Part shown: in pieces, positions 1 to 47,199 of the stretch
How the letters are laid out: every line of letters starts with the position of its first letter
Position numbering within the stretch: the first letter of the stretch is position 1
Virus record (IMG/VR): IMGVR_UViG_3300028883_000012
Coordinates: 1 to 47,199 of that record
From: a virus
Length of the DNA: 47,199 nt
Strand: one strand, 5' to 3'
Program-made: the position numbers and the translations under genes
The notes under the pieces: model-generated
Database searches by the model: none
The model's input: only the letters and a program-made list of their open reading frames with translations
Told to the model about the DNA's origin: nothing

Positions 1-127
1 TACCTGATAGAAAGTTAATACTATCTTGGTTAACAGCAACTAAAGAGTCAAGACTATCAGTAGATGCAGTAGTAGTATAGGGAATATTCGCCCAATCTAC
101 TATATATGGTGCCCATACTGTATCACG
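1..127. repeat. Terminal direct repeat, copy 1 (circular-assembly overlap)
   Basis: These 127 bases are identical to 47073-47199. A 127-base exact end overlap is what a de Bruijn assembler leaves on a circular or circularly permuted molecule. Joining the ends gives 47,072 bp and restores an open reading frame through the join, which supports true circularity. A real terminal redundancy cannot be excluded from sequence alone. Confidence 0.95.
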
Positions 128-277
128 AAATACAGCAGTAGAGTCAAAGTCTTTAACTCCATATACAATAGTATAGGGAGCTCTATCACGAGAGTAGCTT
201 GAAGGCCGTGCAGGTGGCTGGGCTACAAGCCCTGTAACCAATAACACAGCGAGCAAGAATTTAAATATCTTTTTCAT
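1..277 (-). CDS. Signal-peptide-bearing fibre-like protein, N-terminal part (continues at 47199 down to 46030)
   Basis: This is the 5' part of a 439-residue gene that crosses the circular join. The ATG at 277 follows AAGGAG with 6-nt spacing. The frame stays open to base 1 and continues without a break from 47072 to the TGA at 46030. The protein opens with two lysines and a hydrophobic stretch (about residues 5-18), which looks like a Sec signal peptide or membrane anchor; no clean AXA cleavage site is seen. From residue 85 a 14-residue repeat begins, with DS at 85, 99, 113, 127 and 141. Two heptads per unit suggest a trimeric coiled-coil stalk. It sits between small beta-rich late genes and a subtilase-like frame. 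A tail fibre is the usual reading, but a signal peptide is odd for a virion protein, so a secreted or surface-anchored protein is equally possible. Confidence 0.8.
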   Translation of the reverse strand, partial: MKKIFKFLLAVLLVTGLVAQPPARPSSYSRDRAPYTIVYGVKDFDSTAVFRDTVWAPYIVDWANIPYTTTASTDSLDSLVAVNQDSINFLSG

Positions 278-287
278 GTTTATCTCC

Positions 288-521
288 TTAGATAATATAA
301 ATAGTTCCTGTTAGAGCTACAGCTGATGTGATAGTGAATTCAGTGAAATCTTCATTATGAACTGGGTCAAGCATTTCAGCTGGTCCACCTGCCTCATCTA
401 AGAAATAGGCAATAGGTGGAACACCATAATTATGGGCAACCGTTATTACCTTCTCAGCAGTCACATCAAAGCTAACTCTTTTGGCAACAGTGTTCTCACT
501 GTTAATAGCATAAAATTTCAT
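288..521 (-). CDS. Small beta-rich late protein, unknown
   Basis: A 77-residue protein starting at an ATG preceded by a strong AGGAGG site. It has alternating hydrophobic residues that suggest a small beta domain, no cysteine and no membrane segment. It lies 10 bases upstream of the fibre-like gene and just downstream of two paralogous 109-residue genes, all in the late operon. That position suggests a small virion component, such as a fibre-base or decoration protein, but no family is recognised. Confidence 0.7.
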   Translation of the reverse strand: MKFYAINSENTVAKRVSFDVTAEKVITVAHNYGVPPIAYFLDEAGGPAEMLDPVHNEDFTEFTITSAVALTGTIYII

Positions 522-530
522 GACTACCTC

Positions 531-860
531 CTAGTTATCACTTTGAGCTGTTTCAAGGACGACAGTGCCTTCAACATTGTTATCTATAGCACGGAAATAT
601 ATGTTAGATATTTCCTGTGAAGATTCCAAATGACATACCATCCTATTGTTAAAATGAACTCCCTTACCCGCAGTTAGTGTAGGATCTGTAGAGAGTTCAA
701 TCTCTTTTCCTTCGGGAATTCTTATGAAAGCTTGACTAGCAAGTTTACCTCCATTAGTAACAGTGCATCCCAACTCTACCAGTCTTTTCCAAGCAGAAGC
801 TAAAAAAGTTACTACTTTTGTTTCATAAGGAACTCCACCAACATTTTCTACAATACTCAT
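531..860 (-). CDS. Late protein, paralogue of the adjacent 862-1191 gene
   Basis: 109 residues from the ATG at 858-860, which follows AAAGGAG with 5-nt spacing; an upstream in-frame start that would add five residues has no such site. The neighbour at 862-1191 is also 109 residues and shares a pattern: a helix-like start with A..L..LG, then G..(hydrophobic)..G.G....N..V.LE...EI...YFRA near residues 60-95, and a short beta C-terminus. The two look like a tandem duplication. Function unknown; a small beta-rich virion component such as a decoration or fibre-attachment protein is plausible from position. Confidence 0.75.
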   Translation of the reverse strand: MSIVENVGGVPYETKVVTFLASAWKRLVELGCTVTNGGKLASQAFIRIPEGKEIELSTDPTLTAGKGVHFNNRMVCHLESSQEISNIYFRAIDNNVEGTVVLETAQSDN

Positions 861-861
861 G

Positions 862-1191
862 TTAGCTCCTTTCAATTAATACTTCAATGACACAAGCAAT
901 AGCTGTGAATGCTCTGAAGTAAAACTTATTTATTTCTTCAGTTCCTTCAAGAACTATAGCATTATTTGTTCCTACCCACATTCCTTCACCTTGTTCAATA
1001 GTCTTATCAAGACTATATCCAAGCATACCACTTACTACGTGAATATTGGCGTAGATATTATTAGAATTACCTTTACTTACCATAAAACCTAGGGAAGATA
1101 ACTTCCTAGCTTCCTGGTCTGCGGGAATAGTAACACGCATTTGTTGTTCTGGAGAGCCTGCTATTTGCTGAACTTGAACTATACCACTCAT
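862..1191 (-). CDS. Late protein, paralogue of the adjacent 531-860 gene
   Basis: 109 residues, with ATG preceded by GGGAGG. Its start overlaps the end of the small-terminase gene by 4 bases. It has the same length as the next gene and shares the VLEG..EINKFYFRAF-type block near residues 80-95 and a G.G.W..TNN turn, so the pair probably arose by duplication. It is beta-rich with no membrane segment. Position in the late operon suggests a virion protein; the exact role is not known. Confidence 0.75.
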   Translation of the reverse strand: MSGIVQVQQIAGSPEQQMRVTIPADQEARKLSSLGFMVSKGNSNNIYANIHVVSGMLGYSLDKTIEQGEGMWVGTNNAIVLEGTEEINKFYFRAFTAIACVIEVLIERS

Positions 1192-1688
1192 TCTGCCTCC
1201 CTATAAGGTGTAATCTCAACAGGAATTAGTTCATCATCATCTAATCTACCACGATTAAAGAAAATCTCTTGTGCTTTCTTAGTAAAGGTTTGTATATCCT
1301 CAGGACTAAGCATAGAACCATTACCAGTAGGTAGGTCAACAAAAGGCTTAGTCCAGTGTTTTGCAAGTTGGATGGCATCCTTATTCTCTATTTCCTCATT
1401 AAGGGCCTTGTCTATGAGTTGAAGGTTAAGATGGAGAGCTTTAGGAACGATTTCACCTACTAACTTCTCATTACTTACAACCATATCTTCAACTTTATTC
1501 CTTAGACCAAGCAAATAAGTTTGAAAAAGTGTAGAGTTTTTATATTTACATACAGTAATCTCTGCAATACCCAACTTCTCAGCCACTTCTTTATTAGTGT
1601 GTCCTTGAATAAGTAAGGAAGCTGCATTCTTCTGAATCTCATTCAGCCTTTGTAACTTATATTCTTTTGCATCAGATTTGTATGGCAT
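1188..1688 (-). CDS. terS: Terminase small subunit, putative
   Basis: 166 residues, ATG with GGAG just upstream. Residues about 25-55 form a helix-turn-helix with the NKEVAEKLGIAEITVCKYK pattern, which is LuxR-like and typical of the DNA-binding domain of phage small terminases. A helical middle region would form the oligomer and an acidic C-terminus could contact the large subunit. It is the first gene of the minus-strand block, reading away from the 1689-2088 control region, although the large terminase lies about 5 kb further along the circle. A separate DNA-binding regulator is the alternative. Confidence 0.65.
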   Translation of the reverse strand: MPYKSDAKEYKLQRLNEIQKNAASLLIQGHTNKEVAEKLGIAEITVCKYKNSTLFQTYLLGLRNKVEDMVVSNEKLVGEIVPKALHLNLQLIDKALNEEIENKDAIQLAKHWTKPFVDLPTGNGSMLSPEDIQTFTKKAQEIFFNRGRLDDDELIPVEITPYREAE

Positions 1689-1711
1689 ACCATCTCCATT
1701 TTACGTTATAA

Positions 1712-1717
1712 TTTATA
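1712..1717 (-). promoter_or_regulatory. Possible -10 box for the late operon
   Basis: On the minus strand this reads TTTGTATAAATT, with TATAAA preceded by TTTG. The same TTG-TATAWT arrangement occurs at the three plus-strand promoters. Transcription would start about 17 bases before the ATG at 1688. No good -35 at 17 nt was found, so this is weak; an activator or a different late sigma could be needed. Confidence 0.35.
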
Positions 1718-1770
1718 CAAAGTAGGTGTTAGATACAAGTATAAACTAATCATATTTATTCACAAATTAT

Positions 1771-1806
1771 CGGGTTTAATTTAAAAGGCGGGTTTAATTT
1801 AAAAGG
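1771..1806. repeat. Perfect 18-bp tandem duplication
   Basis: The unit CGGGTTTAATTTAAAAGG occurs twice head to tail (1771-1788, 1789-1806) in the divergent control region. It could be a pair of protein-binding sites or a packaging signal near the small terminase. Confidence 0.9.
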
Positions 1807-2013
1807 TTAAGATATTGTATAACTAGAGGGTTGAAAAAATCTGAAAAATTTGTCGAACGGCTTGTGTTACGTCATCTACGTTGTGCTTCCCCCTTTCCAC
1901 ATACAAAAATTATTTATACATATTCAATTATATATATGTTGTTCAACTTGCAATAACATTACAAGTCAGTGTTTAACATACTATTATCGTATAACATAAA
2001 ATTATTTCATACG

Positions 2014-2041
2014 TTGAAAATAAGGAAATATGTTGTATAAT
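2014..2041 (+). promoter_or_regulatory. Sigma70-like promoter upstream of the 2089 gene
   Basis: TTGAAA (2014-2019), a 16-nt spacer, then TATAAT (2036-2041) preceded by TTG. The -10 is a perfect consensus. The start point would be near 2048, about 40 bases before the ATG at 2089. Confidence 0.65.
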
Positions 2042-2088
2042 ATAACGTTATTTGAAAAGCGGGTATATGTTGGAAACGAGGTTTTACA

Positions 2089-2511
2089 ATGAGCGAACAA
2101 ACAAACAACACGCAAAAGATTGTATATGTTAACGCACGTTACATATATGATAAAATTCAAAACACGTTACCCGAAATTCTACACGTGCAAACTTCTGGAA
2201 ATGTTACAAAGGAAGGAGAAAAACGTGGAACGGACAGCGTAGAAATTACTTGTAATCATACGTTGTCGACAAAGCAATTTGTTTACAACGCTTTCAAACA
2301 ATTACAGATTATTGGAGCGGACAGGTGGCGGAAACGTGATGGAAAGTTCCCACGTATTCCGATTGACCACACGTTGAACAAGCGACAAATGGACAAGGAA
2401 GAACGTATGTTGCAAGCAACGGAAACCAACATTGAAAAAATCGACAACATAGAAACGTTGGAAATGTTGGAACGTAAACTCAAACAACGTAAAGCACAAC
2501 TAAACAAATAA
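2089..2511 (+). CDS. Unknown early protein in an ACGT-rich cassette
   Basis: 140 residues, ATG preceded by a GAGG-type site. The C-terminal third (about 95-140) is a strongly charged helix with heptad-like leucines, probably a coiled coil; the first two thirds look mixed alpha/beta. No family is recognised. The gene has its own promoter (2014-2041) and an intrinsic terminator (2552-2576), so it is a self-contained unit. Its base composition is odd: ACGT occurs about every 50 bases, far more than elsewhere, and codons such as ACG and CGT are used heavily compared with neighbours. This suggests recent acquisition or selection for a DNA-level signal. Confidence 0.75.
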   Translation: MSEQTNNTQKIVYVNARYIYDKIQNTLPEILHVQTSGNVTKEGEKRGTDSVEITCNHTLSTKQFVYNAFKQLQIIGADRWRKRDGKFPRIPIDHTLNKRQMDKEERMLQATETNIEKIDNIETLEMLERKLKQRKAQLNK

Positions 2512-2551
2512 ACAATTAAATAACATATACCCGCACAAATAACATATAAAG

Positions 2552-2576
2552 CCCTATTTAACAAATAGGGTTTTTT
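2552..2576 (+). terminator. Intrinsic terminator after the 2089 gene
   Basis: CCCTATTT (2552-2559), a 3-nt loop, AAATAGGG (2563-2570), then six T. It is a textbook rho-independent terminator, placed 40 bases after the stop codon. Confidence 0.92.
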
Positions 2577-2627
2577 CTTTGTTAGTTCTTTTTTATTCTC
2601 TTATCGTGGATGACTGATCTTAACAGG

Positions 2628-2662
2628 TTTGCAAATGTGCAAAAAGTGTCCAATGTTGGACA
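2628..2662. promoter_or_regulatory. Two adjacent 16-bp palindromes (operator-like)
   Basis: TTTGCA-AATG-TGCAAA (2628-2643) and TGTCCAA-TG-TTGGACA (2647-2662) are perfect in their arms and their centres are 19 bp apart. They flank the left arm of the large inverted repeat. They look like binding sites for dimeric proteins. Confidence 0.6.
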
Positions 2663-2665
2663 ACG

Positions 2666-2788
2666 GGGTTGGTATGTGTGGAGAGCTTTTTCTTATAGTT
2701 ATGGTATATATTGTAGATAATAATATATATAAAGATATAATAAAAAAATAATAACTATAACAAATAGCTTCCCACGAACAACCAACCC
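2666..2788. repeat. Large inverted repeat with AT-rich core (origin-like)
   Basis: The left arm 2666-2702 and right arm 2751-2788 are inverted copies: the inner 10 bp (TTATAGTTAT / ATAACTATAA) and an outer 8 bp (GGGTTGGT / ACCAACCC) match perfectly, with a few mismatches and one extra base between. The 48-nt core (2703-2750) is almost pure A/T. The arrangement resembles an origin with an unwinding element, or a large cruciform. It lies in a 518-base gene-free stretch (2512-3030). Confidence 0.8.
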
Positions 2789-2900
2789 AATGTCCAGTTT
2801 AACCCACCCAACATTTAAAACACACCGCTAACTAAGTCAACCTTGTCATCTTATTCAACCAACCCAACATATTCTATCACTTGGATCTTAATTAATTGTG

Positions 2901-2929
2901 TTGATTAAGTCATTTATATTTTGTATATT
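2901..2929 (+). promoter_or_regulatory. Sigma70-like early promoter P2901
   Basis: TTGATT (2901-2906), 17-nt spacer, TATATT (2924-2929). The box pair and flanks match the promoter at 7362 closely: both have GTTGATTAAG at the left and TTGTATATTAT at the right. The start point near 2936 places the pseudoknot at 2944-3005 in the 5' leader of the gene at 3031. Confidence 0.75.
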
Positions 2930-2943
2930 ATGATATGTTGAAA

Positions 2944-3005
2944 AAGAACCCAGTTAGTTATTTGAAATATGTTGGTCGTCAGGGTTCTTAGATGACACGA
3001 CCAAC
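2944..3005 (+). promoter_or_regulatory. H-type pseudoknot in mRNA leader
   Basis: Stem 1 pairs AAGAACCC (2944-2951) with GGGTTCTT (2982-2989). Stem 2 pairs GTTGGTCG (2971-2978) with CGACCAAC (2998-3005). Both are perfect 8-bp stems in interlocked order, with connecting loops of 19, 3 and 8 nt that are sterically reasonable. The ribosome site of the next gene is 16 nt downstream, which fits translational control by a ligand or protein. Confidence 0.55.
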
Positions 3006-3030
3006 CAACATCAAAAGAAAGGAGACCAAG

Positions 3031-3438
3031 ATGGATGGTCAAAAAATCCTTGAAGAACTCACTGCTCTACAAGGCATCATGTCAGAAGAACAGAAGGAGA
3101 AGTTATGGGTAGTTGAAGACTTATTATCAAACGACCCGTTCTTTGAATTCAACCAGCGACTTGATGGTCATGTCGACGAAGGTGAAATTGATGATGTTCT
3201 TGACGACATCATTGCCTATCTTAAGTCAGTGCATGACTACTTCAATGCCAAAGACATGGAGTTAGAGACACACATCGGACCTCATGACCCTGATATTAAC
3301 ATGGGTGAAGATGAAGTAAGTGCGGTCAGTGAAATCCTAGAAGAGTTAGGGTATCATGGAACTACACCGAGCATGAACTTACTTATCACAAAGGTGTGGA
3401 CAAGAAGCAGAGACTTCTTCACTAAGGAACAATTATAA
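3031..3438 (+). CDS. Acidic early protein, unknown
   Basis: 135 residues from the ATG at 3031, chosen because GGAG lies 6 nt upstream; an in-frame ATG at 2992 has no ribosome site and overlaps the pseudoknot. The protein is rich in Asp and Glu (for example HVDEGEIDDVLDDI near residues 45-60), mostly helical, with no motif I recognise. Small acidic early phage proteins often inhibit host enzymes by mimicking DNA, but that is only a suggestion here. It is the first gene downstream of P2901. Confidence 0.75.
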   Translation: MDGQKILEELTALQGIMSEEQKEKLWVVEDLLSNDPFFEFNQRLDGHVDEGEIDDVLDDIIAYLKSVHDYFNAKDMELETHIGPHDPDINMGEDEVSAVSEILEELGYHGTTPSMNLLITKVWTRSRDFFTKEQL

Positions 3439-3445
3439 CCCACTT

Positions 3446-3498
3446 GGAATTGGCTTGACCTTTTTGTTGTGTCATGCAACAATTAGGTCAGCCATTCC
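3446..3498 (+). promoter_or_regulatory. Long imperfect hairpin between two early genes
   Basis: Bases 3446-3469 pair with 3477-3498 around a 7-nt loop (TGTCATG), giving about 20 bp with two single-base bulges and two mismatches. There is no T-run after it, so it is not a normal terminator; RNA processing or control of the gene at 3522 is more likely. The inner TTGTTG-N7-CAACAA part recurs at 27767 and 43817. Confidence 0.7.
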
Positions 3499-3521
3499 TA
3501 CTAACTTGAAAGGAATTTGTT

Positions 3522-3713
3522 ATGAGTAAAGACAACGAACAAAGAGAACCCATCAGGATTGAGATCAAGATGACATCTGCAACTTTTATGGGTTCAGTCA
3601 CTAAGTATCTTGATAAAAGATACAATGAGTGGACACACAACAAGAACCTACGAGGTAGTGGAATGAAACAAGAACTACCTGGTGGACATTACTGGTCAGT
3701 AAGAATATGGTAG
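3522..3713 (+). CDS. Small early protein, unknown
   Basis: 63 residues, ATG preceded by AAAGGA. It has an N-terminal polar segment, a predicted beta strand (PIRIEIKM), a basic middle (KYLDKRYNEWTHNK) and an aromatic C-terminus. No family recognised. It is followed within 8 bases by another tiny gene with a perfect ribosome site. Confidence 0.6.
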   Translation: MSKDNEQREPIRIEIKMTSATFMGSVTKYLDKRYNEWTHNKNLRGSGMKQELPGGHYWSVRIW

Positions 3714-3721
3714 GAGGAAGT

Positions 3722-3811
3722 ATGTCGTTATCAAAGTTCTTAAAACGTGTTAGGAAATACTTTAAAAATATGCGTAAGTGCATGAAGTATGGAATAACAT
3801 ATATCAAATAA
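3722..3811 (+). CDS. 29-residue basic peptide
   Basis: An ATG at 3722 follows AGGAGG by a few bases. The 29-residue product is very basic (ten Lys/Arg spread over the first 22 residues) and could form an amphipathic helix. The good ribosome site and tight spacing between neighbours argue that it is translated. A nucleic-acid-binding or membrane-active peptide is possible; nothing in the sequence decides. Confidence 0.55.
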   Translation: MSLSKFLKRVRKYFKNMRKCMKYGITYIK

Positions 3812-3822
3812 AGGAGATAAAA

Positions 3823-4341
3823 ATGGAGAGCACATATCTAATTGCTCGCCATCTTCTTGAAGAACTGCGTGGAGATAAGCTGACACTATGCACTAAGGAT
3901 AACTACCCAAGATATTATGGGAAAGTAAACTCAGTGCTTGGTTACAAAGTGGATGCAACACCTGTTCTTAAACCTATGGCGAATGGAGCTGGGCTTGAAC
4001 ACGAACTTCTTAAATACATATCAGATGAGTATGTGGTCATGCGAACAGTTGATAGTGAGCAACACAGACACATGATAGAATTTGAGAAGAAGAAAGCTAC
4101 CAGAGATGCAGAAGCAGAGAAGGTAGCTGAGGAGTATGGAACAATACCTAAGTATGATTGGGCTTTCTATGCTCGTATCTTACCCAAGTATGCTGGTGGA
4201 GATAAGTTCTTACATCTATCCATACCCTATCGTGCTATCATAATCCAGAAGTTTAAAGCAAACGAACTAAACAAAGAACTATTCAACTTGTTAATGCAGA
4301 TTAACAAGGAAGAACAAGAAGAGAAAGGAGAACAGCAATGA
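3823..4341 (+). CDS. Unknown early protein, 172 aa
   Basis: ATG at 3823 with AAGGAG 6 nt upstream; an earlier in-frame ATG at 3778 lies inside the preceding small gene and lacks a site. The protein has an N-terminal helical segment, a basic/aromatic part (KDNYPRYYGKV), a charged helical stretch around residues 80-105 and a Glu-rich C-terminal tail. Not recognised. Its TGA overlaps the ATG of the next gene, so the two are translationally coupled. Confidence 0.75.
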   Translation: MESTYLIARHLLEELRGDKLTLCTKDNYPRYYGKVNSVLGYKVDATPVLKPMANGAGLEHELLKYISDEYVVMRTVDSEQHRHMIEFEKKKATRDAEAEKVAEEYGTIPKYDWAFYARILPKYAGGDKFLHLSIPYRAIIIQKFKANELNKELFNLLMQINKEEQEEKGEQQ

Positions 4342-4511
4342 AGATCTTATTCACAGGTAATTTAAATCCTAAACTAACACGTCATCTTCATGCAATGCTT
4401 GAGACTGCCCCATTGCGTGAAGTAGAAGAGAGCGTTAATGGTAAGTTGAGAATTGAAACCTTCTATCAAAAGAAGAAACCTCTTAAACCTATAAAGAAAG
4501 GAAAGAAATGA
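4338..4511 (+). CDS. Small basic early protein, 57 aa
   Basis: The start ATG overlaps the previous stop (ATGA) and its own TGA overlaps the next ATG, so three genes are coupled by 4-base overlaps. AAAGGAG lies 6-7 nt upstream. The last 15 residues are lysine-rich. No family recognised. The interlocking arrangement is strong evidence that it is real despite its size. Confidence 0.65.
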   Translation: MKILFTGNLNPKLTRHLHAMLETAPLREVEESVNGKLRIETFYQKKKPLKPIKKGKK

Positions 4512-4831
4512 AACAAAACATCTCAGTAGGTGTATGTGAGAGCCGACATCCTATGCCAGTAGGAACTTACATATTTCCTAAGACTTTAAAGTCCAATGAG
4601 ATAACTGACCCAATCCTCTTATATGAAATCAGTAGAAATTTCATGAGTGCTTGGAAGGAGAGAGTTGACCACATCAACTTGTTCGTTACTGGATTAACTG
4701 TGGCAACCATAGCAGTTATCAATGCTATGCTTGTAGTTGGTATATCGTTTACCATCTATCATTGGAATAGCAAAAGTAAAAAATACTTCACTCAAGAGTG
4801 GGTGGAGAGTAACTCAAAAGAAAAGGATTAG
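4508..4831 (+). CDS. Early membrane protein, one transmembrane segment
   Basis: 107 residues. A hydrophobic segment at about residues 57-83 (INLFVTGLTVATIAVINAML and on) is flanked by charged ends, giving one membrane span with a roughly 55-residue N-terminal domain. Early phage membrane proteins may act in superinfection exclusion or host membrane modification; no motif decides here. It is translationally coupled to the gene before and ends two bases before the next ATG. Confidence 0.7.
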   Translation: MKQNISVGVCESRHPMPVGTYIFPKTLKSNEITDPILLYEISRNFMSAWKERVDHINLFVTGLTVATIAVINAMLVVGISFTIYHWNSKSKKYFTQEWVESNSKEKD

Positions 4832-4833
4832 TC

Positions 4834-5643
4834 ATGCCAACATTTAAATTTCATGACGGAGACGGAGTTAAGATACCAACGTGTGATCTTAACTTGATGT
4901 TCGAAGACACCACAGGTATTGAAGTTACAAATGATGCGCCAGATGAAATACTTATGGCACTCAACTTCATTACAGCAAGGATTGAAGAGATTGGAGATGT
5001 AGAGATTGGAGATATCTCAACTCATCAATGGAAAGAGTGGATTAAAACAGTGGAAGATAGTAAGATAAGAGCATCTCTTATTCTTTCTCAACCATTCATC
5101 ATTGGTCCAATATCTTATTGTGAACTTACCAACTTAACAACTGATGCAAGAGATTTTAAAGGTAAGAAAGTAACTCCTAATGTTCCCATCACATCTTCAC
5201 CACGCATCAATGGAGATGGGATTGAAGAAGGTTCTATTGAGGAAGTGTTACATAAGTTAAAGGAAAATCCAAGTGGACGTATCGGTATCAGTATATATTA
5301 TACTGATGATCTCGGCAAGCCATTAACAAGACCACAACTTGAAGCTGAGTTTGCTGAACACATCAAAGATTGTCCCGAACTTGAAGGACATACTCTCAAT
5401 GAAGTTAATAATCTGATAGCAAAGTTCATGTCCATGTTTCCTATCTTCAGAAAGGATGTGCCACTTGATACCGCAGACCTTGAGTTTATTCTTGACTTCT
5501 ATGATAAGACCGAACACGCACTCCTGATAGAGAAAGCAAGACCATTCATGGATGGAACTAAATACCATGTATGTATCAAAGAACTCACACCTAAGAATGT
5601 CCTTATGGACATGATACTAATGATGCGTCATGTCACTGAATAA
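4834..5643 (+). CDS. Unknown early protein, 269 aa
   Basis: The largest unknown of the first early cluster. It starts at an ATG after AAAGGA. It is soluble, acidic and mixed alpha/beta, with no cysteine cluster and no nucleotide-binding loop. The C-terminal 100 residues look helical. No family recognised. Its last codons overlap the start of the small gene at 5630 in another frame. Confidence 0.75.
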   Translation: MPTFKFHDGDGVKIPTCDLNLMFEDTTGIEVTNDAPDEILMALNFITARIEEIGDVEIGDISTHQWKEWIKTVEDSKIRASLILSQPFIIGPISYCELTNLTTDARDFKGKKVTPNVPITSSPRINGDGIEEGSIEEVLHKLKENPSGRIGISIYYTDDLGKPLTRPQLEAEFAEHIKDCPELEGHTLNEVNNLIAKFMSMFPIFRKDVPLDTADLEFILDFYDKTEHALLIEKARPFMDGTKYHVCIKELTPKNVLMDMILMMRHVTE

Positions 5644-5791
5644 ACAAGGGAAAGTTGTTGACCCATGTCCTTACTCCACACTTACAGAGTTAAGGGCATG
5701 GGCACACCAAAGATATCCCAAAGAACCAAAGAGTAAGTGGAAGAAGATGAAGAAGAAGCAGTTGTATGCTATCTTCTATAACTCGAAATGA
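5630..5791 (+). CDS. Small basic protein, 53 aa, overlapping start
   Basis: The frame opens at an ATG inside the 3' end of the preceding gene (14-base overlap) and fills an otherwise empty 160-base gap. The C-terminal half is strongly basic (PKEPKSKWKKMKKKQ) after a compact start with a possible CPYSTLTELRAWA helix. No clear ribosome site, so translation would depend on coupling. It looks like a folded nucleic-acid-binding peptide, but there is no independent support. Confidence 0.5.
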   Translation: MSLNKQGKVVDPCPYSTLTELRAWAHQRYPKEPKSKWKKMKKKQLYAIFYNSK

Positions 5792-5804
5792 AAGGAGAAT
5801 TACT

Positions 5805-6101
5805 ATGCCAAGAAGTAAGTCTAAAAAACCTGACCTTGTTATACCAAAATCTTTTCGTATGACAAAGAAGGAAAAAGAAATGGTGTATAAGATAAAGATG
5901 ATGACACATCTTTATAATAATATGTGTCATGGCTTGATGACTATGAGTGAGTTCAACAAGCTCGACCCCTATTTCCAACGTGGATTAGAGCGTCGCTTCG
6001 CTTTATCTCATAAACATTTTAAGAAAGGTAATCCATACTTCTATAAGAAGATGATGGAAAGAACTGCCTACCTTAGAAAGGAGTTTCACAATGACGATTG
6101 A
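5805..6101 (+). CDS. Small basic early protein, 98 aa
   Basis: ATG at 5805 after AAAGGAG; longer in-frame starts have no site. Lysine-rich with several Tyr/His/Met, mainly helical. Not recognised. Its end overlaps the next gene by 11 bases. Confidence 0.7.
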   Translation: MPRSKSKKPDLVIPKSFRMTKKEKEMVYKIKMMTHLYNNMCHGLMTMSEFNKLDPYFQRGLERRFALSHKHFKKGNPYFYKKMMERTAYLRKEFHNDD

Positions 6102-6417
6102 ACTTAATCACACCAACCCAGAGAGAGCCACTGATATCTTCCATGACTTTCTCGTAGTTAACAAAGCATATAAAAAGTTTGTGCGTAAACTTGTTATATG
6201 TAATCCTCATGCTACTACATACAAGCACGAACTTAGACGTTGGGTTCGTAGCTGTTATACTTTCCATTCAGTTATATCTTCTGCTTTTCCTTGGGCAGGG
6301 ACTGTTGAGGGTGAAGACTATTGGAGAAAGTTAAATAAGAAATGGCTTAACACATTAGTCACTCTTAAACTTATGGCACCAAAGGCAAGAAAAACTTGGG
6401 AAGATCTAGGATTTTAA
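6091..6417 (+). CDS. Unknown early protein, 108 aa
   Basis: Starts inside the end of the previous gene, with AAGGAG upstream. Basic and rich in Trp (five), probably all-helical. No known motif. Part of a tightly packed cluster of small early genes. Confidence 0.65.
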   Translation: MTIELNHTNPERATDIFHDFLVVNKAYKKFVRKLVICNPHATTYKHELRRWVRSCYTFHSVISSAFPWAGTVEGEDYWRKLNKKWLNTLVTLKLMAPKARKTWEDLGF

Positions 6418-6449
6418 CGTTCAATAACAAATAAGTAAAGGAGAAGATC

Positions 6450-6701
6450 ATGGACATGGTCAAACTACAGATGGCTGTTGGCAAGATAGATGTCAACAAC
6501 ATCACACCACAAGACAAGGAACTTATTCGTAAGTTCTCAGTCATGAAGAACAAGCCCGCTTACAAACGGATGATAAAGTATACTGCTACATTCCGAGGTG
6601 AGATTACTCCTGTCATAGCTATGACTGTCATCCGCACTATTGATGAAGTGATGCGACTTGGTTGGCGTTACTATTCAGGTGAATTTGGGGACGACTTCTA
6701 A
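6450..6701 (+). CDS. Unknown early protein, 83 aa
   Basis: ATG after AAAGGAG. Helical, slightly basic, with an aromatic C-terminus (RLGWRYYSGEFGDDF). The stop overlaps the next start (TAATG), so the next gene is coupled. Not recognised. Confidence 0.65.
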   Translation: MDMVKLQMAVGKIDVNNITPQDKELIRKFSVMKNKPAYKRMIKYTATFRGEITPVIAMTVIRTIDEVMRLGWRYYSGEFGDDF

Positions 6702-6925
6702 TGATTGGAATAAGAAGTCATGATGTTGTTGTTATATCTAAAAGGATTGGTAAGCTACACTACCAGTATTACTTTCGGTATGCTGATGTAGCTGAGCTTA
6801 TCAATCCCAAAGATATCTCCATAACTAATCATGAACTTGAGAAGCAACTAAATGACCTGCGACGTAAGAGAAAGATTAAACCTTATAGAAGTAGGTGTCA
6901 ATTCATTCGTAATAAGAGGAGATAA
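6701..6925 (+). CDS. Small basic early protein, 74 aa
   Basis: Coupled to the preceding gene by a TAATG overlap. It has a beta-rich aromatic N-terminal half (HYQYYFRYADV) and a very basic tail (RRKRKIKPYRSR and on), suggesting nucleic-acid contact. Not recognised. Confidence 0.6.
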   Translation: MIGIRSHDVVVISKRIGKLHYQYYFRYADVAELINPKDISITNHELEKQLNDLRRKRKIKPYRSRCQFIRNKRR

Positions 6926-6927
6926 CT

Positions 6928-7134
6928 ATGTATTACGAAGAGAAAGTAATCAGGGGTGTCCTTAAGTTTAGGACAGAACCGCAAGGTAAATGGATGGTTG
7001 TGCCTGTATCAACACTAACTGTCTTATATGCTCAAGCTAAGGGTGAGATAGCTAGACTATCTGCATTGGTTGACTTACTTAATGACCAGTTAAATGACTA
7101 TGAGAATGGCAGAGATCCTCATTCAATAAGCTAA
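6928..7134 (+). CDS. Small early protein, 68 aa, probable coiled coil
   Basis: ATG two bases after the previous stop, with AGGAG upstream. An N-terminal basic beta part is followed by a leucine/alanine heptad-like helix (about residues 30-60), which would give a dimer. Not recognised. Confidence 0.6.
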   Translation: MYYEEKVIRGVLKFRTEPQGKWMVVPVSTLTVLYAQAKGEIARLSALVDLLNDQLNDYENGRDPHSIS

Positions 7135-7145
7135 GGTGGTATGAG

Positions 7146-7346
7146 ATGTATAACATAGTCATTGAAACAAACTTACAGTTTGAACCCAACCATAGTCAGT
7201 TACGTAGGATCTTAGTGAGGGCACTTCAAGCTGTTAATAAAACCAAAGGATTCAGTGAGTTGGATGAGTTTAATCTTGACCTAACTCCTGATAAATCACA
7301 ATTAAACACCTGTTACTTCCGTATCAAGACACAGAAAAATAAATGA
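7146..7346 (+). CDS. Small early protein, 66 aa
   Basis: ATG at 7146 after an AAGGTGG-like site. Mixed alpha/beta, with a basic end. It is the last gene before the promoter at 7362, and no terminator is seen between. Not recognised. Confidence 0.55.
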   Translation: MYNIVIETNLQFEPNHSQLRRILVRALQAVNKTKGFSELDEFNLDLTPDKSQLNTCYFRIKTQKNK

Positions 7347-7361
7347 GAACAAAAATATTTG

Positions 7362-7390
7362 TTGATTAAGACACAATATTGTTGTATATT
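7362..7390 (+). promoter_or_regulatory. Sigma70-like early promoter P7362
   Basis: TTGATT (7362-7367), 17-nt spacer, TATATT (7385-7390). It is a close sequence match to P2901 across both boxes and their flanks. The expected start point falls at about 7396-7398, on the ATG at 7398, so the first transcript may be leaderless. Confidence 0.75.
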
Positions 7391-7397
7391 ATATATT

Positions 7398-7703
7398 ATG
7401 AAAAGAAAACAAGATACAAGAGTAACTATCACACTTAAACTGTCAAGAAAAGTTCTTGCAACACTGCTCTTATCTATACCAAGAGAGGTTCACCTTGAGA
7501 ATTGGAAGGACATAGTAATGTGGCACAACCAATCTGCTCTAAGAAACCTAGGTTTAATGGATGAAGTCAGTGCGAATAAGATACTCATGGATAGGGGTTT
7601 CTATCCAAGGGAATTAAAGGATAAGAAACTTGAGGTAATGACAGATAAGTCTAACACCGACTCGAAGCTCATCCAAAATATAATGAAGGAGCTGGGGTCA
7701 TAA
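7398..7703 (+). CDS. Unknown early protein, 101 aa, probably leaderless mRNA
   Basis: Start chosen at the ATG at 7398; an earlier TTG start at 7359 would lie inside and upstream of the promoter. There is no ribosome site before 7398, only the -10 region, so translation would begin at the mRNA 5' end. The protein begins with a basic beta segment (RVTITLKLSRKVL) and continues as helices with charged ends. No family recognised. A ribbon-helix-helix-type regulator would fit the beginning but is not established. Confidence 0.65.
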   Translation: MKRKQDTRVTITLKLSRKVLATLLLSIPREVHLENWKDIVMWHNQSALRNLGLMDEVSANKILMDRGFYPRELKDKKLEVMTDKSNTDSKLIQNIMKELGS

Positions 7704-7717
7704 CAAAGGAGGCTCAT

Positions 7718-8119
7718 ATGAGCAAGAAAAAAGTCGTCACCAAGAAACCTACCGCATGGAAAGGCACAGAGACTGAAGAGTTCAAAGCTGAAGTTGTCTT
7801 CCCTGAAACCTACAAAGAAGCAGAAGAGATGGGCTACTCTGAAGAGATGGTCATGTCTTCCTTTGAGGCTCACCAGACAATCCGTGCACAGGCAGTTATC
7901 AACAGCTATGTGGGTAAACCCGCTGACTACAAAGACGGACAGTATCCTACAGATGCTGACGTTCAGAAAGCTGTCGATGACTTCGACTTCACTACGGTTG
8001 CCAAACGTGCTTTGACTGCCGAAGATAAAGTTGACCGCATCCTCGAAGATGCAAGTGCCGACACTCTCGATGCAATCCTTGCCAAGCTCAAGGAACGCAA
8101 AAAAGAACTTGCTTCCTAA
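7718..8119 (+). CDS. Probably abundant early protein, 133 aa, unknown
   Basis: ATG after a perfect AAAGGAGG site. The lysine-rich N-terminus is followed by an acidic helical body, with no cysteine. Codon choice is unlike the surrounding genes: many codons end in C (GTC, ACC, GAC, TTC), a bias shared with the capsid and scaffold genes and typical of heavily expressed phage genes. A strong promoter lies upstream (7362-7390) and an intrinsic terminator directly downstream (8147-8179). It could be an abundant DNA-binding or accessory protein, but no motif proves this. Confidence 0.75.
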   Translation: MSKKKVVTKKPTAWKGTETEEFKAEVVFPETYKEAEEMGYSEEMVMSSFEAHQTIRAQAVINSYVGKPADYKDGQYPTDADVQKAVDDFDFTTVAKRALTAEDKVDRILEDASADTLDAILAKLKERKKELAS

Positions 8120-8146
8120 TAGCAAGTATCGTCATGACCAAGGAAC

Positions 8147-8179
8147 AGGGAGTGCTACCCAAGTACTCCCTTTCCTTTT
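8147..8179 (+). terminator. Intrinsic terminator after the 7718 gene
   Basis: AGGGAGT (8147-8153) pairs with ACTCCCT (8165-8171), followed by a T-rich tail (TTTCCTTTT). It separates the small-gene block from the nuclease gene at 8191, whose ribosome site follows at once. Confidence 0.85.
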
Positions 8180-8190
8180 AGGAGGCAACA

Positions 8191-9150
8191 ATGAACGACC
8201 TATTAAGTATAGACATACTTGATGCTTCCAAGATTGCGAGTTACATGAGATGTCCTAGGATGTTTCTGTTTAATTATGTATTAGGATGGCAACAAAGACG
8301 ACCCAACCACCACCTAAGTTTTGGTTCAGCTTGGCACTCAGGTCTCGAACACGCCTGGAAACAATACCCCGAACTCACAGAACAAACAATGGTAGATGCC
8401 ATGAATGTTTTTTCATCTGAGTTTGATAAGCTAACCAACATAGATGACGCGCCTTACTGGAAAGCAAAGACAAAAGACAATGGCAGATTAGCATTAGCTG
8501 AGTATGCCACCAAGTATCTAGTCCATGACTTCCATAACTACAAACCATTGTTAGTTGAGAAGTCTGGACAAATTCCTATATCTACTGAGCTTAACTTATT
8601 GGCAGTCAAGATTGACTTGATTGTGCAGAGCTTAGAGGATGGGAAAATTTATGTTATTGAACACAAGACTGCAGGTCAAAAACCTGTGGATATCTATGAC
8701 ACACGCTTGCAGATCATTGGTTACTACCATGCACTTAACAGTGCGTATGGACCTGAGAATGTAGGTGGAGTGATAGTAGATGTAGCTATCTTCTATAAAC
8801 CTGGCACTCCAGCATCTGCTAAAAGACAGGCAGAGACTGGAACATCTAATGGGTTTGAGAGATACAAGGTAACAAAGGATGGGACAGCTATGCTTGATGG
8901 TCTTAGGACTATTAACAAATGGATGTCTGAGATTAACCTTGCTTATGAGAAGCTGAGAGAAACTGGAGATCCAACATGGTTCCCCAAGTGTAGTGAGTCA
9001 TGTTACTCATACGGAAGTGTATGTCCTTTCTATCCTATCTGCTCAACTGGAACAGACCCACTCAAGATGAATATGCCATTGGATTATGAGGTAAGAGAAT
9101 GGAACCCACTTGAAGAGTTTGAGAAAGTGGATACATTTAAAGCTACCTAA
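8191..9150 (+). CDS. RecB/Cas4-like PD-(D/E)XK nuclease with Fe-S cysteines
   Basis: 319 residues. Motifs in order: an ASKIASYMRCPR start with C21, FGSAWHSGLE with H49, D142 in VKIDLIV, EHK (E157, K159) and the Q..GYY motif (Q174-Y178). These are the full set of the RecB-like exonuclease family. Four cysteines near the end (C267, C271, C278, C284) with C21 match the 4Fe-4S cluster of Cas4 and AddB relatives. The protein would resect DNA ends. It is followed by an ATPase and a probable single-strand binding protein, which is a common phage recombination module. Confidence 0.88.
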   Translation: MNDLLSIDILDASKIASYMRCPRMFLFNYVLGWQQRRPNHHLSFGSAWHSGLEHAWKQYPELTEQTMVDAMNVFSSEFDKLTNIDDAPYWKAKTKDNGRLALAEYATKYLVHDFHNYKPLLVEKSGQIPISTELNLLAVKIDLIVQSLEDGKIYVIEHKTAGQKPVDIYDTRLQIIGYYHALNSAYGPENVGGVIVDVAIFYKPGTPASAKRQAETGTSNGFERYKVTKDGTAMLDGLRTINKWMSEINLAYEKLRETGDPTWFPKCSESCYSYGSVCPFYPICSTGTDPLKMNMPLDYEVREWNPLEEFEKVDTFKAT

Positions 9151-9191
9151 TCGTTGTGCGACACAACAAATACTATAAGAAAGGAGTAAAG

Positions 9192-9980
9192 ATGATTGAA
9201 CCGAAGCGAGACATTAAAAGTCTGCTCGAGTATTACAAACAGGATGCAGCTCAGCAGTATGCTAACATCCTTATACTCGGTGCCGTAGCTGCGGGTAAGA
9301 CATCACTCATTGCAACCATGCCCAAGCCTATACTTCTGTATTCCTTCGACCCATCAGGGACAAAGGCAGAAGCTATGCGTAAAGAGATACAGGCAGGTAA
9401 CGTAGTTCCAGCTACACGCTTTGAGAAGATATCTGAGTCCACAGTTAAGACACAGATTAATGAGTTTGAAAAGACTGTAATGTCTATCCGCAATTCAGGT
9501 GAGATCAACAAGTTCAAGACAGTAGCTATTGATAGCTACACAACTATGGCTCAGATGTATGAGTGGAATCAAGGGTTAAAAGACTTGACAAAGAACGACA
9601 CACTACCTACACTGCATGACTATAATTTTATTATTCGTTACTTGAGTAATATGATTATCAGTATGTGCAATGACCCCTGCCACTTTGTTATGACTGGACA
9701 TCTATCCAAAGAGATTGAAGAGATGACTGGTCGTGAGACATATCAGATTGATGCCTACCGAACAATGAGAACGAAGCTACCTATGTATTTTGACCACTGC
9801 TTTGTCATGCGTAAGACACAAAAGGCAAGTGGGATAAAGCATGAGTTGGTTACTAACTCTCCATTGTTCTCAGCAAAGAAAAGGTCAAGCAACTTGGATG
9901 ACATTGAAGAACCTGATTTGACAGCAGTAATGAACAAGATAGGTGGATTAGATACTAAGAGTATACCACTTCAAATTTAA
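9192..9980 (+). CDS. Sak4-like RecA-fold ATPase (phage AAA_24-type)
   Basis: 262 residues from the ATG at 9192, which follows AAAGGAG; a GTG at 9156 is in frame but has no site. Walker A is GAVAAGKTS (30-38) and Walker B ends at D114 in KTVAIDSYT. The size and motifs match the phage nucleotide-binding family that includes Sak4, a single-strand annealing or RecA-core protein. Its place between a RecB-like nuclease and a probable SSB supports a role in phage recombination or replication. Confidence 0.8.
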   Translation: MIEPKRDIKSLLEYYKQDAAQQYANILILGAVAAGKTSLIATMPKPILLYSFDPSGTKAEAMRKEIQAGNVVPATRFEKISESTVKTQINEFEKTVMSIRNSGEINKFKTVAIDSYTTMAQMYEWNQGLKDLTKNDTLPTLHDYNFIIRYLSNMIISMCNDPCHFVMTGHLSKEIEEMTGRETYQIDAYRTMRTKLPMYFDHCFVMRKTQKASGIKHELVTNSPLFSAKKRSSNLDDIEEPDLTAVMNKIGGLDTKSIPLQI

Positions 9981-10011
9981 TGTTTAACGAACAAACCAAA
10001 AGGAGACTATT

Positions 10012-10443
10012 ATGAGTCCCGAAGCAAAAGCAACTGTTGACAGTGATGCTTTGTTGGTCAATGTTGACCTCAACGCTATCCCTGACCAACCACCCTTTGA
10101 ACCTGGCGAGAAACTGTTGACTTTGAAAACAGTTGAGCTTGCCCCGTTCAACAAGAACCCTAAGGAAAATTTTGTCAAGATTGGCTTGGCTGTAGAGGAT
10201 GACCCCTACCCAGGTTATATCTTTGAGAATGTTATTCCACCCGCTTCTCACATGAGTGAGGCAGGTCAAAGATTCTGCAAGGAGAAATTCCTTGATTGGA
10301 TGACCTGTCTTGGTGTTGAGAAAACGGAAGCTGGTTACCAAGTTAAAGATGCTATCGGCAATTCCTTCTACGCCATGTGCGGTATCAAGGATGATGAATA
10401 CGGTAAGCGTCCAGTCGTAACCAAACTCCTCAAGCCAGTTTAA
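10012..10443 (+). CDS. Probable single-stranded DNA-binding protein (DUF669-like)
   Basis: 143 residues with AAAAGGAG upstream. An acidic N-terminus leads into a beta-rich body with a conserved-looking PF...N..EN..K.GL pattern, then a FCKEKFLDWM helix and a C-terminal strand, as in phage SSB-like proteins of the DUF669 type. Position directly after nuclease and ATPase genes supports this. C-ending codon bias suggests high expression, as expected for an SSB. No acidic C-terminal tail is present, unlike bacterial SSB. Homology is inferred by pattern and context only. Confidence 0.6.
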   Translation: MSPEAKATVDSDALLVNVDLNAIPDQPPFEPGEKLLTLKTVELAPFNKNPKENFVKIGLAVEDDPYPGYIFENVIPPASHMSEAGQRFCKEKFLDWMTCLGVEKTEAGYQVKDAIGNSFYAMCGIKDDEYGKRPVVTKLLKPV

Positions 10444-10470
10444 CTTCCGGTATTGTTAGACTGACTGGTT

Positions 10471-10627
10471 TCCCTAGTGGCGGAAAAGGTATACGCTAAA
10501 TTGTTGGTTATATAGGTAAAACACTAAGATATCTAGTGGGGTCAATCCACCCATCGCGGTTAGTATACAAGTGCCGTACTGGAATAAAGAAATGACCCAC
10601 CATGTAGGTTCGAGTCCTACCTAGGGA
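10471..10627 (+). ncRNA. tRNA-Leu-like RNA with an over-long middle
   Basis: The ends form a perfect 7-bp acceptor (TCCCTAG 10471-10477 with CTAGGGA 10621-10627). Next to the 5' strand lies a leucine-type D arm (TGGCG, an 11-nt loop with GG, CGCTA; 10478-10498). Next to the 3' strand is a perfect T arm (10604-10620, stem GTAGG/CCTAC, loop TTCGAGT). The element is 157 nt, about 70 longer than a tRNA-Leu, and no anticodon arm can be drawn. GTGGGGTC (10536-10543) can pair with GACCCAC (10594-10600) inside. It could be an intron-bearing or interrupted tRNA, or a tRNA mimic. No CCA is encoded. Confidence 0.6.
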
Positions 10628-10653
10628 ACGACACGTTATAACTCCTAACGTAT

Positions 10654-10773
10654 GGGAGATAGGTAATTGACAGTGTAGTTACTTAAAAGGTTTTAACAAG
10701 AAGTTCCTTTTATATGATTAACTATACTATATTAGTGTAACCAGCCCACCCTACCTATCTCCCTAAGGGTGGG
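10654..10773 (+). promoter_or_regulatory. Leader with two competing helices
   Basis: GGGAGATAGGTA (10654-10665) is perfectly complementary to TACCTATCTCCC (10752-10763). The latter forms the loop of a second hairpin, CCCACCCT (10745-10752) with AGGGTGGG (10766-10773). The interlocked order and short connection make simultaneous formation unlikely, so the two look like alternative states. The ribosome site of the next gene is 10 nt further on. A perfect TTGACA (10667-10672) also lies here, without a good -10. The rest of the 350-base gap holds no reading frame. Confidence 0.55.
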
Positions 10774-10795
10774 TATTAAGTTGAAAGGAGAAGTT

Positions 10796-11419
10796 ATGGA
10801 GACTATGACACTACACCGCGCACTTGCTGAGATTAAGTTACTCGACAAGAAAATTGCTAAGGCAATCCGCACACTTGAAGCTACTGGACTAAGACAAGGA
10901 TCACTCCTTGTTAATAAGTCAAAGACAGTAGCCGACTTTGAAAAGGATGCAAAGGCTATCTTTCAGTCAATCAAGTCAATGATTGAACGTAAGGAAAAGA
11001 TTAAGTCAGCTATCACAAGGAAGAACACAGAAACTATTGTTACAGTTGCTGGTAATTCCATGTCAATCGCTGATGCTATCAACAGAAAGAATAATATTGA
11101 ACAACACAAGATGGTTGTGAACACACTCAGAAATTCTTACTCTGATTCAACTTTGCATATGGAAAACAGAAACCGTTTGGTTGAAGAGAGAGCCATTGAC
11201 ATTGCTAAGACTGCTTTGCAGAAGGACCATGTTAAGATTGGTGACAATGATGCAGTAGCTATTACGAAACCTTTTGTAGATGCTAACAAGTATCATCTTG
11301 TTGACCCTCTCAAAGCATCCGAAACAGCCGAGATACTTGACAATGAAATTGCTGAGTTCGAGGCAGAGATTGATGCAGTGTTATCAGAAGCTAATGCTAT
11401 GACAACACTGGAAATCTAA
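10796..11419 (+). CDS. DIP1984/septicolysin-like helical protein (DUF6847-type), putative
   Basis: 207 residues from the ATG at 10796 (AAAGGAG, 5-nt spacing). The N-terminal MTLHRALAEIKLLDKKI pattern, the following long helix and the VAGNSMSIADAI segment near residues 90-105 resemble the DUF6847/DIP1984 family, helical proteins of unknown function found in bacteria and phages. Mostly coiled coil. Codons are slightly C-rich. Flanked on both sides by long non-coding stretches with tRNA-like RNAs, so it is a single-gene unit. Confidence 0.55.
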   Translation: METMTLHRALAEIKLLDKKIAKAIRTLEATGLRQGSLLVNKSKTVADFEKDAKAIFQSIKSMIERKEKIKSAITRKNTETIVTVAGNSMSIADAINRKNNIEQHKMVVNTLRNSYSDSTLHMENRNRLVEERAIDIAKTALQKDHVKIGDNDAVAITKPFVDANKYHLVDPLKASETAEILDNEIAEFEAEIDAVLSEANAMTTLEI

Positions 11420-11512
11420 GTTATTTGAAATAGTACTACCGACACGAAAAGTTTAGACTTAATCCCCTTTTGGATCTTATGTGGGTAATCTAGGTCCGCT
11501 AATATCATAGTG

Positions 11513-11585
11513 ATATGCTTAGCTCAGTTGGGTAGAGCACACGTCTGATAAACGTGAGGTCACCAGTTCAATTCTGGTAGCAAAC
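11513..11585 (+). tRNA. tRNA-Ile (anticodon GAT), acceptor stem imperfect
   Basis: Standard cloverleaf arms: D stem GCTC/GAGC, anticodon stem CACGT/ACGTG (perfect), loop CTGATAA giving anticodon GAT (11547-11549), variable loop AGGTC, T stem ACCAG/CTGGT (perfect) with loop TTCAATT. The acceptor pairs ATATGCT with AGCAAAC, leaving A-C at position 1-72 and A-A at 3-70. No CCA is encoded. It may be decaying, edited, or a tRNA-like decoy. Confidence 0.75.
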
Positions 11586-11815
11586 TGGACTATAAATCCA
11601 GAACCAACGTAAAGTTTAAAGTTTAAATCATAAAGTTTAAATCTTAAGCATTAAAGTTTATAGCCATATATATATATGTTACTGGCCTATCAAAGATTAA
11701 ATCGCAAGGTTCAAGACTCATGAAATCCAAGGTTTAATTTATAAGTTGTGATTGAATGACTTTAACTTTATACTTGGCTGTGTCGGTAGTTACTATTATC
11801 AATGAGGAGATTAAG
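11586..11815 (+). other. AT-rich gap with AAAGTTTA repeats
   Basis: No gene is seen between the tRNA and the ATG at 11816. Bases 11611-11660 contain four AAAGTTTA(A) copies (11611, 11617, 11632, 11653), partly overlapping, followed by an alternating TA run near 11666-11677. Binding sites or slipped-strand expansion are both possible. No good promoter was found. The 5' part of the same gap (11420-11512) also shows nothing definite. Confidence 0.5.
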
Positions 11816-12103
11816 ATGACAACCTTTACTTTGACTGGCGTATCTAATAACAAACAAGTCTTACCAAGAATTGTGGCTATATCTGATAGCTTCGGGGACA
11901 TAGAAAATATCTTAATTAAGAATATTAAAATAATATCTGAGGATAATTATTATCCTTATTTTGTTATAGAAGAATTTGAACACAACCAACTACATCCCAT
12001 CACTAAGACAGAACTATGGTATGAGTGGGATGAACTTAAAGGAAAACTAACAAAGATACACAAACCTAAAATGTATTCTAATATTATTGGGTTTGGTATG
12101 TAG
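11816..12103 (+). CDS. Unknown small protein, 95 aa
   Basis: ATG at 11816 with GAGGAG upstream; an ATG at 11756 in the same frame has none. Beta-rich with a W.EWDEL segment near the end; no family recognised. It starts a new tightly spaced gene run that leads to the endolysin. Confidence 0.65.
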   Translation: MTTFTLTGVSNNKQVLPRIVAISDSFGDIENILIKNIKIISEDNYYPYFVIEEFEHNQLHPITKTELWYEWDELKGKLTKIHKPKMYSNIIGFGM

Positions 12104-12114
12104 AGGAGATTGAT

Positions 12115-12378
12115 ATGAAAGAAGCACACCTTGAACCACCTGATGATGATAGAGAAACTCTAGAAGAAATTGCAGATGCTATGTCTGATATCTTGTATGA
12201 GAACTGGAGAGACGAGAGGGATGAACGAAGTTTCTTGGATGAAGAACACCTACCCCATACAAAGAAAAACTTAAAGTGTAGACTTTGCTTCGGGGAATTT
12301 ATAGGTATATCCACACGCAAGTTATGTAAGACTTGCCTTACTCACGAAAATAAAATAGGAGATAAACATGGCACTTAA
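12115..12378 (+). CDS. Small zinc-ribbon protein
   Basis: 87 residues. Two CxxC pairs (C55/C58 and C71/C74) form a zinc ribbon at the C-terminal half. The N-terminal half is acidic and helical (DDDRETLEEIADAM). Zinc-ribbon proteins of this size in phages usually bind nucleic acid or a host polymerase subunit. It overlaps the next gene by 11 bases. Confidence 0.65.
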   Translation: MKEAHLEPPDDDRETLEEIADAMSDILYENWRDERDERSFLDEEHLPHTKKNLKCRLCFGEFIGISTRKLCKTCLTHENKIGDKHGT

Positions 12379-12661
12379 AGATGCACCTGATGATTTTCTT
12401 GAACCAAGATTATCTACACCTGGAAGCACTGAACCAGGTGAAGGCAGTGACCAAGGCGAAGAGATAGGGACAGGTAATATATGGGACTTCCTCACTAATA
12501 TCGGTAACTATCTAACTAATATCAAGAACTATATAGTTGATGGCTTCACTGATTTCTTTAACAAACTTACCTCACTTAGTAGTAAGGTGGATAAGATGGA
12601 AAAGACAATCACTGAGCTACAGAATATAGTTGACTTTTTAACGGGAGATAAGACAGAATGA
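12368..12661 (+). CDS. Coiled-coil protein next to endolysin, 97 aa
   Basis: A low-complexity acidic/Pro/Gly start (about 1-38), then an amphipathic helical region with TNIGNYLTNIKNYI-type repeats and a C-terminal coiled coil (about 60-95). The stop TGA overlaps the endolysin ATG. It could be an endolysin partner or membrane-active peptide; no transmembrane stretch is clear. Confidence 0.6.
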   Translation: MALKDAPDDFLEPRLSTPGSTEPGEGSDQGEEIGTGNIWDFLTNIGNYLTNIKNYIVDGFTDFFNKLTSLSSKVDKMEKTITELQNIVDFLTGDKTE

Positions 12662-13113
12662 AATACCCAAATCTAATATCACGAAGTGAACTAATAGATA
12701 AGATATGGGTAACGGCAGACATAATCCCACTTATACTTACCGTTTATGGTGAAGCACGAGGCGAAGGTATGATAGGTATGCGAGCTGTTACCCATGTTAT
12801 TCTTAACAGAGTGAGAAAGCAAAGAACGAAGTGGGGTACTAACATTAAAGAAGTATGCCTCAAGAAAAAACAATTCAGTTACTGGAACAAGCATGAACTA
12901 CATGATGCAAGACCAAAGATCAGAGACTTCTTTGATGCTGGACTTGCGGTATTCAGAGGACTGCATGAGTATATCTATGAAGGTGTTGACCTTACTAATG
13001 GGGCCACACATTACTATAATCCACGACGTGTTAAGAGAAAACCCCCGTGGTCAATAGGTAAAGAACCATGTGAAGTAATTAAAAACCATAAATTCTATAA
13101 TGATGTAGCATAG
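12658..13113 (+). CDS. SleB-type cell wall hydrolase (endolysin)
   Basis: 151 residues, almost entirely a SleB/hydrolase_2 domain. VYGEARGEG (29-37) carries the catalytic glutamate E32. QFSYWN (72-77) and GATHYYNP (115-122) are the other family motifs. It acts as a lytic transglycosylase or muramidase on peptidoglycan. There is no signal peptide, so it needs a holin, and candidate holins lie in the late operon at 43840-45347. Its place in the plus-strand replication block, far from those, is unusual. Confidence 0.88.
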   Translation: MKYPNLISRSELIDKIWVTADIIPLILTVYGEARGEGMIGMRAVTHVILNRVRKQRTKWGTNIKEVCLKKKQFSYWNKHELHDARPKIRDFFDAGLAVFRGLHEYIYEGVDLTNGATHYYNPRRVKRKPPWSIGKEPCEVIKNHKFYNDVA

Positions 13114-13121
13114 AGGTAATC

Positions 13122-13490
13122 ATGAAAGACAAGTATTATAATCCAACAAGAATGTCTTTCGAAATCACTCAAGAGAAAAAGGATATACTTCAACAGGTGG
13201 TTCCCAGTGGGAAGCTCAGTAAAGTGTTTCAGAACTTTACTGAGTATCTTCTTAAGCTATGTGTTGAGAACCCTTCTCGAGTTAGAGAGCTGGCATATCT
13301 TGCAAACATTGATTACTTAGAGATGAGAGATAAGACCGAAGATATTATTCGTGAAAGCTTACTCACTACTGTCAATAACCTACGGATTTCCGTGGGTCTT
13401 TCTCCATGCAAAGCATCTTCTCTATCTGCAATCAAGCGTGCTATCACTGATGTTACTGATACAATAGGTAACATAAGTTCAAAAATATAA
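13122..13490 (+). CDS. Unknown early protein, 122 aa
   Basis: It starts 8 bases after the endolysin with a weak AGAGG site. All-helical by appearance, with a F.NFTEYLLKL segment near residues 35-45. No motif recognised. It may belong with the next gene and the ParB fusion, to which it is closely spaced. Confidence 0.65.
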   Translation: MKDKYYNPTRMSFEITQEKKDILQQVVPSGKLSKVFQNFTEYLLKLCVENPSRVRELAYLANIDYLEMRDKTEDIIRESLLTTVNNLRISVGLSPCKASSLSAIKRAITDVTDTIGNISSKI

Positions 13491-13502
13491 TAGGAGAATA
13501 TC

Positions 13503-13766
13503 ATGGAAAAAGATATGGATGACATTGACTTTGGTATAGGTGTAGCAGATAATTTAGGCGACAAGTCTAACGCAGAATTATTTGACTTACTTGCCAAGAC
13601 AAGATCTAAGGTGTTCGATAATCAAGGTAAGGTTATCAGGCAGACCCTCAGTGCAGAAGAAAAACTAAAACGGAAAGTAGAAAAGATACTAGCCAATTCA
13701 GATCTGTCTTTGGATGAACAGATTGCTTTGGTTGAGAAACTAAAGAAAGGAGAGATAGATGTCTGA
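13503..13766 (+). CDS. Small acidic helical protein, 87 aa
   Basis: ATG with AGGAG upstream. Acidic N-terminus (DMDDIDFG) and basic/helical C-terminus with regular leucines. Overlaps the ParB-methyltransferase gene by 8 bases, so the two are probably co-translated and might act together. Not recognised. Confidence 0.65.
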   Translation: MEKDMDDIDFGIGVADNLGDKSNAELFDLLAKTRSKVFDNQGKVIRQTLSAEEKLKRKVEKILANSDLSLDEQIALVEKLKKGEIDV

Positions 13767-15171
13767 CCTAGAAAAAGGTTTAAGTTTCTTAGATCCTATA
13801 ACAAAGACACTCAAGGTAGACGAGATTGACTTTGGTGAGAGGTCAAGGATTGAGTATACAGGTATCGAGGAACTAGCCAAAGATATAAAAGCTAATGGTT
13901 TAATCAATGACATCTGTGTCATGGGTAGACCAGGCAAACCTTACTTACTTCTAGCAGGTGGTCGACGACTAACTGCGATTAAGTTTTTAAAGCGGACAAG
14001 TGTTAGATGCAAGGTCTATCCAACACTTACTGATGTGCAGGTTATGATAGTAGAACTATCTGAAAACCTACATAGACAAGACCTTGAACCTGTTGTTGTT
14101 ATTAAACAGCGGGCAAAGATTGCTAAGCTTATGCACAAGAATAGCTTAGAGAATAAAGAGAAGGCACCTACTCTGTTTGATATCTCAAAGTCACTGGGTA
14201 TAGATAAAGCTACACTCAGTAGAGATTTAAAGTTGAGTGGTCTTATCGAACAATACCCTGACGCTATCAAGAATGTGAAGTCAAGAAAAGATATTGCAAA
14301 AAACTTACAGAAGTTAGAGCAAGAAGAAATTATCAGGGAGATAGCTAAGCGACAAAAGAAAGATGACATTGAGTTAGCTACTACATCTAAGACTAAAGAT
14401 AAAGGAAAGAAAGAATCTCATGGTGATGTTGAAGTAGATGCTGAAGACATAAGAAAAGCAAAGCATGAACGACTACAAATTCTACTCAAAAAGTTTTATG
14501 TTGGAGATACCTTTGAAGTATGTGAAAAGTTAGTGCAGAAAGAAGCTAAGGTTCACTTGGTTGAGATAGATCCGCCATATGGTATTGACTACACAAAAGT
14601 TAAACGTAGTGCAGAGAACACTGAAACCTATAATGAGATACCATTAAGTGAGTATCCTGCCTTTCTTAAAAGAACCCTCAAGTATGCTTATGACTTATTA
14701 CCTGATGATGGGTGGGCTATCTGTTGGTATGCTATTAACTTATCACACGACCTACTCATTAACACGGCTAAAGAGATAGGCTTCACTACCACAGGTATAC
14801 CTTGTATATGGACTAAGCCAAACTCAACAGGTCAGAACAACCAACCAAAGATTAATCACAGTAATGTCTATGAAGTGTTCCTTGTCTTAAGGAAAGGTAA
14901 GGCATACCTTAATCGTAATGGTAGAGTTAATGAGTATCGCTACCCTAATGTTAAATCTAAATCTCATGCTACCGAAAAACCTGTTGAACTATATGAAGAT
15001 ATCTTTGATACCTTTGTATCTCAAGGCTCACACATACTGAGTATGTTTGCAGGTAGTGGTTCTCCCATTGTGGCAGCTATTAAGAAAGGATACCAGGTTC
15101 TTGGCATTGACAGTCATGAAGCACATAAGGTATCTTATGAAGGCTTGATAAGAAAACATTTACAGTTGTGA
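13759..15171 (+). CDS. ParB-like domain fused to a DNA methyltransferase
   Basis: 470 residues. N-terminal ParB/Srx-like domain (about 15-110) with the GGRR loop at 67-70 in LLAGGRRLTAIK and the ENLHRQDL segment at 102-109. A KorB-type helix-turn-helix follows (about 138-165), then a lysine-rich linker. The C-terminal methyltransferase has the DPPYG catalytic motif (271-275) before the SAM-binding FAGSGSP motif (430-436), which is the beta-class order of amino (N4-C or N6-A) methylases. ParB-methylase fusions are known in phages. It may protect phage DNA or mark sites for replication or packaging. The target sequence is unknown. Confidence 0.88.
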   Translation: MSDLEKGLSFLDPITKTLKVDEIDFGERSRIEYTGIEELAKDIKANGLINDICVMGRPGKPYLLLAGGRRLTAIKFLKRTSVRCKVYPTLTDVQVMIVELSENLHRQDLEPVVVIKQRAKIAKLMHKNSLENKEKAPTLFDISKSLGIDKATLSRDLKLSGLIEQYPDAIKNVKSRKDIAKNLQKLEQEEIIREIAKRQKKDDIELATTSKTKDKGKKESHGDVEVDAEDIRKAKHERLQILLKKFYVGDTFEVCEKLVQKEAKVHLVEIDPPYGIDYTKVKRSAENTETYNEIPLSEYPAFLKRTLKYAYDLLPDDGWAICWYAINLSHDLLINTAKEIGFTTTGIPCIWTKPNSTGQNNQPKINHSNVYEVFLVLRKGKAYLNRNGRVNEYRYPNVKSKSHATEKPVELYEDIFDTFVSQGSHILSMFAGSGSPIVAAIKKGYQVLGIDSHEAHKVSYEGLIRKHLQL

Positions 15172-15178
15172 GGTGTCT

Positions 15179-17683
15179 ATGATAATCGCACCTCTCGGCA
15201 ATAAGAACGCTGAGATAGCTATCGTATCTGATAACTTAAGTCCTGAAGATGTTAGGTTTGGGCGTGGTTATTCAGGTGGTATAGGCTCAGCTCTTAAAGA
15301 ACCGTTAGTGAGGTTAGGTTATAATGTCTTATCTGATATGTATCTAACTCACTTTAATAATCGAAGCACGTCTTGCACAAGTCTAATTAGATGTATGCGA
15401 GATAAGAAGCAAGGTGCTGAACACGAGTATTCTATTACTCAATACTCTGGTTTCAATGTATGTAAGGAGTCATTGGTAACTGATCTTAAATCTATGCCCA
15501 ACCTTAAATACATTGTGGCATTAGGGGATGAAGCCCTGTATGCCTTGACTAGTTATTGGGGAGTTAGATATAGACGTGGCTCAGTATATGAATGGACAGA
15601 AAAACCTGGAGTTCTTATCTTAGCTATGGAAAACCCTCGTGAGTGGGTAGGATATCACACACCTTTTGGTAAGTATGTAATGGGTGATATCATTAAGCTA
15701 AGGTTAGGACATAAGGACCTTCAAAAACTAAAGAAGGGATTGAAGGTAAACCATCCTACAACACAGGTTGCTCCTGACTTAGAAGAAGTCATAGCTTATA
15801 TCAATAAGTGTAAGGAGTATAAACTATGTGCTATGGATATAGAATGTAGTAGGGATGCTTATGAAGTGGATAACAATCTTGTTAAGAATATTAGCTGCTT
15901 TTCTCTTGCTGTTAATGACAATACCTCTATTAGTATACCTATCCTTACGAGAGATGGTAACCCTTATTATTCGAAAGAAGAATTTGAAATCATCTTAGAG
16001 AGAACTAAGGAACTCTGCTTAGATAAGACTGTAAAGAAAGTATTTCATAATGCACACTTTGATACTTTCATTCTCTGGCATGATTGGGGTGTTCAGTTTA
16101 GGAACATAGCTGACACTATGGTTTCATTTGGGACACTATACCCTGACTTTCCAAAGGGATTAAATGTTCTTACATCTATACTTACTGACATTCCTTATTA
16201 TAAGGATGAAGGCAAGGAGTTTATTAAACTTAATTCTACTGGTTATTCCTTCTGGCGATACAATGCCCTTGATAGTGCGGCGACAGTTCAATGTTATGTA
16301 GAACTAGAACGCTTACTTAAAAAGAATAACCTACACAAAATATCTATTAATCAAAATAACTTATGTGAACCACTCCTCTATATGATGAAGCGTGGCTTAG
16401 CTGTTAATGAAGAAGAAAAAGATAGACTGACAGAAGAAGCTAAGGTAGAGTTAGAAGAACTTGAACTAGCATTTGAACGCCTTGCAGGTAAACCAATTAA
16501 CCTAAGAAGTTCTAAACAGATTAAAGAATACTTCTATGGCACATTAGGTTTACCTCCTTACAAGAGTAGAAAGACTGGTAAACCTACTACAGATGAGAAG
16601 GCTCTCAAACGTATGGCAAGGAAAGGAATAGAAGAAGCTAACATCTTACTAAGACATAGAGAGGTATCTAAATTTCTTTCTTCTTATCTTACTGTATCCC
16701 TTAAAGATGACAACAGATTACGTGGTCAGTTTAAGCCATACGGCACTACCTCAGGTAGATTATCTTGTGCTATGACACCATACAACACAGGTCTTAATGT
16801 GCAAACACTTCCTGAAAACTTTAAGCGTATGGTTGTGGCTGATGAAGGTTGTCTTATTTATGAGGTAGACTTATCAAAAGCTGAGAACATGATTGTAGCT
16901 CATATTGCCCCCGACCATAACATGATAAAAGCATTTAGTCAGGGGATAGACTTACACTCATTAACTGCTTCCCTTATCTGTGGTCTATCAATCGAAGAAG
17001 TTATCAGACAAAATGATAATAAAATCATGGCACCTATTGCGGGTGGCACAAAGACATGGAGATACTGGGGTAAGAAAGCTAATCATGGTCTTAACTATGG
17101 TCAGGGTTATAGAGCATTCTCACTTCAAAATGAGATAACAGAAGATGTAGGTAAGTTCATTGTTGATAGATACTTTAAGGCATATCCTGGTGTAGCTAAC
17201 TATCATAGATGGGTGCAAGATGAACTGAATAAATCTCGTCGTCTTGTTAATCTACTTGGTAGACAACGTGTATACTTAGGTAGGTTAGACTATGCAACAT
17301 TTAAAGAAGCTTACTCCTTTACCCCACAATCAACAGTAGCCGACATCATTAATCACTATGGTCTTAATGGTATCTGGCGTGAAAGATTTGGCTGGGCAAG
17401 ATATGTTCAGTTACTCAATGACGTCCATGATAGTATTGTATATCAAATACCTATTAAGTATGGTGTTGACTATCATGCTATGGTTATTACTAACATTCAA
17501 CAGATGTTAGAGATATCATTACTATGGCGAGGTAAGTCTTTTGTTATACCTGCAGTTACATCAGTCGGAGTTGACTTGGCTGACGTGCACTCAGGTGGAA
17601 CAATGCGAGAAATCAATACTAACCAAAACATATATAACCTACGTAAAGATATACAGAAGGTGGCAGATGAGTTATTGGCTTGA
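15179..17683 (+). CDS. polA: Family A DNA polymerase with N-terminal UDG-like domain
   Basis: 834 residues from the ATG at 15179, preceded by GAGG; a GTG at 15173 would add two residues. The first ~185 residues resemble a uracil-DNA-glycosylase fold: EDVRFGRGYSGGIG matches its early motif, but the usual HPS motif near the end is replaced by ENPREW, so activity is doubtful. The 3'-5' exonuclease has D220/E222, HNAHFD (290-295) and Y361/D365. The polymerase has motif A with D564 and E569, motif B KKANHGLNYG (632-641) and motif C VHDS (749-752). Replicative phage polymerase. Overlaps the helicase gene start. Confidence 0.92.
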   Translation: MIIAPLGNKNAEIAIVSDNLSPEDVRFGRGYSGGIGSALKEPLVRLGYNVLSDMYLTHFNNRSTSCTSLIRCMRDKKQGAEHEYSITQYSGFNVCKESLVTDLKSMPNLKYIVALGDEALYALTSYWGVRYRRGSVYEWTEKPGVLILAMENPREWVGYHTPFGKYVMGDIIKLRLGHKDLQKLKKGLKVNHPTTQVAPDLEEVIAYINKCKEYKLCAMDIECSRDAYEVDNNLVKNISCFSLAVNDNTSISIPILTRDGNPYYSKEEFEIILERTKELCLDKTVKKVFHNAHFDTFILWHDWGVQFRNIADTMVSFGTLYPDFPKGLNVLTSILTDIPYYKDEGKEFIKLNSTGYSFWRYNALDSAATVQCYVELERLLKKNNLHKISINQNNLCEPLLYMMKRGLAVNEEEKDRLTEEAKVELEELELAFERLAGKPINLRSSKQIKEYFYGTLGLPPYKSRKTGKPTTDEKALKRMARKGIEEANILLRHREVSKFLSSYLTVSLKDDNRLRGQFKPYGTTSGRLSCAMTPYNTGLNVQTLPENFKRMVVADEGCLIYEVDLSKAENMIVAHIAPDHNMIKAFSQGIDLHSLTASLICGLSIEEVIRQNDNKIMAPIAGGTKTWRYWGKKANHGLNYGQGYRAFSLQNEITEDVGKFIVDRYFKAYPGVANYHRWVQDELNKSRRLVNLLGRQRVYLGRLDYATFKEAYSFTPQSTVADIINHYGLNGIWRERFGWARYVQLLNDVHDSIVYQIPIKYGVDYHAMVITNIQQMLEISLLWRGKSFVIPAVTSVGVDLADVHSGGTMREINTNQNIYNLRKDIQKVADELLA

Positions 17684-18980
17684 TGACTATTTAAAATACA
17701 CAAGCAATACTGAGGCTCCCACTGTCTATCATGAGTGGGCAGGTATCTCAGTAGTAGCAGCTGTGTTACAAAGAAAAGTTAACTTCGTTATTAACGTAGA
17801 TCCAATTTATCCTAATATGTTTATTGCGATTGTTGGACCTCCAGGAACGAGAAAGGGAGCTGCGTTGCGTAGAGCCAAGCAATTCATTGATAAGCTAGGT
17901 ATATACAGATGTGCTGAGTCTGTTACCAAAGAACAACTTGTCATTGAATTAGCTCAGACGAATACAGGTGGTGAAGGTCCACTGTTATCAGGAACTATAC
18001 CACTGTCTGACCTATTAGAGGATGGGGTAGGTAATTTAGGAAAAGAGATAAGTGACTCAGAATACTGTGCACTAAGTCTTATTGCTTCTGAGTTAGCTAC
18101 CTTCCTCAATAGGGGAGATGACCTGTTCTTTACTATGCTTACTGAATGGTTTGACTGTGAAGAGAGTTGGACCTATAAGACTAAGAACAAAGGTAAGTAT
18201 AAATTAAGAAACATATGGTTCAATATGTTAGGTGCAATTACTCCTAACCTAGTAGCCAATACACTAGGTGCAACAGCCTTTGGCTCAGGACTTATAAGTA
18301 GGTTTGTATTTGTATACGCAGATAAGAAATCAAAAATTATCTTTATGGATGAAGATAGTATAGTAGGAGGTTCAACTAAAAAGAGTGTAGAAGATGAAGA
18401 ATTGTTTAATAGTTTAATCAACAGACTAAGTGATATCCAATCAATCAAAGGTAGATTTCTTATGGACCAAGATGCTTATCAAGAATATGTTAAGTGGAGA
18501 ATTAAGTCAGAGAAAGACCCGCCCTTTGGTAAGAACCTACGCTTTGAACATTATGTTGATAGACGACCAACACATTTAATTAAGGTAGCTATGATATTTG
18601 CTTGTATGCGGGATGACCTAAATGGTCAGCTTGTTATTAAGTTAGAAGATTTAAGTAGGGCTACTGAGTTATTAGAAAGAACAGAGAATAAGATGGGACT
18701 ATCGTTTAGAGGTGTTGGAGATTATGACCAAGCTGCAGTTCTATCTAAACTAGTGAGAATGTTGGCAGGTAATTCTAATGAAGAAAAGAGTAAGAAGTTT
18801 ACAGTTAATGAATTGTATGCTAACTTCCTTAATGAGTTAAGCTACGTAGATTTTATGCGAGTAGTTGAGTCAACAGTTAAGGCAGAGGTAGCTCTGATGT
18901 TTAGAGATAAAACAACTGGTGTAACCTACATTAGCTTTAATGAAAAAATGAGAGATGAATATAACAAAGGACTAGTGTAA
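17667..18980 (+). CDS. DUF3987-type replicative helicase/primase-like ATPase
   Basis: 437 residues from the ATG at 17667, inside the polymerase 3' end; a longer frame start at 17541 would be buried in the polymerase. The N-terminal YLKYTSNTEAP and HEWAGISVVAAVLQRKV blocks, and Walker A GPPGTRKG (57-64), match DUF3987 proteins. These occur beside phage DNA polymerases and are thought to be replicative helicases. It lies between polymerase and ligase genes and overlaps both, so it is part of the replisome operon. Confidence 0.8.
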   Translation: MSYWLDDYLKYTSNTEAPTVYHEWAGISVVAAVLQRKVNFVINVDPIYPNMFIAIVGPPGTRKGAALRRAKQFIDKLGIYRCAESVTKEQLVIELAQTNTGGEGPLLSGTIPLSDLLEDGVGNLGKEISDSEYCALSLIASELATFLNRGDDLFFTMLTEWFDCEESWTYKTKNKGKYKLRNIWFNMLGAITPNLVANTLGATAFGSGLISRFVFVYADKKSKIIFMDEDSIVGGSTKKSVEDEELFNSLINRLSDIQSIKGRFLMDQDAYQEYVKWRIKSEKDPPFGKNLRFEHYVDRRPTHLIKVAMIFACMRDDLNGQLVIKLEDLSRATELLERTENKMGLSFRGVGDYDQAAVLSKLVRMLAGNSNEEKSKKFTVNELYANFLNELSYVDFMRVVESTVKAEVALMFRDKTTGVTYISFNEKMRDEYNKGLV

Positions 18981-20725
18981 TGAAAGAAAAAGTATTAGAC
19001 AAGTTAGGTAAAGCGTATGAGAAAGGACAACCTATAGTTAGTGATACTGACTATGATGCAATCGCTGAGGTTATTGGTAAACCTAATACTGTGTGGGAGA
19101 GTAAGGGAGATACTCGACACAAGATCTTTATGGGTAAGATTGCCAAGACAAATGATGATAAGGTTATAGAGTTAAGGTTTAATGATCCTGACTATATAGC
19201 CCAACCTAAGTTCGATGGTATATCTGCAGAAGTAGTATATAGAAACGGAGAGATAGTTCAAGTAACTACAAGGGGAGATGGGTTATATGGTATGGATATA
19301 ACTAAACACTTTAAGAAATGCACTCATGACCCAAGACCTTATTCTATGTGGTCAGGAATAGTGAGAGGAGAGCTTGTTATATCTTATAGAGAGATGGCAC
19401 ACTTTCCTGAATATAAGAACCCTCGTAATGCAGTAGCTGGTCTATACAATAGGAAGGCTGTAAGTCATAAACTTGAACACACAACCTTCCTTCCATACGA
19501 CAAGATACACGAGAATGGTTACATCTATACTCTTGACTACATGGAGTTGAGTAGCCTTAAGATGATACACCAAGTAATAAAGGATAGGCATTGGGCTAAC
19601 TTTCCTATTGATGGTATAGTATTCAAAGAACGTGGTAACATAAGATACAATGACCAAGGGATTAGAGAGAATTGTATTGCTTATAAGGAAGAACAACAAG
19701 CAGATAGTGCTTGGTCCTTTATTAAAGAAATTGAGTGGGATGTATCACGTCATGGTAAACTATCTCCCGTAGCAATCATTCAACCTGTAGATGTTGATGG
19801 TGTAACCGTATCTAGAGTAACACTCAATAGTGCAAAGTTTATAGAAACTAATAAGATTACTCTTGATAGCTTAGTTTGTATACAACGAGGTGGTGGGGTT
19901 ATACCTGAGATACTCTCAGTATACAATGATGAAGATGAGTATATACCTTATGTGCTACCCCAAGAATGTCCACACTGTGATAACTTTGTTCATAGAAAAG
20001 GAGCTAATCTGTTTTGTGGTAATGACTTTTGTATTGGCAAGGTTAAGTCATACATTGAATATGCAGCTAAGTCAGTTCTCAATATTAAGAATGTTGGAAA
20101 GGATAGCTTATATAATAGTTTTATCAGTGCCGTTAGAATAAACAGATATAATATCTTAGAGCTAGGTAAGGGTAACATATATGTTATGATTAACATATAC
20201 CTTAAGGAAGCATTTAATATTACTACACTAACAAGAGCACAAGCTATACTATTAGCTAACATAGAAGGTATAGGGTCTGGAACTGCTACTAAGATTGCAG
20301 ATGACACATCAGCATTAACCTTATATAAGTTTATTCAGTATGTAATAGACAATCATATCGTAGGAAATTCCGTTATATTTCGGGGTATATTTGCCATATA
20401 CGGCACGAAGATAGCCACACCCTGCCAAACCACACACAATAAAACGATTGTCATTACAGGGACTTTGCCCCTTGAACGAGATAAGGTTATAGTTAAACTT
20501 GATAAGTTAGGTATTAAAGTTAATGCCTCTGTATCATATAAGGTTGATGAGTTACTTGTTGGTGTTGAACCTGGAAAAACTAAAATAGAAAAAGCTACAA
20601 AATATCAGATACCTATTACAATAGTAGATAATGCGGATACCTTCGGGGATTGGTTAGAAGCTAATAAAATAAACCCAGATGATTTTTTTGATATCAATCC
20701 TAGTGTTGACTACGTAGATATTTAA
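18980..20725 (+). CDS. ligA: NAD+-dependent DNA ligase
   Basis: 581 residues, shorter than bacterial LigA (about 670). The adenylated lysine is K77 in QPKFDG, followed by TRGDG near residue 95. An OB-type region leads to a CPHC...CGNDFC zinc finger (about 330-355), helix-hairpin-helix repeats (IEGIGSGTA) and a C-terminal BRCT domain (about 490-570). The N-terminal NAD-binding part is reduced but keeps the SDTDYD motif. It seals nicks in phage DNA. The ATG overlaps the helicase stop. Its last 26 bases overlap the end of the opposite-strand giant gene. Confidence 0.92.
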   Translation: MKEKVLDKLGKAYEKGQPIVSDTDYDAIAEVIGKPNTVWESKGDTRHKIFMGKIAKTNDDKVIELRFNDPDYIAQPKFDGISAEVVYRNGEIVQVTTRGDGLYGMDITKHFKKCTHDPRPYSMWSGIVRGELVISYREMAHFPEYKNPRNAVAGLYNRKAVSHKLEHTTFLPYDKIHENGYIYTLDYMELSSLKMIHQVIKDRHWANFPIDGIVFKERGNIRYNDQGIRENCIAYKEEQQADSAWSFIKEIEWDVSRHGKLSPVAIIQPVDVDGVTVSRVTLNSAKFIETNKITLDSLVCIQRGGGVIPEILSVYNDEDEYIPYVLPQECPHCDNFVHRKGANLFCGNDFCIGKVKSYIEYAAKSVLNIKNVGKDSLYNSFISAVRINRYNILELGKGNIYVMINIYLKEAFNITTLTRAQAILLANIEGIGSGTATKIADDTSALTLYKFIQYVIDNHIVGNSVIFRGIFAIYGTKIATPCQTTHNKTIVITGTLPLERDKVIVKLDKLGIKVNASVSYKVDELLVGVEPGKTKIEKATKYQIPITIVDNADTFGDWLEANKINPDDFFDINPSVDYVDI

Positions 20726-23700
20726 GTGCTTCTTTATACTCATCATAGCCTTCTTTATCTTTATTATCCATTTGCCATCTTATATCATTAATAAGCTTAA
20801 GCATCCTTTTAATTCTTTTAGGGTTATAAGCCTTAGGTTCTCCGTTAGGTCCAATTTCTACCTCACTTGCTATCTTCACTATTTCCTGAATTTTATGAGA
20901 GGCTCTAATTTCTTCAGGCATTGTCTCATAAGCACTAAACAATAGGCTAAGAATAACTCCAACATAATTATTGGTCTCTCTAGATAGTATGTCAAGAGAT
21001 CTTTGTTTATCTATATCACCTGGTGCTCCTTCTACATAAGCTAATAAAGGTATAAGTCTTAGTGTCATGTATTTAGTAACCTGCATAAACTGGACATGAG
21101 GTGGTGCAAGTGGATCACTTACTGTATTATCATAGTTGTTATATGCCTCAAAGAGAACTCTCCATAGTGGGTGGAAATCAAACTGGAATGCTGTAAGAAA
21201 AGTTTTAAACTTATCTGTGTAGGTAGGGTCAAACATCTTCGAGAACTTACCAATATAATTCTGAACTAAGTTTGCGGGATGAGTAAATGTAATAACCATA
21301 TCCTTGTATCCAGTAGGTGTCTCAATCATACGTCTATATCTTCTACCCCATTCATCTCTCTTATAACCTAATCCAAGCATAAGCATATCAAAAGCTGAAT
21401 TAAGGACTAATATGTTAAGCACTGCTCGTGAGTTAATAACATCATGATACCCAACTTGGTTAGGATTTTTAATAGCCTTACCAATACTTCTAGCCATATC
21501 ACTATATAGCTTAATCATACTAATTCTAAAGGAAGGAGTAAAGAATATCCTATTCAATGCTCGTCTTACTTTAGGTGGAACATTAGCATAGTCTCCATGA
21601 TACAGTGCAGTATACTGTCCTGCCTGTTGTGTAGTATATCCAAGTTCAAGCAGTGCATTGAAAGACATCATTCTTAATACCTGATCTAGATGCCAAGCCG
21701 TCTCTTGTGAAGCATTGTATATCTCATTGATTAGTGCCATAGGTGTTTTAAGATAATTTAAAAACTTACCTTCACCAACCTTAGTAAGATTAGCTTTATT
21801 AAGAGAATAGGCAACTGAATAAACTATCTTACCTAAGATATTCTTATGAGCTTTGATAAAGTTCTGTGCCCATACTTGCTTAGGAACAATAGAAGGGGCT
21901 GACACACCACTATTAAGAACCATATCATAATAAACATCTGCCCTATACTCAACATCTTTCCATGCCTTAACAAAGCCTGGTAATGTAAGTGTGCCTAACA
22001 TATATGCTTGTACAGTATCATTAAGTGGTAACCTAAGTGGGTTAATAAAAACTTTATTCTTGGATGACCTTAATAATCTTTGGTATAGACCACGACTTGT
22101 TTCAGATGCTTCCTTAACTTCAAGTAGGTATTGTTTAATATCATTATGAATAGCAAGAAACTCAGACGTCGTTCCAACAGGTGCAATACCCCAATTGGTT
22201 ATAAAGTCTCTTCTTCTTATACGAGAAAAGTTCTCAGGTTTTTTGCTATCCTTAGTCTTGAGGTCTATGATTAATCCATCTTTAACAAACTGTTGAACTG
22301 CTGTGCCATAAGCAATAGTTTCGGCAGCATTAAAAGCCATAGATGCCATGATAACTGCATAAGATAAATTCTCAGCGTTAACTAATCCATGAGTTACTGC
22401 ATAGTCAAGTGTAGGTATACGTCTACTAATAGCCATACCCGCACTTTCTTTCTTAGGTAACTGTATGTTACTCTTACTACGTTCCTTTGATATAATGGAC
22501 TTAATAGTCTCACGTTGATATTTAATAAATGGTAGCTTATCATAAGGTGCATTAAGAGCCATCTGTAAAGCATAGATTTCCTCATCAGTAAGTTTCTTAC
22601 CTGAGTTATGTTTCTCAATAGCTGATTCAACCAAAGCATCATATCTCTTTACATATAACTTAACCATAGTCATGTTCATATAATTAAAGTTATCTATGTA
22701 AGAGTTTAGCTTTTCAAGATTGGTTATCTTTTTCTTAACTTTAGCTGCTTGGTCTTTAGTTAACTGCCCCGCTTTAAGACGTTCATTTAATCTTTCTATT
22801 GACTCTTTGTTCCTGGCTTTAAAAGCCTCAGCAAACCTACCATTAGGTAAACCACCCACTTCTTCCATCATAGTAGCTATGTTATCTACAGCTTCCACAT
22901 ACTTAGAATAGTTAGTCTTTATATATTCCTGAAGTGAGGTTGGTAGTTCTTTAAAGAGTTTAGTCTTAAGCATATCCTTTCTTTCAAACAAGAGAGGAGC
23001 TACCATATCAAATTTTATCTTATCCTGTTTAGATAATGACTTATAAATCTGCTTGTTAACTTTATCCAAGAACAATAAGTCTACCATGAACTTTTCAATA
23101 AGAGCATTCTGATGACTAGGTAAACTTTTAAGTGCAACTATACTACGTGAAGCAATGTTACGCAATCTGAAATCAAGTGACGTTGCTTCTTTAAATCTTT
23201 CAGTCATAAACTTAGCAATAGACGACAACTGCTTATTAATCTGAGCATACATATACATAATGTTATCATAGGATTGTTGTGGATGCTCACCTTGTAAAGC
23301 AAGAACACTACCAAGTCTGTTATTAAGGTCACGATAGTATGCATCTATATCATGTCTAACCTCTGCACTAACATGAAATCCAGACTCATGCTTGAGCAAT
23401 ATGTTATTCATGGTAAGAACTCTTAGAAAGAATTCAGCTCCTATCTTATCTAACTTAGGATCTGTAGGGTCTCCTTCAAAGATAAGTTTTTCAGCATCAA
23501 CTTCAGAGAAAGCTTTTGGTTCTATACTATCCCTAAACAGTTCATAGATTTCTTTCAGTGCCTGTTGCTGTTTCTTAGCATCATCAGATTTAAGGACTTT
23601 ATTACCTTCAACCTTAATATGTTTACTTTCATTCTCATTAACTTTTGCAAGTATCTTACCCGTTTTCGGATTACCTCTGGATAACATCTTGGCATAGACA

Positions 23701-26700
23701 GTCCTCATTGACTCACTTATTTCCATATCAGTATTAGATGCTATTGACTGGAAGATAGAGCCGAGCCATCCTCTTATCTTATTAAACAGTCCTCTCAAAC
23801 CATGAGCAGGTTCTTTCTCTGTCATAACATATTGAATAAAACCATTAGCAAATTTCTTATCTGCCTCAGGTGTCCATACACCTTTCTTTACACCACACCA
23901 GTTTTCAGCAATATCAATATCAGTATTAGTTATACCCGCTCTATTCTCAGGTTTAACTTTCTTATTTAAAAGTCTACGTCTTGCAACAATAGCATGAGTG
24001 AATAAACCAGAAGAGAAGTTAGCATCTTTGAAACCTCTAAGAATTGTAGTGCCGTCGCCTAACAGTTCAACGGCACTAATGGTTACACCATTGGATAGTT
24101 GAAAGACAGCAGTTCCTTGGGTTGTCCCTTTACTGGCATACTTGATATCTCCAGTATCCATACCCAAAGCTCTAGTTACTGAGGCAAGTGTATGAGCCTG
24201 GTCTTCAGTTAAGTTATATGTCTTCTGCAATACTGAAACTGCATAATCATAAGTTGGACCAGTTACCTCAAGATCAGATACTTGAGTAGCTTCTATGGAA
24301 TTACTTATAGATAACTCACGAAGTTTCTTAATGGCTTCTTCTTTAGACTTACCTAAGATAACATCAGTATCTTTATCATACCAATACTTACCTTTAGCAT
24401 TCTCAGCTATTGTATACTCAACACCATCTATCTCTCCTTTAAAGACATTAGCATCAACGGGCTTAGCTTTCTTTAAATTCTCTTTGATGAAAGTAGAACC
24501 TAAAGTCTCAGCAAAATAGTGGTCCACTGCTTTATTAATCTGGTCAAGAGCTGTATAGTAATTAGGGTTAATATTAATAATATGTTTTAAAATCTCTTTA
24601 AGCCGTGTGAATACAGACTTTGTTTTACCTTTACCTTGATAAGGAGTCTTTAGTAAATAATCAGCAAAAGCTACATTAGTGAAAGCATAAGTAATAAGCT
24701 CTTCATAAAAAGGAACATAGTCTCCAGTATCTGGGTCCATAACTAACTTAGCATTGGTTGCCCCATCAATAGCTTTTAGTATTTCAGCTACCTCTTCAGG
24801 CACACCCTTCTCAGTTTGCTTCATTATATGGTTAAAGATTTTCTTGAGTTCCACATTCAGCTTTGTTCTTTCCCTACCATCAAGGTCAGCTATTTCAATA
24901 ATACCATGTATAACTTCATGATGAATAGCTCGTAAATATTCAGCCTCACTATCATACTCAAAAACAGGGTAGACTGTGATAGCATCAGTATCAGGATTAT
25001 ACATACCTTCAGCATCTTTAACTCTACGTAAACGAGCAACAGCTTTCTTAGATACATCTAGTTTAATTTTTGTGTTCCTGATTAGGTTGTAAAAACTATT
25101 ATAGATAGCTTTAGTTTTATCTGATGTAATACCTTCAACAAACTCAATAACAGGTATGTTCTCTTCCCCATACTTTTTAACTAACTCAGAGATAGTAGCT
25201 CTAACACCTAAAGCTCCATCAGAAGTAAGGCTAAGAAACTTCTTCATAGATGGGTCTTCAAGACTGGTATCTTCTACCTTCTGTCCTTTCTTGGCATAAA
25301 CAATATTCTCATTAGTCATGACAAGATCTTTATTCATAGCTAATTCTTGGAAATTATTTAATACCTGAACAAGAGTATTCCCTACATTAATTTTAGAAGC
25401 ACCTTCTATATTACCCGCTTCAGTAATAGTTTGTGCTACAAAGTTATAGAGACTTGTATAACCACTCTTTTCTATATCTCCTTCATAAGGAATAGTAGCT
25501 AGAAATCTAGCAAAGTCAGGGTCAGATAAAGCCCAAGCGGCAAACTCTTCAAAACCTTCACCTTTATTGTAGGCATCTATAGTAGCACTTAGGCTTGTAA
25601 GAACTTTCTCAAGATGGATACCGTTTCTAGCCATTAACATTCTAAAACCTAGATTGTTTTTATTTGTCTCATAAACATCTACAGCTAGGTCAGTTAATTT
25701 TTTAAGGTTAATCTCAAGATACTCTCTAGCCTCTTTATTTGTTGTTACTAAAGTAGAGTGAACAAGTTCATGAACAATATCAAAAAGGTATTTATTACCA
25801 GGTCTTAGACTTGGCTTTTTAAGTATAATACTAACACTGTCTACATACCGAAGCATTGTAGTTTGAGCCACTTCTTCTTGCTCCATACCCTTTACAGAAG
25901 ACAATGCTTTTACTTCATCTTTTAAAAGAGCTACCCTATCATCACTGAGGTCAAAGTAGTCTGTGACAGATGAGGCATAAATAAGTAGATCTGTATATAC
26001 TGTCTGAGCATTAGGACTTAACATTGCTCTTAAGAATACATAAGTAGGAACGTGAGCAGTCCCATCTTCTGCATTATAATATATTCCTTTCAAGGCAAAA
26101 TATATGTCATCAGGAGTTAATCCTTCAATAGAGTTATTAAGTATAGTATCGTCTGTTAATACTTGGTCACTAACAGCAAACTCACCCTCATTCTCTATAC
26201 TATGAATAAGATATTTAAGAACCTTAATCTTATCAGCAAGTAACTCTCTCCGTATCTCTGGAGTTGTTTCATCAAGGGCAGCATAGTCAATAGATAAGTC
26301 ACGTAGTTTTTCTAGTAGGGCCCCCTGAGTTTCATTCACATTGGCTCGCTCAGAAACCTTCCTTACTCTTAATGAATACACACCATTCTCTAAATCCTTG
26401 TTAAGTTTCTTAACCCTAAACTCTAGCATATTAACCTTATCTTGCATAGTATCAATCTGAGGTTTATACTTCTGTTTGATAAGGTCAATCTTCACACCCT
26501 TCTCAATATTAGTATAAGATGAAGCACGATTAATAGCATTGATTTCGTCTTTCATCTTAGCTTCAAGGGATGCAATCTTATCCTTTAGTTTAGATCTTTT
26601 CTCAAGAAACCCTAACATTTCATCTTCAATAGTTTCACGAGGAATATGCTGAACCTCAAGTTTTCTCTCTTCGAGTTTACCTAAGACACGTTTCTCTTGC

Positions 26701-29222
26701 TCAGCTAATTTTTCTTTTTCTCCCTTCTCATTTGTCGGAGCTTTAGTCTCTTCAATAGGTATAGCTTGTGCAGAAGTTTCTTCGGTAACAATAGCTTCAG
26801 CTGTTTCATTTTGTTTTACCTCAGACTTTACTTTAGCTTTAGTCCCCGCCTTCTTAGGTTTTACTGGAACATTAGGTTTTTTGGGGGAAGTAGTCTCTTC
26901 CTTTTCTTGAACTAAAATATTACCCTTAGCATCAACAGGAGAAAACTCTTTGGTAACCTTACCATACTCTTTTTGTATACGTGCTATCTTAGTTTCAAGA
27001 GCCTCAGACATTTTAGGCCGTTTACCAGGTCTAAATACATAACTACCATTCTTGTATGCTTTAAAAGATTGGGATTTAAAGAAACTATTAATAGAGTTCT
27101 CTGCAGCTTTAGTTGAATTGATACCACTGATTGTAAACTGCACACCTAGGTTGTCAGCTATATTCTTCATGTAAGCTAAGTTAAGAAGTATCTGTTGTTT
27201 GTTTCTATTATTGATACTGACTTCAGTAACTACAAGTTGATTAGGTTTACTTGTATCTAACTTCATGTCAATACCATTAAGATTAATAGTATCAGCATTC
27301 TTTGTTGGTTTACCAGAAGCTTTAATAACAGAAACAGCTCTTGCAGTTCTCTGCTCAGCTGTGCCTATGGTAGTATCAGGTATAGTAATCTTACCTTCTG
27401 TAAGTTCATCCTTAATAGAATTTTGAATAGCTTTATTCCTGGCACCGAATGAAGGAGATGCAAGAAAAGTAACAAGAAGTCTTTTATAAACTTCAGTATC
27501 AGATAGCCTACCATCTATATCAATCTTTGTGTTATCACGAACTAATTGAATAAGGTTATCTCGTTTAGTATCTGCCCTACTCATATATAAGTCAATAATA
27601 CCATCCAGTGTTTGAACTTTCTTTACAGCTTCGGTAGCTGACTCTGGAGATTTATCAAGGTTTGTCTCTTCTGAAATACCCAAGAACTCATTAAGTGAAA
27701 TACCCAAGCTTGAAGATAACATAGAAGCTAATTTAAGTCTGCCCCTATAATATTCTCTGTTAGTTTTTGTTGTGCTATGCAACAATAAGGTATTGATGAT
27801 ATCATTATCTGCATCTTTAGGTCTGAACTTAACTTTTAAATAATCTAGTTCTTCTTTATTCAGGATACTATTAAATATCTTAGAGTTTAAAAATTCTTGC
27901 CATGCCCTACGCTTTACCAAATCCTTGTTAGCCTCATACCACTTTAACATGGTATCTAAATCTTTATCATTAACCTTTAGGATATCAATAGTTTCTTGAT
28001 CTTGAATAGTATCATATATGAATTGGGTTGCTCCTAAGGCGTCAGCCTGAGTCAGCTGCTTCTCATACATGAGGTGAGAAGCAAGCTGAATGTGTGGGTC
28101 ATTCATAGAAGATACAGTGCCTGTAATACCACTAGGCAAACCTATCATTATACCACCGACAAAGCCCTGAACAAAACCTTTTCCAAGTCCTTCGCCAATT
28201 CTTTGTCTTTCATCTACAAGAAGTTTAGTGTTTACATTATTTAAGAAACCTTCAACAACTTCCTCAAGACCTTCTTCTGTGGCTTGACCTGTAATATGAA
28301 TACCAACATTATACAACAAACCTGCTATTGCTTTAGAAGCTAGCTTATACTCTTTATTGGCTAGTTGCTTAGCAATAGTCTTACCTGATGTGCTTAACAA
28401 AGACTCTGTTAAACCTTTTGCCATACCTAGTGTAAGCTTACCACCTACATACTCAGTAGCAAAGGTAAAAATACCTGACATAAGAGCTGTAAAAGTTTCA
28501 GCCTCTTTACTGATAGGTTCAAGACCTTGACCTGCTCTAACAAGGTTCTGTTCCAAAACCCTAATGCGTTGGTTACCTGCAGATTGTAATGCTCCAAGAC
28601 CTGTCTGAACATAGAACAAGGCTGTTGCTAATGGGGCACCTGCGCCCGTAGCCGTAAGAGTAGCTGCGACTGCCATAGGTGCAACATTACCCGCTATGTG
28701 CATAAGTTCTTGCCACTTCTTATCTTCGTCATGAGGTTTAAGATACATGAGATCTAACATATCAAGACGTCCCTCTTCAGGGTCAGCAAGAGCAGTCATA
28801 CCAACAGCACGCTCACCTATAAGTCCTTTATAGAAAGCATTCCATGCAGTCTCTTCACCTCTGTCTACATACCTCATCAAGAATTCGGGATAGTCTTCAT
28901 CAGATTTGTTCTTAGATTTTGACCAATCTTCAAAGACCATGCGACGAAAATCCTCATTAGTATTCATCTCAGAATCAAAAGCGTCATAATTTTCTACATT
29001 AAAGTCAGAACGTCTTTGCCAATACTGTTCAGTTTGACCAGTATAAAACTTAACAAATTCTTCATAGTCATTAGTCTCTTTATACTTATCCTTAAGCTCT
29101 TTAAAGGTTGCCATACGCACACCTTCTTGAGACTTAAATGCCTCATAATAATCGGCTGGGTTATCATATACACCTAGACCATTGACTAAACCAAATACTT
29201 TTTCATTGAGTGTGATAGGCAC
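20700..29222 (-). CDS. Giant polyvalent ejection-type virion protein, 2840 aa
   Basis: One frame of 8.5 kb from a GTG after AAGGA. It has a soluble N-terminus, a Gly/Ala-rich hydrophobic stretch (about 170-370), a Lys/Glu coiled coil (about 840-960), then two separate HExxH metallopeptidase-like motifs: HELVH near residue 1152 and HEVIH near 1434. A segment like those seen in large polyvalent proteins (about 1760-1850) and an LPD38-like C-terminal block (about 2490-2570) follow. Such proteins are carried in the head and injected with DNA, where the enzymes act on the cell wall or host proteins. It is the last gene of the late operon. No RNA polymerase motif was seen, so it is not an N4-type virion polymerase. 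Confidence 0.75.
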   Translation of the reverse strand: MPITLNEKVFGLVNGLGVYDNPADYYEAFKSQEGVRMATFKELKDKYKETNDYEEFVKFYTGQTEQYWQRRSDFNVENYDAFDSEMNTNEDFRRMVFEDWSKSKNKSDEDYPEFLMRYVDRGEETAWNAFYKGLIGERAVGMTALADPEEGRLDMLDLMYLKPHDEDKKWQELMHIAGNVAPMAVAATLTATGAGAPLATALFYVQTGLGALQSAGNQRIRVLEQNLVRAGQGLEPISKEAETFTALMSGIFTFATEYVGGKLTLGMAKGLTESLLSTSGKTIAKQLANKEYKLASKAIAGLLYNVGIHITGQATEEGLEEVVEGFLNNVNTKLLVDERQRIGEGLGKGFVQGFVGGIMIGLPSGITGTVSSMNDPHIQLASHLMYEKQLTQADALGATQFIYDTIQDQETIDILKVNDKDLDTMLKWYEANKDLVKRRAWQEFLNSKIFNSILNKEELDYLKVKFRPKDADNDIINTLLLHSTTKTNREYYRGRLKLASMLSSSLGISLNEFLGISEETNLDKSPESATEAVKKVQTLDGIIDLYMSRADTKRDNLIQLVRDNTKIDIDGRLSDTEVYKRLLVTFLASPSFGARNKAIQNSIKDELTEGKITIPDTTIGTAEQRTARAVSVIKASGKPTKNADTINLNGIDMKLDTSKPNQLVVTEVSINNRNKQQILLNLAYMKNIADNLGVQFTISGINSTKAAENSINSFFKSQSFKAYKNGSYVFRPGKRPKMSEALETKIARIQKEYGKVTKEFSPVDAKGNILVQEKEETTSPKKPNVPVKPKKAGTKAKVKSEVKQNETAEAIVTEETSAQAIPIEETKAPTNEKGEKEKLAEQEKRVLGKLEERKLEVQHIPRETIEDEMLGFLEKRSKLKDKIASLEAKMKDEINAINRASSYTNIEKGVKIDLIKQKYKPQIDTMQDKVNMLEFRVKKLNKDLENGVYSLRVRKVSERANVNETQGALLEKLRDLSIDYAALDETTPEIRRELLADKIKVLKYLIHSIENEGEFAVSDQVLTDDTILNNSIEGLTPDDIYFALKGIYYNAEDGTAHVPTYVFLRAMLSPNAQTVYTDLLIYASSVTDYFDLSDDRVALLKDEVKALSSVKGMEQEEVAQTTMLRYVDSVSIILKKPSLRPGNKYLFDIVHELVHSTLVTTNKEAREYLEINLKKLTDLAVDVYETNKNNLGFRMLMARNGIHLEKVLTSLSATIDAYNKGEGFEEFAAWALSDPDFARFLATIPYEGDIEKSGYTSLYNFVAQTITEAGNIEGASKINVGNTLVQVLNNFQELAMNKDLVMTNENIVYAKKGQKVEDTSLEDPSMKKFLSLTSDGALGVRATISELVKKYGEENIPVIEFVEGITSDKTKAIYNSFYNLIRNTKIKLDVSKKAVARLRRVKDAEGMYNPDTDAITVYPVFEYDSEAEYLRAIHHEVIHGIIEIADLDGRERTKLNVELKKIFNHIMKQTEKGVPEEVAEILKAIDGATNAKLVMDPDTGDYVPFYEELITYAFTNVAFADYLLKTPYQGKGKTKSVFTRLKEILKHIININPNYYTALDQINKAVDHYFAETLGSTFIKENLKKAKPVDANVFKGEIDGVEYTIAENAKGKYWYDKDTDVILGKSKEEAIKKLRELSISNSIEATQVSDLEVTGPTYDYAVSVLQKTYNLTEDQAHTLASVTRALGMDTGDIKYASKGTTQGTAVFQLSNGVTISAVELLGDGTTILRGFKDANFSSGLFTHAIVARRRLLNKKVKPENRAGITNTDIDIAENWCGVKKGVWTPEADKKFANGFIQYVMTEKEPAHGLRGLFNKIRGWLGSIFQSIASNTDMEISESMRTVYAKMLSRGNPKTGKILAKVNENESKHIKVEGNKVLKSDDAKKQQQALKEIYELFRDSIEPKAFSEVDAEKLIFEGDPTDPKLDKIGAEFFLRVLTMNNILLKHESGFHVSAEVRHDIDAYYRDLNNRLGSVLALQGEHPQQSYDNIMYMYAQINKQLSSIAKFMTERFKEATSLDFRLRNIASRSIVALKSLPSHQNALIEKFMVDLLFLDKVNKQIYKSLSKQDKIKFDMVAPLLFERKDMLKTKLFKELPTSLQEYIKTNYSKYVEAVDNIATMMEEVGGLPNGRFAEAFKARNKESIERLNERLKAGQLTKDQAAKVKKKITNLEKLNSYIDNFNYMNMTMVKLYVKRYDALVESAIEKHNSGKKLTDEEIYALQMALNAPYDKLPFIKYQRETIKSIISKERSKSNIQLPKKESAGMAISRRIPTLDYAVTHGLVNAENLSYAVIMASMAFNAAETIAYGTAVQQFVKDGLIIDLKTKDSKKPENFSRIRRRDFITNWGIAPVGTTSEFLAIHNDIKQYLLEVKEASETSRGLYQRLLRSSKNKVFINPLRLPLNDTVQAYMLGTLTLPGFVKAWKDVEYRADVYYDMVLNSGVSAPSIVPKQVWAQNFIKAHKNILGKIVYSVAYSLNKANLTKVGEGKFLNYLKTPMALINEIYNASQETAWHLDQVLRMMSFNALLELGYTTQQAGQYTALYHGDYANVPPKVRRALNRIFFTPSFRISMIKLYSDMARSIGKAIKNPNQVGYHDVINSRAVLNILVLNSAFDMLMLGLGYKRDEWGRRYRRMIETPTGYKDMVITFTHPANLVQNYIGKFSKMFDPTYTDKFKTFLTAFQFDFHPLWRVLFEAYNNYDNTVSDPLAPPHVQFMQVTKYMTLRLIPLLAYVEGAPGDIDKQRSLDILSRETNNYVGVILSLLFSAYETMPEEIRASHKIQEIVKIASEVEIGPNGEPKAYNPKRIKRMLKLINDIRWQMDNKDKEGYDEYKEALKYLRSQH

Positions 29223-29234
29223 AGGTATTCCTTT

Positions 29235-30800
29235 TTACTTTTTCTTGTTGGTGTCTTCTTGGTCAGTTCCTGTAGTTAAACTCTTTTGACTTTCTGTATC
29301 TACTTTCTTACTGGTTCCATATGTTTCAAGAGCCTCATTAATTAATGTCTGACGATTATCTTTCATAGACATAAAACTATTATATGTATTTTGTGAAATC
29401 ATATTCATAGTAAGCATTGCATCAAGGTTCTTCTTATAGTTAGCTTGAACAGCTTCCATAGCTTTCTTTGAGTCTTCCTTATCAGAGAAGTTAAACCAGA
29501 GATATCCGTCTCCACGTTCTACAATCTTATCTTTGGCTGCTGATGTATTAGCATAGATAGTAACTGCTTGATTAAAGAGAGCTTTGTCAAAGTCCACTGT
29601 TTTCTTAGCATTGTTAAGCAAGTCTTGTTCACCAGTCGCAATAAGTTTATTCATCTGCATACGATAGTCAGCGTCAATAGCTTTTTCCTTTAATTCAAAT
29701 TCAGCTATAGTAAATGCACGACCAGTCTTTAAGTCTTCAAGACCTTTCTTTCTTTGCAGATCTTGTAATTGTTTCTCAGCATCAAGTTTATATTCTGTAA
29801 GAACATTACTAACTTTACCTGCTTCAACATCAGCTAGTTTCTTTTCAGCATCAAGACCAAGCTGAATATCTTCTGCTCTACGTTGTTCACCAGTAGCAAT
29901 TTTCTTTTCTCTTGCTTGTTCTTTCTGTTGCATAATAGCCATTGGAGCAGCTGCAACATTACCTTGTCTACCAAACATAGCCATCATAGCATCAGAGAAT
30001 TGTCCAGATCCAAGAGCTATACCTCTGGCAATATCACCAACTGCCTGTAAGTTTTTCTGTTTAAGTGCTTTATTATAAGCAACAGCATCATCTTCAGTCA
30101 TCACTTCTGTTGGAGTGAAACCAAAGAGAGCTTGGTCTCTAACTTGTTCAGGTGTTAAGGCACGTGCTTCTCTACCTGCTTCAACAACAGGTTTTAAACT
30201 AGCCTTATAGGTTTCAAGAAAAGTATCATATCCTTGAAGTGCAGCCTTCTCTGTATCTGTAACACCTTGAAGAGTTGCATCATCATACTCAGTAGTCGGG
30301 AATTGTTCCTTAAGTGTTTGTGCAATAGATGGTTCGGTTTTTTTCTCAGATAAGATATCCTGTCCAGCACCTTTATCTTTAGTGTCAACTACAGGAGTGA
30401 ATGGAGTTTCAGACAAATCAATAACTGGTTTATCTTCTTGCTTATCTTCTTCTTTAGTTCCAAGATAACCACTATTTTCTGCACCTTCAATAGCAGTAGA
30501 TTCCTTATTACCAAATGTAATTTGTGGTATAAAAGCATCAACTCTATCTAATTGTTGCTGAGCTAAAGGAGAAGCTATAGGCTTACCTGACTGAGGATTT
30601 AGAAATTTATTCCATCTCTCCTTCATAAGTGCTAACTCTTCAGGAGACTTCTTTATCGTAGGAGAAACTTGACCATAACCAAGAGCACCTAGATTATCCC
30701 ATATTGTAATCTCTTTTTCAGGCCACTCTGAGTTTTCAAATTTAGGTAACTCCATTTTATACCGAGCTAAAAAATTACTTACACCACTATATTCAGCCAT
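29235..30800 (-). CDS. Internal virion protein, coiled coil, 521 aa
   Basis: Two ATGs in a row follow AGGAGG; the second (30798-30800) has the better 5-nt spacing. Residues 1-130 look disordered with PTI..KSPEE and charged segments; residues 180-470 are long Lys/Gln/Glu-rich helices (QKEQAREKKIATGEQRR). Its place between another large structural protein and the giant ejection protein matches the internal core proteins of podoviruses (like T7 gp14-gp15). No enzyme motif. Confidence 0.65.
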   Translation of the reverse strand: MAEYSGVSNFLARYKMELPKFENSEWPEKEITIWDNLGALGYGQVSPTIKKSPEELALMKERWNKFLNPQSGKPIASPLAQQQLDRVDAFIPQITFGNKESTAIEGAENSGYLGTKEEDKQEDKPVIDLSETPFTPVVDTKDKGAGQDILSEKKTEPSIAQTLKEQFPTTEYDDATLQGVTDTEKAALQGYDTFLETYKASLKPVVEAGREARALTPEQVRDQALFGFTPTEVMTEDDAVAYNKALKQKNLQAVGDIARGIALGSGQFSDAMMAMFGRQGNVAAAPMAIMQQKEQAREKKIATGEQRRAEDIQLGLDAEKKLADVEAGKVSNVLTEYKLDAEKQLQDLQRKKGLEDLKTGRAFTIAEFELKEKAIDADYRMQMNKLIATGEQDLLNNAKKTVDFDKALFNQAVTIYANTSAAKDKIVERGDGYLWFNFSDKEDSKKAMEAVQANYKKNLDAMLTMNMISQNTYNSFMSMKDNRQTLINEALETYGTSKKVDTESQKSLTTGTDQEDTNKKK

Positions 30801-30809
30801 CATAACCTC

Positions 30810-32543
30810 CTAAGGAATTAAAGAACCTAATGTTGTAGCCCCTGCAGATAGAGTAGCAGAGCTAGCTTGTAATGCCATTGCCCAACCTGGCATAGGGTCA
30901 GCAACACTATGGACTGCCCCATTAACATTACTTGCCACAATGTTAAGACCTTTACCTAAAGTATCTAATTTCCAGTTTTTATCTAATACTTCAACCTGTT
31001 GAGCCTTACCATAAAAATCACTGTAGAGTTTATAGATATCTAAGTAATGAGTATTCATTACATTCTTGTAATAGTCAACAAGTTGGTCGTCGTGTTTACT
31101 ATAGTTATTCATGACATAGCTTACAACAGCATTAAGAACTTGGTTCTCATAGTTCTTCTGATTAACAAAGTAGTTACCATAAATACCATTGTATCCTGCA
31201 AACAATGAGTTAGAATCATTTGACTCTTTAGATAACATAGCTTTAACTTGATCTAATTGCATCAATGTCATTCTTATATACGCATCAATAAAGCCTCCAA
31301 TCAAAGAAGTTACCTGAGCTTCACTTGCCATAGTTGATTGATAGAATGGAACAAAGGTTGAGTTAAAGCTAGCCATAATATTATTACTTGTATTAGCAAA
31401 AATATCTAGAAGCTTTAACTTAAGATCTGACTCAAACTTTTCTATAGCTAGTTGCTTATCACGTTCTACCAATCTACCACCATACATAATAGCAGAGGAG
31501 TTAGCTGCATTCTGAGCAACAAGGGCTGCATTAATCTTACCCTTACTGTTAGTATACCTCTCTTCGATTTGGTCAGCATAGTTAGAAACTATATCTGCTA
31601 CGATACTACTCTCTACAACTGTTAAAGCATTCTCTATGATAGAGTTAGCAACAGAGTTAATCTTATTAGGTAGGCTATCAAACCATTCAACAAGTTTAGT
31701 AGAAGTAAAAGTAGCTGCGGTATCCTTAATACCAGATAAATCAACATTACCCTCTCCTAGTAAGGTTGATATAAAGTCGGGAATAATATTAGAAGTAACA
31801 AATGCATTAATCTCTCTTATAGCAGAAGCTGAAAACTTACCAACACCTTTAGTAGAAGAGGTTACTTTACCTGTAAATACATCTGTGCTAGTATTTATAT
31901 TAGCTTTGACTTTACCATAAATACTTTCATAGAGTTGTTTGAGAGGTGAAATAATATTACCAACCTCAGTTCCATAATTAACAGGTTTAACTACGGCCTT
32001 AGTAGCTAGTCCTGATATCTCATCTAACTCAGCTGAAAGAGTGTTATCATTATCTGCTAATAACATCTTATCAACCTGGGTTTTAAGGTTACCTAAGTTA
32101 AGTTTTAACAAATCCTTAAGTCCATTAGCACTTACCTTATATGTGTCATCATATAGTTGGTCATTAGTAATATGCTTAGCATACTTTTCTCTCAGTGCTT
32201 TAACACTATCATTGAACTGTGTAAATGGACTTTGATCTGTTAATCCACTAGTCCCAAGAATTAATCCAATAATAGAGTTAGTATCATCAAAACCAAACTC
32301 AGTTTCAATATCTTTCTGATGAAATGTTTTATCTTTATTATCCCAATAACCCTTGGAACCATAGATAAGTTTATTATATAACAAAGCAAGTTCGATAGGT
32401 ATGTTGGGTGTAGTAGAGCCAGCTCCATGCACCTCTCCATCTGCCATATCCTGAGAAGCTTGGGTCATGAGGGTGCTCATTAAATTAAACATACCTCCAA
32501 TACCTTCTCCTATACTTGTGAAAAAATCAGCAAGTCCCGCCAT
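30810..32543 (-). CDS. Internal or tail virion protein, 577 aa
   Basis: ATG after GAGGTG. It starts with a hydrophobic Gly-rich segment (MAGLADFFTSIGEGIGGMF), then helical, Asn/Ser-rich sequence, and ends with an Ala/Gly-rich hydrophobic tail. Amphipathic ends on a large helical protein are typical of ejection proteins that cross the cell envelope. It is upstream of two further internal-protein candidates. No family recognised. Confidence 0.6.
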   Translation of the reverse strand: MAGLADFFTSIGEGIGGMFNLMSTLMTQASQDMADGEVHGAGSTTPNIPIELALLYNKLIYGSKGYWDNKDKTFHQKDIETEFGFDDTNSIIGLILGTSGLTDQSPFTQFNDSVKALREKYAKHITNDQLYDDTYKVSANGLKDLLKLNLGNLKTQVDKMLLADNDNTLSAELDEISGLATKAVVKPVNYGTEVGNIISPLKQLYESIYGKVKANINTSTDVFTGKVTSSTKGVGKFSASAIREINAFVTSNIIPDFISTLLGEGNVDLSGIKDTAATFTSTKLVEWFDSLPNKINSVANSIIENALTVVESSIVADIVSNYADQIEERYTNSKGKINAALVAQNAANSSAIMYGGRLVERDKQLAIEKFESDLKLKLLDIFANTSNNIMASFNSTFVPFYQSTMASEAQVTSLIGGFIDAYIRMTLMQLDQVKAMLSKESNDSNSLFAGYNGIYGNYFVNQKNYENQVLNAVVSYVMNNYSKHDDQLVDYYKNVMNTHYLDIYKLYSDFYGKAQQVEVLDKNWKLDTLGKGLNIVASNVNGAVHSVADPMPGWAMALQASSATLSAGATTLGSLIP

Positions 32544-32981
32544 TTAAATCACCTCCCAATATAAGTTAAGTGAGAAGCCTTTACCACCAAGACGTTTGAA
32601 TATATCAATAATTCTATCATTGGCACTTTCAGCTGTAATATACTTATAGCCTTTATCTTTAGCATACTCAGATATCTTAGTAAAACTATCTTTGTATTCA
32701 TCATCAGTGATATGTGCAAAAGCCATAAGAGCAAAAATATGTAAACTCTTTGAGGAAAAGTTAATATTCTTAGGTAACGTAATCATAAGAGCTTTAATCT
32801 CATTAACCTCATCAGTTAACATCCATACTTGTATTTGGTCTACCATGATTGCTTTTTTAATAGTGGCAATCGTTTTAACGGTATCATCTTCAACAAAAGA
32901 TAAAGTAAGAACATACTCAATACACTGCCTAACTTTATCCCAATGTTTCATAACATCAGTTTGTTTCATTATACTTAACAT
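32544..32981 (-). CDS. GNAT-like virion-associated protein, putative
   Basis: 145 residues. The start overlaps the preceding stop (TAATG), with AAGGAG 8 nt upstream. It has a central strand VWMLTDEVNEIKALMIT and a late KGYKYITAE..N..IIDIFKRLGGKGFS block, which is the layout of small acyltransferase (GNAT) proteins. Podoviruses such as T7 carry a similar small protein (gp13) in the same place, needed for virion assembly. Key acetyl-CoA motif not clear, so a fold-only relative is possible. Confidence 0.5.
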   Translation of the reverse strand: MLSIMKQTDVMKHWDKVRQCIEYVLTLSFVEDDTVKTIATIKKAIMVDQIQVWMLTDEVNEIKALMITLPKNINFSSKSLHIFALMAFAHITDDEYKDSFTKISEYAKDKGYKYITAESANDRIIDIFKRLGGKGFSLNLYWEVI

Positions 32982-34495
32982 TATTCAAACTCCTTTGACC
33001 TTCTAAACCTGTTATCAATAATTGAAAAGGCAGGTTTGATATTATCTATCTTGGCATAACTCTTACTTCTAATAGCTACCCTAAACTCTATACCTGATAT
33101 TGAGTCTTCATAGTTATTAGTAGGAAGCAATGTTTTCCAAGGGCGTCGTGTCCATGTTCCATTACTTAATGTTCTATAGTCAATAGTAACTTCAATATCT
33201 TCATAATTAAATTGTCCTATTAACTCTACACTTCTAAGAAGTTTAAGGGCAGGTGTTCCAAAAGTTAATGGTTCGGTTACAAGATAACCCTTATATCCTA
33301 AATTCTCATAGGCATCAGCGAAATAAACATTATGTTTATGTATATCATCTATAAATAAATTTTCAACTAAGTGAAGCTCTTCAAGATGTCCAAGAGACAT
33401 TACCTTAATATCACTTAAAGTTAATCTCTCTTCAATTATCTTAATTAATCCTTTATACAAGGATATATCAATACTCTCACTAACTCTTACCTGCTCATTA
33501 AGATCTAAGTCACTATCTCCTTCAGCTAAATCATCAAACATCTGAAGAACAGACTCAGCAAGTAAGTCAAGAATAGTATACTTTTGGTCAGCTAATGTAA
33601 TAGTATCAAAGAAAGCCTTAGTTGGTATGTCAATAAACTCAGACAATCTTAATACTGACTGAACAAAAAATATAAAGTCAGGTATAAGTTGATCAGTAAC
33701 TAAAACTTTTTCCCTATAGAATTTAGATATCTCAGGCAGAACTTTAAGCTCATCAGTAAGTTCAAGCTCTGATAAAATATCAACTACTGCATCATACTGA
33801 CGTGTCTCACTTAATTGTAAAGCACTACACAATTCAAGTGTAAGGTCTCCACCATAAACATAAAAGCCATTATGTAACAACAAAGTGTCATTAAAATCTG
33901 CAATAGCATCTTGGGTTAAAAGACCTGCAAGTTCAAGGGTATCAGTTACTTCTGAAATCTTATCTTGACCTATATCAGAAAAAAGAGAGAGTGAGTCAAA
34001 TATGTGATACTCCTCTTCTCCTGCAAAATAATGTGACATAGATAGAGTAAGTAGGTCAGATAAATTTTTGATTTCATCTTGGCTAAGTAACTCTGCAACT
34101 ACAATAGCATCAACAACATTCTTAAGTTTATCGTATAAGTCAGAGTCAAATAATTCTAAACTCTCTTCAATCTCTATGATATGATTTAACTCATCATTAA
34201 AACTATTTACTAGTTGAAGTGTATCTTCAATCTCCTTCAACTTATCTTTAGTAATATCATCACGAATTAAAGTAAGTAAAGGAATACTATCAAGGACTTC
34301 CAGGGGAAGAAGTATGTCCTGCTCATCACCTAAGCGAACAACTTCTTCCCTTGAAAATATTAAATTCAAAGATGAGTTATAGATGTCAATAAGTTCTGGG
34401 TAATCAATTATCTCCAGGATTTTATCCTGAGTAATACTGGAACCCATAAGAAGAGTTTCTTCTTGGAAGTAATCATCATCAACTCTTAAACCCAT
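32981..34495 (-). CDS. Acidic repeat virion protein, 504 aa
   Basis: ATG after AAGGAG. About 380 residues are built from degenerate 20-23-residue units of the pattern D.L.L...(L/I)..D.I, for example EDTLQLV, EESLELF, FDSLSLF, VTDTLELA and FNDTLLLH. The result is very acidic and fibrous, like a solenoid or beta-helical shaft. The last ~110 residues are a basic mixed domain. Position after the tail-tube genes suggests a tail or fibre-type component. No family recognised. Confidence 0.65.
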   Translation of the reverse strand: MGLRVDDDYFQEETLLMGSSITQDKILEIIDYPELIDIYNSSLNLIFSREEVVRLGDEQDILLPLEVLDSIPLLTLIRDDITKDKLKEIEDTLQLVNSFNDELNHIIEIEESLELFDSDLYDKLKNVVDAIVVAELLSQDEIKNLSDLLTLSMSHYFAGEEEYHIFDSLSLFSDIGQDKISEVTDTLELAGLLTQDAIADFNDTLLLHNGFYVYGGDLTLELCSALQLSETRQYDAVVDILSELELTDELKVLPEISKFYREKVLVTDQLIPDFIFFVQSVLRLSEFIDIPTKAFFDTITLADQKYTILDLLAESVLQMFDDLAEGDSDLDLNEQVRVSESIDISLYKGLIKIIEERLTLSDIKVMSLGHLEELHLVENLFIDDIHKHNVYFADAYENLGYKGYLVTEPLTFGTPALKLLRSVELIGQFNYEDIEVTIDYRTLSNGTWTRRPWKTLLPTNNYEDSISGIEFRVAIRSKSYAKIDNIKPAFSIIDNRFRRSKEFE

Positions 34496-34505
34496 CTTGA
34501 ACTCC

Positions 34506-35249
34506 TTAGGTTATTGAAATCTTCCAGTAGACACTGAAACGACGTTCAGCTGCAACAGACTCACTCACTGAGACATATGCATACACATTGTCAAAGTTCT
34601 GATTACTTTCGCCAGCATCCATAAGGAAGTCAGTTCCCATAACCAGCCAGTCTTGGAATGTTTTAGGTGATGCCCCAACATCGTAGTAACCACGCATTTC
34701 AACGTAGTCATCACCGACCACATTGACTGATGTGATAAACTTATCTGATAGAGCAAAGCTACCTAAGGAAGAACCTGCAGCTGCAACACCACAACCAATA
34801 CCTCCTTCTCCTTCATCACCAGAATCAAAGGCATTGTTATCTGCGAACAGATTATGAGCTAGGTCATAATTGTCCCAGATCAAAATGAGTTTACCACTAC
34901 CAGTATACGTCTCAGCTGTAGCAACCAAGATAGCATCCTCTGGATAAGCAACCCCATCCATAGTAATAGCTGCAGTCTTTACCTTGTAGGTAGAACCGAT
35001 ACGAACATCCCCACTGTCGACTTCAGTTGTTGACGACGTTGCATTCTTTACAGTCCCTAACCAAGAAGCAATATACTTCTTAATACTGTTCGCATAAGCA
35101 CTACCAGGAAAGATAGTGTTAAACTTGGCATTAAGGGGAATAATGACTTCCTTGATATCAAAGGGTTTGTCTACCCCAGGCTTAGGGTCGACACCCTTAG
35201 GGGTGTCATAGAACTCAACACGACCAACAAGTTTCATCTTATCATTCAT
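34506..35249 (-). CDS. Abundant virion protein, 247 aa, unknown
   Basis: ATG after AGGAG, overlapping the previous stop by 4 bases. Beta-rich with Gly/Ser turns and a GDEGEGGIGCGVAAAG loop. C-ending codons are frequent, as in the capsid gene, which suggests high copy number. A tail or knob protein, or a second coat-like protein, fits; the fold is not recognised. Confidence 0.6.
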   Translation of the reverse strand: MNDKMKLVGRVEFYDTPKGVDPKPGVDKPFDIKEVIIPLNAKFNTIFPGSAYANSIKKYIASWLGTVKNATSSTTEVDSGDVRIGSTYKVKTAAITMDGVAYPEDAILVATAETYTGSGKLILIWDNYDLAHNLFADNNAFDSGDEGEGGIGCGVAAAGSSLGSFALSDKFITSVNVVGDDYVEMRGYYDVGASPKTFQDWLVMGTDFLMDAGESNQNFDNVYAYVSVSESVAAERRFSVYWKISIT

Positions 35250-36385
35250 GATTGATCTCCTATTTTATTTGTTTTTGTCAGTAAGGGCACAAGTCTTCCT
35301 TTCAAAGGAACTACTCCATGAACTACCTTATCAAACTGTGTTAAACCTTCTTTGTTAAGAACCAAAGTATACTGATTGGAAGCAATATAAAAGTCTCCTT
35401 CTTCTTCGTTATAGGTAATCTTTATATCATCACCCATCTCTTCAATATACTCTTGACCACCAATTTTTGAGCTAGTTATATTTCCAAAGTCATCATACCC
35501 AATAAGATATATTTCATTAGACTTAGATATAAATAACTGATTAGCCCTGTAGCCACCAATACAAGTTCTATTCTTAACTCCTATCTTAGAGATAACTGAC
35601 TCTGATAAAGTTACAACAGGTTCTGTTATCTGACGATAGTAAGCAATACCATTTGTCCCATAAACCACAACAGTGGCTGGGTCAAGTTCTCTGATATCTA
35701 TAATACTACCCAATATGTTACATTTAAGAAATCCCATCTCTTGTGATAACATACCTTCTTCAACCTCAGCGCCTGAAGAAGTTACTTGAGATACAAAATC
35801 TTTACCACCAATAGAACTCCACCATAAGCATCCTTCATCCAAAAAGGATACTGGTTTAGTAACATCTGTCAAATATGCATCATTGCTAAAGCCACCAAGA
35901 ATAACTCTTCCTAATGCTTGACAGCTACCTGAACATATTATCCCTTGTAAATCAGTATTACAAGAAACCATATCAGTGCCATCATACTTATACATATCAT
36001 ACCCATTATGTAGATAGATAGTTTCCCCAAAATCAATAACCTTCCATTCAGGATATTCTGGATTGAATGGAAGAACAAACATAGTTTTAACTAATGTCTC
36101 ACTCTCTTCATCAATAGTCCACACAGTTGAAAAGTTAACTAGGAATTTATAGTAACTACTAACAATAATATTAATGTAAGGTAAGCACTGAGCAAATCCA
36201 TATTCATACAACGCACCTTCATTGAAAGCTTCAAAGATACCATCTAGGTTATCTATTGGAATAAGTCCCCAAGGTGATACTCTATAACCAAAAGCCTTTG
36301 ATAAAAAACCCATATCTAAATACGAGTATTTATTTATACGCAGACCTTTAGCCATGTTCTTCAATGCAACTGCATACTGTCTCAT
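35246..36385 (-). CDS. Tail tubular/nozzle-like protein, putative
   Basis: 379 residues, ATG after AGGAG. Repeating beta blades with W..S..G, GYDDFGN and YGTNGIAYYRQI segments suggest a beta-propeller, as in T7 gp12-type nozzle proteins. It follows the gp11-like gene directly, the same order as in podoviruses. Inference from fold pattern and order. Confidence 0.6.
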   Translation of the reverse strand: MRQYAVALKNMAKGLRINKYSYLDMGFLSKAFGYRVSPWGLIPIDNLDGIFEAFNEGALYEYGFAQCLPYINIIVSSYYKFLVNFSTVWTIDEESETLVKTMFVLPFNPEYPEWKVIDFGETIYLHNGYDMYKYDGTDMVSCNTDLQGIICSGSCQALGRVILGGFSNDAYLTDVTKPVSFLDEGCLWWSSIGGKDFVSQVTSSGAEVEEGMLSQEMGFLKCNILGSIIDIRELDPATVVVYGTNGIAYYRQITEPVVTLSESVISKIGVKNRTCIGGYRANQLFISKSNEIYLIGYDDFGNITSSKIGGQEYIEEMGDDIKITYNEEEGDFYIASNQYTLVLNKEGLTQFDKVVHGVVPLKGRLVPLLTKTNKIGDQS

Positions 36386-36393
36386 AATAACTC

Positions 36394-37362
36394 CTATCTG
36401 AATTCAAAAGAGTCTTGCATCATTTGGGTACTACTCTTACGTCTCTTAGTGTCAAAGCTATATAAGCTTTGCATACTTTCAAAAATAGCTTGTTTCCATT
36501 CTCTCATACCTTCCATATTTCTATACTGGTATTCCAGTTTATAGGCAGCTGCATTAATAAGGATATCAGGATTATTCTTTGACCACCAACTCTCATCCTG
36601 TAAATCAACTAAAGGTTCAACTGCTTGATATAGAACCTGTATCTCAAAGTTCTCTTGGAAGGGTTTATTAAAGACAATATGCCCATCAAACATAGAAGGT
36701 ATAATACTTCTAATATTGAATAGGTTAATTCTTTTTGCAGTGTCTAATTCAGTAAATCGAAAATAATCTTCTACCACTTCATCAGAAGTTTCCAACTTAC
36801 CTACAATAGCACACTGGGCTCCTGCGTCTGGAACATTTCTATCACACTGGATTTGGTCACTATCAACTAATGTGATAACTGGGTCACCTATACCACCAAC
36901 AATAGGAAGAGCATCAAGTGATAGGTTACCATCAGCATCTAACTGATAAAAACTTAAAGTTTGACCAATCTTAAAACCACTCATCAAGAAATCTTGGTAG
37001 TGCCCTTCAACAGTATTATCTATTTTTATTAGATTACCTATGAAGGACACACCATAGAAGTGTCCGTATCCTGCTTCTGCCCTAATACCTTTATAAGGAA
37101 TGGTGTTGCGTTTAATCTCTGTGAAATCGCCAGTATCTTCTGTGCGATAACCCATGTAATCAACAGCTACACAATTAGGTATACGACAAGAATTAATATA
37201 AGCAGGGAGAACAGTGGAAAAAGTTGTCATGGAGTTCTCACGACTGTAAATACCATCAAGATACAATTGACCTTGATTAAGGTAGCGGGTTATTTGGGCA
37301 TCCGTTAAGTCATAACGGCCTGTAATGACTTTGAATTCCGCAATAAGGGCTTCTAAATCCAT
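36394..37362 (-). CDS. Head-tail adaptor / tail tubular protein A-like
   Basis: 322 residues, ATG after GGGAG. The start (AEFKVITGRYDLTDAQITRYLNQGQLYLD) and the late WWSKNNPDILINAAAYKLEYQYRNMEG block match the helical adaptor (gp11/gp4-type) proteins that join portal and tail in podoviruses. A beta-rich insert fills the middle. The gene order capsid, adaptor, nozzle supports this. Confidence 0.65.
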   Translation of the reverse strand: MDLEALIAEFKVITGRYDLTDAQITRYLNQGQLYLDGIYSRENSMTTFSTVLPAYINSCRIPNCVAVDYMGYRTEDTGDFTEIKRNTIPYKGIRAEAGYGHFYGVSFIGNLIKIDNTVEGHYQDFLMSGFKIGQTLSFYQLDADGNLSLDALPIVGGIGDPVITLVDSDQIQCDRNVPDAGAQCAIVGKLETSDEVVEDYFRFTELDTAKRINLFNIRSIIPSMFDGHIVFNKPFQENFEIQVLYQAVEPLVDLQDESWWSKNNPDILINAAAYKLEYQYRNMEGMREWKQAIFESMQSLYSFDTKRRKSSTQMMQDSFEFR

Positions 37363-37418
37363 CTTGTTCTCCCATACTTATACTAGACAAATAGCACGAG
37401 GCTATAGTTTACGGTTAC

Positions 37419-38747
37419 TTAGAGTTGCGAAGGATGAGCGTAACCAAATCCACGCAAGTCCATCATTGTCGAAGGATGGTCAATCAGAGTTCCGCACTCA
37501 GCGATATAACCTTCCTTGACACCATCAACAGAGACAGCAGAACCGAGTTCTCTTGTCAAATCCTTTTTATAGGCGAAAGGACGAAGGTCCTTAATACCTA
37601 GGTTACCAGGATCAACAATCAACATACGGTTGTTGTCGGGGGACACAGTAGTGAACAGCTGATGTCTGTGCATAGCCAAGATACCAAACGGTGTCTCAAG
37701 GATACTGATATTGATACCATAGGCCTTCTCACCATGATAGATGTTATAGGTCGTGCTGTTCTTTACCAACGCATTGATAGCGGACAACGTTCCATCACCT
37801 ACCAGAGCCAAGCGGGTATCTGACCCCCACTTAAAGGCATCTTGCATAGCCAGTTCAATCCAGTCCATGCCTCCATTCAACCATGTAACTGCTCCCGTGC
37901 CGACTGAGACGTCAGAACGGAAGTCTCTACGGTTAGCGGCCGCATAGGTTTCAATGAACCAAGTAAGACCGCCAGTAGTCCTACGAGGCATATTGTTTTG
38001 ACCCAAGCCTACAGACCTACGACCAAAGAGGAAAGCACGTTCCATGTCTCTGTTCATATCCAAAGCGGCATCAGCCTTTGCCTTGGCATACGGGTCAGAG
38101 ATACGATACGTTGACGTAGCCAACTGAGTTCCTGTAGCAGCTACAACCGCATGAAAGATCTGCGTGTAGTTGATATAGTGCTCAGGGTCACGAGCTTTCG
38201 GGTCACCCCAAGTGGAATACTCAGGGGCAGCCATACCTAAATCAATCAGGTAAGTGGCATCCTTAAGGTTTGTTCCGCCTGATACATAGGTATCGGCTTG
38301 TATCATTTTAACTGCACAGTAGCTAGAAGCTCCTGCCAGTACGACATTCATGACATCACCCTGCAAGTCAACGGTCAAGTCAGCATCACTGAGACGAACT
38401 CTGTGATTTGCTTGAAGACGTTTGGCTTCATCTTCAGACATCTTGAAATACAAGACACCTCCAACACCAACACACTCACTCTGTTGACCAGGGTTGTAAG
38501 CTGTTGAGAGAATGTCAGTATAGATACCCGTGATACCTACAACACCCATATACTCTTTTTCTGAGAACCAGTCATAGAGCGGGCCTGCAGCTTTCTCACG
38601 TTTTGAAAGTGAAGCAAGGAATGCAAGGGGAGTCGTTACGTTAGGGGACAGTTTGGCAACGCCTACGCGCCAATCATGATCCATGAGGTCGGCAACGAAG
38701 TCAACACTGTTTCTAACGCCTCTGAAAGCAATACTACCTAAATCCAT
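37419..38747 (-). CDS. Major capsid protein, probable
   Basis: 442 residues, ATG after GAGGAG. It lies directly downstream of portal, scaffold and decoration-like genes and upstream of tail-tube genes, where the coat gene is expected. The protein is large, soluble, without a signal, and its codons are strongly C/G-ending compared with neighbours, fitting the most abundant virion protein. The sequence has Gly/Ala-rich loops and a long N-terminal segment, consistent with an HK97-type fold, but this is position- and bias-based. Confidence 0.75.
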   Translation of the reverse strand: MDLGSIAFRGVRNSVDFVADLMDHDWRVGVAKLSPNVTTPLAFLASLSKREKAAGPLYDWFSEKEYMGVVGITGIYTDILSTAYNPGQQSECVGVGGVLYFKMSEDEAKRLQANHRVRLSDADLTVDLQGDVMNVVLAGASSYCAVKMIQADTYVSGGTNLKDATYLIDLGMAAPEYSTWGDPKARDPEHYINYTQIFHAVVAATGTQLATSTYRISDPYAKAKADAALDMNRDMERAFLFGRRSVGLGQNNMPRRTTGGLTWFIETYAAANRRDFRSDVSVGTGAVTWLNGGMDWIELAMQDAFKWGSDTRLALVGDGTLSAINALVKNSTTYNIYHGEKAYGINISILETPFGILAMHRHQLFTTVSPDNNRMLIVDPGNLGIKDLRPFAYKKDLTRELGSAVSVDGVKEGYIAECGTLIDHPSTMMDLRGFGYAHPSQL

Positions 38748-38764
38748 AATTCATCTCCTCTTGT

Positions 38765-39097
38765 TTATTCAGGTGCTACATATTCGTAGAATAATGCCCA
38801 TGCTTCACCACTTGATACAACCAAAAGAGCTGTATCGCCAGTGGCAACTGCCTTAACAGTATTGCCTGCATCGTCTTTGATGGTTACTCCACCAGAGCAA
38901 GTGCCGGGGACAAACAAGAAATGACATCCTTGTGCCTGACTTACGTTTGGCAGAACTAACACAGCAGCTTCAGATGAAGACAACTTGTAAGTGTTATGGA
39001 CATTGAACTCAGAGATTGTGGCACCATCACCATCAAGAGCTAATACAACAGGAGCATGGTCTTGGTAAAGATCTTGCACATAAAGTCCTGTAAGCAT
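38765..39097 (-). CDS. Capsid decoration-like protein, 110 aa
   Basis: ATG after AGGAG, between scaffold and capsid genes, with the same C-ending codon bias. Beta-rich, with GGVTIKDDAGNTVKAVATGD near the end, like small head-stabilising or fibre-knob proteins. Confidence 0.6.
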   Translation of the reverse strand: MLTGLYVQDLYQDHAPVVLALDGDGATISEFNVHNTYKLSSSEAAVLVLPNVSQAQGCHFLFVPGTCSGGVTIKDDAGNTVKAVATGDTALLVVSSGEAWALFYEYVAPE

Positions 39098-39114
39098 ATT
39101 AATCTCCTATTCAG

Positions 39115-39948
39115 TTATTTGTTTCCGGTCAGTTCCTTCATGAGAGCTGACCAATCATCGCCTGACTTTTCATTTGCTGAATCAGTGAAAGCCGTTCCCA
39201 AGCCTCCGAATGGCGGAACCTGTCTTTGCTGATTTTCTGTTACTTTTGTGCCTGTTTTGGCAGCTACTTCTTCAGCGGTCAACCTTAACAATTGATGCAA
39301 GTCATGAACACCATTGTCTTTTTCTTTGTTCCTTACAAGAACATCAACGAAATATTCTTGGAAAGGAAGCAAGTGGTTGTTATTCTCTTGCCCTAAGAAG
39401 TCTCGAATAAGTTGTGATGTGGTAAGATCTGACATCATTTTACTCGAAGCATCTTCGGCATATTTCTGGTTACTTCTTTGAGCGAAGGCAATACGTTCAG
39501 CTACATCTCCACCAATGTAATTAGCAAACTGTTGCAAGAAAGTATTCATCTTGCCAGGATCTGAAGTAATGTCATTAAAGACATCCTCATTGATAAACTT
39601 GACTTTTGAATAGTCAACCTTACCTTCCTCAACTGTCTTCTGCAGTTCTTCAAGACGTTTCTTGTCAGGACCTTCGGTCTTTTTAATTTCTTCCATAGCC
39701 CCTTTTGAAGGTAGCGGAGATTTGGTAAGGGCTAAGATTTGTTCAATGCTTAACGGTTCATTAAGCTTATACTTCGGTGTAGAAGCTTCCTGAGCTTGTT
39801 CTCCAGGTTTGCCTTCTACAGGTGGTTTGCCCTCTATACCTTCTACAGGGGGTTTACCTTGTGATTGTTGTGCATCTAACTTGGCTCTTGCAGCCTCAAC
39901 AGGGTCACTGCCAGTTCTGCTTTCAGCACCTCTAGTTACTATTGCCAT
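39115..39948 (-). CDS. Scaffolding-like protein, 277 aa
   Basis: ATG after AAGGAG, just before the coat genes. The N-terminal 60 residues are disordered and contain a duplicated GKPPVEG unit (GKPPVEGIEGKPPVEGKPGE). The rest is charged and helical, ending in a short basic tail, the usual make-up of a scaffold. C-rich codons suggest high expression. Function inferred from position and composition. Confidence 0.65.
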   Translation of the reverse strand: MAIVTRGAESRTGSDPVEAARAKLDAQQSQGKPPVEGIEGKPPVEGKPGEQAQEASTPKYKLNEPLSIEQILALTKSPLPSKGAMEEIKKTEGPDKKRLEELQKTVEEGKVDYSKVKFINEDVFNDITSDPGKMNTFLQQFANYIGGDVAERIAFAQRSNQKYAEDASSKMMSDLTTSQLIRDFLGQENNNHLLPFQEYFVDVLVRNKEKDNGVHDLHQLLRLTAEEVAAKTGTKVTENQQRQVPPFGGLGTAFTDSANEKSGDDWSALMKELTGNK

Positions 39949-40237
39949 TTGTCTGCTCCTTTTCTTTTTCTTCTAACTCTTTTGCTTTAAGCAGACCTTC
40001 GGGTATAGATAGAAAGAATCTTATATCATATACTACCTGTTGATACTTACGCATCTCGTCTACTTCTATAGCATTCACTAACATATCTGTAAACAATGTC
40101 TCACTAGATTTCATCCTGCTCACAATAGATTTCCAAACAGGGTTCTCTATAAACTCTTTAATCATCTGTGATGGTATAGAGTCTCTAAGCAATTGCTCTT
40201 CAGCTTTTTCAAATATTTCAGAAACTTCCTTTGCCAT
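39932..40237 (-). CDS. Small helical head-assembly protein, 101 aa
   Basis: Charged and all-helical, overlapping both the portal gene and the scaffold gene at its ends. The length and place fit a head-assembly or scaffold-associated protein. No family recognised. Confidence 0.6.
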   Translation of the reverse strand: MAKEVSEIFEKAEEQLLRDSIPSQMIKEFIENPVWKSIVSRMKSSETLFTDMLVNAIEVDEMRKYQQVVYDIRFFLSIPEGLLKAKELEEKEKEQTNGNSN

Positions 40238-42215
40238 TTCTTATTCCTTCCACAGGCACTACATTACCTGCCTGTTTCTGTTTCATGAGTTCTTCATCAG
40301 GCATAACAATTGGCTGTGCCTGTTTAAAGAAATCATAAGCGTTAGGTGCTCCCGCCTCTCTCAGTAGATGTAATGTAAGTCTACTGAAATCGATGTTAGG
40401 AGCTACTTGAGGATTACTCATAACTACCTGCAAGAAAGAACTCCATGCATCCAAGTCGGTTTGTTTATTCATAAAGTTGTCGTTAACTGCAACATCAAAT
40501 GCGATATTAATATCTTCTCTGTTCGTATTGATAGTAACCATTTCGTCGCCAACAGGTAATCCATACTCCATACTAAGTTTGTAAAGAGCTTCAGATGTAA
40601 GTCTGAGTTTGTTACTCTGTGACATAAATTGCTGAGTATGTAAAGCAAGCATCTTACCTAAAGGTTTAATTGCTTGCGACTGCATTAAGAAGGCATCCTT
40701 TTCAATACGATTAGTAGCCGAAGTAAAAGCACTCATTGCCTCAGCTTTAGTTCTTCGTTCTCCTGTTGTAGCCATAAGACCCATTGTCTGCTGATTAACA
40801 CCAGTAACTAGGTCTTCAAGTGGCATCAAACTACCAATATCTCCCATATGTTGTTTGGTTACATCAATAGTCTGTAACTGTTTAATAGCTTGGTCCATCA
40901 CATTAGGCATACCCCAAGCAACCTGGTTAAGACGAACCATTTTAGCTGGACCAGGTTTATATAGATCTTGCTCATTAATCAAGAATGGATTATAAACAAA
41001 GGTATCATTAATAGCTTTCTTTACATTAGCCATATGTGAGTGAAAGAGCCAGTTAATAGTAGTTTGAATACCATCCATCATACTCAGCTTACTATTACTT
41101 ACAATAGAGTAACCATCAGTTTCAGGGGCAGCTGCTACTATTGGGAAACCATCATAGTATAATGATACTGGTCTAGCATTTATAATAACCCTTTGACCTG
41201 CAATCATGAACATCCACATCTGAGGTTTATCTACATCACCTAAACCCCATTCCTTAGGTATGATATACATATAAGCATTAGTAATATCAATATCATTCTG
41301 CTTAGTTATACCTGCAATATTCCTAACCGAGGTTGTCATATCAGCAATATCAGTTAGAAGTGCTTCCTCATCTAAGAGTCCAGTAGAGTTAGGATTACAC
41401 CAAGCATCAATGTAATCAACATTAAACAAGCCCTGTGCCGGGTCATTAGCATTTTCATTCTCTACCATCTTTAGTTTATTGATAGAAGCTACCTCAGCCC
41501 AACCAACAAAATTACCATCATTAATCCTATTAATATCAACATTAGGATCAGGAAAAAAGTTTCTAGGATGTATATTAATAAGACGATTACCCTCATAAGT
41601 AACAATCTTACTACTACCTGTATTTCCCATAAATCCATTATGGGCATCAGTCTTATCTATATATCTCATTTCCCAAGATGGTGCAATAACACCTATACCA
41701 TACTGACAAGCATCTCTAAAGAAGGTATGTAAAGGAAGAACAAAGTTATTATTGATACATTGGTAATGGATAAGACGTTCCAATAACAAAGCACCTAACT
41801 CATCTTCTATCTTACCACTTAAAGATGTGTAACGAAAGATAGGGTTCCTTATTAAAAAACTATTAACCATAAAGGTTAACCACGTCTGAAGTGTGGCATA
41901 AGAAAGTGGTATGTAGATAGGTGTAGTTCCCGTCTGTTGTCTTACTGATTCAGCCAGTGTTGGTTCAACATAAGGCTTCATCTTATCTTCTACATCTTTC
42001 CACTGTTGATGATATTTACCCATCTTATTCTTACTACTCTTAAGAACATTTATAATTTCAGTAACAAGGTTATCATGAACTGTTGTTCCAGGAGTAAGAT
42101 CAACACCATTAGGGTAGCTTTGTTTATACTTAATCTTAAGTTTAGGGTTCTCCTTAGCATGAGATAGTTTCCTAGCTTCCGTAACACTGTCTTTATGTGG
42201 CTTTCTATGTATCAT
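40218..42215 (-). CDS. Portal protein
   Basis: 665 residues, ATG after AGGAG, overlapping the large-terminase stop by 4 bases. It shows the podovirus portal layout: a basic start, a long central part with AYGIG-like and GFPIVAAAPE segments, a KQ..M..L..L tail with TGERRTKAEAMSAFTSATNRIEK, and a C-terminal helical end with MKQKQAG. The position between terminase and scaffold fits a dodecameric DNA channel. Confidence 0.8.
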   Translation of the reverse strand: MIHRKPHKDSVTEARKLSHAKENPKLKIKYKQSYPNGVDLTPGTTVHDNLVTEIINVLKSSKNKMGKYHQQWKDVEDKMKPYVEPTLAESVRQQTGTTPIYIPLSYATLQTWLTFMVNSFLIRNPIFRYTSLSGKIEDELGALLLERLIHYQCINNNFVLPLHTFFRDACQYGIGVIAPSWEMRYIDKTDAHNGFMGNTGSSKIVTYEGNRLINIHPRNFFPDPNVDINRINDGNFVGWAEVASINKLKMVENENANDPAQGLFNVDYIDAWCNPNSTGLLDEEALLTDIADMTTSVRNIAGITKQNDIDITNAYMYIIPKEWGLGDVDKPQMWMFMIAGQRVIINARPVSLYYDGFPIVAAAPETDGYSIVSNSKLSMMDGIQTTINWLFHSHMANVKKAINDTFVYNPFLINEQDLYKPGPAKMVRLNQVAWGMPNVMDQAIKQLQTIDVTKQHMGDIGSLMPLEDLVTGVNQQTMGLMATTGERRTKAEAMSAFTSATNRIEKDAFLMQSQAIKPLGKMLALHTQQFMSQSNKLRLTSEALYKLSMEYGLPVGDEMVTINTNREDINIAFDVAVNDNFMNKQTDLDAWSSFLQVVMSNPQVAPNIDFSRLTLHLLREAGAPNAYDFFKQAQPIVMPDEELMKQKQAGNVVPVEGIRNGKGSF

Positions 42216-43828
42216 ATTATTACTCCTGCTAAATCAGGTAAAGGTTTAACTTCTTGTGAGTAGTAATCCTCTATCTGTTTTGCTAGATAATCTTGTTCTT
42301 CTAGTTTATCAAATAGTAAGTTATATCGTTTTATATAGTGTTGGATATAAGAGCCAGCATCTATTAAATCCCATAACTTAGGTGATGGAAAATCAAGAAG
42401 CTGTTCTTCAAAATCTTTACACTTATCCATATTATGATATATCATACCCTTTTCATAATACTGACCAAGTGGGGCAATCCTACTAACTTTACCTGACATA
42501 GGACCAAACTCAGGGTCTCTTGCCTGATGTGTATTAGCACTCAATTCCTCAATAGGAAAGTTAACACCTAATCTCTGTGCATCAGTCCTGAATGGCTCAG
42601 TAATATATTCATTAAGTCCTGTTACTTCAATACCTAATGATATTGCCCCATACATACGAGCATAGTAAAAGCAATTACTCCTAAATTGAGAGGGAGTCCA
42701 TTTACCCCTAGCATAATCTCGTAAGTATATTTTACGATTTAAAAGATCAATACCCCATATAACTATAGCTGAGTCTGCAGCGTTCATCTGTGCAGTCTTA
42801 GCTGGGTCTCCAATCACTATATTAATAAAATGGCCATTCTTAATAGCCTCCAAAAAATCTAAGTTAGTTTCACGATAGTATTTAAACTGTTCTTTAGTGA
42901 AACCTAATAACTCAGTAGCTGTATGTTTACACATCCACTCCTGGTAGAATACATTAAGAAGACCTAAATTCTTATGCTTTGTATATTCAGCCTGTAAGGT
43001 CTTAGAAGATAAAAAGTCTTCAGCCTTACTAATGAACTTGCCATCATCTTCAGCTATTGGTAATACAATAACCTTCCATGTTGGGTCATTCATAAGATGA
43101 ACAGGTAAAGCATCCTGATGTTTCAAAGTATCTATGTAGATAATCTGCCAGTCCATAGAAACCTTTTCAGGTGGGATTGCTTTTTCAACATCAGCAAAGA
43201 ACCACCTACGAAGTGAGGCTCTAGTCACAGGAGATTTAATCTCTTGTGGGTCTTCCAAGTCATCAATGATAATCAAGGAAGGACGATAAGTTTTCAAGTT
43301 AAATTCAATATTAAGACCACGAATAGGCTGACCCCAACCACGTGGCATAATAAGGGTATCATTAATCATCCAGGCTTTCTTACTAAAGTCAGCAGGTATT
43401 TTATTACCTTCAACTGTAGTAGGTTTGTCCTGGTTTGGGAAGATAGAGTTTGCAAGTCTATTCTGCAAGAGAGTTCTTTTAATGTTATCTGTTTGCAGAG
43501 TTGCAAAGGTTTCATTCTTACCAAGATAAATAATGTAAGGATGTGTGCCATAACGAATAGCCTTATCAGCACAAGTCTTTGCTATTGAAGTTTTTCCAAT
43601 AGATCGAGGACCGATAATACATACCTTACGATACTTAGGAATAAGTTCACCATTAGATAATTGGACCTTAGCATCTATGACTTTCCAGATTTCCTTATGC
43701 AGTTCTGTCCAAGGTAAACTAAACCTGTCTGCTAAGAAAGTTTTAGCATACAAGGCAGTGTTCAATGCACACGCTTGGACTAACTGCTTTAAGGAATTCT
43801 CATCCAATTTATCTATTTGTTGTTCCAT
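42212..43828 (-). CDS. terL: Terminase large subunit
   Basis: 538 residues. Walker A GPRSIGKT (73-80), Walker B LIIIDDLED (about 180-190), and the RNase H-like nuclease with VIGDPAKT (about 337-344) and later conserved acidic residues. It is the DNA packaging motor, cutting concatemers. The ribosome site is weak, and the ATG falls inside a TTTGTTG-N7-CAACAAA palindrome (43816-43836), which may regulate it. Confidence 0.9.
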   Translation of the reverse strand: MEQQIDKLDENSLKQLVQACALNTALYAKTFLADRFSLPWTELHKEIWKVIDAKVQLSNGELIPKYRKVCIIGPRSIGKTSIAKTCADKAIRYGTHPYIIYLGKNETFATLQTDNIKRTLLQNRLANSIFPNQDKPTTVEGNKIPADFSKKAWMINDTLIMPRGWGQPIRGLNIEFNLKTYRPSLIIIDDLEDPQEIKSPVTRASLRRWFFADVEKAIPPEKVSMDWQIIYIDTLKHQDALPVHLMNDPTWKVIVLPIAEDDGKFISKAEDFLSSKTLQAEYTKHKNLGLLNVFYQEWMCKHTATELLGFTKEQFKYYRETNLDFLEAIKNGHFINIVIGDPAKTAQMNAADSAIVIWGIDLLNRKIYLRDYARGKWTPSQFRSNCFYYARMYGAISLGIEVTGLNEYITEPFRTDAQRLGVNFPIEELSANTHQARDPEFGPMSGKVSRIAPLGQYYEKGMIYHNMDKCKDFEEQLLDFPSPKLWDLIDAGSYIQHYIKRYNLLFDKLEEQDYLAKQIEDYYSQEVKPLPDLAGVII

Positions 43829-43836
43829 GCAACAAA
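43816..43836. repeat. Palindrome over the large-terminase start
   Basis: TTTGTTG (43816-43822), 7-nt spacer, CAACAAA (43830-43836). The start ATG of the large terminase lies in the spacer. Related copies are at 3464-3482 and 27767-27785, all with a 7-nt spacer. Operator or RNA hairpin function is possible. Confidence 0.6.
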
Positions 43837-43839
43837 ACC

Positions 43840-44154
43840 TTATCGTTTATTCCCAATCTTATAAAGGATTATAATGAATAATGCCAGTATAATAGGGTAA
43901 CCTAATAAAACCACTGTGCCAAAGAACAATGCTTTCCTACTGAATTCTACTGACATCATGACAATAGACCAAAGAGTAGTAACAGCATATCCACACGTCA
44001 ATACTAGAATTACAAACCTAGTGATAACATCGAAATAGGTCATAATCCTATTAAACAAACTGTCATCCTTTTTCTCTTGCTTCGCTTTTTCAGTCATCGA
44101 AGCAAGAAACTCCTTCGGAGTAGGAACATCAGTTCTTATTTCTTTCTTAGCCAT
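43840..44154 (-). CDS. Holin-like membrane protein, two TM segments
   Basis: 104 residues. A charged N-terminus (about 45 residues) is followed by hydrophobic segments at about 46-70 and 75-98 and a short basic tail. The genes before it also encode membrane proteins, so it is part of a lysis cluster. Size and topology fit a class II holin or antiholin; which of the small membrane proteins is the actual holin cannot be told. Confidence 0.6.
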   Translation of the reverse strand: MAKKEIRTDVPTPKEFLASMTEKAKQEKKDDSLFNRIMTYFDVITRFVILVLTCGYAVTTLWSIVMMSVEFSRKALFFGTVVLLGYPIILALFIIILYKIGNKR

Positions 44155-44690
44155 CGTTTCAAATCTCCTAGCCTTGGGTTAAACGTTACCTTAACCCCGT
44201 TGGTGTTTGGGTTATAGGCTAACGATAGTGCTGAATAGCCAACACCTAAGTAAACATCACTATCCATATATAGTGATATATCTTCCCACCACTTAGGTAT
44301 GTGTTCAATATGTTCAGTAACTACTGTCGTTTCATGGTAGATACTAAGTCCCACATCGAAACTATTTTTTGGTATCTTATACTTAACCATTAAATCAAAG
44401 TGTTCACCTGAACTATCAAACTCTGCTATTACATCGAGTTTATCAAATAACGAATCTACAATATGCTCATAAACTGAAAGAACTTGAACTAAAGAATCTT
44501 CATTATCACTACCTAAAATGATTATCTTTCCCGGCTTGCCAGGTTCCTTAATGACTGTGGTATCATGCACGACAAGAGTGTCTTGGGTTGTAGGAGGGGG
44601 AGCATTAAACTCCCTCTCCCACACGACACCAACGAACACACCCACGCTTAAGGAAAGGAGGATTATTATGAAGAAACATTTAATTTTCAC
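44136..44690 (-). CDS. Spanin-like single-TM protein
   Basis: 184 residues from a GTG that overlaps the previous gene. N-terminal membrane segment (about 5-25) then a periplasmic domain with TTQDTLVVHDTTV-type strands and an acidic centre. The layout resembles the inner-membrane spanin (i-spanin) or the related DUF6808-like proteins next to holins. A matching outer-membrane lipoprotein is not obvious. Moderately sure that it belongs to lysis. Confidence 0.55.
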   Translation of the reverse strand: MKIKCFFIIILLSLSVGVFVGVVWEREFNAPPPTTQDTLVVHDTTVIKEPGKPGKIIILGSDNEDSLVQVLSVYEHIVDSLFDKLDVIAEFDSSGEHFDLMVKYKIPKNSFDVGLSIYHETTVVTEHIEHIPKWWEDISLYMDSDVYLGVGYSALSLAYNPNTNGVKVTFNPRLGDLKRWLRKK

Positions 44691-44977
44691 ATCTTCTTCT
44701 TTTCGACAATCATCTCAACAATCTTTTGTATGTTCTTACCAAGCATTGCCACTACCATAAAGACAATGACAAGCCACATCTCATTCTTATCCAGGACTTT
44801 GTTATTCGCTGAATGCACAAACATAATGCCTGCAAATACAACGGAAGCTATTCCAAAGATAAATGAGAGGACACGGTTCATTGAAGGCACACCAGTATCA
44901 GTACTGAATACGGCACCAATGAACTTCCAAAGCTTGGTCCACCAGGTCTCTTTGACTTCTTTTACTTCATCGCTCAT
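44687..44977 (-). CDS. Holin-like membrane protein, 96 aa
   Basis: The ATG at 44975-44977 is used because AAAGGAG lies 6-7 nt upstream; a longer in-frame start has none. Residues 1-18 are acidic, then hydrophobic segments at about 40-60 and 68-88 and a basic C-terminus (KKKM). Size and charge pattern suit a holin. C-ending codons suggest strong expression. Confidence 0.65.
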   Translation of the reverse strand: MSDEVKEVKETWWTKLWKFIGAVFSTDTGVPSMNRVLSFIFGIASVVFAGIMFVHSANNKVLDKNEMWLVIVFMVVAMLGKNIQKIVEMIVEKKKM

Positions 44978-44978
44978 A

Positions 44979-45347
44979 CTATTCTCCTTTATTTTCAATC
45001 TTCTCGATTGCTTTTACAATATACTTAATATCACTTGACATCTCAGTCTGTTTAAGTGATAGCTCATTAACTGAAGAGGTAAGTTCTTTAAGGTCTTTAG
45101 GAACGCCTTCTATTTTATCATCTAACACTTCCAAATGTGCCTGATGAAGTTTAAGTGTCCCTTCGTGTTTACCCACAGTTTGGTCAAGCTCTTTAATAGT
45201 TGTAGTATTAAGTGCAACATCTTTCACTGTTTCCTTAGCTGTAAAGTCAGCACCGAAGACAAAGAACAAACTTACTACTATCAATGATAGAATAGATATC
45301 ACAAGACTGATTTTCTGTGTTGCTGTTGCTTGAGGTTTATCTGTCAT
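44979..45347 (-). CDS. Membrane-anchored coiled-coil protein, 122 aa
   Basis: One membrane segment near residues 13-32, followed by a long heptad-like helix (about 45-118) with regular Leu/Val. It would anchor a rod-like coiled coil at the membrane. The ATG has AAGGAG upstream. It could act in lysis as a spanin or antiholin partner; no clear family. Confidence 0.6.
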   Translation of the reverse strand: MTDKPQATATQKISLVISILSLIVVSLFFVFGADFTAKETVKDVALNTTTIKELDQTVGKHEGTLKLHQAHLEVLDDKIEGVPKDLKELTSSVNELSLKQTEMSSDIKYIVKAIEKIENKGE

Positions 45348-45356
45348 ATCATCTCC

Positions 45357-45425
45357 TTATAACGCCCATACATTCCTTCCAAAGAAGTTAATGTAGAACT
45401 TATACCACCAAGTATCTGTTTTCAT
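45357..45425 (-). CDS. 22-residue aromatic micro-protein
   Basis: An ATG follows AGGAG by 6 nt. The product (MKTDTWWYKFYINFFGRNVW and two more) has three Trp, two Tyr and three Phe, so it is probably membrane-active. It lies between the subtilase-like frame and the lysis genes. The strong ribosome site and exact fit between neighbours support translation. Confidence 0.5.
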   Translation of the reverse strand: MKTDTWWYKFYINFFGRNVWAL

Positions 45426-45426
45426 T

Positions 45427-45993
45427 TTATTCTCCTATCAATGTTATCAAACTGTCCTCCACCGCATCCCAGTCGGGTGTGCCATATCCAAGGGTATCGT
45501 TTACCCATATACCACCACCACTTGCGGTTGCTCTTGCGATGCTTCGGATAGCAGTATATGTCGTGTCAAATCTGTAACCAAGGTCAGCAAAGTGCCCAGT
45601 AACAAATGCTGTTGCATAACTTTCTTGTGTATAATCAGGAATGTAAAACTCAACACCATTGCCATAGCTTGTTTCTTTTGCTCTTATAGCAACAATATTA
45701 CCAATGCTATCAGGATTATCAAGATACACAAAATCATTTGAGCCGTGAGCCATAACCATCAAAGAACCAAAATCAAGTATTCTACCACCATCCCGCCAAC
45801 TTCTTGCATCAGTCAATCCTGTTGTTGGCCTACACACAAGAGAATAACTACTATCAATACAGATATATCCAATACTTGAAAAACCAATAAATTGACTATC
45901 ATCAATTATATCAACATCCAAACTATCACCAATAGATTCAATTATTGACTTGCAAGTATTTGCATGAGCTCCTAAATTTACATCACTAACCAA
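45427..45993 (-). CDS. Subtilase (S8)-like protein, start uncertain
   Basis: 188 residues from a TTG with AGGA 6 nt upstream. Features resembling a shortened S8 protease: VSDVN with the Asp (D4), GAHANTCKSII with the His (H10, like HGTHVAGII), AHGSND as the oxyanion-type loop, ESYATAFVTGHFADL with the Ser (like GTSMAAPHVAG) and a final GYGTPDWDAV. The Asp-His distance is unusually short, so activity is uncertain. The frame is already open 12 codons earlier, right after the TGA of the fibre-like gene, and those codons look like part of the domain (PGKVLVSD), so readthrough could fuse the two. An unrelated fibre domain is the alternative. Confidence 0.5.
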   Translation of the reverse strand: MVSDVNLGAHANTCKSIIESIGDSLDVDIIDDSQFIGFSSIGYICIDSSYSLVCRPTTGLTDARSWRDGGRILDFGSLMVMAHGSNDFVYLDNPDSIGNIVAIRAKETSYGNGVEFYIPDYTQESYATAFVTGHFADLGYRFDTTYTAIRSIARATASGGGIWVNDTLGYGTPDWDAVEDSLITLIGE

Positions 45994-46029
45994 TACCTTT
46001 CCTGGAATAGGAACATTTCCATATGGGCT

Positions 46030-47199
46030 TCAATAAAATCCAACCTGTAGAGCGTCAATTTCAACAACCCACCGCATTGAGGTTGAGGGTTTACCTGTAA
46101 CTTCAATTTTCAAATAATCATTAGTATCATCGGCAGTCAGTGATATACCACCGACATCACCGCTTGTAATATCTGTTCCGACAGTTTGAACTGTTCCATT
46201 TAAGGAAGTTGTTCCACCATTGTTCTTAATAACAAGTTGCCTTGTCGCACAATAATAAACCGAACCACCATCATTAGAACCATTCACACGAACTGTGCAG
46301 TAATATTGTCCACCATCTGGGATAAAATACTTTAGATATTGTGGCATCCAATCGTCTGTGTATAAGACTTCAGTGGCTGTGCTATCAGTTGTAGCAACGT
46401 GCATGATATTGAGTTCTTTTTGAGCATCACCTGTATCATCAAAACGACCATAGGCGGTTGCAATACTACTTACGATATTTGCCTTTGCGTGTTTGCCAAA
46501 AGTAATTCCATTCCCTCCATCATTAAGACAACTATCACCTATGGAAAACTCATAATCTGAAAATGTTGATGCTCGTGGGAATGTATTTGAAGTACTGTTT
46601 GTGGCATAGGAATTGGAAAAATAACCAACATACCAATTCCCATTCAGATTAAGTGGCTCCGTATTACTATACAACCTTACATCTTGACCACTATATAGTA
46701 AATCACTTGCACTTACCTTGAACTCCCACATCTCATCAACATTATCTTTCAACCAAAGAAGACGTCTTGTAAGATTAAATCTAATGCCACCTCCAAGAAC
46801 AGCATTGGCAAATAGGTTTATTCCAGTATAATCAAAAACAATAGTGTCAGCACCCCAACCAGTCCCTTCATCATATATGATTAAGTCACCCATGGCATAC
46901 TTGGTAGCTTCGAGTGTCGAAACACTGTCGGTCAGCACACCTTCTCTAGTAGCAAGCCAAGCTACTGAGTCTTCATAAATAACAGCTCTATCAGCTAACC
47001 AACTTATAGAATCAGTAAAGATAACTGCTCTACCATCAAGATAAGCCACACTATCTGTTATAGTTGTATTTCTACCTGATAGAAAGTTAATACTATCTTG
47101 GTTAACAGCAACTAAAGAGTCAAGACTATCAGTAGATGCAGTAGTAGTATAGGGAATATTCGCCCAATCTACTATATATGGTGCCCATACTGTATCACG
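46030..47199 (-). CDS. Signal-peptide-bearing fibre-like protein, C-terminal part (continues from 277)
   Basis: The 3' part of the 439-residue gene whose start is at 277; bases 47073-47199 are the assembly overlap. After the 14-residue repeats (ending near residue 150) come beta-rich segments with Trp, Asn and Gly turns, and a beta-sandwich-like end (about 320-439) resembling a carbohydrate-binding or fibre-tip domain. It ends at a TGA at 46030-46032, in frame with the subtilase-like gene. A GTG at 47049 would start a 339-residue protein but has no ribosome site and would cut the repeats, so it is rejected. Confidence 0.8.
   Translation of the reverse strand, partial: RDTVWAPYIVDWANIPYTTTASTDSLDSLVAVNQDSINFLSGRNTTITDSVAYLDGRAVIFTDSISWLADRAVIYEDSVAWLATREGVLTDSVSTLEATKYAMGDLIIYDEGTGWGADTIVFDYTGINLFANAVLGGGIRFNLTRRLLWLKDNVDEMWEFKVSASDLLYSGQDVRLYSNTEPLNLNGNWYVGYFSNSYATNSTSNTFPRASTFSDYEFSIGDSCLNDGGNGITFGKHAKANIVSSIATAYGRFDDTGDAQKELNIMHVATTDSTATEVLYTDDWMPQYLKYFIPDGGQYYCTVRVNGSNDGGSVYYCATRQLVIKNNGGTTSLNGTVQTVGTDITSGDVGGISLTADDTNDYLKIEVTGKPSTSMRWVVEIDALQVGFY
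47073..47199. repeat. Terminal direct repeat, copy 2
   Basis: Exact copy of bases 1-127; see copy 1. It lies inside the fibre-like gene, so the join leaves that gene intact. Confidence 0.95.

Follow-up and report, generated by a model that had tools for sequence, protein, structure and literature searches.

A tRNA-Leu-like element with a large middle domain in place of its anticodon arm in a 47-kb virus record, and a probable class of similar phage elements: candidate leucylatable tRNA mimics

Introduction

The tRNA-like structures of plant viruses such as TYMV and BMV are located at the 3' end of RNA genomes, and in TYMV a pseudoknot builds the acceptor arm. In E. coli, tRNA-Leu can still be charged with leucine after loss of its anticodon and variable arms; charging needs A73 and contacts between the D and T loops, with A15-U48, G18G19 and A20a essential in the hinge, while the anticodon arm is dispensable for aminoacylation but required for editing (PMC9976931). 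Phage tRNAs counter tRNA-targeting defences (PMC10264068, PMC11555353). As for inserts, the phage group I introns known in 2014 were all located in protein genes, according to a review of that year (PMC3984707).

Here we describe a tRNA-Leu-like element in a 47-kb virus record (the window, i.e. the whole stretch of 47,199 nucleotides that was analysed), and compare it with similar elements in phages.

Results

The element and its arms

The window carries genes for terminase, portal, major head protein, polymerase, primase and ligase. On its minus strand a single ORF of 2840 aa occupies 20700-29222. The tRNA-like element covers 158 nt (10471-10628, plus strand) between a 143-aa ORF, which ends at 10443, and the next gene, which starts at about 10796 (Table 1). 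A preliminary description had placed the arms of a tRNA-Leu, in tRNA order, within 157 nt (10471-10627), with halves too far apart and no anticodon arm that could be drawn. The acceptor stem pairs at 7 of 7 positions, the D arm is of leucine type and the T arm, with TTCGAGT, is canonical, thereby confirming the arms and their order; all of them lie within that extent, but the discriminator A lies one base further, at 10628. The spacing between D and T stems is 107 nt, where tRNA-Leu has about 32, and no anticodon arm could be drawn in our analysis either. By the rules reviewed in PMC9976931 the leucine identity set is present in the sequence (A73, A15-U48, G18G19, A20a, U54, A58).

Table 1. 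Features of the tRNA-Leu-like element, in window positions
Feature	Position	Strand	Basis or remark
Acceptor stem, 5' strand, TCCCTAG	10471-10477	+	7/7 pairs with 10621-10627; relatives show covariation in this stem
U8 G9 and leucine-type D arm GCG-GAAAAGGTATA-CGC (A14 A15, G18 G19, A20a)	10478-10496	+	Sequence; D arm proper 10480-10496
Middle domain, 107 nt, replacing anticodon arm and variable region; last base U48 (10603)	10497-10603	+	Anticodon arm not rebuildable
Possible displaced hairpin CACTA-AGATATC-TAGTG, 5 bp, 7-nt loop, no U33	10522-10538	+	MFE and centroid
Proposed helix B, 5' strand, GTGGG(G)TCA	10536-10544	+	Helix B class-wide
Alternative helix B, 5' strand, GGGTCA, compatible with the 10522-10538 hairpin	10539-10544	+	
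Proposed helix B, 3' strand, TGACCCAC, 3 nt before T stem	10593-10600	+	Position matches relatives' helices
T arm GTAGG-TTCGAGT-CCTAC	10604-10620	+	Sequence; Infernal
Acceptor stem, 3' strand, CTAGGGA	10621-10627	+	Sequence
Discriminator A73; CCA not encoded, CGA next	10628	+	Sequence

The preliminary description had proposed ARAGORN and Infernal as checks, and these were run. With Infernal, all 71 positions of the Rfam tRNA model aligned to 10471-10628 around an 88-nt gap in the middle, so that the element was recovered end to end; the score of 28.3 bits is just below the gathering score of 29 (E 5e-4 in a 361-nt search). ARAGORN missed the element and called in the window a tRNA-Ile at 11512 as the only other RNA gene. 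With introns allowed, ARAGORN labelled the element 'tRNA-Ser gga', a call that looks spurious, being forced by that setting. A tmRNA-like rescue RNA that carries leucine in place of alanine would share the plan of a tRNA end fused to a pseudoknotted domain, as may be inferred from the anatomy of the class described below. However, neither Rfam nor ARAGORN gave a tmRNA match, the acceptor pair 3-70 is C-G and not G-U, and no constant tag frame was visible in the hypervariable middles of the class. The D stem of tmRNA is not intact, whereas that of the element is. We consider a tmRNA-like RNA scarcely credible here.

Both the MFE and the centroid fold of the element retain the acceptor, D and T stems, and its total folding energy is ordinary (z -1.2). 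In the middle domain, a candidate helix B (8 bp, one bulge) stops 3 nt short of the T stem (p ~0.1 taken alone). Helix B and a pseudoknot in the window itself are put forward as a hypothesis; an alternative pairing together with a separate 5-bp hairpin fits the MFE. Just downstream of the element, at 10654-10773, a perfect 12-nt inverted repeat (GGGAGATAGGTA at 10654, TACCTATCTCCC at 10752) is interleaved with CCCACCC (10745) and GGGTGGG (10767). The fold of this region has a z of -2.0, and it is possibly a switch or a second structured RNA.

Similar elements in phages

BLAST of the whole element against 50,697 phages gave no match, and several leads that it gave in named phages proved to be ordinary tRNA-Leu. 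Neither the DNA polymerase of the window nor the gene downstream of the element had a close relative among the viral contigs searched, no match was obtained with a pattern of CGCTAA plus a long spacer, and no close relative of the window's middle was found. By polymerase, the nearest named phage was Desulfofustis phage LS06-2018-MD01 (33% identity), in whose genome (L355) the detector described below found no element.

Relatives were obtained with a pattern consisting of a leucine D arm, a spacer longer than that of any normal tRNA-Leu and a T arm, the acceptor being left out. It gave at least 120 viral stretches, and at least about 100 non-redundant phage elements share the arms; these counts come from the matches listed or from the strict pattern and are not estimates of abundance. 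Among the matches listed, the acceptor was paired at 7 of 7 positions in 90 of the 128 that could be scored, as against a mean of 10.6% and a maximum of 17% with permuted partners, and many acceptor positions showed at least four pair types. The fully paired acceptor stems comprised 53 different sequences, so the covariation in relatives that had been suggested as a check was indeed seen. Both strands of 6.2 Mb were also scanned with a detector that requires an acceptor stem and widely spaced D and T arms. It gave 153 matches, a minority of them cyanobacterial inserts or tandem normal tRNAs, and none in the same sequences reversed, thereby excluding chance at the level of the class. The exact 20-mer of the window's D arm recurs in two other viral contigs, in elements that have different, perfectly or almost perfectly closing acceptors and lack a normal anticodon arm.

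Two positions that the pattern did not set were also retained. Among the matches listed, U48 was present in 88 of 90 relatives, and A73 in 70 of 90 (38 of 53 when one was taken per acceptor), 20 of the 90 being without it. As read from the sequences, U48 and A73 together with A15, G18G19, A20a and the T loop are the bacterial leucine identity set. A tRNA-Leu pseudogene, decayed and enlarged by insertion, would lack an anticodon arm and could score just under the Rfam tRNA threshold, as the element does. Such decay is hard to reconcile with three perfect arms in the window, with the fully paired and diverse acceptors of the relatives or with the retained U48 and A73, and we regard it as very improbable. 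Taken together, the tRNA-Leu-like RNAs very probably form a real class.

A 41-kb phage (G001; L357 6184-11207) carries about 11 elements whose middles differ; all of these have U48 and 10 have A73. They accompany a near-complete set of 25 tRNAs called by ARAGORN that includes two ordinary tRNA-Leu. Two near-identical duplicates are located at 6992 and 7525 of L357. Elements were also found in the cultured Leuconostoc phage phiLM33_01 (L360; PV780767, at about 40310), in a spring-water podovirus (L361) and in bacterial genome contigs, those of Riemerella, Paenibacillus and Dyadobacter among them. Their middles are hypervariable: neither sequence nor length (about 45-110 nt) is constant, even where the acceptor AGTCAGG is shared.

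Some individual elements deserve mention. In L223, L487, L488 and L489 the element and its upstream 10 nt are identical and the sequence differs directly 3' between two contig pairs, as if the element were a recombination junction. In L135, L142, L162, L206 and L219 the middle holds an apparent second, nested tRNA-like T arm or D arm. In L002:735-920, L071:7436-7590 and L110 (minus strand) a second insert lies inside the T loop, T54[GACTATACGAG...CTCG], the removal of which would give back TTCAAAT or TGCAAAT.

Pairing within the middle domain

We checked 91 non-redundant elements for a helix whose 3' strand ends at a fixed distance from the T stem, against shuffles that ignore relatedness. With the end exactly 2 nt before the T stem, at least five Watson-Crick pairs were found in 33 of 91 elements as compared to 8.5 in shuffles, and at least six in 20 as compared to 2.5. 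Enrichment was also seen for ends at 3 and 4 nt from the T stem; at 0, 5 and 6 nt there was none, or hardly any. A first, loose test allowing the helix anywhere in the last 14 nt had shown weak enrichment, which became strong with the fixed register, and a duplex-energy version was weak (10% of elements at p<=0.05). This register is the site of the 3' strand of a long variable arm. By a simple rule, the best partner helix crosses helix B, giving a pseudoknot, in 25 of the 52 elements with helix B and is nested in 16. In one subtype (L062, L223, L132) the A helix GAGTA/TACTC is kept while helix B is fully replaced with its pairing preserved, as GGCACGC/GCGTGCC, GAGCTTT/AAAGCTC and GTTGTAAT/ATTACAGC.

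These data bear on the main rival explanation, an RNA-processing or stability module in which RNase P or RNase Z would cut at the tRNA-like ends and so separate or protect adjacent phage transcripts, the middle being filler that varies freely. Constant ends around hypervariable middles would suit it. So would the location of the elements between small genes, often shortly upstream of a start codon, with flanking genes mostly co-oriented with them (44 both forward, 5 both reverse); we looked for a recurrent partner protein beside the elements and found none. Co-orientation, however, is also seen for ordinary phage tRNAs, and filler is unlikely to keep the register of helix B, subtype-specific covariation, A73 and U48. 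We judge such a module unlikely.

The intron question

The preliminary description had offered three readings: a new type of intron, a tRNA with an added domain, or a tRNA mimic. The latter two fit the class evidence. For the first, in which an insert of about 70 nt would be spliced out to leave a normal tRNA-Leu, all single excisions tried on the window element failed to restore an anticodon arm, and an Rfam search of 10400-10760 up to E 10 returned the tRNA and a chance sRNA with no intron family. Among Leu-type relatives, an arm with any anticodon could be rebuilt in 12% as compared to 4.8% in shuffles, and one with a Leu anticodon in 6 of 99 (6%) as compared to 0.5%; L073, L236 and L032 look like genuine intron-bearing tRNA-Leu. 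The excision test has power, because in class-I tRNAs with long spacers a perfect anticodon arm was rebuilt in 46% of 46 cases as compared to 1.2% in shuffles, and tiny anticodon-stem inserts do exist in other phage tRNAs. Ordinary tRNA-Leu genes are already present in phages rich in elements, and since G001 has two of them an extra, spliced one would be pointless there. An intron is therefore improbable as the explanation of the element.

The pattern with a class-I D arm found long-spacer tRNAs with other D arms, many of them rebuildable inserts, and exclusivity for leucine was accordingly rejected. Phage tRNAs for Asn, Phe, Ile, Thr and others (L431, L422, L427, L391, L387, L370, L405, L426, L385, L479, L397, L435) have their anticodon stem interrupted in its 5' strand by about 40-55 inserted nt, and the exon ends rebuild a perfect anticodon arm; many of the phage anticodon-stem inserts share an ACAGCAA or GTTACTT motif. 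In cyanobacterial tRNA arrays (L354, L269, L247, L295) nearly every tRNA has a similar insert of about 45-55 nt in the anticodon region (..GGGCCGAAGAAT..). The phage inserts of about 50 nt are a separate phenomenon, possibly a tiny intron type.

Other unusual genes were noted. Two tRNA-like genes of 203-205 nt in Aquimarina (L251:1443, L257:2361) have D arms of the TAGCTCAAAGGGAAGAGC type and resemble each other in an insert of about 150 nt. In Erwinia phage Asesino, the 121-nt gene annotated as 'tRNA-Ile(aat)' (L493:989-1109) encodes a long tRNA-like RNA that lacks a normal anticodon arm; upstream of it (504-633) lies a second one, unannotated. L057 (minus strand) has a 73-nt tRNA with a leucine-type D arm and anticodon TCA, a possible opal suppressor.

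Discussion

The best explanation of the element, in our view, is a decoding-incompetent and probably leucylatable mimic of tRNA-Leu with a role away from the codon, decoy activity included; for this statement as a whole, belief and doubt are evenly balanced. The RNA would be trimmed like a tRNA by RNase P, receive its CCA by addition and fold into a tRNA elbow. It could then be charged by the leucyl-tRNA synthetase of the host, an enzyme for which exactly the retained parts are required and the anticodon arm is not. Since that arm is dispensable for aminoacylation, the part replaced is the one that the synthetase can do without for charging. The larger folded domain in its place, often a putative H-type pseudoknot in the class, would leave no usable anticodon. 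Once charged, the RNA might act off the codon, most likely by occupying or diverting tRNA-handling proteins, e.g. as a decoy for defences that attack tRNA. By analogy with phage tRNAs, the mimics may counter such defences, but the decoy purpose is the least certain step, which we infer only. Long-middle elements with non-Leu D arms exist, and leucine may therefore be irrelevant to some RNAs of this kind.

A wider proposal, which we make tentatively and hold to be somewhat doubtful, is that phages widely encode leucine-charged, codon-blind mimics with a pseudoknot for an anticodon arm, several different copies being present in some genomes, and that these intercept or feed tRNA-dependent processes (defence nucleases, users of aminoacyl-tRNA) instead of decoding. 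From its sequences this family of tRNA imitators looks widespread and is apparently undescribed; we found no description of such a phage class in the open-access full-text literature, where absence is no proof that none exists.

If the mimic reading is true, evolution has given DNA phages a natural equivalent of their own to the plant-virus tRNA-like structures, with leucine as the identity used since its synthetase can dispense with the anticodon. This reading would account for many phage tRNA calls that are 'undetermined' or mis-typed, might be relevant to RNAs C and D of T4, long without an explanation, and offers concrete tests, namely charging and decoy activity, of why phages carry tRNA-like genes. 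The inserts of about 50 nt in the anticodon stems of phage and cyanobacterial tRNAs may, for their part, be a separate and very small type of intron.

Comparison with known systems

Group I introns of bacterial tRNA genes are likewise inserts in a tRNA gene, but they are far larger, leave a complete tRNA and are detectable with Rfam (PMC3984707). tmRNA (SsrA) shares with the element a tRNA end and, with the class, pseudoknots that are putative here; its alanine identity, degenerate D arm and tag frame were not found in the element. The tRNA-like structures of TYMV and BMV are also viral imitators of tRNA, pseudoknotted as the class is often proposed to be, whereas here the gene belongs to a DNA phage, the acceptor stem is normal and the fold lies in the anticodon domain. 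Stable RNA C of T4 (species 1, rnaC, AF158101) lies in a phage tRNA cluster and resembles the element in its perfect 3' T arm and large middle. The T4 stretch starting 19 nt upstream of the annotated start of rnaC can form acceptor-like, variable-arm-like and T helices (z -3.85), the variable-arm-like helix being placed just before the T arm. It differs from the element in having no clear leucine D arm and an ambiguous acceptor partner, which lies either ahead of the annotated start or within the RNA itself.

The canonical bacterial tRNA-Leu (Rfam RF00005, type II) shares with the element the acceptor stem, the D arm with A14 A15 G18 G19 A20a, U48, the T arm and A73, and differs from it in having an anticodon arm and about 32 nt, not 107, between D and T stems. 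In the minimal tRNA-Leu constructs of E. coli (Larkin 2002, reviewed in PMC9976931), the remaining parts match the identity elements retained here. Those constructs are laboratory truncations, whereas the natural phage RNA adds a domain for the missing arms.
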